Shown here piece by piece: positions 1 through 64,000 of a stretch of 64,000 nucleotides of DNA. How positions within the stretch are numbered: position 1 is the first letter of the stretch; the number at the start of each line of letters is the position of its first letter. The notes beneath the pieces are model-generated. The model did no database searches. It saw only the letters and a program-made list of their open reading frames with translations, and had not been told where the DNA came from. The position numbers and the translations under genes are program-made. This stretch comes from Mycolicibacterium boenickei (GTDB taxonomy: Bacteria; Actinomycetota; Actinomycetes; Mycobacteriales; Mycobacteriaceae), in NCBI RefSeq assembly GCF_010731295.1, contig NZ_AP022579.1, positions 2,046,001 to 2,110,000 of the forward strand. Direction: 5' to 3'.

Positions 1-963
1 CTGCTCGACCAGGCCCGCTCCGACCGCAAGCGCATCGTGCTGCCGGAAGGTACCGATGACCGCATCCTCAAGGCCGCGGGCCGGCTGCTGCAACACGAGG
101 TGGCCGAGCTGACCATCCTCGGCGAGGAAAACCAGATTCGTTCCCGGGCAGCAGAACTCGGGGTGAACATCGACGCGGCCGTGGTTCTCGATCCGCGCAC
201 CAGCGCATTGTGCGACCAGTTCGCCGAGCAGTATGCCGAGTTGCGCCGCAAGAAGGGCGTGACGGTCGAGCAGGCCCGCGAGATCATCCACGACGTCTCG
301 TACTTCGGCACCATGCTGGTGCACAACGAGATGGTCGACGGCATGGTGTCGGGCGCCGCCCACACCACGGCGCACACCGTGCGCCCGGCCTTCGAGATCA
401 TCCGCACCGCGCCGGGGATCTCGACGGTGTCGAGCATCTTCCTGATGTGTCTGGCCGACCGGGTGCTGGCGTACGGCGACTGCGCGATCGTGCCCGATCC
501 GACCTCGGAGCAACTCGCCGACATCGCGATCTCCTCGGCGCGCACCGCCGCGCAGTTCGGTATCGACCCGCGGGTGGCCATGCTGTCCTACTCCACGGGC
601 ACCTCGGGCACCGGCGCCGACGTCGACAAGGTCCGGGCCGCAACCGAATTGGTGCGGCAGCGGGAACCCGAACTGTTGGTCGAGGGGCCGATCCAGTACG
701 ACGCCGCGGTGGAGCCGTCCGTGGCCGCCACCAAGATGCCCGATTCGGCCGTGGCCGGGCGGGCCACGGTGCTGATCTTTCCCGATCTCAACACCGGCAA
801 CAACACCTACAAGGCCGTGCAACGGAGCGCAGGCGCGATCGCGATAGGTCCGGTGCTGCAGGGCCTCAACAAGCCGGTCAACGATCTGTCCAGAGGGGCG
901 CTGGTGGAGGACATCGTGAACACCGTGGCGATCACGGCGATTCAGGCGCAGGGGTGTAAATGA
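1..963 (+). CDS. pta: Phosphate acetyltransferase, C-terminal part (5' end outside window)
   Basis: Pta interconverts acetyl-CoA and acetyl phosphate in the cytosol. The reading frame is open from base 1 and only the last 320 residues are present. They cover the PTA/PTB catalytic domain: an N-terminal LPEGTD segment, the substrate-pocket region with [10 protein letters not shown], and the C-terminal [14 protein letters not shown] block. The missing part should be the BioD-like and DRTGG regions of the long mycobacterial Pta, inferred from the family. The TGA stop overlaps the ackA ATG by four bases (ATGA), so the two are translationally coupled. Family assignment is firm; only the start is unknown. 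Confidence 0.96.
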
Positions 964-2090
964 CGGTCCTGGTGGTCAACTCCGGCTCCTCGTCACTGAA
1001 ATATGCGGTGGTCAAACCGGATTCGGGTGAGTTCCTGGCCGACGGCATCATCGAGCAGATCGGCTCGGCGCAGGTGCCCGACCATGACGCCGCGCTGCGG
1101 GCGGCGTTCGACGAACTGGCCGATCAGGGTCTGCACCTGGACACGCTGGGCCTGGTGGCGGTCGGGCACCGGGTGGTGCACGGCGGCAAGACCTTCTACC
1201 AGCCCACCCTGATCGACGGCGAGCTGATCGCCAAGGTGCAAGAGCTGGCCCCGCTTGCCCCGCTGCACAATCCACCCGCGCTGCTCGGCATCGAAGTGGC
1301 GCGCAAACTGCTGCCGGATCTGCCGCACGTGGCGGTGTTCGACACCGCTTTCTTCCACAATCTGCCCGAGGCCGCGGCGACCTACGCCATCGATCGTGAG
1401 GTGGCCGAGCGGTGGGGCATCCGGCGCTACGGATTCCACGGCACGTCGCACCAGTACGTCAGCCAGCAGGCCGCGGCTTTCCTGGATCAGCCCTACGAAT
1501 CGTTGAATCAGATTGTGCTGCACCTGGGTAACGGCGCGTCGGCGTCGGCGATCGCCGGAGGCCGCCCGGTGGACACCTCGATGGGCCTGACGCCGATGGA
1601 GGGCCTGGTGATGGGCACCCGCAGCGGCGACGTCGACCCGGGCATCATCATGTACCTGTCCCGCACCGCAGGCATGGCGGTCGAGGACATCGACACCATG
1701 CTCAACCGGCAGTCCGGTGTGCGTGGCCTCGGCGGCGAGAACGACTTCCGCAAGTTGCACGCCCGGATCGAATCCGGTGATGCGAACGCGCAATTGGCAT
1801 ACGACGTCTACATCCACCGGCTGCGCAAGTATGTCGGGGCCTACCTCGCGGTGCTGGGCCGCGCCGATGTCATCAGCTTCACCGCGGGAGTGGGGAAGAA
1901 CGATGCCGCGGTGCGCCGCGATGCGCTGGCCGGGTTGACCGGGCTGGGGATCGCGATCGACGAGGAGCTCAACGCGTCACCGTCGCGTGACACCCGGCGG
2001 ATCTCGACACCGGACTCGGCGGTCACGGTGCTGGTGGTGCCGACCAACGAGGAGTTGGCGATCGCGCGGGCCGCCGCAGCCCTGGTCTGA
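960..2090 (+). CDS. ackA: Acetate kinase
   Basis: AckA converts acetyl phosphate and ADP to acetate and ATP, or the reverse, completing the Pta-AckA pathway. The protein has 376 residues, close to the usual 385-400. It opens with the ASKHA phosphate-1 motif [15 protein letters not shown] and carries HRVVHGG, FDTAFF, HLGNGAS and the [18 protein letters not shown] block. The start is the ATG that overlaps the pta stop. Nothing looks degraded. Regulation is presumably shared with pta because of the coupling. Confidence 0.98.
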
Positions 2091-2146
2091 ATCAGAAGCC
2101 TTTGACTGTGCGCGTGGGGCGCAGAGTGTGCGCGTGTGGCGAAGAT

Positions 2147-2590
2147 TCAGCTGATGTGTCGCCGCTGACGCACGCTGGATTGTCTTTGGGCGAGGGCGGA
2201 CCGCACCCGGCGAAGAACGGCGGCCGAACTGTCTTCCGCTACCACGCGGATCACGATCCAGCCGAGATCCTTGAGCATCTCCAGGCGGCGAATGTCCTTG
2301 ACGTACTGCCAACGGTCGGTCCGATGCTGGTCTCCGTCGTACTCGACAGCGACCATCCACTCGTCCCACCCCATGTCGAGGTACGCGACAGGCAGTCCGT
2401 CGACCATGACGGGAATCTGAGTGGTGGGCCTGGGCAGCCCGTCGCGGACCAGCAGCAGTCGCAGCCAACTCTCCCTGGGTGACTGGGAGCCGGCGTCGAC
2501 GAATGTCATTGTGGTTTCGAGGTTATCCACAAGCCGCCGTTCATACACATTCGACGCCTTGATCGCACACTCGGTAGCGAGTCGAGGAAA
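2147..2590 (-). pseudogene. 5'-truncated DUF559-family protein relic
   Basis: This minus-strand frame encodes the C-terminal half of a mycobacterial DUF559 (restriction-endonuclease-fold) protein. Recognisable parts are DAGSQSPRESWLRLLL, QIPVMVDGLPVAYLDMGW, VAVEYDGDQHR and GWIVIRVVAED. The similarity begins at about base 2590, right at the end of pknG, and further upstream the frame is only antisense to pknG. The N-terminal half of the usual roughly 280-300 residue protein is therefore missing. An internal ATG at 2509 would allow a 120-residue product, but no ribosome site is convincing. I read it as a degraded remnant beside pknG. Confidence 0.62.
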
Positions 2591-2595
2591 GGGAA

Positions 2596-5839
<3,244 letters not shown>

Positions 5840-5843
<4 letters not shown>

Positions 5844-7159
5844 CTGTACTCGCTGAGTCGAGGCCACAGTCCGAGGGCCACCGCCAGGGCCGCGGCCACG
5901 CTGAGCAGCGCGGCACCCACGGTCGCCCCGGACAGCACCCGGCGGGCGTTGGCGATGTCGTTGCGCAACTGGCTGCGGCTCTGTTCGATGCCCTTGGACA
6001 GGGCGCTGTCGAGCTTGTCGAATGCCGACGTGGAATCGTCCTCGCCGGTGCCCAGCGCCACCTGCGTCGCGGCCTGGTAATTGCCCACCGCGATGTAGGC
6101 GTTGATCCGGTCGTCGGCCGTGCGCCACTTGGTGAGCAGGTCTTCGGCACCGGTCAGGTCGCTCTTGTCGATGCCGGTGTCGCGGGCCAGATACTGCGCG
6201 AGCTGCTGCTGCATGGCCTCGATGCGCTGGTAGTAGGACTGCTTGCGCAGGTTCTCGTCGCCGCGCCGGATCAGTGCCAGAGTCTCGTCGGCCCGGGCCT
6301 GCTGGGCGGTGATGGCCAGGTTCGTCACGGTCTTGAGAGACTCGGCCGCGGTGTCCTTGGCGCTGCGGCTGTCCGACGTCGAGATCACCAGCGCGGTGGT
6401 CACCCAGATCAGCATGATCAGCACGGCCATACCGCCTGCCACGAACCCGATGTTCACCCGGCGCCGGGTGCGCCGCGCCAGCCAGCGGTTGGCGAACGCG
6501 CCGAACATCAACGTGGCCAGCACCACCAGCATCACCGCGGCCGGGATCCGGGTGGAGGCCGTGGTTTCGGCATCGACCCGCGCGGAGGTCTCCTCGTACA
6601 GGCGTTGTGCGTCGGGCAGGATCTGCGACTGCATCAGCGCCGAGGCCTCCGACAGGTATGACGAACCGACGGGGTTGCCCGCCCGGTTGTTGGTGCGCGC
6701 GGTTTCCACCAGACCGGTGTAGACGGCGAGCCGCGCGTTGATCCGGCCGAGCAGCTGCACCAGGGTCTCGTCGGTCAGCCCGCTCGAAGCCCGCGTCACC
6801 GCCACCGAGGCGTCGGTGATGGCCTGCTCGTACCGCTGGCGCACATCGCGGGGTTCGGCACCGGCGATGAAGGCCGTGGCCGCGGCGGCGTCGGCCACCG
6901 ACAGCGTGGTGTAGAGCTGGCCGGCCGCGAACGCCAGCGGTTCGGTGTGGTCGAGCACCGTGGTCAACGCCTGCTGGCGGTCGTTGATCGTGGTGGACGT
7001 CGCGAACGCACTGGCGAGCACGAGCGTCGACAACACCAGCCCGATGGTCAGGATGCGTCCGGGAGTGGTCCACAGAAACCACCAGCGGGGATGGGCAGGA
7101 GTGGTCGGCGACCGGGACGCGAGCGGTTCGGTCGAGGGATGTGCCAACTCCACAGTCAC
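5840..7159 (-). CDS. glnX: Membrane sensor GlnX (Rv0412c family)
   Basis: Integral membrane protein that couples GlnH to PknG. It has an N-terminal membrane segment (near GRILTIGLVLSTLVLASAFA), a long alpha-helical extracytoplasmic region like a four-helix-bundle sensor, a second pair of membrane segments around the middle, another helical region, and a final segment (GALLSVAAALAVALGLWP). A GTG start at 7159 gives 439 residues, exactly the M. tuberculosis length; the open frame continues upstream to 7264 but those residues look spurious. A TATAGT hexamer lies upstream on this strand (7208-7213) as a possible -10 element. Confidence 0.93.
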
Positions 7160-7295
7160 CTGCGCACGGACCTCATTTAGTTTCGGTGCAAAACGGGGCG
7201 TGCCACCACTATAAAAAAATTCTAAGAGCGCCGCGCTTAGGCTCGCGGAGAAATCGGGCCGCACCGAAACTGCCGACGTTCCTTATCCTGTACGG

Positions 7296-7799
7296 GTGCG
7301 TGGCGACGGTGACGGCTGGGTGTTCTCCGACAACGGCGCCCGCTATTGGGGTCGCCACGGCGCGGCCGGCTTGCTGCTGCGGGCACCGTGGCCGGGCGGA
7401 TCGGCCGCAGTGCTGCTGCAACACCGCGCCCCGTGGAGTCATCAGGGCGGCACCTGGGCGTTGCCGGGCGGCGCCCGCGACAGTCACGAAACCGCCGAGC
7501 AGGCCGCGGTCCGGGAAGCCCACGAGGAAGCCGGAGTGACGGCCGAGCAGCTCACCGTGCGAACCACCGTGGTGACGGCCGAGGTGGCCGGGATCGGCGG
7601 CACGCACTGGTCTTACACGACCGTGATCGCCGACGTGCCCGAACCACTGGAGACCATCCCCAACCGCGAGAGTTCGGAATTGCGCTGGGTGGCCGAGGAC
7701 GAGGTGGCCGAGTTGCCGCTGCATCCGGGGTTCGCCGCGAGCTGGGAGCAGCTGCGCGCGGTGACGGCGACGCTGCCGCTGGAGCTCAGGCCGCGCTGA
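7296..7799 (+). CDS. mutT3: NUDIX hydrolase MutT3
   Basis: Nucleotide-pool sanitising NUDIX hydrolase; the M. tuberculosis MutT3 acts on oxidised guanine nucleotides. The protein has 167 residues with a complete Nudix box at about 59-81 (G-x5-E-x7-REAHEEAGV), where Glu74, Glu77 and Glu78 should bind metal. The GTG start begins [10 protein letters not shown]. The Rv0413 protein is longer at both ends, about 217 residues, so this is a shorter form. Its 3' end overlaps the convergent thiE by 14 bases. Confidence 0.93.
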
Positions 7800-8454
7800 C
7801 CGTCGCCTTGAGTGCTTCGGCCGCGGCCCGCGGATCCTCGGCGGCGGTGATCGCGCGGACCACCACGATGCGCCGGGCTCCGGCGGCCAGTACCTCGGGC
7901 AGCCGCTGCTGATCGATCCCGCCGATCGCGAACCACGGCTTGGCCGGATTCCGCGCGGCCGTCGAGCGCACCAGGTCCAGACCCGGGGCGGACCGGCCGG
8001 GCTTGGTGGGGGTGGGCCAGCACGGCCCGACGCAGAAATAGTCGACCCGCTCGTCGATGGCGGCCGCGGCCTGCCCGGCATCGTGAGTGGAGCGGCCGAT
8101 CACCGGACGCTCGCCGATGATGCCGCGGGCGACGTCCAGCGGCAGATCGTCCTGGCCGAGGTGCAGCACGTCGGCCCCGGCCGCCAGGGCGATATCGGCC
8201 CGGTCGTTGACCGCGAGCAACGCACCGTGGCGCCGCGCCGCGTCGGCCAGGATCTCCAGCGCCTCGAGCTCCTGGCGCGCCTCCATGGGGCCGAACTGCT
8301 TCTCCCCGGCCGAGCCCTTGTCCCGCAGCTGGATCAGATCCACCCCGCCTGCCAGCGCGGCATCGGCGAATTCGGCCAGGTCACCACGCTCGCGGCGGGC
8401 GTCGGTGCACAGGTAGAGGGTGGCGCGCTGCAAACGGTCGACGGGTGATTCCAC
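7786..8454 (-). CDS. thiE: Thiamine-phosphate synthase
   Basis: ThiE couples HMP-pyrophosphate to carboxylated thiazole phosphate to give thiamine phosphate. The 222-residue product is the same length as M. tuberculosis ThiE. Motifs include [21 protein letters not shown] (pyrophosphate binding), [42 protein letters not shown] and AIGGI. The GTG at 8454 sets this length; the open frame upstream is a shadow of thiO, thiS and thiG. It is transcribed away from the thiO-thiS-thiG operon, with the riboswitch on the opposite strand between them. Confidence 0.96.
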
Positions 8455-8498
8455 ACCGCGACGGTAGCCGGTGCCGCCCGAGTACCCTGGACTGGCAA

Positions 8499-8588
8499 TA
8501 CGGGAGTCCCTGGGACGTGGGGCTGAGAGTGGGCATCCGGACCGGCCCTGACCGTCACACCTGATCCGGGTCATGCCGGCGAAGGGAG
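8499..8588 (+). promoter_or_regulatory. TPP riboswitch (THI element) before thiO
   Basis: The hallmark THI-box pieces appear in order: GGGGCTGAGAGTG around 8520, ACACCTGATCCGGGTCATGCC around 8557-8577, and the terminal CCGGCGAAGGGAG ending at 8588. These are the conserved thiamine pyrophosphate aptamer sequences. The last element contains the Shine-Dalgarno sequence AAGGGAG, five bases before the thiO ATG at 8594. Ligand binding should therefore mask the ribosome site directly, with no separate expression platform. The element should repress thiO-thiS-thiG when TPP is abundant. Confidence 0.96.
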
Positions 8589-8593
8589 CGGGT

Positions 8594-9597
8594 ATGGCGC
8601 GAACACTTGCCGTCATCGGCGGCGGTGTCATCGGGCTGTCCGTCGCACGGCGGGCGGCGCTCGACGGCTGGACCGTGCGGCTGCACTGCACGCCCGAGCG
8701 CGGCGCGTCGTGGGTGGCCGGCGGCATGCTGGCCCCGCACAGCGAAGGCTGGCCGGGCGAGGAACAGATACTGCAGATCGGCCTGGAATCACTGAAGCTG
8801 TGGCACTCGGGATTTCTCGACGGACTGGCGCCCGAGGTGGTCACCGCGCGCGAGTCGCTCGTCGTCGCTGTCGACCGGGCCGATGTGGCCGACCTGCACA
8901 CCGTCGCCGAATGGTTGTCCGCCCAGGGCCAGCCGGTCGAGCTGACCACCGCCGCCCGTGACGTGGAACCCCTGCTGGCCCAAGGCATCCGGCACGGGTT
9001 CCGGGCCACCACCGAACTCGCCGTGGACAACCGTGCCGTGGTCGACGGGCTGGCCGCGCACTGCGAACAGCTGGCCGTGCGGTGGGCCCGGCCGGTGGCG
9101 GATCTGGCCGAGATCAACGACGCTTCCGCCGTCGTCGTCGCCAACGGGATCGACGCCCCGAAGCTCCTGCCCGGCCTGCCGGTGCGTCCGGTCAAGGGCG
9201 AGGTGCTGCGGCTGCGCTGGCGCAAGGGCTGTATGCCGGTGCCGCAGCGGGTGATCCGGGCCCGCGTGCACGGCCGGCCGGTGTATCTGGTGCCGCGCGC
9301 CGACGGCGTCGTGGTGGGCGCTACCCAGTACGAGCACGGCCGCGACACCGCGCCGGTGGTCAGCGGGGTACGTGACCTACTGGAGGACGCCTGCGCCGTG
9401 ATGCCGGCACTGGGTGAGTACGAGCTCGCCGAGACCGCGGCGGGACTGCGCCCGATGACGCCCGACGGGCTGCCGATCGTCGAGCGCGTCGACGAGCGCA
9501 CGCTGGTGGCCGTCGGGCACGGCCGGAACGGATTTCTGTTGGCACCGTGGACCGCTGAGCGGATCGCGGCTGAACTCGAGGTGAGCGTGGGAGCGAA

Positions 9598-9601
<4 letters not shown>
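8594..9601 (+). CDS. thiO: Glycine oxidase ThiO (FAD-dependent)
   Basis: ThiO oxidises glycine to the iminoacetate used by ThiG to build the thiazole ring. The 335-residue protein starts with the FAD Rossmann motif [16 protein letters not shown] and ends with the DAO-family signature [11 protein letters not shown]. The start is the ATG at 8594 that follows the riboswitch Shine-Dalgarno; an in-frame ATG at 8573 lies inside the aptamer and is unlikely. The stop overlaps the thiS start as ATGA. The oxygen-dependent route fits an aerobic organism. Confidence 0.96.
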
Positions 9602-10549
<948 letters not shown>

Positions 10550-10583
10550 TTTCGCGCCGAGGCTGTGGCGAGCGTGCCGAGTC

Positions 10584-10627
10584 TGCGCTGAGATCGTGAA
10601 AATGACCAAAATTACGATCTGGGCGCA
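10584..10627. repeat. Imperfect hairpin downstream of thiG
   Basis: TGCGC-TG-AGATCGT at 10584-10597 is the inverse complement of ACGATCT-GG-GCGCA at 10614-10627, except for a 2x2 internal mismatch, and encloses an A-rich 16-base loop. It lies in the 102-base gap between thiG and the hydrolase gene. There is no following U-tract. It could act as a factor-dependent terminator or be an intergenic palindromic repeat. Confidence 0.5.
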
Positions 10628-10651
10628 GGCTCGATGCGGGGGAGCGGTGTT

Positions 10652-11422
10652 ATGAATCGCTATGTCGCGCTGGGCAGTTCGATGGCTGCCGGGCCGGGTA
10701 TCAAGCCGTCGGCCGAGGGGGCACCGTGGCAGGCGGGTCGCTCGGCCCGCAACTACCCGCACCTGGTGGCCGCCCGTCTCGGGCTCGATCTGGTCGACGT
10801 GACGTACTCCGGGGCCACCACCGCACATGTGTTGCGTGACCGCCAGAACGGTGCGCCACCCCAGATCGACGCGCTGGACGGCTCTGAAGCGCTGGTCACG
10901 GTCACGATCGGCGGCAACGACGCCGGCTATGTGCCCCAGTTGATGGCGGCATCGCTGCCACGCTTCACCCGGTGCGTGCCGCTGCTGGGGCCGTTCCTTC
11001 GTGGCCTGCTGGACCCCGATGCGCGGGAGGCGGCGCTGACAGAGGTGGCGGACTCGCTGGTGGTCGTGGGGCGGGAGATCCGGCAGCGCGCCCCGCGGGC
11101 CCAGGTGTTGTTCGTGGACTACCTGACGTTGCTGCCGCCGCCGGGCGTCGCCGCCACGGGGCTGTCGGAGGACGACGCTGAGCTCGGACGACACGTCGCG
11201 GGTGAGCTGGAACGCCTCACCGGCGAGGCCGCCGCTCGAACGCAGTGCGGTTGGGTGCGCGCCGCCCAGGCCAGCCTGACCCATCACGCCTGGTCGGACC
11301 GGCCGTGGACGACGCGGCCCGGTGTGCCCTGGCCGGGCCGGCCCGCGCCGCTGCATCCCAACGCCGCGGGTATGCGGGCGGTTGCCGATCTGGTGGTGGC
11401 GCAGGCGGGCCCGAGCGCCTGA
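10652..11422 (+). CDS. SGNH/GDSL-family hydrolase
   Basis: Predicted esterase or lipase of the SGNH superfamily, 256 residues. Block I is YVALGSSMAAGPG, with the nucleophile Ser in a GSS rather than GDS context. Block III is VTIGGNDAG, and the block V histidine is in LHPNAAGM. No signal peptide is evident, so it should be cytosolic. The ATG at 10652 follows GGGGGAG at a normal distance; the in-frame ATG at 10634 has no ribosome site. It sits between thiG and the WXG100 pair and is not part of the conserved M. tuberculosis order. The substrate is unknown. Confidence 0.85.
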   Translation: MNRYVALGSSMAAGPGIKPSAEGAPWQAGRSARNYPHLVAARLGLDLVDVTYSGATTAHVLRDRQNGAPPQIDALDGSEALVTVTIGGNDAGYVPQLMAASLPRFTRCVPLLGPFLRGLLDPDAREAALTEVADSLVVVGREIRQRAPRAQVLFVDYLTLLPPPGVAATGLSEDDAELGRHVAGELERLTGEAAARTQCGWVRAAQASLTHHAWSDRPWTTRPGVPWPGRPAPLHPNAAGMRAVADLVVAQAGPSA

Positions 11423-11465
11423 ATTCGTGCCATCGGGGCTGATGGCGGCGTGTAAGAATCTGCCT

Positions 11466-11765
11466 ATGGCCCTCGAGCTGAACGCTGACGAGCTTCGGAA
11501 GAAGTCCGCCCAACTGTCGAAACTCGCACAGGAACGCGCGCAGCACGAGCGCCGCGTGGCTGAGATCGCCGGTGAGCTCGCCGCGACCTGGACGGGAACG
11601 TCGGGGTCAGCTGTTCAGTCCGCCCTGTCGAACTACCTCACGCAAGCGTCGGACGTGCGTCGGGAAGAGGTCGAGATGTCGCAGCTTCTCGATCAAGCGA
11701 CCGCGGCGTACGAGGGGACCGACGGTAACGCGGCCGGCTCGCTGGCCCAGTCGATGAACATCTGA
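11466..11765 (+). CDS. WXG100-family protein, first of a pair
   Basis: A 99-residue helical-hairpin protein of the EsxA/EsxB family. The turn motif is Trp42-Thr43-Gly44, and near the C-terminus a YxxxD type VII secretion signal is visible (Tyr82, Asp86). It is followed after 15 bases by a second WXG100 gene, as in Esx heterodimers. No EccC, EccD or other type VII core gene is nearby, so export would depend on an ESX system elsewhere. A TAAGAA hexamer about eight bases before the ATG suggests a leaderless transcript. Confidence 0.88.
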   Translation: MALELNADELRKKSAQLSKLAQERAQHERRVAEIAGELAATWTGTSGSAVQSALSNYLTQASDVRREEVEMSQLLDQATAAYEGTDGNAAGSLAQSMNI

Positions 11766-11780
11766 GTCGGGAGGGTCCGG

Positions 11781-12071
11781 ATGAGCAGCGATATCGCCGT
11801 CCAGTTCGAGCGGACGCGGCAGCTGGCCGCCGAGCTGGATGCCGAGGCCGCCAAGGTCAAGCAGATCCTGGAAGAGGAGACCGCGCTGATGGCCGACATC
11901 GGCGGTACGTGGTCTGGCGCAGCCTCGGATCAGTTCCGTCAGCAGTACAGCGAGTGGAACAAGGAGGCCGACGAAGAGGCGGCAGCGTTGGACAAGCTGT
12001 GCGCCGCGGTTCACGCGGGCATCGACACGCTCTACAGCACCGAGTCCGATGTGACGGGAATGTTCAGTTGA
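11781..12071 (+). CDS. WXG100-family protein, second of a pair
   Basis: A 96-residue helical-hairpin protein with the turn motif Trp44-Ser45-Gly46. It has no clear YxxxD/E signal at its C-terminus (LYSTESDVTG is close but mis-spaced), which fits the usual rule that one partner of the heterodimer carries the signal. GGGAGGGTCCGG just before the ATG is a good ribosome site. It should form a heterodimer with the product of the preceding gene. The sequence matches none of the named Esx proteins that I recognise. Confidence 0.88.
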   Translation: MSSDIAVQFERTRQLAAELDAEAAKVKQILEEETALMADIGGTWSGAASDQFRQQYSEWNKEADEEAAALDKLCAAVHAGIDTLYSTESDVTGMFS

Positions 12072-12106
12072 ACTGAACCTGAGCAGTCAGAACAACACCG
12101 CCTGCA

Positions 12107-13030
12107 ATGATGGCGGTGATGATCGAACTGACCGGGCTGACAAAACTCTATGGATCGCACCGAGCTGTCGACGATCTGACGTTCACCGTCGAACCGGGCG
12201 TGGTGACCGGATTTCTCGGACCCAACGGCGCGGGCAAGACCACCACGATGCGGCTGATCCTCGGACTGGACCATCCCACCACCGGAACCGCGACCATCGA
12301 CGGCAAGCGATACCGGGAACTGCACGATCCGCTACGCACCGTCGGCGCCCTGCTCGACGCGCGCCAGGCACATCCGAACCGCTCGGCCCGCAACCACCTG
12401 CGCTGGATCGCGGCGGCCAACCGGATTCCGTCGGTCCGCGTGGACGAGGTGCTCGAGATGGTCGGGCTGACGTCGGTCGCCGAGCGCAGTGCCGGAACGC
12501 TGTCGCTCGGAATGAGCCAGCGGCTGGGGATCGCCGCCGCGCTGCTGGGTGATCCGCCGGTGCTGCTGTTCGACGAGCCGGTCAACGGTCTGGACCCCGA
12601 AGGCATCCATTGGGTGCGCACCCTCATGCGCAGCCTGGCTGCCGAGGGCCGCACGGTGTTCGTGTCCAGTCACCTGCTGGCCGAGATGGCCAACACCGCA
12701 GACCGTTTGGTGGTGATCGGGCAGGGCAAGCTGATCACCTCGACCACGGTGAGCGAGTTCGTCAGCGGTACCTCCGCCGACACCGTGCGGGTGCGCAGCC
12801 CGCAACTGGAGACGTTGCGCGAGGTTCTCACCGATGCCGGTTTCGAGGTGGAGGCCGCCGCCGATGGTGACGCGGTAGCGGTGCACGGCGCGGCCATCGA
12901 GGTGATCGGCGACCTGGCCGCCCGCAACGCCATCACCTTGCATGAGCTGAGCCAGCGACAGGGCTCGCTGGAGGAGGCATATCTGAAACTCACCGACGAC
13001 GCGGTCGACTACCGGGCGGTCCAGAAATGA
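12107..13030 (+). CDS. ABC transporter ATP-binding protein
   Basis: ATPase subunit of an ABC-2 type exporter (CcmA/DrrA class), 307 residues. Walker A is GPNGAGKTTT, the signature is the variant LSLGMSQR, and Walker B is VLLFDEPVNGLDP, followed by the H-loop in SSHLLAEM. A C-terminal extension of about 80 residues follows the ATPase domain. Several starts are possible (ATG 12107, 12110 and 12119) and none has a strong ribosome site; 12119 would begin MIELTGLTK. The stop overlaps the permease start as ATGA. The substrate is unknown; drug or lipid export is typical of the class. Confidence 0.9.
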   Translation: MMAVMIELTGLTKLYGSHRAVDDLTFTVEPGVVTGFLGPNGAGKTTTMRLILGLDHPTTGTATIDGKRYRELHDPLRTVGALLDARQAHPNRSARNHLRWIAAANRIPSVRVDEVLEMVGLTSVAERSAGTLSLGMSQRLGIAAALLGDPPVLLFDEPVNGLDPEGIHWVRTLMRSLAAEGRTVFVSSHLLAEMANTADRLVVIGQGKLITSTTVSEFVSGTSADTVRVRSPQLETLREVLTDAGFEVEAAADGDAVAVHGAAIEVIGDLAARNAITLHELSQRQGSLEEAYLKLTDDAVDYRAVQK

Positions 13031-13785
13031 GCGCGCTGGCCGCGCTCGACGCCGAGCGCATCAAACTGTCGACGACCCGTTCCTCGCTGTGGTCGGTGGT
13101 CGGGGTGGCGGTGCTCAGCTTGGGCGTGGCCGCGCTGCAGGGCATGTCCGCGGATCACTACAGCGGGCTGTCCCCGGCCAAGGCCGCCCTGGGTGTCGCG
13201 GTGTTCGGCGTTCCGGTGCTGATGGTGCTGTCTTCGATGACGATGACCGGCGAATACCGCAGCGGGCTGATCCGCACCACCTTGCTGGCCACGCCGAATC
13301 GCACGCAGGTGCTGACCGCGAAAGCGGTGGTGTGCGCGGCCTTCTCCTCGGTGTGTGCGGTGGTGATGGTGCTGGCCTCGGTGCTGGTGGCCCGGATGGT
13401 GGCCGACCCGGTGGTCGGAACCCAGCTGTCGATGGCCAACCCGGCGACCTGGCGGGTGGCCGGCGGGTTCGCGTTGTACGCGGCGCTGGCCGCGGTACTC
13501 GGGGTGGCCGTCGGTGCGCTCGTGCGCTTCGCGGCCGGTGCCGTCGCGGTGCTGCTGCTGTGGCCGCTGGTGGCCGAGCCACTGCTGGGGAACATGCCCA
13601 ACTCGGGCCCGCGGACGGGGCCCTGGTTGCCGTTCGCCAACATGTTCACGTTCCTGCACGTGGACTGGCTGTTCCCGACGTATGTCATGCCGTGGGGCGA
13701 GCTGGGCTCGCTGTTCTATTTCCTGGTGTGGGTCGCGGTGGCGTTCGTGGCCGCCGCGGTGGTGCTGAACAGGCGTGACGCCTGA
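13027..13785 (+). CDS. ABC-2 type permease
   Basis: Membrane partner of the preceding ATPase, 252 residues with about six hydrophobic segments (for example SLWSVVGVAVLSLGVAAL and VAVLLLWPLVAEPLLG). The segment MTGEYRSGLIRTTLLATPNR is the conserved cytoplasmic coupling region of bacitracin- and lantibiotic-type ABC-2 permeases. It starts four bases inside the ATPase gene. The gene ends in the stem of the bidirectional hairpin shared with the convergent SPFH gene. Confidence 0.88.
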   Translation: MSALAALDAERIKLSTTRSSLWSVVGVAVLSLGVAALQGMSADHYSGLSPAKAALGVAVFGVPVLMVLSSMTMTGEYRSGLIRTTLLATPNRTQVLTAKAVVCAAFSSVCAVVMVLASVLVARMVADPVVGTQLSMANPATWRVAGGFALYAALAAVLGVAVGALVRFAAGAVAVLLLWPLVAEPLLGNMPNSGPRTGPWLPFANMFTFLHVDWLFPTYVMPWGELGSLFYFLVWVAVAFVAAAVVLNRRDA

Positions 13786-13805
13786 CCCGGATCACTCCGG
13801 GTCAG
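13782..13805. terminator. Bidirectional hairpin between convergent genes
   Basis: A perfect 10-base inverted repeat, CTGACCCGGA and TCCGGGTCAG, with a 4-base loop. It spans the stop codons of the permease gene (13785) and of the convergent SPFH gene (13792). No U-tract follows on either side, which is common for mycobacterial hairpin terminators. Its position argues for termination of both transcripts. Confidence 0.72.
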
Positions 13806-14481
13806 ACGCCACATCCGCGACACCGCCCATGGCCAGGACCACCTTCGACCCGTACGGCACCCGCTGGACCAGCTGCAGCTGAGCCAGCGCCGGGTGGGCG
13901 TCGAGCAGCTTGCCGGCGTTGGCCAGCGCACGCAGCGCTGCGGTCTCGGCGCGGGCGGCTTCCAGCTTCGCCGCACCGGTGGCCTTCGCCGTCGCCAGCT
14001 GCAGGGCCGCGGCGCGGATCTCGGCCGGGACGATCACGTCCTTGACGAACGCCCCGATCACCTCGACGCCGGTGCGGGTCCCGGCGGTTCGCGCCGCGGC
14101 GGCGATCGCGTCGGCATCAATGCGGTTGCCGCGCTGCATCACCTCACCGGCCGTCACCGCGGCGGCGAGGTCGCGCAGGGCGATCTGCGCGGCAAGGTAC
14201 ACCGATGCCATCGGGTCGGCCGCTGCCTCGACGTAGGCCACGGCGTCGCTCACCTTGAACTGCAGGGCGACGGTGATGCGCAGCGTCACCGCATCCGAGG
14301 TCAGCACCTCCTGCGGCGCCAGCGTCAGCACCTGCTCGCGCATCTCGACACGCACCACCGAGGCCGCCACATCAATGCGGTGGCGTCCCGGGGGCAGGAC
14401 ACGACCCAGCGTGCCGTCCCGGTACTCCAGTGCGCACTGGCCTGCGGAAACAGTGATTCGGTTGAACGTGAAGATACCCAT
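13792..14481 (-). CDS. SPFH/Band 7 domain protein (slipin-like)
   Basis: A 229-residue SPFH-family protein. The N-terminal FTFNRITVSAGQCALEYRDGTLGRVLPPGRHRID and the later LTLAPQEVLTSDAVTLRITVALQFKV are typical of slipin/stomatin Band 7 domains, and a coiled, alanine-rich helical tail follows. Unlike most slipins it has no clear N-terminal membrane segment. A strong AAGGAGG stands eight bases before the ATG. The role is unknown; members often scaffold membrane proteins. It is convergent with the ABC exporter. Confidence 0.85.
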   Translation of the reverse strand: MGIFTFNRITVSAGQCALEYRDGTLGRVLPPGRHRIDVAASVVRVEMREQVLTLAPQEVLTSDAVTLRITVALQFKVSDAVAYVEAAADPMASVYLAAQIALRDLAAAVTAGEVMQRGNRIDADAIAAAARTAGTRTGVEVIGAFVKDVIVPAEIRAAALQLATAKATGAAKLEAARAETAALRALANAGKLLDAHPALAQLQLVQRVPYGSKVVLAMGGVADVASDPE

Positions 14482-14817
14482 GTCGTGTCCTCCTTCCGGT
14501 GTATGTGTCTGTGCAGCAAAGGGATACCGCCGCCGGACGCAGTCGGTGGCGGGGCGTCACACCCCCGTACCGGCGGATGTGGGCCACAAGGCCGCAGAAT
14601 GCGCGATTCCGGCGACGGTATCGGGGTTGTAGGAGAGGATTCGAACCTCAGGCCCTTTACCTGTGCCATGGCGCCGCCGGCAACACGCAGAAACGTTGCG
14701 GTACTCCGCTCGGCCTGCTTCCCTGTCGGCGCCGTGGAACACCATGCCACCACAGCAAATCCCCAGGCAACCGATTTAATGGCCGGGCACCTCGGTCGAG
14801 CCGCTACCGTGGGTGCA
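14482..14817. other. Intergenic region with tRNA T-arm-like segment
   Basis: 336 bases between the SPFH gene and lpqL with no convincing coding frame. Read on the minus strand, 14632-14655 contains a T-arm-like string (GAGG-TTCGAAT-CCTC) followed by CCTACAA, like the 3' end of a tRNA. I found no matching acceptor or anticodon arm at the expected distance, so it is not a complete tRNA. Promoters for both divergent genes must lie here, but I can assign no clear -10 element. Confidence 0.4.
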
Positions 14818-16323
14818 ATGCGACGTACTTCGACGGGGGCGGTACTCGGCGCGCTGGCGCTGACCGTGGGGCTGGCCGGCTGTGATGCAAAGACCGAACT
14901 ACAGACCGACGGGCAGCAGTCCCGGGAATCCTCGCCGGCGGCGGTGCAGTTCGCCGAGGAGTTACGTGAGCGGGTCTCCGCCGACGCGATGATGGGTCAT
15001 CTGAGCAAGCTCCAGGACATCGCCAACGCCAACAACGGCACCCGGGCGCTGGGCAGCCCGGGGTACGACGCGAGTGTGGACTACGTGGCCGGCGCGTTGC
15101 GCGATAAGGGATTTGACGTGGAAACCCCGGAGTTCGAGGTGCGCCTGCCGTTCGCCGAGGACCCGCAGGTCACCGTCGGCGGCCAGGCCGTCACCGCCAA
15201 GCCGCTGGAGTTCACCATCGGCACCGCCCAGGAAGGGCTGTCCGCACCGCTGGTGCCGGCCAAGGTCGAGGACACCCCGGGGTGCCAGGCCGCCGATTAC
15301 GACGGCCTGCCGGTTGCCGGCGCCGTCGTGCTGGTCGACCGCGGTTCGTGCCCGTTCGCGGACAAGCAGGCCGTGGCCGCCGAACGCGGGGCCGTCGCGA
15401 TGATCGTCGTCAACACCAACAACGACGAGAAGATGGGCGGCACCCTGGGCCGCGACACCGACGTCAAGATCCCGGTGGTCAGCGTGACCAAGGACGAGGG
15501 CACCCGGCTACGCAACGCACCCGGGCCCACCACGCTCAAACTCGTCGCCGGCGTGCGCACCGAGCACACCCGCAATGTCATCGCTCAGACCAAGACGGGC
15601 TCGACCTCGGATGTGGTGATGGTCGGAGCCCATCTCGACAGCGTCCCGGAAGGCCCCGGCATCAACGACAACGGCTCCGGGGTGGCCGCGGTGCTGGAAA
15701 CCGCTTTGCAGCTGGGCGATTCACCGCAGGTGGCCAACGCGGTGCGGTTCGGGTTCTGGGGAGCCGAGGAAGAAGGTTTGCTGGGATCGACAAACTACGT
15801 CGAATCCCTGGACACCGAAGCGCTCAAGGACATTGCCATGTACCTGAACTTCGACATGCTCGGCTCGCCCAACGCGGGGTACTTCACCTACGACGGCGAC
15901 CAGTCCGCGCCGCTGGACGAGCAGGGCCGTCCCCGGGTCCCCGAGGGCTCGGCAGGAATCGAGCGCACTCTGGCCGCATACCTGGAAGATGCCGGAAAGA
16001 CGCCGCGCGACACCAGCTTTGACGGCCGATCGGACTACGACGGGTTCACCATGGCAGGCATTCCCGCCGGTGGGCTGTTCTCCGGTGCCGAGGACAAGAT
16101 GAGCGCCGAGGAGGCCAAACTGTGGGCCGGTGAGGCGGATCAGCCGTTCGACCCGAACTATCACAAGAACACCGATACCCTTGACCACGTGAACCGGGAC
16201 GCGTTGCAGATACATGGTGAGGGAGTCGCATTTGCTGTCGGGGTGTACGCCCAAGATCAGCGGGGCCGCAACGGTTTACCGGTTCGTTCAGACCGCACGC
16301 GCCACCAGATCACCGCGCAGTGA
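14818..16323 (+). CDS. lpqL: Lipoprotein aminopeptidase LpqL (M28 with PA domain)
   Basis: Cell-envelope zinc aminopeptidase, 501 residues (M. tuberculosis LpqL 500). A signal peptide ends in lipobox GLAGC. A PA (protease-associated) domain occupies roughly residues 140-240. The M28 zinc site follows: GAHLDSVPEGPG (His), INDNGSG (Asp), WGAEEEGLLG (catalytic Glu and a ligand), LNFDMLGSPN (Asp) and NYHKNTDT (His). It probably degrades peptides outside the cytoplasmic membrane. The stop overlaps the start of a paralogue by four bases. Confidence 0.94.
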   Translation: MRRTSTGAVLGALALTVGLAGCDAKTELQTDGQQSRESSPAAVQFAEELRERVSADAMMGHLSKLQDIANANNGTRALGSPGYDASVDYVAGALRDKGFDVETPEFEVRLPFAEDPQVTVGGQAVTAKPLEFTIGTAQEGLSAPLVPAKVEDTPGCQAADYDGLPVAGAVVLVDRGSCPFADKQAVAAERGAVAMIVVNTNNDEKMGGTLGRDTDVKIPVVSVTKDEGTRLRNAPGPTTLKLVAGVRTEHTRNVIAQTKTGSTSDVVMVGAHLDSVPEGPGINDNGSGVAAVLETALQLGDSPQVANAVRFGFWGAEEEGLLGSTNYVESLDTEALKDIAMYLNFDMLGSPNAGYFTYDGDQSAPLDEQGRPRVPEGSAGIERTLAAYLEDAGKTPRDTSFDGRSDYDGFTMAGIPAGGLFSGAEDKMSAEEAKLWAGEADQPFDPNYHKNTDTLDHVNRDALQIHGEGVAFAVGVYAQDQRGRNGLPVRSDRTRHQITAQ

Positions 16324-17756
16324 CGGCGCGTCGACTCGCTGTCCTATTGCTCGGAGCCGCGCTGGCGGGGTGCTCGGCGCAGCCGTCGCCCCAGGCCGTC
16401 GATCCGCAGGACCTGGCGGGCAGGATCACCGTCGACGCCATGTTCACCCACCTGCGCAAGCTCCAGGAGATCGCCGACAGCCATGACGGGAACCGGGCGG
16501 TCGGCAGCCCCGGGTATGACGCCAGCGTCGACTATGTGGCAGAAGTGCTGCGGGACAAAGGTTTCGACGTACAGACCCCCGAGTTCGAGCGGATGGGCAC
16601 CATGCGCGGGGGTAACCCCGCGCTGACGGTTTCGGGTACCACCTACCAGGTGGACCAGGCCTCGATGCTGGTGACGACGGCCCCCGGCGGGCTGAACGCG
16701 CCGACGTTGCGCCCGGGCAAGCCGTCCGGATGCGCGGCCACCGACTACGGTTCGGTCGACATCTCCGGCGCCATCGCCGTCGTCGACGACACCGGGTGTT
16801 CGGTTGTCGCAAAACAGAACACCGCGCTCGCCAAGGGCGCGGTGGGCCTGCTGGTGGTCAACAACGGCAGGCAGCCGGCTCCGGGCGGCTTGTTCAACAC
16901 CGGCTATTACCGGCAACTCACCGTCCCCGTCGGCGTCATCGACGAGAACGCGGATGCCGCACTGCGCCGCACCAGCGCGCCGGTCCGGCTGACCCTGGAC
17001 GGGAAGGCCGAGATGGTCAAATCCCGCAACGTCACCGCGCAGACCAAGACCGGCTCGGCATCGGACGTGGTGCTCGTCGGCGCGCACCTCGACAGCATCG
17101 GGGGCGGCCCGGGCATCAACGACAACGGTTCCGGGGTGGCCGCCGTGCTGGAAACCGCGCTGCAGCTGGGCAGTTCGCCGAAGATCGACAACGCGGTGCG
17201 GTTCGCGTTCTGGGGCGCCGAGGAAATGGGTTTGGACGGGTCGACACAGTATGTGCAGGGTCTGCCGCTGGACCAGCTCGACGATCTCGCGCTGTATCTG
17301 AACTTCGACATGGTCGGCTCGCCCAACGCCGGTTTCTTCACCTATGACGGTGACCAGTCCGGCCAGGCCACCGATCCCAAGCACATGCCCGAGGGGTCGG
17401 CCGGGATCGAGAGGACCATGGCCGGTTACCTCAACCTGGCCGGGGCCCGGCCCGCGGACCTGCCGATCAGCGCGAACACCGATTACCACCCGTTCTTGCA
17501 GGCCGGAGTGCCGATCGGCGGCGCCACCACGGGGTCGTCGCAACGCAAGACAGAGGTGCAGGCCCGGCTGTGGGGCGGACGGGCGAAGGTGGCCTTCGAT
17601 CCGAACTATCACACCGGCCGTGACACGATCGACAACGTCGATCCGCGTGCGCTCGGGATCATGGCATCGGCAATCGCGTTCACCGTCGGCACGTACGCCA
17701 ACTCGATCAACGGGCCCAACGGTGTGCCCGCCCGGGACAAGCGCCACCGCGGTTGA
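16320..17756 (+). CDS. Second LpqL-type lipoprotein aminopeptidase
   Basis: A 478-residue tandem paralogue of the preceding gene, with signal peptide and lipobox ALAGC, PA-type region and the full M28 zinc set ([45 protein letters not shown]). Similarity runs along the whole length, as in [25 protein letters not shown] versus [25 protein letters not shown] in the first copy. The PA region is the most diverged part, so substrate preference probably differs. The GTG start overlaps the lpqL stop (GTGA). M. tuberculosis has one gene at this position, so this is likely a local duplication. Confidence 0.92.
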
Positions 17757-17787
17757 ACCATCGAGGGTAGGGCCCCGTATTACGGGT

Positions 17788-18876
17788 ATGGGAATTAACG
17801 TCGCCAGAATGCCCAGCCCCAGCACGATTGCCGGCGTTCATGCCGTACTGCCTCCACACCGGTATACCCAGGACGAGGTCACCAGTGCACTGCTGGACCT
17901 GCCGGGATACGCCGAGGCCGAAGACGTGGTGCGGGCCCTGCACAAGAGCGCGAAAGTAAACAGCAGGTATCTGGTGCTGCCGCTCGAGCGATATGCCGGC
18001 CTCGACGACTTCGGTGAGAGCAACCGCCTGTTCATCGAACATGCAACCGAACTGGGCTGTGCCGCACTGTCCGGGGCCCTGGACGAGGCGGGTCTGCGCC
18101 CCCAGGACGTCGATCTGATCGTCACGACCACGGTCACCGGCGCGGCGGTCCCGTCGCTGGACGCCCGCATCGCCGGACGCCTGGGTCTGCGGCCCGACGT
18201 ACGCCGCATCCCGATCTTCGGGCTGGGTTGTGTGGCCGGCGCCGCCGGTATCGCGCGGCTCAACGATTATCTGCGGGGCGCGCCCGACAAGGTGGCGGTC
18301 CTGGTGTCGGTCGAATTGTGCTCGCTGACCCGCAAACACAATCCTGCAATGCCGACGCTGGTGGCCGGTGCGCTGTTCGGTGACGGCGCCGCCGCGGTGG
18401 TGGCCGTCGGCGAACAACGCGCCCGACAGCTCGACCCGACCGGGCCCGATGTGCTCGATTCGCGCAGTCACCTCTACCCGGACTCGTTGCACGCCATGGG
18501 CTGGGACATCGGCTCCGATGGATTCGAGATCGTGCTCAGCGCCGAAGTCCCGAGCTTCGTGGGCCGCTATCTCGGCGATGACGTCGCCGGGTTCCTCGGC
18601 GACCACGGACTTTCTGTCGACGACGTATCCGCCTGGGTGAGCCATCCCGGCGGCCCGAAGGTGATCGAGGCGATCATCGAAACCCTCGGATTACCTGAGG
18701 ATGCACTGGATCTGACCTGGCAGTCGCTGGCCGACGTCGGCAACCTGTCATCGTCCTCGGTGCTGCACGTGCTGCGCGAAACCATCTGCAAGCGGCCGGA
18801 ATCGGATACCCCCGGGGTGATGATGGCCATGGGCCCAGGCTTCTGCTCCGAACTCGTTCTGCTGCGTTGGCGCTGA
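17788..18876 (+). CDS. Type III polyketide synthase (polyketide-quinone type)
   Basis: Chalcone-synthase-like enzyme, 362 residues, condensing a fatty acyl starter with malonyl-CoA units to make alkyl-resorcinol or quinone precursors. The catalytic triad is visible: Cys148 (FGLGCVAGA), His286 (SHPGGPK) and Asn319 (VGNLSSSS). The methyltransferase and FAD oxygenase genes follow with overlapping starts. This three-gene order matches the M. smegmatis operon reported to make polyketide quinones, respiratory electron carriers used in oxygen-poor biofilms. The ATG at 17788 sits just after a CCCGTA-T-TACGGG palindrome. Confidence 0.92.
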
Positions 18877-19385
18877 TGACGGCCAAGCGATTCACCGCGC
18901 TGATCGTCCTCGTCGCCGCCGAGCGGGTCCTCGAACTGGTGGTGTCCAAGCGCAACCTGCGGTGGAGTACCGCCCAGGGCGGCAAGGAGTTCGGGGCCGG
19001 CCACTATCCGGTGATGGTGGCGTTGCACACCGCGCTGCTGGTGGGCTCGGCGCTGGAGGCCCGTCGGCGCAGGCCGTCGCCGATCCTCGGCCGGATCATG
19101 GTGGCCGTCGTACTCGCCGCCCAGGCGCTGCGCTGGTGGTGCATCACCACGCTGGGCAAGCAGTGGAACACCCGGGTCGTGGTGGTCCCCGGCGCCACGC
19201 GCGTGGCCGACGGGCCGTACCGCGTGCTGCCGCACCCGAACTACGTCGCGGTGGTCACCGAGGGCGCCGCGTTGCCGTTGGCCGGCGGCGCCTGGGTCAC
19301 CGCAGTGCTGTTCACCGTGGCCAACGCGGCGTTGTTGCGGACCCGGATCCGGGTGGAAAACGAAGCGCTGCAAGGCTTGACGTGA
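18876..19385 (+). CDS. Isoprenylcysteine carboxyl methyltransferase-family membrane enzyme
   Basis: A 169-residue ICMT-like integral membrane methyltransferase with about four hydrophobic segments. The C-terminal GPYRVLPHPNYVAVVTEGAALPL is the conserved SAM-binding region of the family. Its ATG shares one base with the stop of the polyketide synthase. In the related M. smegmatis operon the equivalent enzyme methylates the polyketide ring product; that is the likely role here, not prenylcysteine methylation. Confidence 0.88.
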   Translation: MTAKRFTALIVLVAAERVLELVVSKRNLRWSTAQGGKEFGAGHYPVMVALHTALLVGSALEARRRRPSPILGRIMVAVVLAAQALRWWCITTLGKQWNTRVVVVPGATRVADGPYRVLPHPNYVAVVTEGAALPLAGGAWVTAVLFTVANAALLRTRIRVENEALQGLT

Positions 19386-20407
19386 TCGATCTGCTCGTCG
19401 CAGGTGGCGGCCCGGCCGGGCTGGCCACCGCGGTGCACGCGGCGCGCGCCGGGCTGGAGACCGTGGTGGTGGAACGTCGGCAGGGCCCGATCGACAAGGC
19501 CTGCGGTGAGGGGCTGATGCCGCACTCGGTGCGGCAGTTGCAGCGCCTGGGCGCGCACCTAGACGGGCGCGGCTACCGGCCATTTTTCGGCATCCGTTAC
19601 CTGGACGGAAGTCACACCGCCGAGGCCAGGTTCCGCGACGGGCCCGGCCGCGGGGTGCGTCGTACCGTGCTGCACGCCGCGCTGTCCGACGCGGCATCCT
19701 CGGCCGGGGTCCGCGTCGTCCACGGTGAGGTCGGTCCGGTGTCCCAGGACTCGACATCGGTGAGCGCGGCCGGTTTTCGGGCCCGCTACCTGGCTGCCGC
19801 CGACGGTCTGCACTCGCCGATTCGGCGCTCACTCGGCCTCAGCGGCGGCGAGGGTAGGCGACGCCGCTGGGGAATACGGCGCCATGTCCAGATCGCTCCG
19901 TGGTCCGATTGCGTCGAGGTTTACTGGGGGCCCGACGCCGAGGCCTACGTGACGCCGGTCGGTGAGAACTGTGTCGGCGTGGCGATCCTGACCTCGGTGC
20001 GCGGTGGATTCGACGAGCACCTGGCGGCGTTCCCGACGCTGGCCGACCGGATCAACGGCCTTGAGCACGGCCATGACCGGGCCGCAGGACCGCTGCGGCA
20101 GAAGGTGCGCAACCGGAGTGCGGGGCGGGTGTTGCTGGTCGGTGACGCGGCCGGCTACGTCGATGCGCTGACGGGGGAGGGGATGGGTCTGGCGTTCGGA
20201 GCGGCTGAACTTCTCGTCGGGTGTGTGCGCGCCGACCGGCCAGGCGACTACGACCGCCAGTGGCGTGCGATGACGCGTCGCTACCGGTTGCTCACCGCAG
20301 CCCTGTTGCACGGCAGTGGTTTCGGCCCCGTCCGGGCCTGCATCACCCCGGCGTCGGCGGCGCTGCCCTCGGTGTTCGGCCGCGTGGTCAACGCTCTCGG
20401 CGAGTAG
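19382..20407 (+). CDS. FAD-dependent oxygenase/reductase of the polyketide operon
   Basis: A 341-residue flavoprotein of the geranylgeranyl-reductase/PHBH-like family. The FAD motif is DLLVAGGGPAGLATAVHAARAG, followed by KACGEGLMP (family motif) and the second FAD motif VLLVGDAAGYVDALTGEGMG. The GTG start overlaps the methyltransferase stop as GTGA. As the last gene of the operon it probably oxidises the alkylated ring to a quinone. The 3' end overlaps the convergent permease by 20 bases. Confidence 0.88.
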   Translation: MIDLLVAGGGPAGLATAVHAARAGLETVVVERRQGPIDKACGEGLMPHSVRQLQRLGAHLDGRGYRPFFGIRYLDGSHTAEARFRDGPGRGVRRTVLHAALSDAASSAGVRVVHGEVGPVSQDSTSVSAAGFRARYLAAADGLHSPIRRSLGLSGGEGRRRRWGIRRHVQIAPWSDCVEVYWGPDAEAYVTPVGENCVGVAILTSVRGGFDEHLAAFPTLADRINGLEHGHDRAAGPLRQKVRNRSAGRVLLVGDAAGYVDALTGEGMGLAFGAAELLVGCVRADRPGDYDRQWRAMTRRYRLLTAALLHGSGFGPVRACITPASAALPSVFGRVVNALGE

Positions 20408-21662
20408 GTTGCGCCAGGTTCCCCAGGTACTCCAACAACCGCATACCGTGGAAGACCAGCAGCGCGGCGATCGAGCCCAGCGCGATCCCGGTGAACGTCA
20501 GAGAACCGAGCTGCCACGTGAAGTCGGCGATCCCGATGATCAGCGGGATCGCCGCCGTCATCTGATTGACCGGCCTGGAGAAGTCCACGTGGTTGGTCAG
20601 CCAGATCCGCACACCCAGGATGCCGACCAGGCCGTAGAGCACGATGGTCGCTCCGCCCAGCACGCCCGGTGGAATCGCCGAGATCGCCGCTCCGACCTTG
20701 GGGCACAACGACAATGCGATCGCCACCGCGGCGGCGACCCAGTACGCCGCGGTCGAGTAGACCCGGGTGGCCGCCATCACCCCGATGTTCTCGGCGTAGG
20801 TGGTGGTGGCCGAACCGCCGCCGGCACCGGCCAGCACGGTGGCCACCCCGTCGGCTGCCAGAGCGCGGCCGATCATCGGGTCGAGGTCGGTGCCGGTCAT
20901 CTGCCCCACCGACTTGACGTGCCCGATGTTCTCGGCGACCAGTGCGATCACCGCGGGCAGGAACAGCGGCAGCACAGCCAGATTGAACTCCGGCGTGTGG
21001 AACTCGGGGAGTCCCAACCACGGTGCTGCCGCGATCGCCGCGGTGTCGACGTCGCCGAGGACGAGCGCCAGCAGGTAGCCGATCAGCACCGCGCCGAAGA
21101 TCGCCAGCCTGCCGATCAGGCCCTTGAAGAAGGCCAGGGTGGTGACCAGCAGCACCAGGGTCACCAGACCGACCAGCGGCCCCTTCTCGAAGTTGGACTT
21201 GGCCGCCGGGGCGAGGTTGAAGCCGATCAGGGCGACGATCGCACCGGTCACGATCGGCGGCAACGCGACGTCGATCCAGTGGGTGCCGACCAGGTGCACC
21301 ACGGCGCCGATGAGGATCAGCAGCACCCCGACGGCGATCAAACCGCCGAGCGCACTTCCGGTTCCGTGCGAGGCCACCGCGGCAGTCACCGGCGCGATCA
21401 CCGAGAAACTCGACCCGAGGTAACTCGGCAGCCGGTTCCCGGTGATGATCAGGAACAGGATCGTGCCGACGCCGGAGAACAGCAGCGTGGTGGCGGGCGG
21501 AAAGCCGGTGAGCACCGGGACCAGGAACGTGGCGCCGAACATCGCCACCACGTGCTGCGCCCCGATACCGATGGTGCTCGACCAATTGAGCCGTTCTCCG
21601 GGCGCGACGACGAAGTCGTCGTCGGTGCGGGTCTCGACATATTTCCAACTGAGCAGGGTCAC
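20388..21662 (-). CDS. Uracil/xanthine permease (NCS2 family)
   Basis: Nucleobase:proton symporter, 424 residues with about 12-14 hydrophobic segments. Family landmarks are IGIGAQHVVAMFGATFLVPVLTG near the N-terminus, VALVAENIGHVKSVGQMTG, and the GGGSATTTYAENIGVMAATRVYS signature. The closest known relatives are UraA/RutG-type uracil permeases. A GTG at 21662 is the only plausible start; it leaves just 18 bases to the divergent SulP gene, so promoters and ribosome sites of the two must overlap. Confidence 0.92.
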   Translation of the reverse strand: MTLLSWKYVETRTDDDFVVAPGERLNWSSTIGIGAQHVVAMFGATFLVPVLTGFPPATTLLFSGVGTILFLIITGNRLPSYLGSSFSVIAPVTAAVASHGTGSALGGLIAVGVLLILIGAVVHLVGTHWIDVALPPIVTGAIVALIGFNLAPAAKSNFEKGPLVGLVTLVLLVTTLAFFKGLIGRLAIFGAVLIGYLLALVLGDVDTAAIAAAPWLGLPEFHTPEFNLAVLPLFLPAVIALVAENIGHVKSVGQMTGTDLDPMIGRALAADGVATVLAGAGGGSATTTYAENIGVMAATRVYSTAAYWVAAAVAIALSLCPKVGAAISAIPPGVLGGATIVLYGLVGILGVRIWLTNHVDFSRPVNQMTAAIPLIIGIADFTWQLGSLTFTGIALGSIAALLVFHGMRLLEYLGNLAQPTRRER

Positions 21663-21680
21663 GAGTGTTGACTGAACACC

Positions 21681-23363
21681 ATGAGCGTTGGTCGCGCACC
21701 CCAAACATGGGTCCCCGGGCTGGGGCAGTTCACCGGCTATCAGCGGTCCTGGTTGCGAGGCGATGTCCTGGCCGGGGTGACGGTCGCGGCGTATTTGGTG
21801 CCGCAGGTGATGGCCTACGCGACGGTGGCCGGTCTGCCGCCGGTCGCGGGCTTGTGGGCCGCGCTGGTCCCGATGGCCGTGTATGCGCTGCTGGGGTCGT
21901 CGCGGCAACTGTCGGTCGGGCCCGAATCCACCACCGCGCTGATGACGGCCACGGCGCTGGCTCCGCTGGCCATCGGCGACCCGGCCCGCTACGCCACGAT
22001 GGCGGCGGTGCTGGCCCTGCTGGTGGGGGCGATCTGTCTGCTGGCCGGGCTGTGTGGGCTGGGCTTCCTGGCCGACCTGCTGTCGCGCCCGGTCCTGGTC
22101 GGCTACATGACCGGTGTGGCCGTCATCATGATCAGCGGCCAGCTCGGCAAGGTCACGGGCGTCGACGTCACCGGAGACGAGTTCATCGACCAGATCCGCT
22201 CGTTCGTCTCCGGAATCGGATCGGTGCACGTCCCGACATTGGCGTTGTCGCTCACGGTGCTGGTTCTGCTGCTGGTGCTGTACCGGCTCTCCCCGCGGTT
22301 CCCCGGGCCCCTGGTCGCGGTGCTGGCGGCCACGGCGGTGGTGTGGCTGTTCTCCTTGGATGACAAGGGGATTCGGGTGGTGGGCGGCATCCCGGCCGGA
22401 TTGCCGAAACCCGCCCTTCCGCCGGTGTCGATGACGGAGCTGGTGGGTTTGGTGATCCCGGCGGTCGGCATCGCGGTTGTCGCGTTCTCCGACAACGCCC
22501 TGACGGCGCGCACCTTCGCGGCGCGCAAGGGCGAGACCATCGACGCCAATGCCGAACTGCGGGCGTTGGGTATGTGCAACCTGACAACCGGTGTCACGCA
22601 GGGCTTTCCGGTCAGTTCCAGCGGCAGCCGCACCGCGCTGGGCGACACCGTGGGCAGTCGCACCCAGCTGTACTCGCTGGTGATGCTGGCGACGGTCCTG
22701 GTGGTCATGCTGGCCGGGCGGGATCTGCTGGAGAATTTCCCGATGGCCGCCCTGGGGGCCCTCGTGGTCTACGCCGCCCTGCGGCTGATCGACGTGGCGG
22801 AGTTCCGTCGGCTGGCCCGCTTCCGGCGCAGTGAGCTGATCCTGGCGGTGGCCACCACCGTCGCGGTGCTGGGCCTCGGAGTGCTCTACGGGGTGCTGGT
22901 GGCGATCGCCCTCTCACTCGTGGACGCCCTGCGGCGGATCGCCCGGCCGCATGACAGCGTGCTCGGCTATGTCCCCGGGGTGGCGGGCATGCACGACGTC
23001 GACGACTATCCCGACGCGGAGCTGGTCCCGGGGCTGGTCGTCTACCGCTACGACGCCCCGTTGTTCTTCGCCAACGCCGAGGATTTCCGGGAGCGTGCGC
23101 TGGCCGCGGTGGAGGAGGCCGACTATCCGGTCGAATGGTTCGTGCTCAATGCCGAGGCTCAGGTAGACCCGGATCTCACCGCGGTCGACGCCATGGAGCA
23201 GCTGCGCCGTGAGCTGACCGCGCGGGGCATCGTGTTCGCGATGGCGCGGGTCAAGTCCGATCTGCGGGACGACCTGGTGGCCGCGGGCTTTGTCGACCGT
23301 GTCGGCACCGACCGGATCTTTCCGACCCTGCCGACGGCGGTCGAGGCGTTCCGAAATCGCTAG
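21681..23363 (+). CDS. SulP-family anion permease with STAS domain
   Basis: SLC26/SulP transporter, 560 residues. The transmembrane part has the signature [26 protein letters not shown] and the following [16 protein letters not shown]. From about residue 430 a cytoplasmic STAS domain begins ([19 protein letters not shown] ... [21 protein letters not shown]). Substrates in the family include sulfate, bicarbonate and dicarboxylates, and none can be picked here. It starts 18 bases from the divergent nucleobase permease and ends overlapping the next convergent gene by four bases. Confidence 0.92.
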
Positions 23364-23821
23364 GCATCCTGCGGCTCGTAGCCACAGATCGCGGCCACTT
23401 TGTCCGCGGAGGCCGAAGCCGGATCGAACGTGTAGCCCAGCCATTCCCGGGCCAGCCGACGGGCCAACTCGAGTCCGATGACCCGCTGACCGAAGCACAG
23501 CACCTGGGCGTCGTTGGACAGGATGGCTCGTTCCACCGAGAAGCTGTCGTGTGCGGTGACGGCACGGATGCCGGGCACCTTGTTGGCGCTGATGGCCACT
23601 CCGAGTCCGGTGCCGCACACCAGGAGTGCCCGATCGGCCTTCCCCTCGGCGACCATGCGGGCCGCGGCGACGGCGACGTGCGGATAGGCGGTGTGCTCGT
23701 CGGCACGGACTCCCACGTCGACGACGGACTCGACCCGATTGTCGGCCTCCAGGTCGGCGCGCAGGGCATCCTTATACAGCAGTCCGGCGTCGTCACTTCC
23801 GACGACGATGCGCAACGTCAT
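23360..23821 (-). CDS. RpiB/LacAB-type sugar-phosphate isomerase
   Basis: A 153-residue aldose-ketose phosphate isomerase. [10 protein letters not shown] at the N-terminus and the active-site block [27 protein letters not shown], with the catalytic Cys, place it in the RpiB/LacA/LacB family. Its start overlaps the stop of the dihydroxyacetone-type kinase as ATGA. In M. smegmatis a relative (DerI) converts D-erythrulose 4-phosphate to D-erythrose 4-phosphate. The neighbourhood makes that, or another ketose-phosphate isomerisation, more likely than a housekeeping ribose 5-phosphate role. Confidence 0.9.
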
Positions 23822-25539
23822 TTCGTGTGCTCCTCGATCAGGTCGGCGACGGTGTGGATACACATCGCCAGGGATATCGCTCCGGCGTCGGGGGTTCCGA
23901 TGCTGCGTTCGGCCAGCGGACGTGCCCGGCCCACGCGGGGCCGAAGCTCGGCGGTATCCGCGGCGGCCTTCTCGGCGACTTCGGTGGCTGTCAACCAGGC
24001 TGTACGCCAATCAGTTCCGCTCTCGACGGCGGATGACAGCGCCGACACGAAGGGTGCCAACGCGTCGAGCATGGTCTTGTCGCCGGGCTGGGCTCCGCCC
24101 AGCGACGTCAACGCGTCGTGGCCGGCCCGGAGCGCGGCGGTCACCTCCCGGTCGCCGGGGGTACCGAGATTGCCGAGCCGGCGACCGGCCGCGGCCAGTG
24201 CGGCACCCCACAGCACGCCTGAGGTTCCACCCGCTTTGGCGGCCCACGCGTCGCCGGCCGCGGTCAGCACCGTCTCGGTGCCGCCGCCCTGGGCGAGCGC
24301 TGAAGCGGCCGCAGTATCGGCGGCCCGCGTGCCCTTGACCATGCCGCGGCCGTGGTCGCCGTCACCGGCTACCGCGTCGATGCGGCCGAGTTCGGCTTCG
24401 GCCGCGACCATCTGCGCGGCAATGGCCGAAATACCTTGGGCGACGAGTTGGGCCGCTGTCTTTCCGTCGGCATCGGCCTGGCCGATCTGCGGGGTGGTAG
24501 CCGGTGTCGTCACCACAGCGCGAGTCTTCGCCTCGGTCGTGGTGATGCGGCCCTTGCGGTAGGCCGGGGTGTCGGCGGGCGAGGTCCACAACCGCTCGAG
24601 TTCGTCGTCGAGCCACATCACCGTCAGCGAGCAGCCGGCCATGTCCAGGCTCGTCACGAGTTCACCGACCTCGGGCTGCACCACGGTGTAGCCGGCCTCG
24701 GTCAGGAGGGCCGCAACGGTTTTCCACACCACGAACAGTTCTTCGTACTTGGTGCGGCCGAGTCCGTTGAGGATCACCGCGATTCGGTTGCCGGTACCGG
24801 CGGGCTTCTCGGCGAGCACGCCGGTGACGAGGAGTTCGGCGAGTTCGGCCGCGGTGGGCATGATGTGGCTGGACACGCCCGGCTCGCCGTGGATGCCCAG
24901 ACCCAGGTCCATCGTGCCCGCGTCGACGGTGAACAGCGGCCGGTCCGCTCCTGGCATGGTGCAGCCGTCGAATGCCACGCCCAGCGTGCGGGTGCGGTCG
25001 TTGGACTTGCGGGCCACGGACTCGACGTCGGCGATGTCCCGGCCCTCTTCGGCGGCCGCACTGGCGCAACGGAATACGGTGAAGTCGCCCGCGATGCCAC
25101 GCCTCTTCGCGATGTCGTCCACCGACGCGCTGGCGATGTCGTCGGTCACAGCGAGGTAGCGTGCGTCGATGCCCTCGGACTGCAACTGCGTCACGGCCAG
25201 GCCGAAGTTCATCACGTCACCCGCGTAATTGCCCGTGATCAACAGCACGCCGGCATCCCCGTGCGCGGCACGCGCTACAGAGGCGGCTTCCTGCGTCGAA
25301 GGTGAGGTGAAGATGTTGCCGACGACCGCTCCGTCGGCGAACCCGGGGCCGACCACACCGCAGAAGGCGGGGTAGTGCCCCGAGCCGCCGCCGACGACCA
25401 CAGCGACCTTCCCCGAAGGGGTTTCGGTGGCGCGCACCACACCGCCGGGCACCCCGGCGACGTACTGCGCGTTCGCATCGAGGAATCCGGCGAGCATGTC
25501 TTCGGTGAAGGTGGCCGGATCGTTGAACAAACGTGTCAT
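23818..25539 (-). CDS. Dihydroxyacetone/erythrulose kinase (DhaK-DhaL fusion)
   Basis: ATP-dependent ketose kinase, 573 residues. The N-terminal DhaK domain (1-330) has [13 protein letters not shown] and the substrate-binding His in LGIHGEPG. The C-terminal DhaL domain (360-573) has [12 protein letters not shown] for Mg-ATP and [10 protein letters not shown]. The single-chain architecture is that of ATP-dependent DHA kinases and of the M. smegmatis erythrulose kinases DerK and LerK. Next to an isomerase, two other sugar enzymes and a transketolase, a C4 ketose is a plausible substrate, but dihydroxyacetone cannot be excluded. Confidence 0.92.
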
Positions 25540-25551
25540 GGCGGCGTCCCG

Positions 25552-26322
25552 TCAGTGCATGTGGCTACCACCGTTGATGTCAACGGTGGTTCCGGTGAGG
25601 TAGCTGGCGTCCTGGCTCGACAGGAACGTCATGACGGCGGCGATTTCGTCGGTGGTGGCGGTGCGCCCGACCGGGATGTCGGCGGCGAGCTTGGCTTCCT
25701 GCTCATCGGTGGAGCCGACGCGGATGTTGGTGTCGACCGCGCCCGGGGTGACGGCGTTGACCGTGACGCCGGTGTCGGCGATCTCGCGGGCCAGCGACTT
25801 GGTGAAGCCAAGGATCGCGGCCTTGGCCGACGAGTAAGGCACCTTGCCGAAGACTCCGCCGCCGCGCTGCGCGGACACCGAGCTCATGTTGACGATGCGG
25901 CCCCATCCGGCGTCGATCATGTCGGGCAGGAAAGCCTTTGTGACCAAGTAGGTTCCGGTGGCGTTGACCGCCATGACCCGGTTCCACAGCTCCAGCGTGG
26001 TGTCGAGGAACGGCACCGGTGAGGTGATTCCGGCGATGTTGGCCAGGGCGCCGACGACGGGCAGGTTGCCTGAGGCGACCTCGGCGGCGACCGCGTCGTG
26101 GGCGGCGGTGACCGACTCCTCGGAGGTGACGTCGATGGCGTGACCGAAGGCGGGAATGCCGAACTGGTTGCCGATCTCGGCGGCGACCTTGGCGGACTTC
26201 TCGCCGTCCAGGTCGAGGACGACGATGGCCCAGCCTTCCTTGGCGTAGCGCTGGGCGACGGCCATGCCGATGCCCTTGTCGGACGTGGCTCCGGTGACGA
26301 CCGCGGTGCGGGTGACGGACAT
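25552..26322 (-). CDS. SDR-family sugar/polyol dehydrogenase
   Basis: NAD(P)-dependent classical short-chain dehydrogenase, 256 residues. The cofactor motif is TGATSDKGIGMAVAQ (TGxxxGIG with an insertion), Asp (LDLDG) at the end of beta-2 favours NAD, NIAG follows, and the catalytic Ser-Tyr-Lys are in MSSVSAQRGG and VPYSSAKAA. The lengthened glycine loop is unusual. It lies 12 bases upstream of the kinase gene, so it is probably co-transcribed and oxidises a polyol to the ketose that the kinase phosphorylates. A D-threitol dehydrogenase-like role is inferred, not shown. Confidence 0.88.
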   Translation of the reverse strand: MSVTRTAVVTGATSDKGIGMAVAQRYAKEGWAIVVLDLDGEKSAKVAAEIGNQFGIPAFGHAIDVTSEESVTAAHDAVAAEVASGNLPVVGALANIAGITSPVPFLDTTLELWNRVMAVNATGTYLVTKAFLPDMIDAGWGRIVNMSSVSAQRGGGVFGKVPYSSAKAAILGFTKSLAREIADTGVTVNAVTPGAVDTNIRVGSTDEQEAKLAADIPVGRTATTDEIAAVMTFLSSQDASYLTGTTVDINGGSHMH

Positions 26323-26340
26323 GTGGTGGTTCCTTTCGGG

Positions 26341-27171
26341 TCAGATCAGAGAAGAGATGAGGTTTCCGGCCGCGGCGGCGGCGGAGGGACGTTCGTCGTG
26401 TGTGACGTCGCGGGTTTCGAGTTCCAGCGAGAAATGGCCCGCATAGCCGGCATCGGCGAGGTTTTTGAGTCCGGTCGCGAAATCGACGTCGCCGTTGCCG
26501 ACCGACAGATTGATGTTGCCGGGGACGGCGTCCCGGATGTGTACGTGGCGGATACGTGGGCCGAACCTGCCGACGAAGTCCGCGGGATCGCCGCCCGAGG
26601 CCACGATGTGGCTGAAATCCATGACGATCCCGATGTTTTCGTCGAGGCGGTCGGCCAGCAGCTGGGCACGTTCGATGTCGGAGCACAGGCGGAAGAAGTG
26701 CAGGGACTCGGTCCAGAGTTCGACGCCGCGGGCGGCGGCAACCTGTGCGGCTACCGCGAGTTCGCTCGCCACGGTGGTCAGATCCTCGTCGAGTGAGGCG
26801 ACCGGCTCGTGGTCGAGCGCGCCGCACGGCAGCACCAGGGCCTCGGCGCCGGTGGTCACGGTCAGTTCGACCAGCATGGCCAGGTGCCGGTTCCGGATGG
26901 CGCGGCCCGCGCCGTCGAGCGCGACGTTCAGGTCGCCGATGTCGCCGTTGATCGAGCGGACCCGGATACCTGATGCCGTGACGGTGGCGGCTACCTCGCG
27001 CACGGCGTCCTCGTCGAGGACGAAGGGCACGTGATCGCAGACGCCGGGCAGCGCTCCCAGGTCGATCTCGGTGAAGCCCAGACCGGCAATGGTGTCCAGG
27101 GCCTGGGGCAGCGGTTGGTGGCGGAAGCTGATCGTCGAACAGCCCAGCCGGGCGTGGAACGAATCTGGCAT
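26341..27171 (-). CDS. TIM-barrel sugar isomerase/epimerase (AP_endonuc_2 family)
   Basis: A 276-residue xylose-isomerase-like TIM barrel. Visible pieces are LGCSTISFRHQPLPQALDTIAGLGFTEIDL at the N-terminus, a metal-ligand Glu in LWTESLHF, Asp/His in IVMDFSHIVASG, the HVHIRDA strand and LELETRD at the end. Related enzymes include hydroxypyruvate isomerases and the L-erythrulose 1-phosphate isomerase LerI. The ATG at 27171 follows CAGGAG at a somewhat long spacing; the 54 residues upstream in frame cross operator sequences and are not coding. It is the first gene of the minus-strand operon. Confidence 0.85.
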   Translation of the reverse strand: MPDSFHARLGCSTISFRHQPLPQALDTIAGLGFTEIDLGALPGVCDHVPFVLDEDAVREVAATVTASGIRVRSINGDIGDLNVALDGAGRAIRNRHLAMLVELTVTTGAEALVLPCGALDHEPVASLDEDLTTVASELAVAAQVAAARGVELWTESLHFFRLCSDIERAQLLADRLDENIGIVMDFSHIVASGGDPADFVGRFGPRIRHVHIRDAVPGNINLSVGNGDVDFATGLKNLADAGYAGHFSLELETRDVTHDERPSAAAAAGNLISSLI

Positions 27172-27230
27172 GCGGCGCTGCTTTCTCCTGAGCCTCACGG
27201 CGTTGTGACCGTGCCCACAGTACATTGGTC

Positions 27231-27337
27231 GACTGTTAACAGTCAACGGGCGGCAATAAATTTCTGTTGACTGTTGACAGTGCCATGTGTTCGGGCTCAC
27301 ACTGAGACCATCCACCGCACTGTTGACCGTCAACAGT
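27231..27337. promoter_or_regulatory. Cluster of three operator-like sites for the GntR regulator
   Basis: The intergenic region between the divergent operons holds GACTGTTAACAGTC (27231-27244, perfect palindrome), TGTTGACTGTTGACAGT (27265-27281, tandem half-sites) and ACTGTTGACCGTCAACAGT (27319-27337, perfect 9-1-9 palindrome). All share the half-site CTGTTGAC. The same half-site recurs before the GntR gene at 30524-30545. Together they look like operators through which one GntR repressor controls both directions. Confidence 0.82.
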
Positions 27338-27393
27338 TACTGGGTTTCCCCAGGTGGGCACGGATTTGAACGGGATTTGAAAGGATGACGCCC

Positions 27394-28725
27394 ATGAGCG
27401 ATGACGCTCTGAAAATGCGGGGTCCCGTACTCGGCACCAAGGACGCCAAGCGGGTCGCAGTCGGCTCCGCCGTCGGCGCGGTGATCGAAACCTATGACTT
27501 CATCGGATTCGGGACTGCCGCCGCGCTCTACTTCGGCCACGCGTTCTTCCCGAACTCCAGCCCCGTCGCGGGCACCCTGGCTGCGTTCGCGACCCTCGGC
27601 GTGGGCTTCGCAGCCCGGCCGCTCGGCGGCATCATCGGTGGCCACCTCGGTGACAAGCTCGGCCGCAAGCCGGTGCTGGTGGCGTCGTTGCTCATCATGG
27701 GTCTGGCCACGTTCGCCATCGGATTGCTGCCCACCTACGCCGCGGTCGGCGTCCTGGCCCCGGTTCTCTTGGTGACGGTGCGGATCATCCAGGGCCTGGC
27801 CTTCGGCGCGGAGTGGGGCGGCGCCATCCTCATGAGCTACGAACACGCACCGTGGAAGGAGAAGGGCCGCTATACCGGCATCGTGCAGGCCGGATTCCCG
27901 GTGGGACTGCTGCTGGCCAACCTGGTGTTCCTGGGCAGCGTGCACATCGGGGGTGACTGGGCGTGGCGGCTGCCGTTCCTGGCCAGCATCGTCCTGGTCG
28001 CCGTCGGGCTGATCATCCGGGCCAAGGTGCCCGAGTCGCCGGTATTCGAAGACGTCAAGGGCGAGGGCAAGATCGTCAAGGCGCCGATCGTCGAGGTGAT
28101 CAAGAACGACTGGCGAAATATCCTGCGCGGCATCGGCCTTCGCATCGCCGAGACCGCCGGCTATGCCGTCTCGATCACCTACATGATCTCCTACCTCAAG
28201 ACCGCGAAGCTGGCCACCGCGACCGAAACCCTTGTGGCGCTGTGCATCGCTGCCGCACTCGGGATCTTCGCGACCGCGGCGTGGGCTCGGCTGACCGACC
28301 GGGTGGGCCGGCGGCCCGTCTATCTGTGGGTGTGCGCGTTCGGCATCCCATTCGGTGTGCTGATGTTCGTGCTCGTCAACACCGGTCTGGTGCTGCTGAT
28401 CATCGCGACATTCGTGATCGCCTACGGCGTGTGTCAGAACGCCCTCGCCGGTGCGCAGGGCGCGTGGTTCCCAGAACTGTTCACCGCCAACACGCGAGCA
28501 TCGGGCGCCTCGCTGGCGTACCAGATTTCGGCCATGGTCTCGGGTTTCACGCCGTTCATCACGACGCTGCTGTTCCAGGCGATGGGCTGGATGGGGCCTG
28601 CCCTGCTCTTCTCCGCGTACGCCGCGATCGGACTGTGGGCCGCCCTGGTGACCCGAGAGACCTGGGGCCCAGCCGAACGTCAGGCCGCTGAGAAGGCCGT
28701 CGCCGACCACGCCCTGGCCGCCTGA
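27394..28725 (+). CDS. MFS transporter (metabolite:H+ symporter subfamily)
   Basis: A 443-residue, 12-segment major facilitator. Its loop 2-3 motif GGHLGDKLGRKPVLV, the ARPLGGIIGG region and RIIQGLAFGAEWGGA are typical of the MHS subfamily (ProP, ShiA, KgtP). AAAGGA at 27380-27385 is correctly spaced for the ATG at 27394; the ATG at 27385 overlaps that site and is less likely. It probably imports the substrate of the surrounding catabolic genes. The stop shares one base with the next ATG. Confidence 0.9.
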   Translation: MSDDALKMRGPVLGTKDAKRVAVGSAVGAVIETYDFIGFGTAAALYFGHAFFPNSSPVAGTLAAFATLGVGFAARPLGGIIGGHLGDKLGRKPVLVASLLIMGLATFAIGLLPTYAAVGVLAPVLLVTVRIIQGLAFGAEWGGAILMSYEHAPWKEKGRYTGIVQAGFPVGLLLANLVFLGSVHIGGDWAWRLPFLASIVLVAVGLIIRAKVPESPVFEDVKGEGKIVKAPIVEVIKNDWRNILRGIGLRIAETAGYAVSITYMISYLKTAKLATATETLVALCIAAALGIFATAAWARLTDRVGRRPVYLWVCAFGIPFGVLMFVLVNTGLVLLIIATFVIAYGVCQNALAGAQGAWFPELFTANTRASGASLAYQISAMVSGFTPFITTLLFQAMGWMGPALLFSAYAAIGLWAALVTRETWGPAERQAAEKAVADHALAA

Positions 28726-29543
28726 TGCGTGCGGCGAAGGTGCGTGACGCTGCCTACCGGATGCGTCACCACGTACTGAACATGGGTGAGGCGCAGGGAC
28801 AGGGCTACGTCGGGCAGGCGCTCGGCGCGGCCGACATGCTGGCCGTCGTCTATGCCGACCAGTTGCGCTACCGCGCCGACGATCCGCACTGGGACGGTCG
28901 GGACCGGTTCCTGCTGTCGACGGGCCACTATGCGATCGGCCTGTACGCGGCGCTGGCCGAGGCCGGCATCATCGATATCGCCGAACTCGACACGTACGGC
29001 TCTGACGAGTCCCGACTGCCGATGTCCGGAATGGCCAGCTACACACCGGGAATGGAGATCTCGGGCGGATCGCTGGGCCACGGTCTGACGGTGGCCGTCG
29101 GGATGGCACTCGGCTTGCGACACCAGGGCAACCAGGCTCGGGTGATCAACTTCCTCTCCGACGGCGAGCTCGACGAGGGTTCCACGTGGGAGGCCGCGAT
29201 GGGTGCCTCGCATCACGGGCTCGGGAACCTGATTGCGTTGGTCGACATCAACGCGCTGCAGGCCGACGGCCCGACCGTGGGTGTGCTGCGCACCGAACCC
29301 GTGGCCGACAAGTGGGCCGCGTGTGGCTGGCACGTGCAACGGGTTGACGGCAACGACGTCGATGCGCTGTTGCGGGCCTTCGATTCCACGGCCACTGACC
29401 GACCCTCGGCCATCCTGTGTGACACCAAGGTCGGCAGGGGAGTGCCGCTACTGGAAACCCGCGAGAAGGCGCACTTCATGCGCATCGACGCCGATGAGTG
29501 GCAGATCTGCCGCGACCAACTCACTGAAGGGGCTTCAGCATGA
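28725..29543 (+). CDS. Transketolase, N-terminal (TPP-binding) subunit
   Basis: A 272-residue stand-alone N-terminal transketolase domain. MASYTPGMEISGGSLGHGLTVAVGMALG and the pyrophosphate-binding SDGELDEGSTWEAAM ... VDIN show the TPP fold; the usual GDG is SDG. It pairs with the next gene, whose start overlaps by ATGA. Split transketolases occur in archaea and in several bacterial sugar pathways. Here it would transfer a two-carbon unit to or from the ketose phosphate made by the neighbouring kinase and isomerases. Confidence 0.92.
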   Translation: MRAAKVRDAAYRMRHHVLNMGEAQGQGYVGQALGAADMLAVVYADQLRYRADDPHWDGRDRFLLSTGHYAIGLYAALAEAGIIDIAELDTYGSDESRLPMSGMASYTPGMEISGGSLGHGLTVAVGMALGLRHQGNQARVINFLSDGELDEGSTWEAAMGASHHGLGNLIALVDINALQADGPTVGVLRTEPVADKWAACGWHVQRVDGNDVDALLRAFDSTATDRPSAILCDTKVGRGVPLLETREKAHFMRIDADEWQICRDQLTEGASA

Positions 29544-30517
29544 GCACCAAACTGCGCACCTCGGCGATGATCGCGTCGTTCGCCGATCCCGGACAGAAGA
29601 CCACGCCCGCTCCCTTCGGGCACGCGCTCGTGAAGGCCTCCCAAGCCGATGACCGGATCGTCGGGCTCACGGCGGATCTCGGCAAGTACACCGACATGCA
29701 CATCTTCGCGCAAGCCTTCCCAGAACGGTTTTTCCAGATGGGCATGGCCGAGCAGCTGCTGTTCGGCGCCGCGGCCGGGATGGCCGAGACCGGCCTGATT
29801 CCTTTCGCCTCAACGTATTCGGTGTTCGCGGCGAGGCGGGCCTACGACTTCATCTGCCTCGACATCGCCGAGCCGGGTCTCAACGTCAATATCGTCGGCG
29901 GGCTCCCCGGCCTGACCACGGGCTACGGTCCGTCCCATCAGGCCACTGAAGATGTCGCGATCTTCCGGGGAATGCCGGGGCTGACCATCGTCGATCCGTG
30001 CGATTCGGTCGACATCGAGCAGGCCGTCCCGCAACTTGCCGAGCATCCGGGGCCGACCTACCTGCGCCTGTTGCGCGGGCAGGTGCCGACGGTCCTCGAC
30101 GAGTACGGCTACACGTTCGAACTCGGCAAGGCCAAGGTGGTGCGTCCCGGCAATGATGTGGTGTTCGTGTCCAGTGGACTGATGACGATGCGGGCCCTGC
30201 TGGCCGCCGAGGAACTGGCCGGTCACAAGGTCGACGCCGCCGTGGTGCACGCGCCGACACTCAAGCCGTTCGACGCCGACACGGTGCTGCGTGAACTGGA
30301 TTCGGATCGATTGGCGCTGACGCTGGAGAACCACACCGTGGTCGGGGGGTTGTTCGAAACCGTCGCCGCGGAGATGGTCCGGCGAGGGGTCAGTCGGCAG
30401 GTCACGCCGATCGCGTTGCCCGACGAGTTTCTGGCTGCAGGGGCACTGCCGACCTTGCACGACCGCTACGGCCTGTCCACCCGGCGAATCGTCGCATCGG
30501 TCCTGGGGCGGTTGTAG
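29540..30517 (+). CDS. Transketolase, C-terminal subunit
   Basis: A 325-residue pyrimidine-binding and C-terminal transketolase domain, partner of the preceding subunit. The catalytic Glu that activates TPP is in GMAEQLLFGAAAGMA, followed by STYSVFAARRAYD and VGGLPGLTTGYGPSHQATED. The start overlaps the N-terminal subunit gene by four bases. A second, presumably housekeeping, full-length transketolase should exist elsewhere in the genome; this split copy is probably pathway-specific. Confidence 0.92.
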   Translation: MSTKLRTSAMIASFADPGQKTTPAPFGHALVKASQADDRIVGLTADLGKYTDMHIFAQAFPERFFQMGMAEQLLFGAAAGMAETGLIPFASTYSVFAARRAYDFICLDIAEPGLNVNIVGGLPGLTTGYGPSHQATEDVAIFRGMPGLTIVDPCDSVDIEQAVPQLAEHPGPTYLRLLRGQVPTVLDEYGYTFELGKAKVVRPGNDVVFVSSGLMTMRALLAAEELAGHKVDAAVVHAPTLKPFDADTVLRELDSDRLALTLENHTVVGGLFETVAAEMVRRGVSRQVTPIALPDEFLAAGALPTLHDRYGLSTRRIVASVLGRL

Positions 30518-30523
30518 GATCAG

Positions 30524-30545
30524 TGTTGACAAACAAATGTTGACA
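30524..30545. promoter_or_regulatory. Operator-like direct repeat before the GntR gene
   Basis: TGTTGACA occurs at 30524-30531 and again at 30538-30545, a 14-base period between starts. The half-site matches the three operators in the 27.2-27.3 kb intergenic region. Its place immediately before the ribosome site of the GntR gene suggests autorepression. Confidence 0.75.
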
Positions 30546-30560
30546 GTCGAGGAGCAGTCA

Positions 30561-31229
30561 ATGTCGGTCGAGGCCCCGTCGCTGCTGCGGCTTGAGAAAA
30601 CCAGCCTGCGCGAGCAGGCGCTCTCGGCGCTGCGCCGTGCGATCACCTCGGGTCAGCTCCAGCCCGGCACCCACCTCGTGGAGACCGATCTGTCCGACGC
30701 TCTGCAGATCAGCCGAGGCACGCTGCGTGAGGCCATGCGGCAACTGCAGCAGGAGGGGTTGATCTCGGCGGGGGCCAGGGGTCGCCTGTCGGTCCGGCAT
30801 CTTGATGCCAAGGAAATCAAGGACATGTTCGACGTCCGGGGTGCCCTGGAATCCTTGGCTGCCGGCGAACTCGCCTCGCGGGAGGATCGCGGCGACGCCG
30901 TGTCGGCCTTGCGTGCCGCCGTCGCCGACATGGAGCGGTGGGCGGCCTCGAATCTGGAGGATCGCATCGAGGCGGATCTCAAATTCCATCGCACGATGTG
31001 CCATCTGAGCGGTAACGAGACCCTGCTGCACGTGTGGTCGTCGCTGGAGGGCAGTATCCGGATGTCGATCATGTACGCCGGGGTGGATCGGGCGCTCAAG
31101 AACATGGACGCCAAGCGGCATCTGGACATCGTCGATGCCATCGAATCCGGCGACGCCGCTGCTGCCGCCGCCACCGTGCGTGAGCACATGTGCACTGCCG
31201 CAGCGGTTTTGGTTGAGGACGCCGGCTAG
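30561..31229 (+). CDS. GntR-family transcriptional regulator (FadR subfamily)
   Basis: A 222-residue regulator. The N-terminal winged helix-turn-helix covers LREQALSALRRAITSGQLQPGTHLVETDLSDALQISRGTLREAMRQLQQEGLI, and the C-terminal all-helical FCD domain carries DLKFHRTMCHLSGN, giving metal/ligand residues Asp and His. GAGGAG six bases before the ATG at 30561 fixes the start; an ATG at 30537 lies inside the operator repeat. It is the likely repressor of the flanking sugar operons, with a pathway intermediate as inducer. Confidence 0.92.
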   Translation: MSVEAPSLLRLEKTSLREQALSALRRAITSGQLQPGTHLVETDLSDALQISRGTLREAMRQLQQEGLISAGARGRLSVRHLDAKEIKDMFDVRGALESLAAGELASREDRGDAVSALRAAVADMERWAASNLEDRIEADLKFHRTMCHLSGNETLLHVWSSLEGSIRMSIMYAGVDRALKNMDAKRHLDIVDAIESGDAAAAAATVREHMCTAAAVLVEDAG

Positions 31230-31241
31230 CTGGTATGTCGA

Positions 31242-31844
31242 TTACAACGGCGCCAGCAGCAGGGTGCACGCCGTCTTGAGGCTTTGTTGCGCCTCGGCGG
31301 TGGACATGCGCCCGTTGAGACTGGACTGCAGGATGCCGTGCCAGGTCTGCTGAACCAGGCGGACCAGAGAGACCTGTTGGGGGCTTGGATCTTTCACCCC
31401 TGACGCGTCCAGCAGCATCGTGCGCACCAACCGATCGATCCGGCCCACCTCGGCGACCACCGCCCCGTCGGCGGCATTGAGGGCGTTGAGCATGGCAGCG
31501 CTCAGATGCGGTTGGCGCAACATGGTCCGGGTGGCGCGTGTCAGGACGTCGAAAACCCGGTCGGCCGGCGTCCCCGGCGGGGTGGACCGGCGATCGATGC
31601 CCTCCTGCATGCCTTCGACCCGGTCGGCCATCACGGCGAGGAAGAGATGGGTCTTGGATGGGAAATACCGGTACAACGTGCCGAGCGCCACCCCGGCCGA
31701 TTTCGCGACCTCCTGCATCTGAACCTGCTCGGCCGGCCGCAGCGCGCCCAACACTCCCGCCGCGCGCAGGATCGCCTCACGCCGCTCCTGCTGGAGCTCC
31801 GAACTGGGCTCCGCGGCGGGGCGTGGTTCCCCGATCCTCGGCAA
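31242..31844 (-). CDS. TetR-family regulator (KstR-like)
   Basis: A 200-residue TetR regulator. The DNA-binding part is EAILRAAGVLG ... VQMQEVAKSAGVALGTLYRYFPSKTHLF, and the C-terminal half resembles the KstR subgroup that senses acyl-CoA intermediates. It starts with TTG at 31844, preceded by AGGGAGAA at a good distance. It is divergent from the NTF2-fold gene, and the gap holds two copies of a motif that recurs before the EthD-like gene, probably its operators. Confidence 0.86.
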   Translation of the reverse strand: MPRIGEPRPAAEPSSELQQERREAILRAAGVLGALRPAEQVQMQEVAKSAGVALGTLYRYFPSKTHLFLAVMADRVEGMQEGIDRRSTPPGTPADRVFDVLTRATRTMLRQPHLSAAMLNALNAADGAVVAEVGRIDRLVRTMLLDASGVKDPSPQQVSLVRLVQQTWHGILQSSLNGRMSTAEAQQSLKTACTLLLAPL

Positions 31845-31867
31845 CGCTGCTTCTCCCTTTCGATGGC

Positions 31868-31931
31868 GAATTCACCCTAGATCACAGTCAGGTTGGGCTG
31901 TAACGTGACCAAAAACTGAAATTCATTCTAG
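31868..31931. promoter_or_regulatory. Two operator-like motifs in the TetR divergent promoter
   Basis: GAATTCACCCTAG (31868-31880) and AAATTCATTCTAG (31919-31931) share the pattern RAATTCAyyCTAR. The second lies just before the ribosome site of the NTF2-fold gene. A third copy occurs at 32424. The inverse, TAGAAT-GA-ATTTCA, is a near-palindrome as expected for a TetR dimer. Confidence 0.68.
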
Positions 31932-31951
31932 TTCTGCGAGAGAGGTTTGGC

Positions 31952-32425
31952 ATGGCGAGATTCACCCGCGAAGAGTTGTCCGGCGCACTCGACCACTACA
32001 CCAAGACGGTGGAGGTCTGCTCGAAGACAGGCGACTGGGCTCCGTTCGCCGACCTGTTCACCGAGGACGTCACCTACATCGAGCACGCCTACGGCGTCTT
32101 CGAAGGGCGCGAAGAGGTCAGGCGGTGGATCACGGCCACCATGCTGCCGTTCCCACACATGCGTTTCCCGCACACCTGGGTGGCATTCGACGAGGAAAAC
32201 GGCGCGATCGTGATGGAGATCCTGAACGTCCTCGATCACCCCACCGAACCGGGGAAGGAGTTCGGATTCCCCAACATCACGCGCCTGGTCTACGCCGGGG
32301 ACAACCTGTTCTCCAGTGAGGAAGACGTCTACAACCCCAACCGGGATGCACCGCGCACCGTCGGCGCCTGGCTGAAGGCGGGCGGAGTCATGCAGGGCGA
32401 GCTGCCGGCCATGAAGCATCCCTGA
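31952..32425 (+). CDS. SnoaL/NTF2-fold protein
   Basis: A 157-residue alpha+beta cone-fold protein of the SnoaL-like class: helical start (TREELSGALDHYTKTVEVC), DWAPFADLFTEDVTYIEHAYGVFEGREEVRRWI, then beta strands ending in a tryptophan-containing sheet. Members are isomerases, dehydratases or hydroxylase subunits acting on ring compounds. The Asp/His pair typical of ketosteroid isomerase cannot be confirmed by eye. It follows an operator copy and precedes the EthD-like gene, with which it probably forms an operon. Confidence 0.8.
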   Translation: MARFTREELSGALDHYTKTVEVCSKTGDWAPFADLFTEDVTYIEHAYGVFEGREEVRRWITATMLPFPHMRFPHTWVAFDEENGAIVMEILNVLDHPTEPGKEFGFPNITRLVYAGDNLFSSEEDVYNPNRDAPRTVGAWLKAGGVMQGELPAMKHP

Positions 32426-32437
32426 AATTCACTCTAA
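32424..32437. promoter_or_regulatory. Third copy of the TetR operator-like motif
   Basis: GAAATTCACTCTAA matches the two motifs at 31868 and 31919. It overlaps the last two bases of the NTF2-fold gene and lies 30 bases before the EthD-like gene. This suggests a second regulated promoter inside the short operon. Confidence 0.6.
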
Positions 32438-32467
32438 TTTCGACCTGAATGCATCGGGAGAAGCAGC

Positions 32468-33139
32468 ATGAAATTCATCTATGCCCTGTGGGGCCCCGGG
32501 CTCGGCGCCGCCCTGCGAACGCCTGCGTTCCGGGAGGCGATGCGTGCTGCGGGCGCAAACCGGTTGCAGGTCAACGTCGATGACGACGACGTCGCGCGGG
32601 CGACGCTGCGCATCACGACGTTCGCCGCCCCGGTTACCTCCGTGGTGAGCGTCTGGACCGAGACGGAACCTGCAGACATCTCCGAGCTGTTGTCGGCGGT
32701 GGCCGAGCGGTGCGCGGGGTGGGAAGTCGAGGAGCGGACACCGCTCGTACCGCCGGAAACCGCCGACGGCGTCCGCGCCGCGGCCCTCGCCCAGATCGGG
32801 TTCCTGCGTATCCCAGCGGAACTGGACGCCGCGGAGTGGTTGCGCATCTGGCAGGGGCTGCACACCGATGTGGCGATCGAGACCCAGTCGACCTTCGGCT
32901 ACGTGCAGAACCGGGTCCTGCGAACGGTTTTCGGGCAGGACCGGGTCGACGCGGTGGTCGAGGAACTTTTTCCGATGGCGGCGATGACCGACATGCATGC
33001 CTTCTACGGCAGTGGAGGTGACGATGCCGAACTGCGGCGGCGTCTCACCCTGATGATCGAGAGCGTGACGCGCTTCGGAGCCCACCAGAATCTGGACTCG
33101 GTGCCGACCAGCCGCTATGTGTACGACCTCACCCCGTAG
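32468..33139 (+). CDS. EthD-domain-like protein
   Basis: A 223-residue protein with a predicted dimeric alpha/beta barrel. The C-terminal half (YVQNRVLRTVFGQDRVDAVVEELFP ... MHAFYGSGG) resembles EthD-family proteins, which accompany P450 and other oxygenase systems with poorly defined roles. The N-terminal half (MKFIYALWGPG ...) may be a second ferredoxin-like repeat. It has its own operator copy upstream and ends overlapping the convergent transporter by 25 bases. Confidence 0.6.
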   Translation: MKFIYALWGPGLGAALRTPAFREAMRAAGANRLQVNVDDDDVARATLRITTFAAPVTSVVSVWTETEPADISELLSAVAERCAGWEVEERTPLVPPETADGVRAAALAQIGFLRIPAELDAAEWLRIWQGLHTDVAIETQSTFGYVQNRVLRTVFGQDRVDAVVEELFPMAAMTDMHAFYGSGGDDAELRRRLTLMIESVTRFGAHQNLDSVPTSRYVYDLTP

Positions 33140-34347
33140 ACCGCCGCGCCGACCGCCACGACGGCCAGTCCGGCGAGCACCGAAGTCAGGGGCAGCGAGA
33201 ACGCCAGCACCAGGCAGCCGATGAGACCGACGGCCGGGATCACGCGACGACGGACGAGCGGCTCCAATGTGTATGCCGAGACGTTCGCGATGGCGTAGTA
33301 CAACAGCACCGCGAACGACGAAAAGCCTATGGCCCCACGGAGATCGGCCACCGCCGCCAATACCGCCACCACGACGCCTACCAGCACCTCGGCCCGGTGC
33401 GGCACGTTGAACCGGGGATGCACTGCCGCCAGCCAGTGCGGCAGATGGTGGTCGCGGGCCATCGCCAACGTGGTGCGCGACACCCCGAGGATCAGGGCCA
33501 GCAGCGAGCCCAGCGCCGCCACCGCGGCCCCGGCCCGCACCACCGGTTGCCACCCCGGCGCGCCGGCCGCCGCCACCGCATCGGCCAGCGGCGCGGGTGC
33601 CGACGCCAATCCGGAACCGCCGAGCACCGAGAGCACCGCGACCGCGACCACCGCGTAGACCACCAGCGCGATGCCCAGCGCAATCGGGATCGCTCGCGGG
33701 ATGGTGCGAGCCGGGTCGCGGACCTCCTCACCCAGGGTGGCGATCCGGGCGTACCCGGCGAAAGCGAAGAACAACAGGCCGGCGGCCTGCAGGACCCCAC
33801 CGGCGCCGACGTCGTCACCGATCGCCAGGCGCGCGGGATCGGCCGCGCCGGAACCGGCGATGATCACCACGACCGCGGCCAGGACCGCGAGCACGCACGC
33901 CACGATGATGCGAGTCAGCAAGGCCGACTTCTGAATTCCGGCGTAGTTCACCGCCGTCAGAGCCACCACCGCGGCCACCGCCACGGCATGCGCTCCCTGC
34001 GGCCACACATACAACCCGACCGTCAGCGCCATCGCGGCACACGACGCGGTCTTGCCGACGATGAAACTCCACCCGGCCGTGTATCCCCAGAACTCGCCGA
34101 GCCGTTCCCGGCCGTATACATAGGTACCGCCGGATTGCGGATAACGAGCGGCCAGCCGCGCCGACGAGGTCGCGTTGCAGTACGCGACGAGGGCCGCGAG
34201 AGCGAGGCCGATCAGCAGTCCCGCCCCCGCTGCGGCGGCGGCCGGGGCCAGGGCGGCGAAAATGCCCGCTCCCACCATGGATCCCAGGCCGATCACGACG
34301 GCGTCAGTGGTCCCGAGCCTGCGCTGCAGCCCGCCGGGCGTGGTCAC
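33115..34347 (-). CDS. APC-superfamily amino acid permease
   Basis: A 410-residue transporter with about 12 hydrophobic segments. The N-terminal LGTTDAVVIGLGSMVGAGIFAALAPAA is the classic APC substrate-binding helix with the unwound GSMVGAGIF motif. GTG at 34347 is the start. No enzyme beside it points to a particular amino acid or amine. It is convergent with the EthD-like gene. Confidence 0.9.
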   Translation of the reverse strand: MTTPGGLQRRLGTTDAVVIGLGSMVGAGIFAALAPAAAAAGAGLLIGLALAALVAYCNATSSARLAARYPQSGGTYVYGRERLGEFWGYTAGWSFIVGKTASCAAMALTVGLYVWPQGAHAVAVAAVVALTAVNYAGIQKSALLTRIIVACVLAVLAAVVVIIAGSGAADPARLAIGDDVGAGGVLQAAGLLFFAFAGYARIATLGEEVRDPARTIPRAIPIALGIALVVYAVVAVAVLSVLGGSGLASAPAPLADAVAAAGAPGWQPVVRAGAAVAALGSLLALILGVSRTTLAMARDHHLPHWLAAVHPRFNVPHRAEVLVGVVVAVLAAVADLRGAIGFSSFAVLLYYAIANVSAYTLEPLVRRRVIPAVGLIGCLVLAFSLPLTSVLAGLAVVAVGAAVYGVRSYT

Positions 34348-34372
34348 CCCGGCGATACTAGTGCCGCACCGG

Positions 34373-34975
34373 CTATTGGGCAGGTCGGCGAGGGTGAATG
34401 AAGACCCCTTCTGCGCGGACCGTGACGCCTTCCGAGGTGGAGAGGTGGCCGACGGCGAAGGTCTTCACTCCTTCTATCCGGTCGATGTACGCCTCGGCGT
34501 GAACGGGACCGAGCCGGGTGCCGGCCTCGTAGCGAAGGGTGAGAGTCCCGGTCACCGCGGGCCGTCCTGGCTGATGTGCGGTGGCACCGAGAACGTGGTC
34601 GAGAAGAAGGGCACAGATTCCACCGTGCACATGACCGGCGGGACCCTCGTAGGCCGCGCCGAGGGTCACATCGGCCCAGACTCGCCCGTCGGGGTCGTGG
34701 TGGACCACCAATGGGGGTGCCAGAGCGTTGCGCAGCCCGATGACGGCATTTCCCCACGCGAGGGACTGCCCGTCGACGGCCTGTTGGACGCCGAATGAAC
34801 CTGGCATCAACGACTGGCTCAGTTCGTCGGCCGCAGCGTCGATCTTCTGCTTGGCAGAAGCGATGCCGTCGAGCCGGGCCTGGCTGCGGATGGTCGCATC
34901 GACGAGTCGACGAACAGATTCGGTGAGCGACTCGTACAACGCTTGTGGGACCTGGGTTTCGCTGTTTACAGACAA
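34373..34975 (-). CDS. Hotdog-fold acyl-CoA thioesterase (PaaI/4HBT family)
   Basis: A 200-residue protein. After a helical N-terminal part of about 90 residues comes a hotdog domain with GPAGHVHGGICALLLDHVLG, the conserved HGG loop and catalytic Asp, and TGTLTLRYEAGTRLGPVHAEAYIDRIEG. It should hydrolyse an acyl-CoA of the surrounding degradation pathway. A TTG at 34975, four bases after the flavin reductase stop, is the best start, with GGAG seven bases upstream. It is co-transcribed with the flavin reductase. Confidence 0.83.
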   Translation of the reverse strand: MSVNSETQVPQALYESLTESVRRLVDATIRSQARLDGIASAKQKIDAAADELSQSLMPGSFGVQQAVDGQSLAWGNAVIGLRNALAPPLVVHHDPDGRVWADVTLGAAYEGPAGHVHGGICALLLDHVLGATAHQPGRPAVTGTLTLRYEAGTRLGPVHAEAYIDRIEGVKTFAVGHLSTSEGVTVRAEGVFIHPRRPAQ

Positions 34976-34979
34976 TCCT

Positions 34980-35516
34980 TCACTCCGCTGTGGGATCGAG
35001 TCGCCGGTCGGCGAAGCCACCGTAGTCACCGCGATAGAACAGCAAAGGTTGCCCGCCATGGGCTCGCAGCGTTGTGACGTGGGCAACCACGATGGTGTGG
35101 TCGCCCGCGTCGTGCTCGTGTTCGAGGTCGGCTTCGATGGTGGCCAGCGTGTCGTGCAGTTGCGGTGCTCCGTTCGCCGCCGGGATCCAGGGGATTCCGG
35201 CGAACTTGTCCTCGCTGCTGCGGGCGAATTGCGCGCATAGCGCTGCCTGGTGGTCGGCAAGGATGTTGATGCACATTCGGCCGGTAGCGCGGATCAGCGG
35301 CCATGTCGAGGAGGAGCGGGACGGGCAGAACGAAACATACGGCGGATCCAGCGACACCGAGGTGAGTGATTGACAGGTGAAGCCGAGTGGTCGCTGCCCA
35401 TCATGACCGGTGATGACGGCGATACCGGTGCAGAAATGCCCGAGCACCGCACGCATGTCCTGCGGTCCTGGCCGCGGATGCGTGGGGTGAGCTGTCGCGG
35501 CGTACTCGATGCTCAT
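34980..35516 (-). CDS. Flavin reductase (HsaB-like family)
   Basis: A 178-residue FMN-binding split-barrel reductase. MRAVLGHFCTGIAVITGHDGQRPLGFTCQSLTSVSLDPPYVSFCPS is the standard flavin-reductase domain that feeds reduced flavin to two-component monooxygenases such as HsaA/HsaB in steroid ring cleavage. The expected oxygenase partner (HsaA type) is not in the window. The ATG at 35516 follows GGAG closely; an upstream ATG at 35564 is less likely. It is divergent from the PadR gene. Confidence 0.86.
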   Translation of the reverse strand: MSIEYAATAHPTHPRPGPQDMRAVLGHFCTGIAVITGHDGQRPLGFTCQSLTSVSLDPPYVSFCPSRSSSTWPLIRATGRMCINILADHQAALCAQFARSSEDKFAGIPWIPAANGAPQLHDTLATIEADLEHEHDAGDHTIVVAHVTTLRAHGGQPLLFYRGDYGGFADRRLDPTAE

Positions 35517-35629
35517 CGGTCTCCGTTCCTCGTGTGGTCTGTCCACCAAGAGTCGGCCAGACATGCACCGTGGGCAACGGCGTCTCCCGGTCAGTGGTTC
35601 GGCCGGAGAAGTGTCGTGACCTCGGTTGT

Positions 35630-35635
35630 TACCCT
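35630..35635 (+). promoter_or_regulatory. -10 element for a probably leaderless PadR transcript
   Basis: TACCCT fits the mycobacterial TAnnnT -10 pattern and ends six bases before the ATG at 35642. That spacing puts the transcription start at or next to the A of the ATG, and no ribosome site is present. A leaderless mRNA is therefore likely. Confidence 0.55.
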
Positions 35636-35641
35636 TGCACC

Positions 35642-36316
35642 ATGGAAGAATCCGAGCCGACAGCCAAGCCGGCGCTGGCCGCGAACAGCTGGGCGCTGCT
35701 CGGGTTGCTGTCTTACGAGCAGGAACTCTCCGGCTACGACATCCGCAAGTGGCTCCACTGGAGCATGCGCTATTACTACGGAAGCCCGGCGTACAGCCAG
35801 ATCTACTCCGATCTGAAGAGGCTGGAAAAGATGGGTTACCTGACCTCGCGGGTGGACGGCACCGGCACGCGAAACCGCCGTCTCTACAAGATCACCCAGT
35901 CCGGACTGGACGCGGTCACCCGGTGGGCGCGGGAGACACCGCCGGACCCACCCTCGTTGAAGCATCCAGCGCTCATGCGGGTCACGATGGGTCACCTGAG
36001 CGACCCGGCCACGCTGAAGCAGATGCTCCAGGAGCATCTTGCCTACGTCGACGAGATGCAACGCGATGCAGCCAAAGAGGCCCGGTGGGCCGGCGTCGAT
36101 CCGTCATGGGCGTACGCCAAGGTCGCGTTGGGCTGGGCGGAACGGTACTACGCGTCGGAGCGGGAACTGACCCTGCAGCTGATCAAGGACCTCGACGAGG
36201 CCGAGGCCAACTTCCCGAAAGTCGGTGAAGGCGCCAAGATCCCGTGGCCAGATCCGGCGTACTGGTACGAGATCGAGAGGAAGGCCCACGCCGAGGACAT
36301 GGAAGGCTCAGACTGA
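35642..36316 (+). CDS. PadR-family transcriptional regulator
   Basis: A 224-residue regulator. The N-terminal winged helix (SWALLGLLSYEQELSGYDIRKWLH ... YYYGSPAYSQIYSDLKRLEKMGYL) is the PadR domain, and the second half (ALMRVTMGHLSDPATLKQMLQEHLAYVDEMQRD) is the Vir_act_alpha_C dimerisation region. It lies between the flavin reductase operon and the KstD-like gene and may regulate one or both. The start is at 35642; the frame extends upstream to 35534 but the TACCCT promoter argues against that. Confidence 0.9.
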   Translation: MEESEPTAKPALAANSWALLGLLSYEQELSGYDIRKWLHWSMRYYYGSPAYSQIYSDLKRLEKMGYLTSRVDGTGTRNRRLYKITQSGLDAVTRWARETPPDPPSLKHPALMRVTMGHLSDPATLKQMLQEHLAYVDEMQRDAAKEARWAGVDPSWAYAKVALGWAERYYASERELTLQLIKDLDEAEANFPKVGEGAKIPWPDPAYWYEIERKAHAEDMEGSD

Positions 36317-36334
36317 CCTTCCGCCCGTCGCGGC

Positions 36335-38038
36335 TTACTCTTCGGCCGCGTCGCGAGCAGCGATGTAGCCGTACACCAGCCCCTGTGCGATGGTCGCCCC
36401 GGCGCCGGGATAGGTGTGTCCGAAGGCGTTGGCGGCCGTGTTGCCGATCGCATACAGCCCGTCGATGACGGTGCCGTCTTCGCGAAGCACCCGGGCACGG
36501 TCGTCGGCGCGTAGACCGCCACACGTACCAAGGTCGCTGAGCACCATCTTCACCGCGTAGAACGAGCCCTTCACAAGTGGCCGCAGGTTCGGGTTCGGCG
36601 TGACCGTTGGGTCGCCGTAGTAGCGGTCGTAGGCACTGCGGCCCCGCTCGAAGTCGGGATCCTCTCCAGCGAAGGCGTTCTCGTTGAACCGCGTCACCGT
36701 CGCCACGAAATCCTCGACCGGAACCTGCATCTTGGTCGCGAGGTCGTCGAAGCTGTCCGCCTTGACCGCGATTCCGGCGTCGTACCAGGTCTGTGGAATC
36801 GGCATCCGTGGAAACAGCTCGGCGGCGAAGACATAGCTGTTGCGGTACTTCTGATCGAAGACGATCCACATGCTTTCCACCGGCGTACCCGAGGCTTCCA
36901 GTTCCAGAACACGTTGTCCGAAGCTCATGTAGTCGGCCGATTCATTGGCGAACCGGTGGCCGTTGTGGTCGACGATGAACGACCCGGGCAGTGATCGCTC
37001 GGCGAGCATCACCGCCGGAGCCGACCCAGGCAGCGGGGCGACTGCGGGGAACCACCAAGACTGATCCATCAAGGCGATGTCGGCTCCGGCATCCTGCCCC
37101 AACCGGATGGCGTCGCCGGTGTTCGACTCGGCGCCGAGGCTGAGATTGCTTCCGAGAGATTCGGATTGGAACTTGCGGCGCATGTCCATGTCGTGATCGA
37201 AACCGCCCGCGGCGAGTACGACTCCGCGCCGGGCGGTCACGGCGAGCCGCTTTCCGCCGTGTTCCACGATGGCTCCGGTGACGCGGTCACCCTCGGTGAC
37301 CAGTTCGGTCAGCGAGGTGTCGAGCCAGATCGGGATCCTGGCACGAATCGCCCCGGCGAACAGACCCGCCGCCAGTGCCTGACCGCCGGCGGCGTAACGC
37401 TTCCCGAGGGCCAGACCGCCCAGACCCTGCGCGAGCCGTTTGAGCACCGTGGGCAATCCCTTGCGGGGCACTCGACTCATCAGGTTCAGCCATCGGTAAT
37501 CGGCACCGGTGGTCGGCATCGGAATCTTGACTTCCATGACTCCGGGGCGCAGGTCAGGAAGGTATTCACCGAGAATCGAGGTGTCGAGCGGCCGGCATTC
37601 GCAGGTGCGCCCGGCAGCGGATCCACCGGGAGCCTCGGGGTGGTAGTCGGAGTATTCCTTGGCCCAGAAAAGTTTCATCGGCGTGGTCCGACGCAACATG
37701 TCGACCGTCGCGGGCAGGTTGTCGAGGTACGCGGTGGAGCGCTGCTGAGGTGCCGAGTCCGCCACGACGGCTTCCAGATACGTGTGTGCTCGGCGCGACG
37801 GGTCGGTACCCCCGCATTCTTCGATCACCTGGCTGGCCGGGAGCCACAACGCACCACCCGACCTCGCCGTCGAACCGCCGACATGGGAGGACTTTTCGAC
37901 GACGAGAACCGACAGGCCCAGCTCGTGTGCGGCCAGAGCGGCGGCGAGTCCGGTACCGGATCCGACGACGAGGAGGTCTACTTCCGAGTCGGCAACGGTG
38001 AGGCCGGCCGGGATCGTCTTGTGGCTGGTGGTGGTCAC
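36335..38038 (-). CDS. 3-Ketosteroid delta-1-dehydrogenase-like flavoprotein
   Basis: FAD-dependent dehydrogenase of the KstD/fumarate-reductase family, 567 residues (KstD about 510-565). The dinucleotide motif is VDLLVVGSGTGLAAALAAHELG, then VEKSSHVGGSTARSGGALWLP. Near the C-terminus NAFGHTYPGAGATIAQGLVYGYIAA contains the Tyr and Gly equivalent to KstD active-site residues. It would insert a 1,2 double bond in a 3-keto ring. Paired divergently with a KshA-like oxygenase, as in steroid nucleus opening. GTG at 38038 is chosen from length; no strong ribosome site is seen. Confidence 0.85.
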   Translation of the reverse strand: MTTTSHKTIPAGLTVADSEVDLLVVGSGTGLAAALAAHELGLSVLVVEKSSHVGGSTARSGGALWLPASQVIEECGGTDPSRRAHTYLEAVVADSAPQQRSTAYLDNLPATVDMLRRTTPMKLFWAKEYSDYHPEAPGGSAAGRTCECRPLDTSILGEYLPDLRPGVMEVKIPMPTTGADYRWLNLMSRVPRKGLPTVLKRLAQGLGGLALGKRYAAGGQALAAGLFAGAIRARIPIWLDTSLTELVTEGDRVTGAIVEHGGKRLAVTARRGVVLAAGGFDHDMDMRRKFQSESLGSNLSLGAESNTGDAIRLGQDAGADIALMDQSWWFPAVAPLPGSAPAVMLAERSLPGSFIVDHNGHRFANESADYMSFGQRVLELEASGTPVESMWIVFDQKYRNSYVFAAELFPRMPIPQTWYDAGIAVKADSFDDLATKMQVPVEDFVATVTRFNENAFAGEDPDFERGRSAYDRYYGDPTVTPNPNLRPLVKGSFYAVKMVLSDLGTCGGLRADDRARVLREDGTVIDGLYAIGNTAANAFGHTYPGAGATIAQGLVYGYIAARDAAEE

Positions 38039-38140
38039 GGACGTCGACGATATGGCCGCGGCCGACAGTCCAGAATCCAACCTCCTGTTGAGCGGAACAC
38101 GGACCTTCCCGCCTCTGTTGCGGCGCAGTTCAATGGGGCC

Positions 38141-39286
38141 ATGACGACGCACCCAGATACCGATGACATTCGGTTGATCGAGGCCGGTTCGGTACCGACC
38201 AGGTTCGCCCGCGGCTGGCACTGCCTGGGGTTGGTCCGCGATTTCGGTGATGGAAAGCCGCATCAGATCAACGCGTTCGGGCAGAAGCTGGTGGTGTTCC
38301 GCAGCGAGGACGGGGCACTCAACGTGCTCGACGGGTATTGCCGGCACATGGGCGGCGACTTGTCGCAAGGGACGGTGAAAGGCAACGAGATCGCCTGTCC
38401 TTTCCACGATTGGCGGTGGGGCGGTGATGGTCGCTGCAAATCGGTGCCGTACAGCAAGCGCACCCCGCGATTGGCCCGTACCGCTTCCTGGCCCACTCTG
38501 CAGCAGGACGGAATGCTCTTCGTCTGGAACGATCCCGAGCGCAAGGCCCCTCCCGCCGATGTGACCATTCCGCACATCGAGGGTGCCACCAGCGACGGGT
38601 GGACCGATTGGCACTGGTACACAACCGTCGTCAATACCAACTGCCGCGAGATCATCGACAACGTCGTGGACATGGCGCACTTCTTCTACATCCACGGATC
38701 GCTTCCCACCCACTTCAAGAACATCTTCGAAGGTCATGTCGCGACCCAGTACATGAAGAGCGGCGGCCGGCCCGACATCGGCGACCCCGAAGGGGCCAAG
38801 TTGCTCGGCACCACCTCATTGGCGTCCTACCACGGACCCTCGTTCATGATCGATGATCTGACCTACCACTACGAGGAGTTCGACCAGCGCACGGTGCTGA
38901 TCAACTGCCACTACCCGATCGACGCCAATTCGTTTGTGCTGCAGTACGGCATCGTGGTGGAGAAGAACGCAGCCATGCCGGAGGAGCTCGCCATGGAGAC
39001 GGCTGTCGCTCTCGGCGAGTTCGTCAAGATGGGATTCGAGCAAGATGTCGAGATCTGGCGTAACAAGACCCGGATCGACAACCCGCTGCTTGTCGAGGAG
39101 GACGGACCGGTCTACCAACTCAGGCGCTGGTATGAGCAGTTTTATGTCGACGCGGCCGACGTCACTCCGGACATGGTGGACCGCTTCGAATTCGAGCTGG
39201 ACACAACCAGACCGTACGAGGCCTGGATGAGGGAAGTGGAAGCCAATCTCGCTGCCCGCGCTGCTACTTCTGGGCCGGTGGGGTGA
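38141..39286 (+). CDS. kshA: Rieske oxygenase, 3-ketosteroid 9-alpha-hydroxylase-like (KshA)
   Basis: A 381-residue oxygenase component. The Rieske cluster ligands are Cys67, His69, Cys86 and His89 (CRHMGG ... CPFHDW), and the mononuclear iron site is His180, His185 and probably Asp302, with NVVDMAHFFYIHG around the histidines. Length and motifs match KshA, which hydroxylates C9 of 3-ketosteroids; together with KstD activity this breaks ring B. The reductase KshB is not in the window. The stop overlaps the next start as GTGA. Paralogues differ in substrate, so the exact steroid is open. Confidence 0.88.
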   Translation: MTTHPDTDDIRLIEAGSVPTRFARGWHCLGLVRDFGDGKPHQINAFGQKLVVFRSEDGALNVLDGYCRHMGGDLSQGTVKGNEIACPFHDWRWGGDGRCKSVPYSKRTPRLARTASWPTLQQDGMLFVWNDPERKAPPADVTIPHIEGATSDGWTDWHWYTTVVNTNCREIIDNVVDMAHFFYIHGSLPTHFKNIFEGHVATQYMKSGGRPDIGDPEGAKLLGTTSLASYHGPSFMIDDLTYHYEEFDQRTVLINCHYPIDANSFVLQYGIVVEKNAAMPEELAMETAVALGEFVKMGFEQDVEIWRNKTRIDNPLLVEEDGPVYQLRRWYEQFYVDAADVTPDMVDRFEFELDTTRPYEAWMREVEANLAARAATSGPVG

Positions 39287-39567
39287 CGATGGCTGTCCGG
39301 CCGGACAACCGCCTCGACGATGCGCCGATGGCGCCGGTGACGTGCGCGCGATGCGGCGCCGGCGTCGAGGTGCGCAAGAGCAGTTGGAGCCAGACCAGCG
39401 TCCAGTGGACCGGCGCTGCCCTGGATCGTTGTGAAGAGCGTTGCACCGCAGCGCGATTGGCCGGTACCGATGCCCGCGACCTGTTCCTGACCTGCTCGAC
39501 CCTGGGCGGGTCCATCGTGGACGCGGTGCGTTCGGGTGCGCTGCAGGTGGTCGACGAGACTTCGTGA
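39283..39567 (+). CDS. Small zinc-ribbon-like protein coupled to the Rieske oxygenase
   Basis: A 94-residue protein with two cysteine pairs, CARCG (Cys21, Cys24) and CEERC (Cys50, Cys54), and a tryptophan-rich middle (SSWSQTSVQW). This looks like a small metal-binding domain rather than a 2Fe-2S ferredoxin, whose CxxxxCxxC pattern is absent. The GTG start overlaps the oxygenase stop; an ATG at 39289 is an alternative. Tight coupling suggests it assists the oxygenase. I do not recognise a named family. Confidence 0.7.
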   Translation: MTMAVRPDNRLDDAPMAPVTCARCGAGVEVRKSSWSQTSVQWTGAALDRCEERCTAARLAGTDARDLFLTCSTLGGSIVDAVRSGALQVVDETS

Positions 39568-39585
39568 ACTTCTGAATCCGTCCGG

Positions 39586-40185
39586 CTACCGCTTCAGCAG
39601 GCCGACGGTACGGGTGAGCCGTTCTGACAGCTCCGCCGCGGCGATGCGCCGCTGAGCGAACGCGGCAACGTTGGACATCCAGACGTCAGACAGTATTTCG
39701 GCGGCGCCGATCTCCCGGGTGGGCGATTCACCTTCTGACGCGGAACCGACGAAGATTCGGACCACCTGCTGTCGCACCCGATCCGCCTGGGTCGCGGCGG
39801 TGCCGTCGGCGTAGAGATAGGGGCGGATCATGGCCTCGGCAAACAGCGACGATGAGCACAGCCGGTCGGTGAGGGTCAGGGCAACCCGCAGCAGTCGCCG
39901 AAACGGATCCGGCTCATCGGTGACGCAGACATACTCCGTCTCGAAATCCCACAGCCATTCGTAGAAGCACGCGAGCAGCAGCTCATCCTTCGACGGGAAG
40001 TATTGGTACACAGTGCCGGCCGACACACCCGCCGCGGCGGTGACTGAACGGATCTGACAGGCGTCATAGCCCAGGACGGCCAGCTCTGTCGCACAGGCGA
40101 TGATCCGATCACGCCGTTCCCCTCGCCGAGCCTGGATTCTCGTTGTCCGCATCTCTGGCTCTGGACGGGAGAGACTCTGCAACAC
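39586..40185 (-). CDS. TetR-family regulator (KstR-like)
   Basis: A 199-residue TetR regulator, the same length as KstR. The HTH region is RDRIIACATELAVLGYDACQIRSVTAAAGVSAGTVYQYFPSKDELL. The C-terminal EILSDVWMSNVAAFAQRRIAAAELSERLTRTVGLL resembles the KstR ligand domain. AAGGAG seven bases before GTG 40185 favours that start; the ATG at 40152 is the alternative. It is convergent with kshA and probably controls the neighbouring steroid-type genes in response to an acyl-CoA or steroid intermediate. Confidence 0.87.
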   Translation of the reverse strand: MLQSLSRPEPEMRTTRIQARRGERRDRIIACATELAVLGYDACQIRSVTAAAGVSAGTVYQYFPSKDELLLACFYEWLWDFETEYVCVTDEPDPFRRLLRVALTLTDRLCSSSLFAEAMIRPYLYADGTAATQADRVRQQVVRIFVGSASEGESPTREIGAAEILSDVWMSNVAAFAQRRIAAAELSERLTRTVGLLKR

Positions 40186-40328
40186 TGCCCACTCCTTCAC
40201 TACGCGGGACCTGACAACGAGAAGGCTAAGCCGGGCTCGGCGCAGTGGACACAGACGTTCTCGCTGACCGGGCAGTCGTGTACCCAGCCACCGAACGGGT
40301 CGCCGATGGCTGGGTCGCGCAGGGCGTC

Positions 40329-41258
40329 CTACGTGGATGACACGGGCATGATCGGAATCTTCTTCATCGCGCTGGCACGAGGATCTGGTGCGGCCGCCGC
40401 GGCCGCGTGGTTCTCTTCTCCTCTGGTGTAGGTCCACACGCAGAAAGGCTCGCCTTCGGCGAACTTGAAGTCTTTGGGCGGCAGGTTGATGGCAAGCTTG
40501 CAGCCCGGGAAGAAGGGTGCCGAAATACGTTGCTCGAAGGTGCAGTTCATCCATGCGCGGGCAGGTGGGTAGAGGCCTTCATCAGTGTATTTCTGGAGCA
40601 CCTCGCAGCGGCGCATGTTCAACACCACGTGATCGGGGTTGTACACGATGTACTCGCCGCCATATCCCAGAGTCCCATCGATACTCAGCACCGCCAGCTT
40701 GAGGAAATCTACGACGTGAACGGGTTCGATCTTGAAGACCTTCGCCAGCTTCGGGTACTGGTAGTCGATGATGAGCTGGTACATGTCGGGTAGCCCGAGC
40801 CAGACCTCTTCCTCAGGGATGATCTTTGTCCACTGGTCGATGAAGTAGTTGTGGCCCTTGAGGTACTGGTCCCAATAGGTCTTGATCAGGCGGATCAACG
40901 CCGGCTTTGTGAGGTCTTCGGTCTGCACGTCGAACGGGATGGCTTGGTACTGGGCGTTCTTCCAGTCCCAACCGGGAGGCGCGATGAACCGTCCCATCGG
41001 CATCACCTGCCGCATGCCGGCCCGGGAGACCTCGGCGGCAATGTCCATGGCCGCGTTGATGCCGACCTTCTGTGAGTAGATCTGGACATGGGCGTAGGGG
41101 ACGAAGTTCAGAACGTCTTCGAACACCTTGGCCAAGCCGAGAAGAAAATCGCGCGAGAAGTCTTGGATATTACCGACTTTGCCCATGAAGTCGTGGGTGT
41201 AGTCGTCGTAGTTGAGTTCCTCGCCTTCAGCGGTGAGGTCTTCGGTGTCCGTTGCCAT
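40329..41258 (-). CDS. Unrecognised 309-residue protein
   Basis: No family recognised. It is soluble, with no signal peptide or membrane segment, acidic at the N-terminus (MATDTEDLTAEGEELNYDDYTHDF), rich in aromatic residues, and has conserved-looking blocks such as LRRIKTYWDQYLKGHNYFIDQW-like helices in the middle and FEQRISAPFFPGCKLAI near the end. The C-terminus is a low-complexity Ala stretch then IPIMPVSST. AGGAGG before the ATG is an excellent ribosome site. Its setting among steroid-type genes and opposite a TetR gene suggests a catabolic role, but none can be assigned. Confidence 0.78.
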   Translation of the reverse strand: MATDTEDLTAEGEELNYDDYTHDFMGKVGNIQDFSRDFLLGLAKVFEDVLNFVPYAHVQIYSQKVGINAAMDIAAEVSRAGMRQVMPMGRFIAPPGWDWKNAQYQAIPFDVQTEDLTKPALIRLIKTYWDQYLKGHNYFIDQWTKIIPEEEVWLGLPDMYQLIIDYQYPKLAKVFKIEPVHVVDFLKLAVLSIDGTLGYGGEYIVYNPDHVVLNMRRCEVLQKYTDEGLYPPARAWMNCTFEQRISAPFFPGCKLAINLPPKDFKFAEGEPFCVWTYTRGEENHAAAAAAPDPRASAMKKIPIMPVSST

Positions 41259-41297
41259 GTGTTCCTCCTGTTGTTGCGTCAATGCGTGAGGGAGTGT

Positions 41298-41330
41298 TGG
41301 CAGAAACTGCACATGTGGCAGAATCTGCCA
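41298..41330. promoter_or_regulatory. Operator-like inverted and direct repeats before the TetR gene
   Basis: TGGCAGAATCTGCCA at 41316-41330 is a perfect 7-1-7 palindrome, and a related TGGCAGAAACTGC precedes it at 41298-41310. They lie between the unrecognised gene and the divergent TetR gene at 41471, closer to the former. They are good candidates for binding sites of that TetR protein. Confidence 0.72.
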
Positions 41331-41470
41331 ACTCAACGAATGGTAAGCAGCGCGAGACGTAGGTCACGGGTTGTCTCCCGGTGACCGGGAGGAATGTGAA
41401 CGTGCGGACCGGCCCGGCAGTCGCCGAACGCTAGTATCGAAAATGCTGGTCAGATGAGGGGACGAAACAC

Positions 41471-42085
41471 ATGCAGGTGGCGCACAAGCCGACCTCGCTG
41501 ACCGAGCGGCGCGCCGAAGACCTTCGGTTCGAAATCGCAGTGGCCGCTCGCGATCTGTTCCTTGCCGAGGGTTCGACTTCGGTCACCGTAGAGCGGATCT
41601 GTACCGCCGCGGGTATTGCGCCGCGCACCTTTCACCGCCATTTTCCGGTGAAAGAGGACGTCGTGTTGCCGCTGTTTCGCCGGTTCGGCACCCTGAGCGT
41701 CGAGGTGCTTGCGGACGCCGGTCCAGGCGGTGATGTCGTCGACATCCTTGTCGAAGCGTTCAGCACCGAGGTACCGAAACGCGGCACCGTCGAATTCGAC
41801 CGCACGTTCATGGCATTGGTGGTCAACGATCCCCAGTACCGGCTGCGCTGGCTGGATTGGGGGCAGGACCTCATCGGCCCGATTACCGAGTTCCTGGGTG
41901 CCAGGTTTGATCTCGGCAACAACCCGCATACGCGAGAACTGCCGGCACAGCTGGTGATTCAGGTGTGCCGGCACGCGTACTTGCGCTGGGTTGCCGACGG
42001 TGACTTCGCCGGCCTGCGCTCCGCTCTGCGAGTCGGGATGCAGATGGTGGTGGAAGCCCTGCCGGTGGTGTCGCGGCAGGGCTGA
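41471..42085 (+). CDS. TetR-family transcriptional regulator
   Basis: A 204-residue TetR regulator with the HTH FEIAVAARDLFLAEGSTSVTVERICTAAGIAPRTFHRHFPVKEDVVLPLF. The C-terminal domain belongs to no subgroup that I recognise. TAGTAT at 41432-41437 is a possible -10 and GAGGGGAC precedes the ATG. It is divergent from the unrecognised gene at 40329 and convergent with the large degradation operon, so it may control either. Confidence 0.88.
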   Translation: MQVAHKPTSLTERRAEDLRFEIAVAARDLFLAEGSTSVTVERICTAAGIAPRTFHRHFPVKEDVVLPLFRRFGTLSVEVLADAGPGGDVVDILVEAFSTEVPKRGTVEFDRTFMALVVNDPQYRLRWLDWGQDLIGPITEFLGARFDLGNNPHTRELPAQLVIQVCRHAYLRWVADGDFAGLRSALRVGMQMVVEALPVVSRQG

Positions 42086-42111
42086 CCCACAGCAGTAGGA
42101 GCCGGAATCGG

Positions 42112-42555
42112 CTAGCTGCCGAAGATCTCCAGTGCTCCGACGTACGCCCGGTTGGCCTTGATTCGTTCGGCGATCCGCCACCGCCCGCCGACGTCCCGTC
42201 GCCAGGTGTCGTGGTAGTCGCCCAGCGTGTAGAAGCGCGTCGAGGGGTCGCCGGCTGAATTCAGATGAACGTCGCGGATGTAGGCCTTGCTCGTGGCGGT
42301 GTCGTCGACGACGTCGATGACAATGTTGCCCAGCAGATGCTGGGTGGGCCCGCAGTTGTCGAGGAAACCGCGAATCATGTCGATGATCGCGGCGGCTCCC
42401 ACCAAGCGTCCGGTTCCGAAATCGCCTTCCGCTTCCGGAAAGAGGATCTCGGCCATCGTCGCCCAGTCTCTGGCGTCCATGGCTCGGGCAAAGAGATTCA
42501 GCGCCCGTTCGATGTCCCGCTCATCGCGCATCACTCTCAGGGCGGCTGAATCCAT
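42112..42555 (-). CDS. SnoaL/NTF2-fold protein
   Basis: A 147-residue SnoaL-like protein: ERALNLFARAMDARDWATMAEILFPEAEGDFG, then VGAAAIIDMIRGFLDNCGPTQHLLGNIVIDV and a sheet ending WRIAERIKANRAYVGALEIFG. This matches the SnoaL_4-type proteins common in steroid and aromatic clusters, where they act as dehydratases, isomerases or small oxygenase subunits. It is the last gene of the minus-strand operon that begins at 54010. AAAGGA precedes the ATG. Confidence 0.82.
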   Translation of the reverse strand: MDSAALRVMRDERDIERALNLFARAMDARDWATMAEILFPEAEGDFGTGRLVGAAAIIDMIRGFLDNCGPTQHLLGNIVIDVVDDTATSKAYIRDVHLNSAGDPSTRFYTLGDYHDTWRRDVGGRWRIAERIKANRAYVGALEIFGS

Positions 42556-42575
42556 GCCGACATTCCTTTCCGTGC

Positions 42576-43358
42576 TCAGGCGTGTGCGCCGCCGTCGACA
42601 CGGATCTCGGTGCCGGTGATGAACGCGCCATCATCGGAGGCGACCATGGCAATGACCGATGCTACTGCGCCTGGGTCGCCGAGGATTTCGCTTTCGGTGC
42701 CATGTAGCAGCGGGGTCTGCTTGGCCCAGAGCCCGAGGTCGTATCCCTCGGGCATCTTGTCCAGAGTGCTGTTGGCCAGCGCTGTCGACACGCCGCCGGG
42801 CTGGATGTTGACCGCGCGCAGGCCCTGTTTCGAGTACTCCAGTGCCAGCGAGTGGGTGAAGCTGAGGATGCCGCCCTTGCTGGCTGCATATGCCGCCATG
42901 TACGGGTGGGCGAACGTCGCGGCGGTGGACGTGAAATTCACGACGACGCCCCGGCCGGACCGCAGTAGTGCAGGCAGTGCCTGCCGGGTCATCAGGAACG
43001 TACCGGTGAGATTCACTGCCAGGGTGCGGTTCCACTCGTCCAGAGTGGTTTCGTGCGTGTGCGAACAGGTCTGCATCGCAGCTACATTGACCAGAACCTC
43101 AAGCCCGCCGAGCTCGGCCACAGCCGCGTCAACCGCGGCGATCACGTCCTCTTCGCGGGAGATGTCGAGGACGCCGGTGGTGAGGCGTTTGGCATTGCCG
43201 GCCAGTTCGGCGGCCTCCGCTGTTGCGGTCAGTCCGTCGGCCGAGATGTCGTACGCCACAACGGTGGCACCTTCGTCGAGCAGTCGGGCCACCGTGGCCG
43301 CGCCGATACCCGACCCCGCGCCGGTGACGATGACGCGGCGATCTGAGAAGCGATCCAT
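42576..43358 (-). CDS. SDR-family oxidoreductase
   Basis: A 260-residue classical SDR. The cofactor loop is TGAGSGIGAATVARLL, and AYDIS at the end of beta-2 with Asp favours NAD. NVAAM replaces the usual NNAG. The catalytic region is VVNFTSTAATFAHPYMAAYAASKGG (Ser/Thr, Tyr, Lys). It probably acts on a hydroxyl or keto group of the ring substrate or of a CoA ester. It is co-directional with the genes on both sides, with short gaps. Confidence 0.88.
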   Translation of the reverse strand: MDRFSDRRVIVTGAGSGIGAATVARLLDEGATVVAYDISADGLTATAEAAELAGNAKRLTTGVLDISREEDVIAAVDAAVAELGGLEVLVNVAAMQTCSHTHETTLDEWNRTLAVNLTGTFLMTRQALPALLRSGRGVVVNFTSTAATFAHPYMAAYAASKGGILSFTHSLALEYSKQGLRAVNIQPGGVSTALANSTLDKMPEGYDLGLWAKQTPLLHGTESEILGDPGAVASVIAMVASDDGAFITGTEIRVDGGAHA

Positions 43359-43374
43359 TGATTACCCCTAGGAC

Positions 43375-44451
43375 TCAAGAGAATTGGAATGCGGAGATCG
43401 GAGCATCGTCCGGGTAGGTGCTGGGACCTCCGAGATCGTAGGCGGCGTTCAGAGCGCCGATGAACTGTGGGTCGTGTAGCGGTTCGCCTGGCACGTCGAG
43501 CTTGATGCCTTTGCCCTTGAGGTCGTCGACCATCATTTCGATGGCCCGTTCGACCGTGATGTCGTCGGACCCGTCCATGTTCTTCTTGAGTTCGTCGTAG
43601 TCGGAGAACACCTCGGCGGACCAGTGCACAAGGAACCGCAATTCGTCGGTGTGGTGGCGAGCGATGACGTCCTCCCCATTCTTCAGCAGCCACTGGTCAC
43701 CGTGCGCCGGGTCCCCGGTGAACACGGTGTCGAAGGCCAGACCGGACGGAACCTGTTGCTCCAATGGGCCATTGGCTTCCCCGCGGTGCACCATCATCTC
43801 GTTCTGCACCACGACACCGCGGTTGTTGATCGGCGGCAGCACGCGGGCGGGCGGTTTGAGCGGGCCATCGGGCCAGTAGGTGAAGCCCGAACCCTCGTCA
43901 AGGGAGAACCAGGTGATCACCTGAGCCATCTTGATCAAGTAGTCGGTGAACAGGCCGGACTTACCCATCACGCTGCACAGCCAGGTCGGGGCGTTCTCGT
44001 GGCGGACGCCGCGGAAGCTCGGGGAGTCCAGGTGACCGGGGTCGCGGTTGGCGCACGGGCCGTTGATGTTGAACAGCATCATCTCCGGCTTGGCGTACTC
44101 GGCGTTCCAGTAACTCTTGGCCTGATCGATGAAGCCGGCGTTGTAGAAGCAGTCATGTAGCTCGGGGTACAGGACGGTGCCATAGTTGGCCAGGTAACCG
44201 CGGAACGTCGGGGTGAGGAACAGGTCCAGCGACGGAGTGAATCCCTCGGGGAAAGCGCCGCTCATGGTGGCCATCAACTCATCGGCGGAGGCGAAGTGCT
44301 GGGCGATGATGAGCTTCCACGGACCCTGCGTGTGCACGACGTCGAGCAGCCTGCGCTTCTGATCTTCGGTGTAGACGTCAGTCAGCTCGCGCGGTGGAGC
44401 GACGGGACGCAGGATGTCGGACAACTCAAGACGCTGCTCATCGGTCAGCAT
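43375..44451 (-). CDS. Unrecognised 358-residue protein, possibly Fe(II)-dependent oxygenase-like
   Basis: No family assigned with confidence. It is soluble, with no signal peptide. A His-x-Asp pair in RDPGHLDSPSFRG and a later His in NEMMVHRGEANGP are arranged roughly as in cupin-fold Fe(II)/2-oxoglutarate oxygenases such as phytanoyl-CoA dioxygenases, but this is by eye only. AAGGAG before the ATG at 44451 fixes the start. The start lies 14 bases inside the upstream esterase gene, so the two are coupled. The second unknown of the cluster, at 40329, is not similar to it. Confidence 0.75.
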   Translation of the reverse strand: MLTDEQRLELSDILRPVAPPRELTDVYTEDQKRRLLDVVHTQGPWKLIIAQHFASADELMATMSGAFPEGFTPSLDLFLTPTFRGYLANYGTVLYPELHDCFYNAGFIDQAKSYWNAEYAKPEMMLFNINGPCANRDPGHLDSPSFRGVRHENAPTWLCSVMGKSGLFTDYLIKMAQVITWFSLDEGSGFTYWPDGPLKPPARVLPPINNRGVVVQNEMMVHRGEANGPLEQQVPSGLAFDTVFTGDPAHGDQWLLKNGEDVIARHHTDELRFLVHWSAEVFSDYDELKKNMDGSDDITVERAIEMMVDDLKGKGIKLDVPGEPLHDPQFIGALNAAYDLGGPSTYPDDAPISAFQFS

Positions 44452-45478
44452 GGTGATCTCCTTCGATGGTGTGGTTCTCGATTGTGGGCAGCGGTCGTCC
44501 CGGCGGAGCCGCCGTCGTCCGGTGATCGGGAGACTCGTTGTCGCCCAAGGGGTGGGCGAACTTGGCCCGAAGCAGCGCACCGATTTCGGCCAGCGCCAAG
44601 CGTCCACGTGCGGTGGCATCTGACCGCATCAGAAAGCCGTGATACATGCCGGGATAGCGCGTTACGGTGGTTTGCACGCCTGCGTCACGCAGCCTTTCGG
44701 CGTAGCGCTCGCCCCAATCTCGGATCGGGTCGCACTCGCCGGTCACGACGATGGCCGCAGGCAACCCGCTCAGATCGCTTGCGTAGGCCGGCACCTGGTA
44801 CGGGTCTCGCGGCGATCCGCCACTGCGATCCACCAGTTCGTGCATGTAGACGATGTCGTTGTGGCGCAACAGGGGTGCGTCCGGCATGGAGGTGATCGAC
44901 GCGGCACCCATGTCGCGGTCCAGGCCGGGATACAACAGAACCTGAGCGCAGATGCGCGGGCCGTCATGGTCGCGGGCTGCCAATGCCACTGCGGCGGCCA
45001 GTGATCCGCCGGCACTGTCGCCGATCACGGCCAGCCGGTTCTCGTCGACGCCCAGGTCGTCCGCGTGGGCGGCAACCCATTCAGTGACCGCGTAGGCATC
45101 ATCGAATTGCGCGGGCGGTGGCGATTCCGGTGCCAAGCGATATTCGACTGCCACGACGACGGCACCGCTGGCGCTGGCGAGTTCGCGCGCCAGCGGCTCG
45201 AACGAATGGTTGGATCCCATTACGAGGCCACCGCCGTGCAGATAGACGAGCACCGGTGGTCGCACGTGATCGGTGGGGCGATACAGCCGGACCGGAATCG
45301 GCCCGGCCGGCCCCGGCGCCGTCAGGTCTTCGATGCTCTTCATCGGGCGCATCTCGGGACGGGGGGCCGATTCGATGCCCGCGCGTACCGCGGCCAAACC
45401 GCGAGCCCGCATGGGAGCGATCTCGCCGAATGCCGCCACCCGCGCAGCGGCGTCGGAATCTAGCGGTGGATAGGTCAT
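44438..45478 (-). CDS. Alpha/beta-hydrolase esterase (HSL family)
   Basis: A 346-residue carboxylesterase of the hormone-sensitive-lipase family. The oxyanion motif is VYLHGGGLVMGS and the nucleophile elbow IGDSAGGSLAAAVAL; the acid is in GECDPIRDWG and the histidine in YPGMYHGFLM. An extra tail of about 40 residues follows the fold. With a Baeyer-Villiger monooxygenase at the other end of the cluster, it could open the lactone or ester that enzyme makes; this is inference. Confidence 0.9.
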   Translation of the reverse strand: MTYPPLDSDAAARVAAFGEIAPMRARGLAAVRAGIESAPRPEMRPMKSIEDLTAPGPAGPIPVRLYRPTDHVRPPVLVYLHGGGLVMGSNHSFEPLARELASASGAVVVAVEYRLAPESPPPAQFDDAYAVTEWVAAHADDLGVDENRLAVIGDSAGGSLAAAVALAARDHDGPRICAQVLLYPGLDRDMGAASITSMPDAPLLRHNDIVYMHELVDRSGGSPRDPYQVPAYASDLSGLPAAIVVTGECDPIRDWGERYAERLRDAGVQTTVTRYPGMYHGFLMRSDATARGRLALAEIGALLRAKFAHPLGDNESPDHRTTAAPPGRPLPTIENHTIEGDHHADR

Positions 45479-45479
45479 T

Positions 45480-46343
45480 TCAACTCTGGGCGGGGTCGAA
45501 CCGGCGCTGGGTACGCAGGTGAGGCGGCTCTTGGTTGGTCAGCACACGAGCGCGCTCCGCCATCGCCGAGCCGACGTAGTCGGGTTGGGTGAGGAGATAG
45601 AACCGTCCTTCGGCGGCTTGGTCGAAGACCACCTTGGCTGCGGCGAGTGGATCCATCGCCTCGGCCTTGATGTCGAGCATCGCGGCTCGTTGCCCTTCGG
45701 CGGCGCCGGTGTCTCCGGCGTCCACGCCGCCGGCGGATTCGAAGATGTCGGACACCACGGCGCCGGGCAGCACCGCCTGCACGTGCAGGTGGTGATCATG
45801 ACCGGCGGCCCGCACCTCCAGATGCAGGCATTCGGTCAGGGCGAGAACGGCGTGTTTGCTCATGATGTAAGGCGCCTGCAGGGGAACCACGGCCACTCCG
45901 CCGATCGAGGACAGGTTCCACACCCACGCCGGTGCGTCGGTGGCCATCATCTTCGGCAGGAACGCCCTGATCCCGTGAAAGACGCCGCTGATGTTGATGT
46001 CCACGACGCGTTGCCAGTTGGCCACCGGTGTGTCCCACAGGTAGCCGAACTGCTCGATGCCGGCGTTGTTCACCAACAGTCGCACCGGGCCGACCTCGCG
46101 GTAGACCTGATCGGCCAGTGCTTGGACGGCGTCCGGGTCGCGTACGTCGCAGACGACGTCCGTCGCCGACCCGCCCGCGGCCAGGATCTCGTCGCGTAAG
46201 TCGGCGATGGCGCCGGCGTTGACGTCGGTCAGCACCACCGTCATACCCAGGCGGCTGGCGTACCGCGCCAGGCCGGCGCCGATTCCGGCGCCGGCCCCGG
46301 TGATGACTGCGACACCGCCACCGAATACCTCTCGGGCGCTCAC
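45480..46343 (-). CDS. SDR-family oxidoreductase
   Basis: A 287-residue SDR with VITGAGAGIGAGLARYASRLG, LTDVNAG (Asp, NAD-type), LVNNAGIEQFG and the catalytic NLSSIGGVAVVPLQAPYIMSKHAVLALTE. It has a longer C-terminal tail than the other SDRs here (PLAAAKVVFDQAAEGRFYLLTQPDYVGSAM), typical of the cis-diol/retinol-type mycobacterial SDRs. The GTG start overlaps the upstream NTF2-fold gene as GTGA. The substrate is presumably a pathway intermediate. Confidence 0.88.
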   Translation of the reverse strand: MSAREVFGGGVAVITGAGAGIGAGLARYASRLGMTVVLTDVNAGAIADLRDEILAAGGSATDVVCDVRDPDAVQALADQVYREVGPVRLLVNNAGIEQFGYLWDTPVANWQRVVDINISGVFHGIRAFLPKMMATDAPAWVWNLSSIGGVAVVPLQAPYIMSKHAVLALTECLHLEVRAAGHDHHLHVQAVLPGAVVSDIFESAGGVDAGDTGAAEGQRAAMLDIKAEAMDPLAAAKVVFDQAAEGRFYLLTQPDYVGSAMAERARVLTNQEPPHLRTQRRFDPAQS

Positions 46344-46828
46344 GCGGAAGTGGCTCCGGCGGTGGTCTTGGCGGCGTGCTCGGCGAACGGGACGGAGTCC
46401 TCGGCGTCGAGCACCACCGTCATCGAGGTGAAGACCAGGCCATCAGTGGACCGCCGGATCCCGGCGTCTACGACCCCGCTGGAAACGGCGAACGGAACGT
46501 TGTTGGTGATCTGGTTGACGTACAGGTAGAAGCGGACGTTGGTGACATCACCGTCGACACCGGTGCGGAACACGTTGGTGGCGTGATGACGGCACGGATA
46601 AGGATTCTCGTTGCGGTGGTCGCGGAGCCAGGCCCGGGTCTGCGCGCCGCCGTGCAGGTCCGCGGCCAGCAGATGCTCGAACGGGCAGCTGCCGGAATCT
46701 GAGCGGCTCAGGTATTCCATCTCTTCGGCGATGCGGGTGTTCACTTCCTCGAAGTGGCCCTGGTCGTAGTGGTACCAGAACCCGGCGATGAACTCCTGAA
46801 CCTCAGACAGGGCGATCTCGTTGCTCAT
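46340..46828 (-). CDS. NTF2-fold protein (ring-hydroxylase beta-like)
   Basis: A 162-residue cone-fold protein resembling SnoaL-like and ring-hydroxylating dioxygenase beta subunits: QEFIAGFWYHYDQGHFEEVNTRIAEEMEYLSR, then RDHRNENPYPCRHHATNVF and VRFYLYVNQITNNVPFAVSSGVVDAG. No matching alpha subunit of the aromatic dioxygenase type sits beside it, so a stand-alone enzymatic or ligand-binding role is likelier. It is coupled to the SDR downstream. Confidence 0.78.
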   Translation of the reverse strand: MSNEIALSEVQEFIAGFWYHYDQGHFEEVNTRIAEEMEYLSRSDSGSCPFEHLLAADLHGGAQTRAWLRDHRNENPYPCRHHATNVFRTGVDGDVTNVRFYLYVNQITNNVPFAVSSGVVDAGIRRSTDGLVFTSMTVVLDAEDSVPFAEHAAKTTAGATSA

Positions 46829-46893
46829 GTCTGGGAGTCAACTCGGATGTGGCGTCGGTAACACCATCGATGACCGTTCAGTGGAACGTCACA

Positions 46894-47955
46894 TCAACCA
46901 TCGGTGATCAACGCCCAGAGGTGTTGTCCGCCAGCCGCAACGGCGGCTGCGGCCACCTGGGTGTCCCAGAAGCGCACCGAGCCGAATTCCGAGCGCCAGG
47001 CCAGGGCGGCCCGGGTGAACTCGTGCAGCCGGTGCTCGCGGGTCGTGCCGATCGCGCCGTGCACCTGGTGCGCATTGCGGACCACCACAGAGGCGGCATG
47101 GCCCGCGCACGATCGTGCCGTCGCGATCTGGAAGTCCAGATGCGCTGACTCCCAACCGGTTGCGATCGCCGTGGTGAGCGCGGCTTCGGTCGCGGCGCGC
47201 GCCAACGCAGCCTCAGCAGCAGCATCGGAGATCAGGTTCTGGATGGCCTGAAACTTGGCCAGCGGCCGTCCGAACTGCACCCGCGACGCCACGTGCTCGA
47301 TGGACATCGTCACGGCGCCGTCGAGCGCGGCACACACCTGGATCGCCCGCACCATGGCCGACTTGCGCCTCAGCTGGTCCACCAGCGCCGCAGGCACCGT
47401 GGGCCCGGTCACCGTGGCGGGCTGGAGGGTGACAGTGTCCCGTGGTTCACCGATCAGATTGACCCCAGCTGTGAGGGAGAGTTCGGCCGGGTCGAACTCG
47501 GTGAGCCGGTATTCGTCACCGGCCGGTGCCAGCACGACGATGCGGTCGGCATCGCCGGCCCAGGGCACCCCGGAGGCGGTGTTGCCATTGCGCGGCTGGA
47601 CACACACCGTCCGCACCTCGTCGTCGTGCGGCTGCCCGGTGGCCTCCAAGAGCCAGCATGCCAGCAGGTCGTGTTCGGCAAAGGGGGCACGCACGCCGTG
47701 ACGCACTGCGGCAGTGAGCAACTCAGCGGCCTCGGGCCAGCCCGCGCCGCTGCCGCCTGCGGCCTCCGCGCCCGTCAGGCGGATGAGCCCGAGAGAGTCG
47801 AGGCGTTGCCACAGCGCGCGGTCGTGCTCGACGCGGCCACCGGGCGGGGTGTGAACCGTGTTCTCGCGGTAGTCGGAGAAGACGCCGTCCATCATGGCCG
47901 CCAGATCCGGGTCTACCGCGACCGGTGCCCCCGGGGCGAGTTCGGTCGTGTTCAT
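46894..47955 (-). CDS. Acyl-CoA dehydrogenase, small or non-catalytic partner
   Basis: A 353-residue acyl-CoA dehydrogenase family member. The N-terminal helical part is diverged (EHDRALWQRLDSLGLIRLTGAEAAGGSGAGWPEAAELL), and the C-terminal FAD-binding region is clear (GAVTMSIEHVASRVQFGRPLAKFQAIQN and VVRNAHQVHGAIGTTREHRLHEFTR). Its start overlaps the next ACAD gene stop as ATGA. Mycobacterial steroid ACADs often work as alpha2-beta2 heterotetramers from adjacent genes, and this pair fits that pattern. Confidence 0.87.
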   Translation of the reverse strand: MNTTELAPGAPVAVDPDLAAMMDGVFSDYRENTVHTPPGGRVEHDRALWQRLDSLGLIRLTGAEAAGGSGAGWPEAAELLTAAVRHGVRAPFAEHDLLACWLLEATGQPHDDEVRTVCVQPRNGNTASGVPWAGDADRIVVLAPAGDEYRLTEFDPAELSLTAGVNLIGEPRDTVTLQPATVTGPTVPAALVDQLRRKSAMVRAIQVCAALDGAVTMSIEHVASRVQFGRPLAKFQAIQNLISDAAAEAALARAATEAALTTAIATGWESAHLDFQIATARSCAGHAASVVVRNAHQVHGAIGTTREHRLHEFTRAALAWRSEFGSVRFWDTQVAAAAVAAGGQHLWALITDG

Positions 47956-49058
47956 CGCATGCCCAATCCCCGCGCGATGACACCGCGCAGCACTTCGTTG
48001 GTTCCGCCGCGCAACGTGAAGCCGGGGCGCTGATCCATGGCGGTGGCCACCAGATCGGTCCATCGTGGGTCCGCAAGGGTGTCGTCTCCGGTTCGCTGGT
48101 CGGCGAATTCGGCGATGTCACCCTCGACGGTGGTGCCGAGCACCTTGACGACCGCCGCGGGTACGTCGGGATTCTCGCCGCGTTGCAGCGCGTCGGCCAC
48201 CGCGGTCGACATGTGATGCAGGGCGGCGATGCGCGCGACCAACCGGCCGAGACCCGGGTCGGGCGAATCGTTCTCGCAGGCCGGGTGATCGACGTATCCC
48301 GCGAGCAGTGGAAACGTCGACAGGAATCGTTCCGGGCCACTGCGCTCGAAGCCCAGCTCGGAGGTCACCTGGGTCCAACCGTTGCCGATCTCGCCGAAGA
48401 CCATGGTGTCGGGGACGAACACCTCGTCGAGTACGACCTCGTTGAAATGGTGGCCGCCGTTCATCGAGACGATGGGCCGGACGTCGACGCCGGGTGAGCG
48501 GAGGTCGACGATGAACTGGCTCAGCCCGGTGTGCCGGTGCGCGGGATCCATCGGTTCGCTGCGGGCCAGCACGATGAACGCGTGGGCGCGGTGCGCCCCC
48601 GAGGTCCACACCTTGGTGCCGGTGATCGACCAGCCGCCGTCGACCCGTACGGCGCGGGTCCGGACGCTCGCGAGGTCGGAGCCCGAATCCGGCTCGCTCA
48701 TCCCGATTCCGAAGAAGCATTCGCCACGCACGATGCGGGGCAGGAACTCCGACTTCTGAGCCTCGGTGCCGTACTTCAGCAGCGAGGGCACGATCTGCCG
48801 GTCGGCGATCCAGTGGGCGGCTACCGGTGCGCCTGCGGCCAGCAGTTCCTCTGTGACGACGAAGCGTTCGCGGAAGGAGCGGCCATGCCCGCCGTAGTGC
48901 ACCGGAACGGTCATGCCGAGCCACCCACGTCCGGCCAGTGCCGCGGTGAAGTTCTCATCCCAGCCACACAACCAGGCATCCACCGACGGCGTGAACGCAC
49001 CTGAAGCCATTTGCTCGCAGAGGAATTCGCGTACCTCCCCGCGAAGCGACGCCGTCAT
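47952..49058 (-). CDS. Acyl-CoA dehydrogenase, partner subunit
   Basis: A 368-residue acyl-CoA dehydrogenase. CFFGIGMSEPDSGSDLASVRTRAVR binds FAD and substrate, then WSITGTKVWTSGAHRAHAFIVLARS, and the C-terminal RPGFTLRGGTNEVLRGVIARGLGMR. It resembles the FadE members that oxidise steroid side-chain or ring-derived CoA esters as heteromers. ATG 49058 overlaps the enoyl-CoA hydratase stop (ATGA); an ATG at 49070 would add four residues. The catalytic Glu cannot be assigned by eye. Confidence 0.88.
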   Translation of the reverse strand: MTASLRGEVREFLCEQMASGAFTPSVDAWLCGWDENFTAALAGRGWLGMTVPVHYGGHGRSFRERFVVTEELLAAGAPVAAHWIADRQIVPSLLKYGTEAQKSEFLPRIVRGECFFGIGMSEPDSGSDLASVRTRAVRVDGGWSITGTKVWTSGAHRAHAFIVLARSEPMDPAHRHTGLSQFIVDLRSPGVDVRPIVSMNGGHHFNEVVLDEVFVPDTMVFGEIGNGWTQVTSELGFERSGPERFLSTFPLLAGYVDHPACENDSPDPGLGRLVARIAALHHMSTAVADALQRGENPDVPAAVVKVLGTTVEGDIAEFADQRTGDDTLADPRWTDLVATAMDQRPGFTLRGGTNEVLRGVIARGLGMR

Positions 49059-49831
49059 GACGTCCGCCATTTCGAGATGCGCTGCTCGTGCTCGGTGTCG
49101 TGATGCGCCAGCGGCTGCATCGCCGCCGCCATCGACAGCGTGGACTCCAGCGTCCCTGTGGTCGATTCCTGAAGCAGTCGCTTGGCCATCCGCAGCGCAT
49201 GTGGCGGGTTGACGGCGATCCGGTCCGCGAGTGTGCGGGCCTCGGACAACAGCTCATCGTGGGGTACCACTCGGCTGACGAGTCCCCACTCCAGGGCAGT
49301 GGTGGCATCGATGCGCTCACCGGTGAACGTCAGCTCGGCGGCGCGGGCATACCCGATGGCGCGGGGCAGGAACCACGTTCCACCGTCTCCCGGGATGAGC
49401 CCGAGTTGAACGAAGCTCTCGGCGAAAGACGCACGTTCGGAGGCGATCCGGATGTCGCACATCATGGCGAGGTCACAGCCGGCGCCGATGGCCGCCCCGT
49501 TGACCGCGGCGATGAGCGGCACCTCGAGGCGACCCAGCACACGCGGGATTCGCTGGATGCCGTCGATGTAGGCCCGGCGCTGGTCGATGGCATCCAGTCC
49601 GAACATTCCCTGGCGGTCGGCCATTTCCTTGACGTTGCCGCCGGCAGAGAAGATCTTGCCGGCACCGGTCAGGACGACCGCGCGGATCGTGTTGTCCCGG
49701 TTAGCCGTATCTACACCCGATTCGAACGCCTCGATGACGTCTGTGCCGGTGATGGCGTTACCGACGTCGGGCAGATCGATCGTCCAGACCTGGACCGATC
49801 CGTCGGTGTGGATGTCCAGCGGTGAACTCAC
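49055..49831 (-). CDS. Enoyl-CoA hydratase/isomerase (crotonase family)
   Basis: A 258-residue crotonase-fold enzyme. The oxyanion-hole parts are FSAGGNVKEMADRQG and AAVNGAAIGAGCDLAMMCDIRIASERASFAESFVQLGLIPGDGGTWFLPR. The second catalytic Glu position is in the ESFVQLGLIPGDGG segment. It should hydrate the double bond made by the adjacent ACAD pair. The GTG start overlaps the ALDH stop. Operon position between ACAD and aldehyde dehydrogenase supports a beta-oxidation step. Confidence 0.92.
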   Translation of the reverse strand: MSSPLDIHTDGSVQVWTIDLPDVGNAITGTDVIEAFESGVDTANRDNTIRAVVLTGAGKIFSAGGNVKEMADRQGMFGLDAIDQRRAYIDGIQRIPRVLGRLEVPLIAAVNGAAIGAGCDLAMMCDIRIASERASFAESFVQLGLIPGDGGTWFLPRAIGYARAAELTFTGERIDATTALEWGLVSRVVPHDELLSEARTLADRIAVNPPHALRMAKRLLQESTTGTLESTLSMAAAMQPLAHHDTEHEQRISKWRTS

Positions 49832-51261
49832 ACCTGCTCCTTGAGTTGAAGGGATTTGGTCTGCAGGTATTCCTCGAAGCCGAAGCGTCCCAGCTCGCGG
49901 CCGATCCCGGATTTCTTGTAGCCACCGAATGGCGCGGTGGGGTTGTAGGCGCCGCCGTTGATGTCGAGCTGTCCGGTCTGCACCTTCCGGGCGAAGGCGA
50001 TCGCGTCGTCGTCGGTCGCGGCCCAGACCGCGCCGGAAAGTCCGTAGGGCGTGCCGTTGGCGATGCGCAGCGCGTCGTCGGCATCGGCGTAGGGGATGAC
50101 CGCGAGCACCGGCCCGAACACCTCTTCCTGGCCGAGTTCGGAGTCTGGATCGACGTCCGCGAAAACCGTTGGTGCCACGTAGTACCCGGCGTCGGCGATC
50201 GGCTCGGCGCCTCCGGTCAGCAAGCGGGCGCCGTCACGCCGGGCTCGTTCGATGAATCCGCGAACCGTGTCGAACTGCGACCGCGAAGCCGACGGTCCGA
50301 TCCGGGTCGCAGGGTCGCGCGGATCTCCCACGGTGTAACGGGCCACTGCGGACTCGATCAGGTCCAGTGCTTCGCCGTAGCGGCTCTGCGGCACCAGCAT
50401 CCTGGTCCAGGCCATGCACGTCTGTCCGCCGTTGAGGAACGCATTGCCGACGCCCACCTTGACCGCGGTGGCCAGGTCGGCGCCATCGAGGATCACGTTG
50501 GCGGATTTGCCGCCGAGTTCTAGGGCGACCTTCTTGATCGACCGCCCGGCCAGTTCTCCGACGCGGGCGCCGACCCCGGTCGATCCGGTGAACGAGACGA
50601 AATCGACGTCCGGATGTGCCGCGATGTGTTCGCCGATCACCCGGCCGGGACCGGACACCAGGTTGAGCGTTCCGGGCGGCAGGCCCGCATCCTCGCAGGC
50701 TTGTACGAACGCGAACACCGACAGCGGGGCTTCGTTGCTGGGTTTCAGCACGACGGTGCAGCCGGCGGCGATGGCAGGCAGCACCTTGGCGACCACCTGG
50801 TACAGCGGATAATTCCACGGGGTGATGGCCCCGACGACGCCGTAGGGTTCACGGAGCACCAGCGAATTGCCGATGTGCTCCTCGAATTCGAAGGTGTCCA
50901 GCACCTGGGCGAATCCCTTGGCCACGGCGAGCGGCACCTGGGTTTGCACCGTCTGGGCAATGCGTACCGGGGCACCCATCTCCGCTGTGATGAGCTCGGC
51001 TATGTCGGGTAGCCGCTTCTCCATCGCGGCGATCACGCGCTGCGTTCGATCCCGGCGCTCGGCAACGGAGATCAGCGGATCGAACGCGCGCCGGGCCGCG
51101 GCGACGGCAGCGTCGACATCGGCGGCGCCGCCGTTGGGGACGTGGCCGATCACGGCTTCGGTAGCGGGGTCGATGACTTCGACAACGTCACCGCGGTCGT
51201 TCCCCCGTGGAGTGGTCCAGCTGCCGTCGATGAACAGTCTGTCGTGTTCGAAAGTGGGCAC
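49828..51261 (-). CDS. Aldehyde dehydrogenase
   Basis: NAD(P)-dependent aldehyde dehydrogenase, 477 residues. TPWNYPLYQVVAKVLPAIAAGCTVVLKPSNEAP binds cofactor, FTGSTGVGARVGELAG is the nucleotide loop, VALELGGKSANVIL holds the general-base Glu, and NGGQTCMAWTRML holds the catalytic Cys. The C-terminal NPTAPFGGYKKSGIGRELG is standard. It would oxidise an aldehyde intermediate to the acid that FadD activates. GTG start preceded by AAGGA. Confidence 0.93.
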   Translation of the reverse strand: MPTFEHDRLFIDGSWTTPRGNDRGDVVEVIDPATEAVIGHVPNGGAADVDAAVAAARRAFDPLISVAERRDRTQRVIAAMEKRLPDIAELITAEMGAPVRIAQTVQTQVPLAVAKGFAQVLDTFEFEEHIGNSLVLREPYGVVGAITPWNYPLYQVVAKVLPAIAAGCTVVLKPSNEAPLSVFAFVQACEDAGLPPGTLNLVSGPGRVIGEHIAAHPDVDFVSFTGSTGVGARVGELAGRSIKKVALELGGKSANVILDGADLATAVKVGVGNAFLNGGQTCMAWTRMLVPQSRYGEALDLIESAVARYTVGDPRDPATRIGPSASRSQFDTVRGFIERARRDGARLLTGGAEPIADAGYYVAPTVFADVDPDSELGQEEVFGPVLAVIPYADADDALRIANGTPYGLSGAVWAATDDDAIAFARKVQTGQLDINGGAYNPTAPFGGYKKSGIGRELGRFGFEEYLQTKSLQLKEQV

Positions 51262-51288
51262 GGTCGTCCTTGTTTCTCGTTGAAATGT

Positions 51289-52395
51289 TCAGGGAATCAG
51301 GCTGGCGCGCACATCGCGTTTGCCGTCGGCGGCGGCGAAGGCATCGTTGATGTCGTCAAGCGAATACGACGCTGTCGCAAGACGATCGAATGGCAGCTGG
51401 TGTTGGTGTCGGTCGAGGAAGTCCAGCGCCCGGGACAGCACCACGGGGTCGTACAGCGAGACGCCTACCATCGTCTTGTTGGTGAAGACGAACCGTGACG
51501 GGTCGAATGCGAACGTCTTGCCGATGTTGATGTTTCCGATCTCGACGTAGCGGCCGAATTGCCCGAGCATCTGCAGCCCCTCGTCGATCGCCGACGGGTG
51601 GCCGACGACCTCGACCGCGACGTCGGCGCCGTGGCCGTCGGTGAGTGCGCGCACGGCCTTCGCCCGATCTTTCGGGGTGGACATCTGGTTGAGGTCGATC
51701 ACCGAATCGGCACCGAAAGCTTCTGCCAACGCCAGCCGTTCAGGAACCCCGTCGATGGCGATCACGTTGGCCGCACCCCTCGCCTTGGCCACCGCGACCG
51801 CGTAGAGACCCAGGGCGCCTGCGCCCTGGACCACAACATGTTCGCCGAGTTGCAGGTCGACCCGTTCGAGGCCGTACATGACCTGTGACAGTGCGCAGTT
51901 GGCGCCGGCGGCGATGTCGTCGCTCACCGTGTCGGGCACCGTGTAGACCACCGCACCGGCCGGAAGCAGGTAGTAGTCGCCGTAGCCGCCGACGAAAAAG
52001 GGAGGTTCGTCGGCGCGGCCCAGCATGGCCATCTTCAGGTTCAGGCAGGCGTTGCGCCGCCCCGCCAGGCAGTTGCGACAGCGGTGGCACGAGTAGAAGT
52101 ACGGGAACACTATTCGGGATCCCGCGGTCAGTGGTTTGCCGTTGGAATCGGTGGACACTCCGTCGCCAAGGACTTCGACGGCGCCGACCATCTCGTGGCC
52201 CAGCACGGTGGGCAGCTGCCCGCCCAGGCCGCGCGTGGCGAAGGTGCCGTGCCAGGCGTGCACATCCGACCCGCAGATGTTCGCCCGTAGGACGCGGATC
52301 AGTATCTCTCCTGGCCCGACTTCGGGCAGGGAGACCGTCTGAATCTCAAATGGCTTGCCTGGTTCGTCGAAGCGCGCGATGCGGCCGGTGTACAC
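51289..52395 (-). CDS. Zinc-dependent alcohol dehydrogenase (MDR family)
   Basis: A 368-residue medium-chain dehydrogenase. Catalytic zinc ligands are in NICGSDVHAWHG and GHEMVGAVE; the structural zinc site CHRCRNCLAGRRNAC has four Cys; the nucleotide fold is VVVQGAGALGLYAVAVAKARGA followed by IDGVPERLALAE (Asp, NAD type). The GTG at 52395 has GAAGGGA at five bases; the longer open frame is a shadow of the FadD gene. It could oxidise an alcohol to the aldehyde used by the downstream ALDH. Confidence 0.9.
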   Translation of the reverse strand: MYTGRIARFDEPGKPFEIQTVSLPEVGPGEILIRVLRANICGSDVHAWHGTFATRGLGGQLPTVLGHEMVGAVEVLGDGVSTDSNGKPLTAGSRIVFPYFYSCHRCRNCLAGRRNACLNLKMAMLGRADEPPFFVGGYGDYYLLPAGAVVYTVPDTVSDDIAAGANCALSQVMYGLERVDLQLGEHVVVQGAGALGLYAVAVAKARGAANVIAIDGVPERLALAEAFGADSVIDLNQMSTPKDRAKAVRALTDGHGADVAVEVVGHPSAIDEGLQMLGQFGRYVEIGNINIGKTFAFDPSRFVFTNKTMVGVSLYDPVVLSRALDFLDRHQHQLPFDRLATASYSLDDINDAFAAADGKRDVRASLIP

Positions 52396-52405
52396 AGTGA
52401 TCCCT

Positions 52406-54010
52406 TCAGTTGCTGGTGAATTCGAGGCCGAACCGCTCGCGAAGGTCGCGTTTGAGCAGTTTGCCGCTGGGGTTCTTCGGGAGCGATTCGACAAAGAACA
52501 CCTGTTTGGGGGTCTTGAATCCGGCGAGATGCGCATGGCAGTGACGCAGGATGTCCTCTTGGGTGAGGGTGGCTCCGGCCCGGGCCACCACAGCGGCGAC
52601 CACCGCCTCCACCCAGACCGGGTGTGCGACCCCGAACACGGCGACTTCCTCGATGCCGTTGTGCCGGTACAGGACTTCTTCGACTTCACGGCTTGCGACG
52701 TTCTCGCCGCCGGTCTTGATCATGTCCTTCTTGCGATCCACCACGTGCAGCAGGCCGTGCTCGTCGTAGAAGCCCAGATCGCCGGAATGGAACCAGCCGC
52801 CGGCGAAGACCTTCGCGGTCTTGTCTTCATCGTCGAGGTAGCCCAGCATCAAATGCGGGCTGCGATGGGCGATTTCACCGACCGTGCCGGCCTCGACCGG
52901 AACATCGTTGTCGTCGAGGATGACGGTTTCGACATTGACGACGGGTCGGCCCGCGGCCCCGGCGTGAGCATCCTGCTCATCGGGTCCGAGGGCAGAGGCC
53001 AGCGGGGCCATCTCGGTCTGGCCGTAGAAGTTCCAGAGCCGGAGGTCGGGCAGCCGCCGGCGCATCTCGTGCAGAACCTCGGTCGGCATCGGTGATGCGC
53101 CGTAATAACCCTTCCGCAGACTCGACAGGTTCACTTCGTCGAACACCGGACTCCGAAGCAGACTGATCCATACTGTCGGCGGGGCAAAGTAATTGGTGAC
53201 GCCGTAGCGCTCGATGGTGCGCAGGACCAGTTCCGGCTCGGGCCGTGGGACGATGATGCTGGTTGCGCCCAGGTATATGTCTGTGGCGAGGAAGTTGTCC
53301 AACTGCGCGCAGTGATACAGCGGCAGTGAATGGATTTCCACGTCGTCGCCCGACATGGAGCCGGCCACGATGGTGCTGATGTACTGCCACATCAAGCTGC
53401 GGCTGCTGTGCATGACGCCCTTGGGCCGCGATTCGGTACCGCTGGTGTACATCACGCGGAGCAGTTGATCGTCGTCGATCCGGCAATCCGGAACATCGGC
53501 GGTGGTGGCGAGCCAATCCGCGAAATCCGTCCAGCCCGAGGGGCTGGATTGGCCGGCGGGGACGATCGCTGCCTTAATGCGGACCGCTGTCCCGGTGGTC
53601 AGGGCCTGTTCGGCCACCGGCACGAGGTCACCCTCGACGATGAATCCCGCGGCCTGGCTGTGCCCGAGGATGTAGGAGATCTCCTCCGGCTTCAGCATGA
53701 AGTTGATGGGCACCAGCACCACCCCGGCGCGGGCAGTGGCGAACGCCAATACCGCGTACTGCCAGCAGTTGCGCGACAGCAGTGCGACCCGGTCGCCGGG
53801 ATGTAGCCCTTCCTCGTGCAACGCAGCAGCGGCACGATCCACCAGGCGATCGAACTCGGCGAAGCTCAGGACCACGTCGCCATCGATGATGGCTGCCTTG
53901 TCTGGTTGCCTGCGCGCCGACCGGCGGGGGATATCGGCGAGGCTGTGGCTGCGGGTCCGGGCGATGATCGCGGCCAGGTCGTCGGAATGCATGCTCGGCA
54001 GGGTAGGCAT
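52406..54010 (-). CDS. Acyl-CoA synthetase (FadD-type AMP-ligase)
   Basis: A 534-residue ANL-superfamily ligase that activates a carboxylic acid with ATP and CoA. The P-loop is MYTSGTESRPKGVMHSS; further motifs are YGASPMPTEVLHE, WNFYGQTEMAPL, WFHSGDLGFYDEHGLLHVVDRKKDMIKTGGENV and the catalytic Lys in NPSGKLLKRDLRERF. It is the first gene of the long minus-strand operon and divergent from the Baeyer-Villiger monooxygenase, with 85 bases between starts. Confidence 0.92.
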   Translation of the reverse strand: MPTLPSMHSDDLAAIIARTRSHSLADIPRRSARRQPDKAAIIDGDVVLSFAEFDRLVDRAAAALHEEGLHPGDRVALLSRNCWQYAVLAFATARAGVVLVPINFMLKPEEISYILGHSQAAGFIVEGDLVPVAEQALTTGTAVRIKAAIVPAGQSSPSGWTDFADWLATTADVPDCRIDDDQLLRVMYTSGTESRPKGVMHSSRSLMWQYISTIVAGSMSGDDVEIHSLPLYHCAQLDNFLATDIYLGATSIIVPRPEPELVLRTIERYGVTNYFAPPTVWISLLRSPVFDEVNLSSLRKGYYGASPMPTEVLHEMRRRLPDLRLWNFYGQTEMAPLASALGPDEQDAHAGAAGRPVVNVETVILDDNDVPVEAGTVGEIAHRSPHLMLGYLDDEDKTAKVFAGGWFHSGDLGFYDEHGLLHVVDRKKDMIKTGGENVASREVEEVLYRHNGIEEVAVFGVAHPVWVEAVVAAVVARAGATLTQEDILRHCHAHLAGFKTPKQVFFVESLPKNPSGKLLKRDLRERFGLEFTSN

Positions 54011-54078
54011 GTGGCCGACGGCTGCGGTGGTTCGTCTCCCGCTCAGTAGACAGGACAGGCGCGGTCAGGGCCCAAGCC

Positions 54079-54093
54079 CTTCGATACTCGAAG
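54079..54093. promoter_or_regulatory. Palindrome overlapping the BVMO promoter
   Basis: CTTCGATACTCGAAG is a perfect 6-3-6 palindrome ending two bases before the BVMO ATG. Its centre includes GATACT, a plausible -10 hexamer spaced for a leaderless transcript starting near 54096. A regulator bound here would block the polymerase. Confidence 0.55.
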
Positions 54094-54095
54094 CC

Positions 54096-56021
54096 ATGAC
54101 CGCTACCACTGAATCCTCGTCACTCGCGGATCGTGCCCCAGACCCCGCTGTCCTGCGCGCCCATCTCCTGGAGGCGGACCCTGGTGTTCTGGTCGCGGTG
54201 TTGGCTCAGATGACGGGCGACGCATCGGTTGTCGATCGGTATGCAGCCAAGATCGATCACGTGCCCGACCCGCCCGAGAGGGCCGGATCGACCGACCCTC
54301 AGACCGCCGAGACACTGGCCGATGAGATCATCGCCGCGTTGGGCCGACCACGCCGTGACGATGCGATTGCGGCCGACGACCGTGCTTTCTTCGCCAGCCT
54401 GCTGCCGATCGCGCTGGGCGGCCCGGTCGACGACGAACAAGTCGATCTGCTGTTGGAGCAGGGCGGTTTCCGCCCGTCACAGCCCACCTTGCCGCGCACC
54501 ACACCGATTCCCCAGACCACCACCGTGGCCATCATCGGTGCCGGCATCGCCGGTCTGGCCGTGGCGCTGGCGGCAGCCGAGGAAGGTGTGCAGTTCCAGA
54601 TCTTCGACCGCAACCAGGAGGTTGGCGGCACCTGGCTGACCACCACCTATCCCGGCATCGGCGTCGACACGCCATCGGCGTACTACTCGTTGTCGCGTGA
54701 GGTGAATCCGGATTGGTCGAACTACTATCCGCAGGGCGCGGAGTACCAGGCGTATCTGGTTTCGCTGGCCGACAAACACGATCTGCGTCGCCACATCCGG
54801 TTCGGCACCGAGGTCGAGGCCTTGTGGTGGGACGAAGCGCGACGGCAGTGGCAGATCCACTCGCGCACTGCCGACGGCACCCAGGACGTCGACTACGCCA
54901 GCGTCGTGGTGACCGCTGCCGGCTATCTGAACCGACCCAGGTTCCCCGAGATCGATGGACGAGACAGCTTCGCGGGCACCAGTATTCACTCAGCCCAATG
55001 GGATCCGGCACTGGATCTGGCGGGTAAGAAGGTCGCGGTGATCGGCGCCGGTTGCACGGCGGTGCAGATCGTCGATGCCTGTGTCGACGAGGTTGAGCAC
55101 CTGACCGTGTTCCAACGCCAGCCGCACTGGGTGGCGCCGCGCAAGCGGCTCTCCGACGAGGTTCCCGAACACCGTCGTTATCTGGGACGGGTGCTGCCCT
55201 ACTACGCGATGTGGCACCGGCTCAAGTCGTACTGGGGTACCGCCGACAACAACTACCCGATCATCCTGCAGGACCCAGACTGGTCCAAGACGCACCTGTC
55301 GATCTCGCCTACCAACGACGTGCTGCTGCAGCTGTGCTTGGATTACATCGATCGGATGTTCGGCGCCGGAAGCGAATTGGCGAAGAAGGTCACTCCGGAT
55401 TTCGCGCCGTACGGCAAGCGGATCATCCGCGATCCCGGCGGCTACTACGCGGCGCTCACCCGCGAACATGTCGACGTCGAAGCCAGTGAACCCGCGGCGA
55501 TCAACGAGCATGGCATCGTCACGGCCGACGGCAGGCAGATCGATCTCGACGTGATCATCTACGCGACCGGCTACCACTTGGATTTCCTGTCCACGGTCGA
55601 CATCCGGGGGCGTGACGGCAAGACCCTGGCCCAGGAATGGGGTGACAGCCCGCGCGCATACCGCGGCGGCACGGTGCCGGGCTTCCCGAACCTCTTCATC
55701 ACCTCGGCACCGAACTACAGCCCCGGACATGGTGCGGGGGCCAACTTCTCGATGGAGGTGCTGGCGCACTACATCGTGGAGTGCCTGCAGCTGATGGCGT
55801 TGCGCGGCGCATCGACGATGGAAGTCACCCAATCCGCGTTCCAGAGTTACGTCGACGGGATCGACGAGACGATGCAGGGCACCGTCTGGTGTCACACCCC
55901 GAACGCCCACACCTATTACCGGTCGGGCTCCGGACGTGTTGTGGTGGCCACGCCGTACCGCCTGGTGGACCTGTGGCACCAGCACCGTGCCCCGATCGAA
56001 GAGGATTTCATTCTCCGATGA
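54096..56021 (+). CDS. Baeyer-Villiger flavin monooxygenase
   Basis: Type I BVMO, 641 residues, inserting oxygen next to a ketone to give an ester or lactone. An N-terminal extension of about 140 residues precedes the FAD motif GAGIAG (148-153). The BVMO fingerprint is FAGTSIHSAQWD (292-303), followed by the NADPH motif VIGAGCTAVQ. The extension is typical of the larger BVMOs such as cyclododecanone or steroid monooxygenases. The start is the ATG at 54096; upstream in-frame sequence is antisense to fadD. It overlaps the next SDR by ATGA. Confidence 0.92.
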   Translation: MTATTESSSLADRAPDPAVLRAHLLEADPGVLVAVLAQMTGDASVVDRYAAKIDHVPDPPERAGSTDPQTAETLADEIIAALGRPRRDDAIAADDRAFFASLLPIALGGPVDDEQVDLLLEQGGFRPSQPTLPRTTPIPQTTTVAIIGAGIAGLAVALAAAEEGVQFQIFDRNQEVGGTWLTTTYPGIGVDTPSAYYSLSREVNPDWSNYYPQGAEYQAYLVSLADKHDLRRHIRFGTEVEALWWDEARRQWQIHSRTADGTQDVDYASVVVTAAGYLNRPRFPEIDGRDSFAGTSIHSAQWDPALDLAGKKVAVIGAGCTAVQIVDACVDEVEHLTVFQRQPHWVAPRKRLSDEVPEHRRYLGRVLPYYAMWHRLKSYWGTADNNYPIILQDPDWSKTHLSISPTNDVLLQLCLDYIDRMFGAGSELAKKVTPDFAPYGKRIIRDPGGYYAALTREHVDVEASEPAAINEHGIVTADGRQIDLDVIIYATGYHLDFLSTVDIRGRDGKTLAQEWGDSPRAYRGGTVPGFPNLFITSAPNYSPGHGAGANFSMEVLAHYIVECLQLMALRGASTMEVTQSAFQSYVDGIDETMQGTVWCHTPNAHTYYRSGSGRVVVATPYRLVDLWHQHRAPIEEDFILR

Positions 56022-56905
56022 GCCAGATACTGGCCGGCAGAACGGCATTGGTCACCGGCAGCAGCCGAGGTATCGGGCGTGCCATCGCACAACGACTGGC
56101 GGCTGAAGGCGCGACGGTTGCGGTGACCGCCCGCGCCTACGTCCCGACTCCGTCCACCCGGGCCGGGGTCACCGAGGCGATCCCCGGGACGATCGAGGAG
56201 ACCATCGCCCTCATCGAAGCCGCCGGGGGATCTGCCTTCGGGTTGGCCGCCGATCTGGAAGACAGTGCAGCCCGGGACAGCCTGATCGATGCCGTCGTCG
56301 AGCGCACGGGCCGGCTGGACATTCTGGTCAACAACGCCGGCTACGCCGACTATTCGGTCGTCGAAGAGATGCCGGTCGAGACGTTCGACCGCACCGTGGA
56401 GCACTACCTCAAGACGCCGTTCGCATTGACGAAAGCCGCTGTGCCGCACATGCGTGCCCAGGGAGCGGGGTGGATCGTCAACATCGGATCGGTGACCGGT
56501 GTGGCCCCGGTGCGGCCGTACCGGGACTACAACAAGACCGCGGGCGACGTGATCTACGCATCGTGTAAGGCGGCACTGCACCGGTTCACCCAAGGTGTCG
56601 CGGCTGAGCTGCTCGACGCCAACGTCGCGGTGAACTGCGTCGGTCCGTCGACGGCGGTGCGCACCCCCGGGGCGGCGTCGCTGATTCCGGATACGTTTCC
56701 GACCGAACCCGTTGAGTACCTTGCCGAAACAGTGCTCGCGATGTGTCACCTGCCCGCTGCCGACCGGACGGGGCTGGTTGCCTTCAGCCTGCACTACCCG
56801 TGGTCACAACAACTTCCGGTGCACTCGCTGGACGGCGGCGCGGTGTTGCCGCCACTGCAGCCGCCGGCGGCGTCGAATCCCAACATCCTGCCCGCGGGAG
56901 TCTGA
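56018..56905 (+). CDS. SDR-family oxidoreductase coupled to BVMO
   Basis: A 295-residue SDR: VTGSSRGIGRAIAQRLAAEGATVAVTARAY (Arg after beta-2, NADP-type), LVNNAGYADYS, and a catalytic VNIGSVTGVAPVRPYRDYNKTAGDVIYASCKAALHRF in which the Tyr-Lys pair is preceded by an insertion. NADP preference matches the NADPH need of the BVMO, so it may make the ketone substrate while regenerating NADPH. Its ATG overlaps the BVMO stop. The C-terminal tail is proline-rich and not conserved in SDRs. Confidence 0.87.
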   Translation: MSQILAGRTALVTGSSRGIGRAIAQRLAAEGATVAVTARAYVPTPSTRAGVTEAIPGTIEETIALIEAAGGSAFGLAADLEDSAARDSLIDAVVERTGRLDILVNNAGYADYSVVEEMPVETFDRTVEHYLKTPFALTKAAVPHMRAQGAGWIVNIGSVTGVAPVRPYRDYNKTAGDVIYASCKAALHRFTQGVAAELLDANVAVNCVGPSTAVRTPGAASLIPDTFPTEPVEYLAETVLAMCHLPAADRTGLVAFSLHYPWSQQLPVHSLDGGAVLPPLQPPAASNPNILPAGV

Positions 56906-56978
56906 GGTCCGATCACCGTCGTTTTTTGTCGCCGTTCTGGTTCGAAAACTTGTCGGACCTGTCTGCTTTGATGGGGTT

Positions 56979-57998
56979 ATGTCTTCGGCCGCAGTTGTTT
57001 TGGACTCCGAGTTGGGTCCGAAGCAGCGGTTGGAGGTGTTGTTCGACGAGTTGTCGCAGCTGTGTGGTCAGCGCAATGCGATCGATGGTCGGATCGTGGA
57101 GATCGTGGCTAAGATCGACCGTGACGAACTGTGCGGGATGACCGGAGCCCGCTCGGTATCGGCCATGGTGGCCTGGAAGACCGGTGTCTCACCGCGCAAC
57201 GCCGAGGTTGTGGTGGCGGTGGCGCGGCGGCTCGACGAGTTCCCCCGGTGCGCCGAAGGTATGCGGGACGGCCGGCTGTCGCTGGATCAGGTCGGGGTGA
57301 TCGCGGAGAAGGCAGCAGATGGTTCCGATGAGCATTACGCCGAGTTGGCTTCGGCGGCTACCGTTGGTCAGTTGCGTACCGCGATCAAGCTCGAGCCCCG
57401 CCCTCAACCTGATCCGAAACCCGAACCGCAGCGGGAGATCACCAAGATCCCCGGCCCTGACGACGAATACACCACCTGGCGGATCCGGCTACCGAGGCTG
57501 GAAGCGGCGACATTCGAGGCCGCCCTGCGGTCGCATCACGATGCGCTGGTGGCCGATTGGAAACGTGACCACGAGGCGGGCGATGAGCAGGCGCCGCCGT
57601 TCCCGGGCACAGTCGATGCGTTCATGAGCTTGGTCGAGGCGGGTTGGGATGCCGACGTGGCCGCCCGCCCGCACGGGCAACACACCACCGTCGCGGTCCA
57701 TCTGAACCTCACCGACCGCATCGCCGCCCTGCATCTTGGCCCGGTGCTGACCGATGAGGAGCGCCAATACCTGTTGTGCGATGCCATCTGTGAGGTGTGG
57801 CTCGAACGCCACGGCCAACCGATCAGCGTTGGGCGCGGCACCCGCACCATCAGCCGACGACTGCGCCGTGCCTTGGAGCACCGTGACCGGTGCTGTGTGG
57901 TGCCCGGCTGCGGAGCCACCCGCGGCCTGCATGCACATCACATCGTGCACTGGGAGGACGGCGGCCCCACCGACCTCGATAAGCTGAAATATCGCTAA
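56979..57998 (+). pseudogene. 13E12-family DUF222/HNH protein truncated by element insertion
   Basis: The frame encodes 339 residues of a 13E12-repeat-family protein: an N-terminal DUF222 region (LFDELSQLCGQRNAIDGRIVEIVAKIDRD, then ARSVSAMVAWKTGVSPRNAEVV) and the start of a C-terminal HNH nuclease (RDRCCVVPGCGATRGLHAHHIVHWEDGGPTDLDKL). Intact members continue with a CPYHHRLHH-like segment after GGPT-L-N-L; here the frame turns into KYR and stops. The missing HNH half and the serine integrase ten bases on show that an element inserted here. The other half should lie at the far junction. Confidence 0.88.
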
Positions 57999-58007
57999 AC
58001 TACCCTC
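57970..58007. other. Probable left attachment junction (attL or attR)
   Basis: Similarity to 13E12 genes ends around 57975-57990, within the codons after GGPTDLDKL, and the integrase ATG is at 58008. The crossover core must be in this interval. The same kind of gene is the attB of M. tuberculosis phiRv1, which also uses a serine integrase. The exact core cannot be fixed without the other junction. Confidence 0.68.
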
Positions 58008-59447
58008 ATGGGGAAAGCGAAAACTCCAGCTCAGCGTGTCGGGGCGCGGTCCGCGGCGATCTACGCCCGCATCTCAGCCGATGTGGAGGGCACCGGCCTG
58101 GGGGTCGCCCGTCAACTCGAAGACTGCCGCAAGCTCGCCGCGGAGCGAGGCTGGCCGATCGGTGACGAGTACGTCGACAATGATGTCTCAGCGTATTCGG
58201 GAAAGCCGCGCCGCGAGTACGCCCGCATGCTGGATGACCTGAAATCCGGTGCGCGGGATGCGGTGATCGTCTACAACCTCGACCGGCTACATCGCCGTCC
58301 GGTCGAGTTGGAAGACTTCGTGACGCTGTGTGAGTCGGTCGGGGTGCGTGATGTCGCTACCGTGACCGCCGACATCGATTTGGGTAACGATGACGGGTTG
58401 TTCATGGCCCGGATTTTCGCCGCGTTCGCCGCCAAAGAATCTGGCCGCAAATCCGCGCGTATCCGCCGCAAGATGTTGCAGAACGCCGAAAAAGGCCTGC
58501 CGCACGGCCCGGCGCGCCCTTTCGGATACGAGCCCGACAAAATTACCCTGCGCCCTGAGGAAGCCAAGATCGTGCGGGAGATGGTCGACCGGTATCTCGC
58601 GGGTGCGTCGATCCGGTCGTTGACCATCTGGCTCAGCGACACCGGTGTGGCCCCGCCCGCGTCGAAGTCGTGGCAGACCACCACGGTGCGCAACATTTTG
58701 GCCTCCGGACGGATCGCCGGGCTCCGGGAGCATCATGGTGAGGTGATCGGCGCCGCGGCGTGGCCGGCGATCATCACCGCGGGCGAGCGCGACCGCATCC
58801 TTGCCCGGATGACTGCTCGCAGCGTCACGAAAACTCGCGCCCCGCGCACCTACCTGCTGTCGGGGATGTTGCGGTGCGGGCGGTGTGGGAATCGGTTGTT
58901 TTCCCAAGCCCGCCATAACAATCCGACTAACCGGGTGCGGCGCTACGTGTGTTTGAAAGGTCCCGATCACGGTGGCTGCGGGCGACTGACCGTGGTGGCG
59001 CTGCCGGTCGAGGAATTGCTCACCGATGCGGTGCTGACCCGACTGGACTCACCCCAGCTGGCAGGAGCATTAGCAGGTAGGTCCAGTGTGGACGCCGACG
59101 TCGCCGCGTTGGCCGCCCAGTTGGAGGCCGACCAGGCCCGCTTGGATGAATTGGCCGGGCTGTATGCAGAGGGGGCGGTGTCGGCGCGGGAATGGATCGC
59201 TGCCCGCGACCCCATCACCGACCGCATCGCCCGCGCCCGCCGCGACATCGCCAAGGCCACCGACACCAGTGCGGTGATGGATCTGGTGGGCTGCGGCGAG
59301 GTGCTGCGCGGTCAGTGGGATGACCTTGACATCGACCGCCAACAAGCCATCATCAAATCAGTGCTCGATCACGCCGTCATCGCACCCGGCACGCCCGGGT
59401 CGCGCAAGTTGGATATCAACCGGGTACAGCCGCATTGGCGGATTTAG
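58008..59447 (+). CDS. Large serine recombinase (integrase)
   Basis: A 479-residue large serine integrase; phiRv1 integrase is of similar size (about 469). The resolvase domain begins AAIYARISADVEGTGLGVARQLEDC with the catalytic Ser23 after Arg21, and continues through VIVYNLDRLHRRP and FAAKESGRKSARIRRKM. A recombinase domain (PFGYEPD ... TVRNILASGRIAG) and a zinc-ribbon domain with CGRCGNRLF and a later Cys pair (CLKGPDHGGCG) follow, then a coiled-coil region. It is adjacent to the broken 13E12 gene, as expected for an integrase beside its att site. Confidence 0.95.
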   Translation: MGKAKTPAQRVGARSAAIYARISADVEGTGLGVARQLEDCRKLAAERGWPIGDEYVDNDVSAYSGKPRREYARMLDDLKSGARDAVIVYNLDRLHRRPVELEDFVTLCESVGVRDVATVTADIDLGNDDGLFMARIFAAFAAKESGRKSARIRRKMLQNAEKGLPHGPARPFGYEPDKITLRPEEAKIVREMVDRYLAGASIRSLTIWLSDTGVAPPASKSWQTTTVRNILASGRIAGLREHHGEVIGAAAWPAIITAGERDRILARMTARSVTKTRAPRTYLLSGMLRCGRCGNRLFSQARHNNPTNRVRRYVCLKGPDHGGCGRLTVVALPVEELLTDAVLTRLDSPQLAGALAGRSSVDADVAALAAQLEADQARLDELAGLYAEGAVSAREWIAARDPITDRIARARRDIAKATDTSAVMDLVGCGEVLRGQWDDLDIDRQQAIIKSVLDHAVIAPGTPGSRKLDINRVQPHWRI

Positions 59448-59481
59448 AACGTCTCGTCCGTTGGGTAAACGTCTCGTCCGT
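59448..59481. repeat. Tandem 14-base direct repeat after the integrase
   Basis: AACGTCTCGTCCGT occurs at 59448-59461 and 59468-59481, a 20-base period (about two helical turns), starting on the last base before or at the integrase stop region. It lies in the 243-base gap before ietA, which otherwise holds only a possible -10 (TAGACT, 59625-59630). It may bind a regulator or a directionality factor. Confidence 0.65.
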
Positions 59482-59690
59482 CGGTACATGCCGAAACTTT
59501 GCCTTTAGAACACGTACGACTTTGCGTGTGGCGCCCGGCATTCGCTGCATTCGGGCATTCCTCGTCGGGCCAGGTTGGTGTACTTGCGTCAGGCGTGGTG
59601 TCGGGAAGCAGTCATCACGCCCGTTAGACTCAGCTCACGGGGCCTGCCGTGCTGGTCAGGACGGTTGTTTGACCCGAAGGGAGGTCAGCG

Positions 59691-60689
59691 GTGGCGACAA
59701 ATGACCAGTTGAAGGCTCTCGTCATGAGCCACGCCGAGGGCGACGACCCCCAGTTCTACGCCGTGGCGATGCAGGTGGCTGCAAAAGCTGCACGAGCTGG
59801 GCACGCAAAGTTCGCCCAAGAACTGCGCGACCTGGTTGACGAGTTGCGTAAGCGTGGTGCAGTGAAGTCGCGGGTGGCCTCGGTGGTGCCGGTGGCGCAG
59901 CCCCGGGGTGAACTGGGCTCTCTGCTCGCTGTCAGCTATCCGGAGTCTCGACTGGCAGACCTCGTGTTATCCCCGGGTCTTGCCGAGCACCTGCGGCATG
60001 TATTGCTTGAGCAGCGTCAACGAGACATGCTTGCCCGCCACGGTCTTCGGGCCGCGGGCCGGTTGCTGCTCACCGGCCCGCCAGGGACCGGCAAGACTTC
60101 AACCGCGCGAGTTATTGCCGGCGAGTTGGGGCTTCCACTGTTTTCGGTGCGGCTGGACACAATCATCACCAAATACATGGGTGAGACGGCAGCGAAACTG
60201 CGCTTGATTTTCGATGCGCTCATCGACACGCGGGGGGTCTACTTGTTCGACGAGGTCGATGCGCTTGCCGGAGATCGGGCCGCACCCAACGACGTCGGCG
60301 AGATCCGCCGAGTCCTCAACTCCTTTCTTCAATTCCTCGAAGAGGATTCCTCGGACAGCATCATCATCGCGGCCACCAATCACCCCAAGTTGCTCGACAA
60401 CGCCCTCTATCGCCGATTTGACACAGTGATGGACTTCGCACTGCCCGACGACGCGGCCACCGAGGCCGTCATCCGCAACCGACTCGCTCGGTTCCAAATC
60501 GGCAACCTGAGTTGGCCGAGGGTCGTCGCTGCCGCGCGCGGGCTCAGTCACGGAGAGATCGCGACTGCAGCAGAGAATGCGGCGAAGCGAACAGTTCTGG
60601 CTGGCCGGGCCCGGGTGCGCACCGACGACCTGGTGGCCGCCCTGCACGAACGGCCGCGTGCCAATCACCACGGCGAGTCGGCGATCTAG
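59691..60689 (+). CDS. ietA: AAA ATPase, IetA-like
   Basis: A 332-residue AAA ATPase. An N-terminal helical region of about 80 residues precedes Walker A GPPGTGKT (129-136), Walker B YLFDEVD (184-190), sensor-1 Asn230 and a probable arginine finger at Arg241-Arg242. In the IetAS pair of the Agrobacterium Ti plasmid the ATPase is the antitoxin to a subtilisin-like protease; the same pair was later listed among predicted anti-phage systems. GTG start with GAAGGGAGG six bases upstream. The protease gene follows after five bases. Confidence 0.87.
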   Translation: MATNDQLKALVMSHAEGDDPQFYAVAMQVAAKAARAGHAKFAQELRDLVDELRKRGAVKSRVASVVPVAQPRGELGSLLAVSYPESRLADLVLSPGLAEHLRHVLLEQRQRDMLARHGLRAAGRLLLTGPPGTGKTSTARVIAGELGLPLFSVRLDTIITKYMGETAAKLRLIFDALIDTRGVYLFDEVDALAGDRAAPNDVGEIRRVLNSFLQFLEEDSSDSIIIAATNHPKLLDNALYRRFDTVMDFALPDDAATEAVIRNRLARFQIGNLSWPRVVAAARGLSHGEIATAAENAAKRTVLAGRARVRTDDLVAALHERPRANHHGESAI

Positions 60690-60694
60690 ACGTC

Positions 60695-63253
60695 ATGGCA
60701 GAGCGAGATCGTCCTCACCTTGTCGTGTCGGTAGCGCCAGTATCGGAGTCCTTTACGCTCGCCAGCGCTGGTGGCGGTGGCGACAAGCACGAGTTCACCG
60801 GCGATCGCAAGGGGCATGGCCGACGCCTCACTGACGAATTCAACGCCGCAGTCGCGCCTACAGCCGACGATGAGATCGAGCCTGCAGGAACCTACGTCAC
60901 GTTTGTGTCGTTTCCAGATTTGGAACTGGCGTTGCAAAGTCTGGACCCGCAGCGCTCTGGTGAGCAGCCCGAGTTGGTCGCCGTCCGGGAGACGCAGACC
61001 ACCGACGGGATCGTTCAGATGGCGACCGTGTACATCCCGCGGGGCAAGAAAGAGTACTTCCTCAAACGGTTGGACGCCTACGTGTCGTCTGCAGACCGGA
61101 CCAAGGCTGACAATGCCGCACTAATTGAGAGTATCCAGTCGATCCGTCGAGCGACGATCCGCGAACTATGGACCGATCCCGATGAATTGTTTCCCGACGA
61201 CCCCACCGAAGTCCGTTGGTGGGAGGTGTGGCTGCTTAACCGTGACCGCCGCGAACAAGCAAGATTCAGCGACTTTGTTGTCCAACACGAACTGCGCACC
61301 AGTGAGCACTATCTGGGTTTCGGTGACCGCACCGTAGTGTTGCTATACGCTTCGGCAGACCAACTGGCGCAGACGTTTCAATCAGTTGACGACATCGCCG
61401 AGTTGCGCCGACCGCACGACGTTGCCACTTTGTTGACAGAACTGCCCGCCGCCGAGCAGACCGAGTGGGTGGACGATCTGCGCGCGCGTCTACGGATGGC
61501 CGACAAGGATGCTGCGGTGGTGTGCATCCTCGACACTGGCGTGCAGGACACGCACCCTCTGCTCACCGACTCGATTGGAGCCGCGGACCTGCACGTCGCA
61601 GACCCGCGCTGGCAGACCACGCCCGTCCAATCGCACGGAACTGAGATGGCAGGCCTGGCCCTCTACGGAGACCTGCACGCCGCACTCGTCGACACCCAGC
61701 CGGTCCAATTGACTCACCGCCTGGAGTCGGTGAAGTTCTTGCCCGATAACGCCCACAACGATCGTGATCTCTACGGTGCTATCACTGCTCGCGCGGTCGA
61801 CCGCCCAGAGATCCAAGCCGCCGCCCGGCGCCGCGTGTTCATGCTCGCGGTCACTGCGCGCCGCCCCTCCGTCGACGGAACTGACACCGAACCGACCACA
61901 CGAATCGACACCGGCAGACCCACGTCGTGGTCGGCGGCGATCGACGCTCTGGCCTTCGGCCGGGCCATCGATGACAGCGATCCCAAGCTCACCTACCTCG
62001 ACCGTGACGAGCCGCGGCGCCCGCGCCTGTTCCTCGTCTCGGCCGGCAACATCCGCGACCTTCGTGGCACCGATGATCACCTCGCTCGAAGTGATGTCGA
62101 GCCGGTCGAAGACCCCGCCCAGTCGTGGAACGCGCTCACGGTTGGCGCTTACTCCAATCGTGACGACATGTCCGGCGCACCAGCTGATTTCGCCGGCTAC
62201 GTGCCGGTAGCCAAGAGGGGTGAACTATCCCCGGTCAGCCGCACGTCGGTAGTCTTTGACCGCACGAAATGGCCGTTCAAACCCGATGTGGTCGCTGATG
62301 GCGGCAACGTCGCAGTATCACCGGACCGCACAGACGTTGATACGCCGCCCAATCTCGCTCTGCTCACAACCCGCCTCCAACGCCCGGGACACGGTTTCTT
62401 CACCGCGACGCGAGACACCTCGGCCGCCACCGCTCAGGTCGCAGCCATCGCCGGCAATCTCTCCCAGGCCTACCCGCAGCTGCGCCCCGAGACCATCCGC
62501 GGGTTGATCGTGCACTCGGCTCAGTGGACCGACGCCATGCGCAACCGCTTCAACACCGAATCGAACAAGACTCGCCTCGCCAGCCTGCTGCGCCGCTACG
62601 GGATGGGTGTACCCGACGCGGCCCGCGCACTGCGTAGCGCCACCGATGCGCTCACCCTCATCGCAGAGGCCCGAATCCATCCCTACGAGCGCGACCGCGA
62701 CAGCAACTCAGGCAAAGTGCGGGAGATGAATCTCCACCAACTGCCATGGCCGACCGAAATACTCGAAGGGCTAGGCGAAACCGAAGTACGCATGCGCGTG
62801 ACCCTGTCCTACTTCGTTGAACCCAACCCTTCCAGCCGCGGCTGGACGGGCCGCTATATCTATCCCTCCCATGGCCTACGGTTCGCCACCCGACGCCCGG
62901 AGGACAACATCGAATCGTTCCGCCAGCGCATCAACACCCGCGCACGTATCGACGGGCAACGCCCACCTGCACTCGACACCGAGAAAGGCTGGTTCTTCGG
63001 CAGCAACCTGCAGCAGGCCCCCGGCTCACTACACACCGACATCTGGACAGGTCCAGCCGCCAACCTCGCCAGCAAGGGAGCCATCGCCGTGTACCCGGTC
63101 GCGGGATGGTGGAAAAACCAACGCAAATACGACCAAAGCAACCACGGCGTTGACTACTCACTCATCGTCAGCATCGAATCCCCACACGTCGACGTTGACC
63201 TATGGGCTCCCGTCGCCCAACAGATCAGCACAACCGTCGAAATCCAAACCTAG
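60695..63253 (+). CDS. ietS: Subtilisin-like (S8) serine protease, IetS-like
   Basis: An 852-residue cytosolic S8 protease with no signal peptide. An N-terminal region of about 265 residues of unknown fold precedes the peptidase domain. The catalytic residues are Asp280 (VCILDTGVQDTHPLL), His314 (SHGTEMAG), oxyanion Asn452 (VSAGN) and Ser576 (TRDTSAATAQVAAIAG). A C-terminal beta-rich region of about 200 residues follows. All residues are in place, so it should be active. In IetAS it is the toxic or effector component held in check by the ATPase. The five-base gap to ietA indicates one operon. Confidence 0.9.
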   Translation: MAERDRPHLVVSVAPVSESFTLASAGGGGDKHEFTGDRKGHGRRLTDEFNAAVAPTADDEIEPAGTYVTFVSFPDLELALQSLDPQRSGEQPELVAVRETQTTDGIVQMATVYIPRGKKEYFLKRLDAYVSSADRTKADNAALIESIQSIRRATIRELWTDPDELFPDDPTEVRWWEVWLLNRDRREQARFSDFVVQHELRTSEHYLGFGDRTVVLLYASADQLAQTFQSVDDIAELRRPHDVATLLTELPAAEQTEWVDDLRARLRMADKDAAVVCILDTGVQDTHPLLTDSIGAADLHVADPRWQTTPVQSHGTEMAGLALYGDLHAALVDTQPVQLTHRLESVKFLPDNAHNDRDLYGAITARAVDRPEIQAAARRRVFMLAVTARRPSVDGTDTEPTTRIDTGRPTSWSAAIDALAFGRAIDDSDPKLTYLDRDEPRRPRLFLVSAGNIRDLRGTDDHLARSDVEPVEDPAQSWNALTVGAYSNRDDMSGAPADFAGYVPVAKRGELSPVSRTSVVFDRTKWPFKPDVVADGGNVAVSPDRTDVDTPPNLALLTTRLQRPGHGFFTATRDTSAATAQVAAIAGNLSQAYPQLRPETIRGLIVHSAQWTDAMRNRFNTESNKTRLASLLRRYGMGVPDAARALRSATDALTLIAEARIHPYERDRDSNSGKVREMNLHQLPWPTEILEGLGETEVRMRVTLSYFVEPNPSSRGWTGRYIYPSHGLRFATRRPEDNIESFRQRINTRARIDGQRPPALDTEKGWFFGSNLQQAPGSLHTDIWTGPAANLASKGAIAVYPVAGWWKNQRKYDQSNHGVDYSLIVSIESPHVDVDLWAPVAQQISTTVEIQT

Positions 63254-63645
63254 CCAAGCTTTTATGCCGCTGTATTCCGCGCATTACCAAATCTAGCAAT
63301 GTTCACTTGCGAACCCTGATAGGAACGGTCGACGATCCCTTTGGGTATCGACGAAGGGCTCAACGGACTGACCGAGCAATCTCCTGGTGCAGGAGTATTC
63401 GCGGGATCCGCATCCTACTTCCAGAGAACGCCGTCTGCGTGCACGGTTGTGCAATTTTCACTGGTCACCTTCGACTATTCGTTGACTGGCAGTTGATGTC
63501 AAGGCTCGAACCGGGGGTTCGCCCGCCTGCGGCGCCGGCCCTGACATCAATTGCCAGCCAACAGCATTGGACCGCTGTGACCAGGCGAGGAAACAGCGTC
63601 AGAATGTGACGGCCTGGTCGCACTGAGCTGACGCTGTGCCGCGCC
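63254..63645. other. Non-coding region after ietS
   Basis: 392 bases with no supportable gene; the open plus-strand frame across it has no ribosome site or recognisable domain. The base composition looks less GC-rich than the surrounding genes. It ends at the stop of the small minus-strand gene. The main content is the nested inverted repeat listed separately. Confidence 0.6.
63461..63584. repeat. Long nested inverted repeat (possible structured RNA or cruciform)
   Basis: Three nested stems. Outer: CTGGTCAC (63461-63468) with GTGACCAG (63577-63584). Middle: 24-base arms 63481-63504 and 63539-63562, complementary except three positions that are all G-U compatible. Inner: CGAACC-GGG-GGTTCG within 63505-63538, plus a small CCGC-CT-GCGG stem. 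Preservation as G-U pairs hints at selection on an RNA. A terminator for convergent transcripts, a DNA replication or packaging site, or a transposon end are alternatives. Confidence 0.72.
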
Positions 63646-63807
63646 TTACCGCAGCAGGGTGGCGATGTCAGCGAGGACAGCCGGGTTGGTGATGGTGACC
63701 GCGACGTGCTGGCGTTCACAGGATTCGACAAGCCAGGCGGTGAATTCTTGACGACTGTAAGACTTTCCAGTCTGCCTATCCGCGGATCGCACCTCCCGGC
63801 TAGCCAT
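63646..63807 (-). CDS. Small unrecognised protein of the element (53 residues)
   Basis: A 53-residue basic-start protein, MASREVRSADRQTGKSYSRQ onward, ending with a hydrophobic helix pair (VTITNPAVLADIATLL). The ATG at 63807 overlaps the stop of the upstream partial gene by eight bases, and GAGGT stands five bases before it, so it is translationally coupled. The longer frame reaching 63972 is antisense coding of the neighbour and is not needed. No family is recognised; a small DNA-binding or regulatory protein is possible. Confidence 0.6.
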   Translation of the reverse strand: MASREVRSADRQTGKSYSRQEFTAWLVESCERQHVAVTITNPAVLADIATLLR

Positions 63808-64000
63808 CGGGTACCTCGACAGGAAGATCACCACGCTGGTGCAATAGTGCTTCGCGGGCAGTGCGGCGCCGGTCGATCCGACGTAGCGCCGCGCTGACGA
63901 TGAGGGTGCGCTCACCGAGGCTGGCGTGACCGGCGCGGTCGAACTCCCACGCCACCAGATCATTGCCATCATCGCCGTGTCGACGATCCGGATTATGCTT
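63800..64000 (-). CDS. 3' end of an unrecognised gene running off the right edge
   Basis: On the minus strand the frame is open from base 64000 to a TAG at 63800-63802 and encodes 66 residues, including NDLVAWEFDRAGHASLGERT and RRIDRRRTAREALL. The composition (acidic/basic helices, no stops) and the overlap with the next ATG argue for a real gene whose start lies outside. No family is recognised from this fragment. Confidence 0.6.
   Translation of the reverse strand, partial: KHNPDRRHGDDGNDLVAWEFDRAGHASLGERTLIVSAALRRIDRRRTAREALLHQRGDLPVEVPDG

Follow-up and report, generated by a model that had tools for sequence, protein, structure and literature searches.

The window, meaning the whole 64-kb stretch of DNA that was analysed, ends inside a mobile element. 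This is very probably a mycobacterial AICE of 22 kb that inserts in DUF222/13E12 genes and has a defence slot between its integrase (int) and replication (rep) genes, here holding IetAS as a guarded protease. The original prediction was right that an element is present at 57985..64000, but its true start is 57981, inside the final codons of a 13E12 frame, and its right end lies at window-equivalent position 80019; both edges were fixed from three full copies. The element is 22,039 bp long, of which the window covers just the first 6 kb.

Insertion in a 13E12 gene and spread across the genus

The 5' part of the host 13E12 (DUF222/HNH) gene occupies 56979..57980 on the forward strand (one of several candidate start codons was chosen) and matches Pfam DUF222 with an E value of 9.4e-48. 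The gene is cut at its HNH codons: the frame ends at 57998, and the HNH match spans only positions 4-31 of 47 (E = 0.0053, under the Pfam cut-off). The 3' half (NLVLVCPYHHRAHHRG...) starts at C1:2126020, equivalent to window position 80020 and past the window end. The original prediction of an element in a 13E12 gene had been made to depend on this half lying within some tens of kilobases to the right, and it lies there, 22 kb away. At 16 of the 30 DUF222 loci examined, the two halves, compared separately, match adjoining parts of a single gene. The left identity edge at 57981 is common to this copy, G117, G141, G344 and M. palustre, which excludes chance as an explanation of the cut gene. The view that the 3' piece is an unrelated remnant was rejected, since the copy edges, the palindromic attP and uninterrupted relatives all agree.

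Both att sites can be defined, as had been anticipated, from the copy edges together with the palindromic attP. The attL site (57981..58007, forward strand) consists of the central dinucleotide AA (57981-57982) and one attP half (AAGCTGAAATATCGCTAAACTACCCTC), and each end of the element is a half-site of a single palindromic attP with this AA at its centre. The arms are palindromic at 17 of 25 positions, a level reached at none of 21,610 interior positions. No inverted repeat was found at the left end of the element; one was found at the right end, in host sequence. The integrase gene (58008..59447, forward strand) starts 9 nt past the end of the 13E12 frame, within the ten bases originally claimed, and encodes a large serine integrase of 479 amino acids with Resolvase (2e-27), Recombinase (4e-13) and zinc-ribbon (Zn_ribbon_recom, 1e-9) domains in Pfam. 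Its best match among phage records stands at 37.5%.

Insertion in 13E12 genes by way of a serine integrase is further supported by related elements. Among the 46 related loci whose flank could be read, a DUF222/HNH gene is interrupted in 33; the left flank of the other 13 has no DUF222/HNH match (for one, G165, the flank is too short for the test). Outside the genus, DUF222 halves adjoining integrases might have been whole genes clipped by the query; this was rejected, as all four frames leave the HNH motif there. The host genome has 11 DUF222 match rows, two of them in one frame, and the 13E12 target is thus a multi-copy gene family.

Three other genomes of the genus hold a full-length copy, each in a different 13E12 gene, and these differ at 3, 1 and 3 of the 22,039 positions; the rpoB identities to these hosts are 90.5, 99.0 and 93.2%. 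A fifth insertion, in M. palustre, is known over 6 kb. Such near-identity suggests that the element has moved recently.

The int-rep slot and its IetAS pair

The int-rep interval (59448..63799) was compared across related loci. The gap is 4359 bp here, against 0.26-0.97 kb in 26 of the 27 rep-bearing loci outside one integrase clade of 19. Within that clade a known or candidate defence gene follows int in all 19 loci: the slots contain two unlike IetAS types, SIR2/PDC-S25, AbiD, SIR2-pAgo or an LmuA remnant, and two of them hold truncated systems. Three sets with identical integrases account for 14 of the 19 slots (4 IetAS, 7 SIR2 and 3 AbiD), so that the clade represents 8 distinct integrases and not 19 independent events. 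The sister element G287 is 97-100% identical over most of the right arm but carries the other IetAS type; by sequence comparison, the two elements differ by a cassette swap.

In the present element the slot holds IetA, an AAA ATPase of 332 amino acids (59691..60689; PADLOC IetA, E = 2.4e-74), and IetS, an S8 (subtilase) protease of 852 amino acids (60695..63253; Pfam Peptidase_S8, 7.9e-51; PADLOC IetS, 8e-36; IetS scores taken from a longer frame starting at 60512). Both genes are on the forward strand, 5 nt apart. The pair was thus correctly foreseen as cargo, and the profile check proposed for it gave a match for both proteins. As a control, PADLOC was run on 10 of the 34 long host ORFs, of which one matched at a threshold of 1e-3 (E = 3e-15), while 1e-20 was reached by none. 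The ATPase and protease motifs are intact: the Walker A motif of IetA lies at residue 129, and D280, H314, N452 and S576 of IetS are invariant in 43 sequences, the protease triad being kept. A PDB sequence search with IetS found no close relative (best E = 0.012), and its predicted structure (mean pLDDT 59.3) was left out of the analysis. In NCBIfam, IetA (216 of 510 bits) and IetS (61.9 of 900) stay below the equivalog cut-offs for the anti-phage pair (IteA/IteS), and RepSA (247 of 700) and TraB (46.3 of 800) stay below theirs, and therefore all four functions may differ from those of the named models.

An IetA match at E ≤ 1e-30 occurs in at least 51 of 396 genomes of the genus, a lower bound because five candidates were scored per genome. 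In 7 of these 51, IetA lies in the int-rep slot, and the idea that IetAS is confined to the present AICE was rejected. Across the class, IetS matches at E ≤ 1e-60 in 5 of 394 genomes, the present one included. Sixteen IetAS loci outside the slot were examined, 14 from the genus and 2 from the class. In one of them (G063) a 95% identical pair lies 3' of an integrase remnant. The remaining 15 have neither the present integrase nor rep within up to about 10 kb on each side, and one of these (L229) shows a 34% tra match at the edge of its stretch. Adjacent AAA ATPase and S8 protease genes on a mobile element are shared with IetAS of pTiC58 and SgiAT of SGI1, whereas the actinobacterial sequences here fall under the equivalog cut-offs and sit in a slot where they are swappable with other defence systems.

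IetAS most likely acts as a defence module, an addiction module or both. As a guarded protease, IetS would most likely be restrained by IetA; phage infection or loss of the element would free it, and the cell would be stopped or killed. That different defence systems replace one another in a single slot argues for defence, while the toxin-antitoxin behaviour known for IetAS homologues speaks, by analogy, for maintenance. It is rather unlikely that the pair is purely an addiction module keeping the AICE in the population, its anti-phage activity absent or incidental. In favour of that reading, SgiAT, an IetAS homologue and by the source's account a functional toxin-antitoxin pair, keeps SGI1 stable as long as excision of the island is possible (PMC5006074). 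Among 72,556 plasmid records IetS relatives match 486, of which 340 are conjugative; among 50,697 phage records they match 2. The missed cut-offs of the anti-phage pair point the same way. However, the same slot holds SIR2-pAgo, PDC-S25, AbiD and an LmuA fragment, which are filed under defence and not under addiction, and PHROG includes families of phage proteins that resemble IetA and IetS, meaning that the pair also occurs beyond conjugative elements. Less probable still is that the slot cargo chiefly protects the element from rival AICEs, plasmids or prophages using the same DUF222/HNH sites, more than it protects the cell from lytic phage. The multi-copy target is consistent with such competition, as are the two to four related integrases found per genome (four in G045; three in G022 and G195; two in G037, G074, G243 and G277), but co-resident elements occur and exclusion would therefore be incomplete.

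Replication and transfer genes

The C-terminal end of RepSA lies at 63800..64000 on the reverse strand, and the whole gene reaches window-equivalent position 65518 (Pfam E = 4.6e-126; HUH and Tyr motifs present). Beyond it, up to 80019, follow FtsK/TraB, a 114-aa protein, XRE, NUDIX, HD, TetR, MmpL, DUF6188, TetR, a thioesterase-like protein, TetR, acyl-CoA dehydrogenase, an NMT1-like protein and a luciferase-like monooxygenase, and then the 13E12 3' half. Six of these (TetR, MmpL, TetR, acyl-CoA dehydrogenase, NMT1 and luciferase-like) were named by Pfam; the thioesterase-like and third TetR labels were read from the sequence without a profile scan. Promoter-like sites number 3, against 1.1 (sd 0.9) in shuffles, and terminator-like sites 4, against 3.7; neither count was read as a signal. 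The FtsK/TraB-type protein (Pfam E = 8.4e-17, Walker A present) is the single FtsK/SpoIIIE transfer protein. The element thus has the features of an AICE: a serine site-specific integrase, RepSA, a single FtsK/SpoIIIE protein, and att sites derived from one attP and one attB.

It resembles pSAM2-type AICEs and the mycobacterial AICEs of Ghinet et al. 2011 (PMC3218068) in its integrase, RepSA and single FtsK/SpoIIIE Tra protein; as that paper describes them, all Mycobacterium AICEs but one have serine recombinases, and some lie in protein genes. The terms 13E12, HNH and DUF222 are absent from its main text, whereas here the target is defined as the HNH codons of DUF222/13E12 genes and a defence-cassette slot lies between int and rep; the Mmar2129/Mav3790 group of that paper may belong to the same family.

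The description of the element as phiRv1-like did not hold. It is an AICE that shares its integrase type and target with phiRv1 of M. tuberculosis; phiRv1 is prophage-like, whereas the present element carries, by its sequence, genes for conjugation and rolling-circle replication. A serine integrase at a 13E12 target, reported also for phiRv1 (PMC9317374), would be explained by a defective phiRv1-kind prophage that has lost its structural genes, but this reading is highly improbable: RepSA and FtsK/TraB are modules of AICEs, present in 43 and 41, respectively, of the 47 related loci, the element spreads intact, and when 10 of its 18 proteins were scanned against PHROGs no phage structural gene turned up, the one exception being a short match to a portal model over a nudix domain.

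Proposed cassette exchange and its significance

In the life cycle that we propose for this AICE, the serine integrase would insert the element into multi-copy DUF222/13E12 genes, at an AA dinucleotide within their HNH codons, and the same integrase would excise it with the help of a directionality factor. RepSA would replicate it by the rolling-circle mode, and it would be transferred as double-stranded DNA through the FtsK/TraB protein. The int-rep interval would serve as a cassette slot, its defence modules being replaced through homologous recombination in the conserved flanking backbone, with int on the left and the rep-tra region on the right. Defence hotspots with anti-phage cargo also occur on other conjugative elements, the ICEs SXT/R391 and, as has been described, ICEBs1; the present case belongs to another class of element and differs from both in its type of integrase, its host group and the position of the slot.

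Tentatively, this genus-wide AICE family may be a courier of interchangeable immune cassettes that homes to the catalytic HNH codons of multi-copy nuclease-like genes, a family offering several landing sites per genome. The int-rep interval would be its dedicated exchange slot, in which whole systems (IetAS, SIR2-pAgo, AbiD and SIR2/PDC-S25) replace one another, and these would pass between species at a faster pace than their hosts diverge. In addition, a resident HNH gene that would act against incoming DNA may be silenced by the insertion.

Conjugative elements have been described as rare in mycobacteria (PMC7478629). The present AICE provides a concrete route along which genes for phage defence may enter mycobacteria, which is relevant to phage therapy, and it names a fixed slot where new defence systems can be sought. 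It also yields a serine integrase whose attP is defined and whose attB occurs in multiple copies. That two elements combine nearly identical right arms with unlike IetAS pairs amounts to a natural experiment in which defence and addiction may be separated.

Extent, ends and insertion target

The 13E12 gene at the left end of the element is interrupted: its DUF222/HNH frame stops at position 57998, within the HNH motif. The original prediction was that the missing 3' half would lie further to the right, and it does, starting at C1:2126020 of the 6.6 Mb genome, past the window, which covers C1:2046001-2110000. The element spans C1:2103981 to 2126019, or 22,039 bp with the central AA dinucleotide counted at each end. 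Its ends are the two arms of a single imperfect palindrome, in which 17 of 25 positions match and which none of 21,610 interior positions equals in score. Right ends were located in 10 loci and the palindrome was examined in six of them; those of genomes G074, G117, G141 and G344 were omitted because they duplicate tested ones. The other five tested loci score 16-18 of 25, and an interior position equals the end palindrome in only one of the six (G165, 1 of 11,795). When the two 13E12 halves were aligned separately, both were matched in 16 of 30 DUF222 loci, side by side in all 16.

The integrase search returned 48 matching rows, 47 of which were analyzed as loci (a decayed copy in G045 was omitted). 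Among the 46 left flanks that could be judged, a 13E12-type gene is cut in 20, a DUF222/HNH paralogue is cut at the same HNH codons in 13, and neither was found in 13. The G165 flank, which resembles 13E12 on reading, lacks the length that the automatic test requires. Beyond the genus, an opposite-strand DUF222/HNH frame stands 2.6-3.4 kb past the integrase in 4 of 20 integrase loci (L185, L188, L202 and L203, in Sinomonas, Rathayibacter and Knoellia; integrases 55-61% identical). These frames depart from the HNH motif where those of the genus do, and lie on the other side of the integrase.

Gene content and element class

A 479 aa serine integrase starts at 58008 on the same strand as IetA (59691-60689) and IetS (60695-63253), which are 5 nt apart. 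The ATPase and protease had been proposed to be an IetAS pair, and both match their PADLOC profiles (IetA, E = 2.4e-74; IetS, E = 8e-36); neither reaches the NCBIfam equivalog cut-offs. The protease residues D280, H314, N452 and S576 of IetS are invariant across an alignment of 43 sequences that includes the second IetAS type.

RepSA (Pfam E = 4.6e-126; HUH and Tyr motifs) lies 3' of IetAS, followed by an FtsK/TraB-type protein with a Walker A motif. The present element has the integrase, RepSA and FtsK that make up the AICE formula of Ghinet et al. (PMC3218068). Adjoining tra is a 114-aa protein (L007:12834-13178, minus strand) without a Pfam or PHROG match; its relatives (54-100% identity) occur in 40 of 47 related loci, and it may serve as a directionality factor or in transfer. 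XRE, NUDIX and HD proteins follow, and then the right arm (window-equivalent 69587-79833), encoding TetR, MmpL, DUF6188, TetR, acyl-CoA dehydrogenase, NMT1-like and luciferase-like proteins, which looks like cargo for transport and sulfur or xenobiotic metabolism. Elsewhere, outside the AICE, relatives of MmpL-DUF6188-TetR adjoin a different IetAS-like pair (IetA 44%, IetS 29%; L230, G090 C1:692001-712000). In a PHROGs scan of 10 of the 18 element proteins, phage families matched the integrase, FtsK, NUDIX, IetA and IetS; no phage structural genes were found among these 10, except for a partial match of nudix within a portal model.

A probable defence slot between int and rep, and the apparent recent spread of the element

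In an integrase tree of 47 rows (44 full-length genus sequences and three outgroup), 19 sequences form a clade supported at 100/97, and all 19 loci carry a known or candidate defence gene directly 3' of int. The slot holds IetAS type 1 in G000 (the present element), G117, G141, G344 and G207; IetAS type 2 in G047 and G287; SIR2/PDC-S25 with XRE-M78 and a PIN-like gene in G074, G186, G243, G220, G319, G277 and, with a truncated SIR2, G206; AbiD in G034, G037 and G307; SIR2-pAgo in a second element of G037; and an LmuA fragment (profile positions 4-168 of 373) in G002. PADLOC was run directly on six of the 19 loci, on selected ORFs; for the remaining 13, the contents were assigned by tblastn identity of 88-100% to a scanned copy. 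Of 10 host ORFs scanned as a control, one had a PADLOC match at 1e-3, and at 1e-20 there were no matches. In the 16 clade loci that have rep, 4.36-5.62 kb separate int from the matched stretch of rep; the distance is 0.26-0.97 kb in the 27 rep-bearing loci beyond the clade except G393 (7.1 kb, with an RmrA-like gene). Fourteen of the 19 loci fall into three sets with identical integrases, so the slots cannot be counted as independent events. On the starred branches of the tree, two changes are required for IetAS1 and two for IetAS2.

Comparison of the G287 and G000 elements shows one swap of contents. Their first 500 bp are 99% identical, the rest of int 81-82% and rep 72-83%; the IetAS regions are unalike, and everything from the 7.5-kb point to the right end is mostly 97-100% identical (91-94% in three 500-bp steps). 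The cassette and much of int and rep have been exchanged via the flanking backbone.

The integrase was found at E <= 1e-90 in 37 of 396 genomes of the genus. The whole element also occurs in G117, G141 and G344, with 3, 1 and 3 mismatches over 22,039 bp, respectively; the corresponding identities to G000 are 68%, 81% and 70% for the 13E12 5' half and 90.5%, 99.0% and 93.2% for rpoB (1.8 kb). Judging by rpoB and mycobacterial taxonomy, the host of the present element probably belongs to the M. fortuitum group. In M. palustre DSM 44572, a 6.25-kb contig (L160) carries 13E12, int, IetAS and partial rep; it differs by a single mismatch over 6.1 kb, and its left flank resembles none of the others. 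The SIR2/PDC-S25 elements of G186 (L125 and L151) and G220 (L127 and L152), two species with rpoB only 85.6% identical, have no mismatches over 26,642 bp. L224 (G063 C6:246001-256126) has an integrase remnant (residues 440-479), then an IetAS pair 95% identical to that of G000, and no rep within that stretch; it is a decayed element retaining the pair.

IetAS elsewhere and its putative role

Serine-integrase AICEs of mycobacteria and defence cargo on ICEs are already known. AICE cargo includes restriction-modification or AIPR genes (PMC9513070), AICE-borne genes lie within loci where defence systems occur as well (PMC11706625), a Mycolicibacterium mobilome paper found one AICE-like contig (PMC8190616), and the main text of an actinobacterial defence survey does not name IetAS (PMC10482375). 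A defence slot in AICEs within 13E12/DUF222 genes was not found in the parts of the literature searched, whose coverage left out most subscription papers.

IetS relatives occur in 486 of 72,556 plasmid records versus 2 of 50,697 phage records, although PHROG families exist for both IetA and IetS. Klebsiella plasmids account for 213 records with an IetS relative, at identities below 60%. The IetS protein cluster P0001 comprises 33 member sequences on 325 contigs, so the pair is far commoner than the one-genome-per-species survey shows. IetAS was reportedly first described as anti-phage by Gao et al. in 2020, and a separate paper concerns the IetAS of pTiC58. The homologue SgiAT is a functional pair, with an S8 protease as toxin and an AAA ATPase as antitoxin, that stabilizes SGI1 (PMC5006074), and IetAS is catalogued among the defence systems whose mechanism is unknown (PMC9958689). 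The putative role of IetAS is most likely defensive, exercised through a guarded protease, and addiction would be a secondary or shared function.
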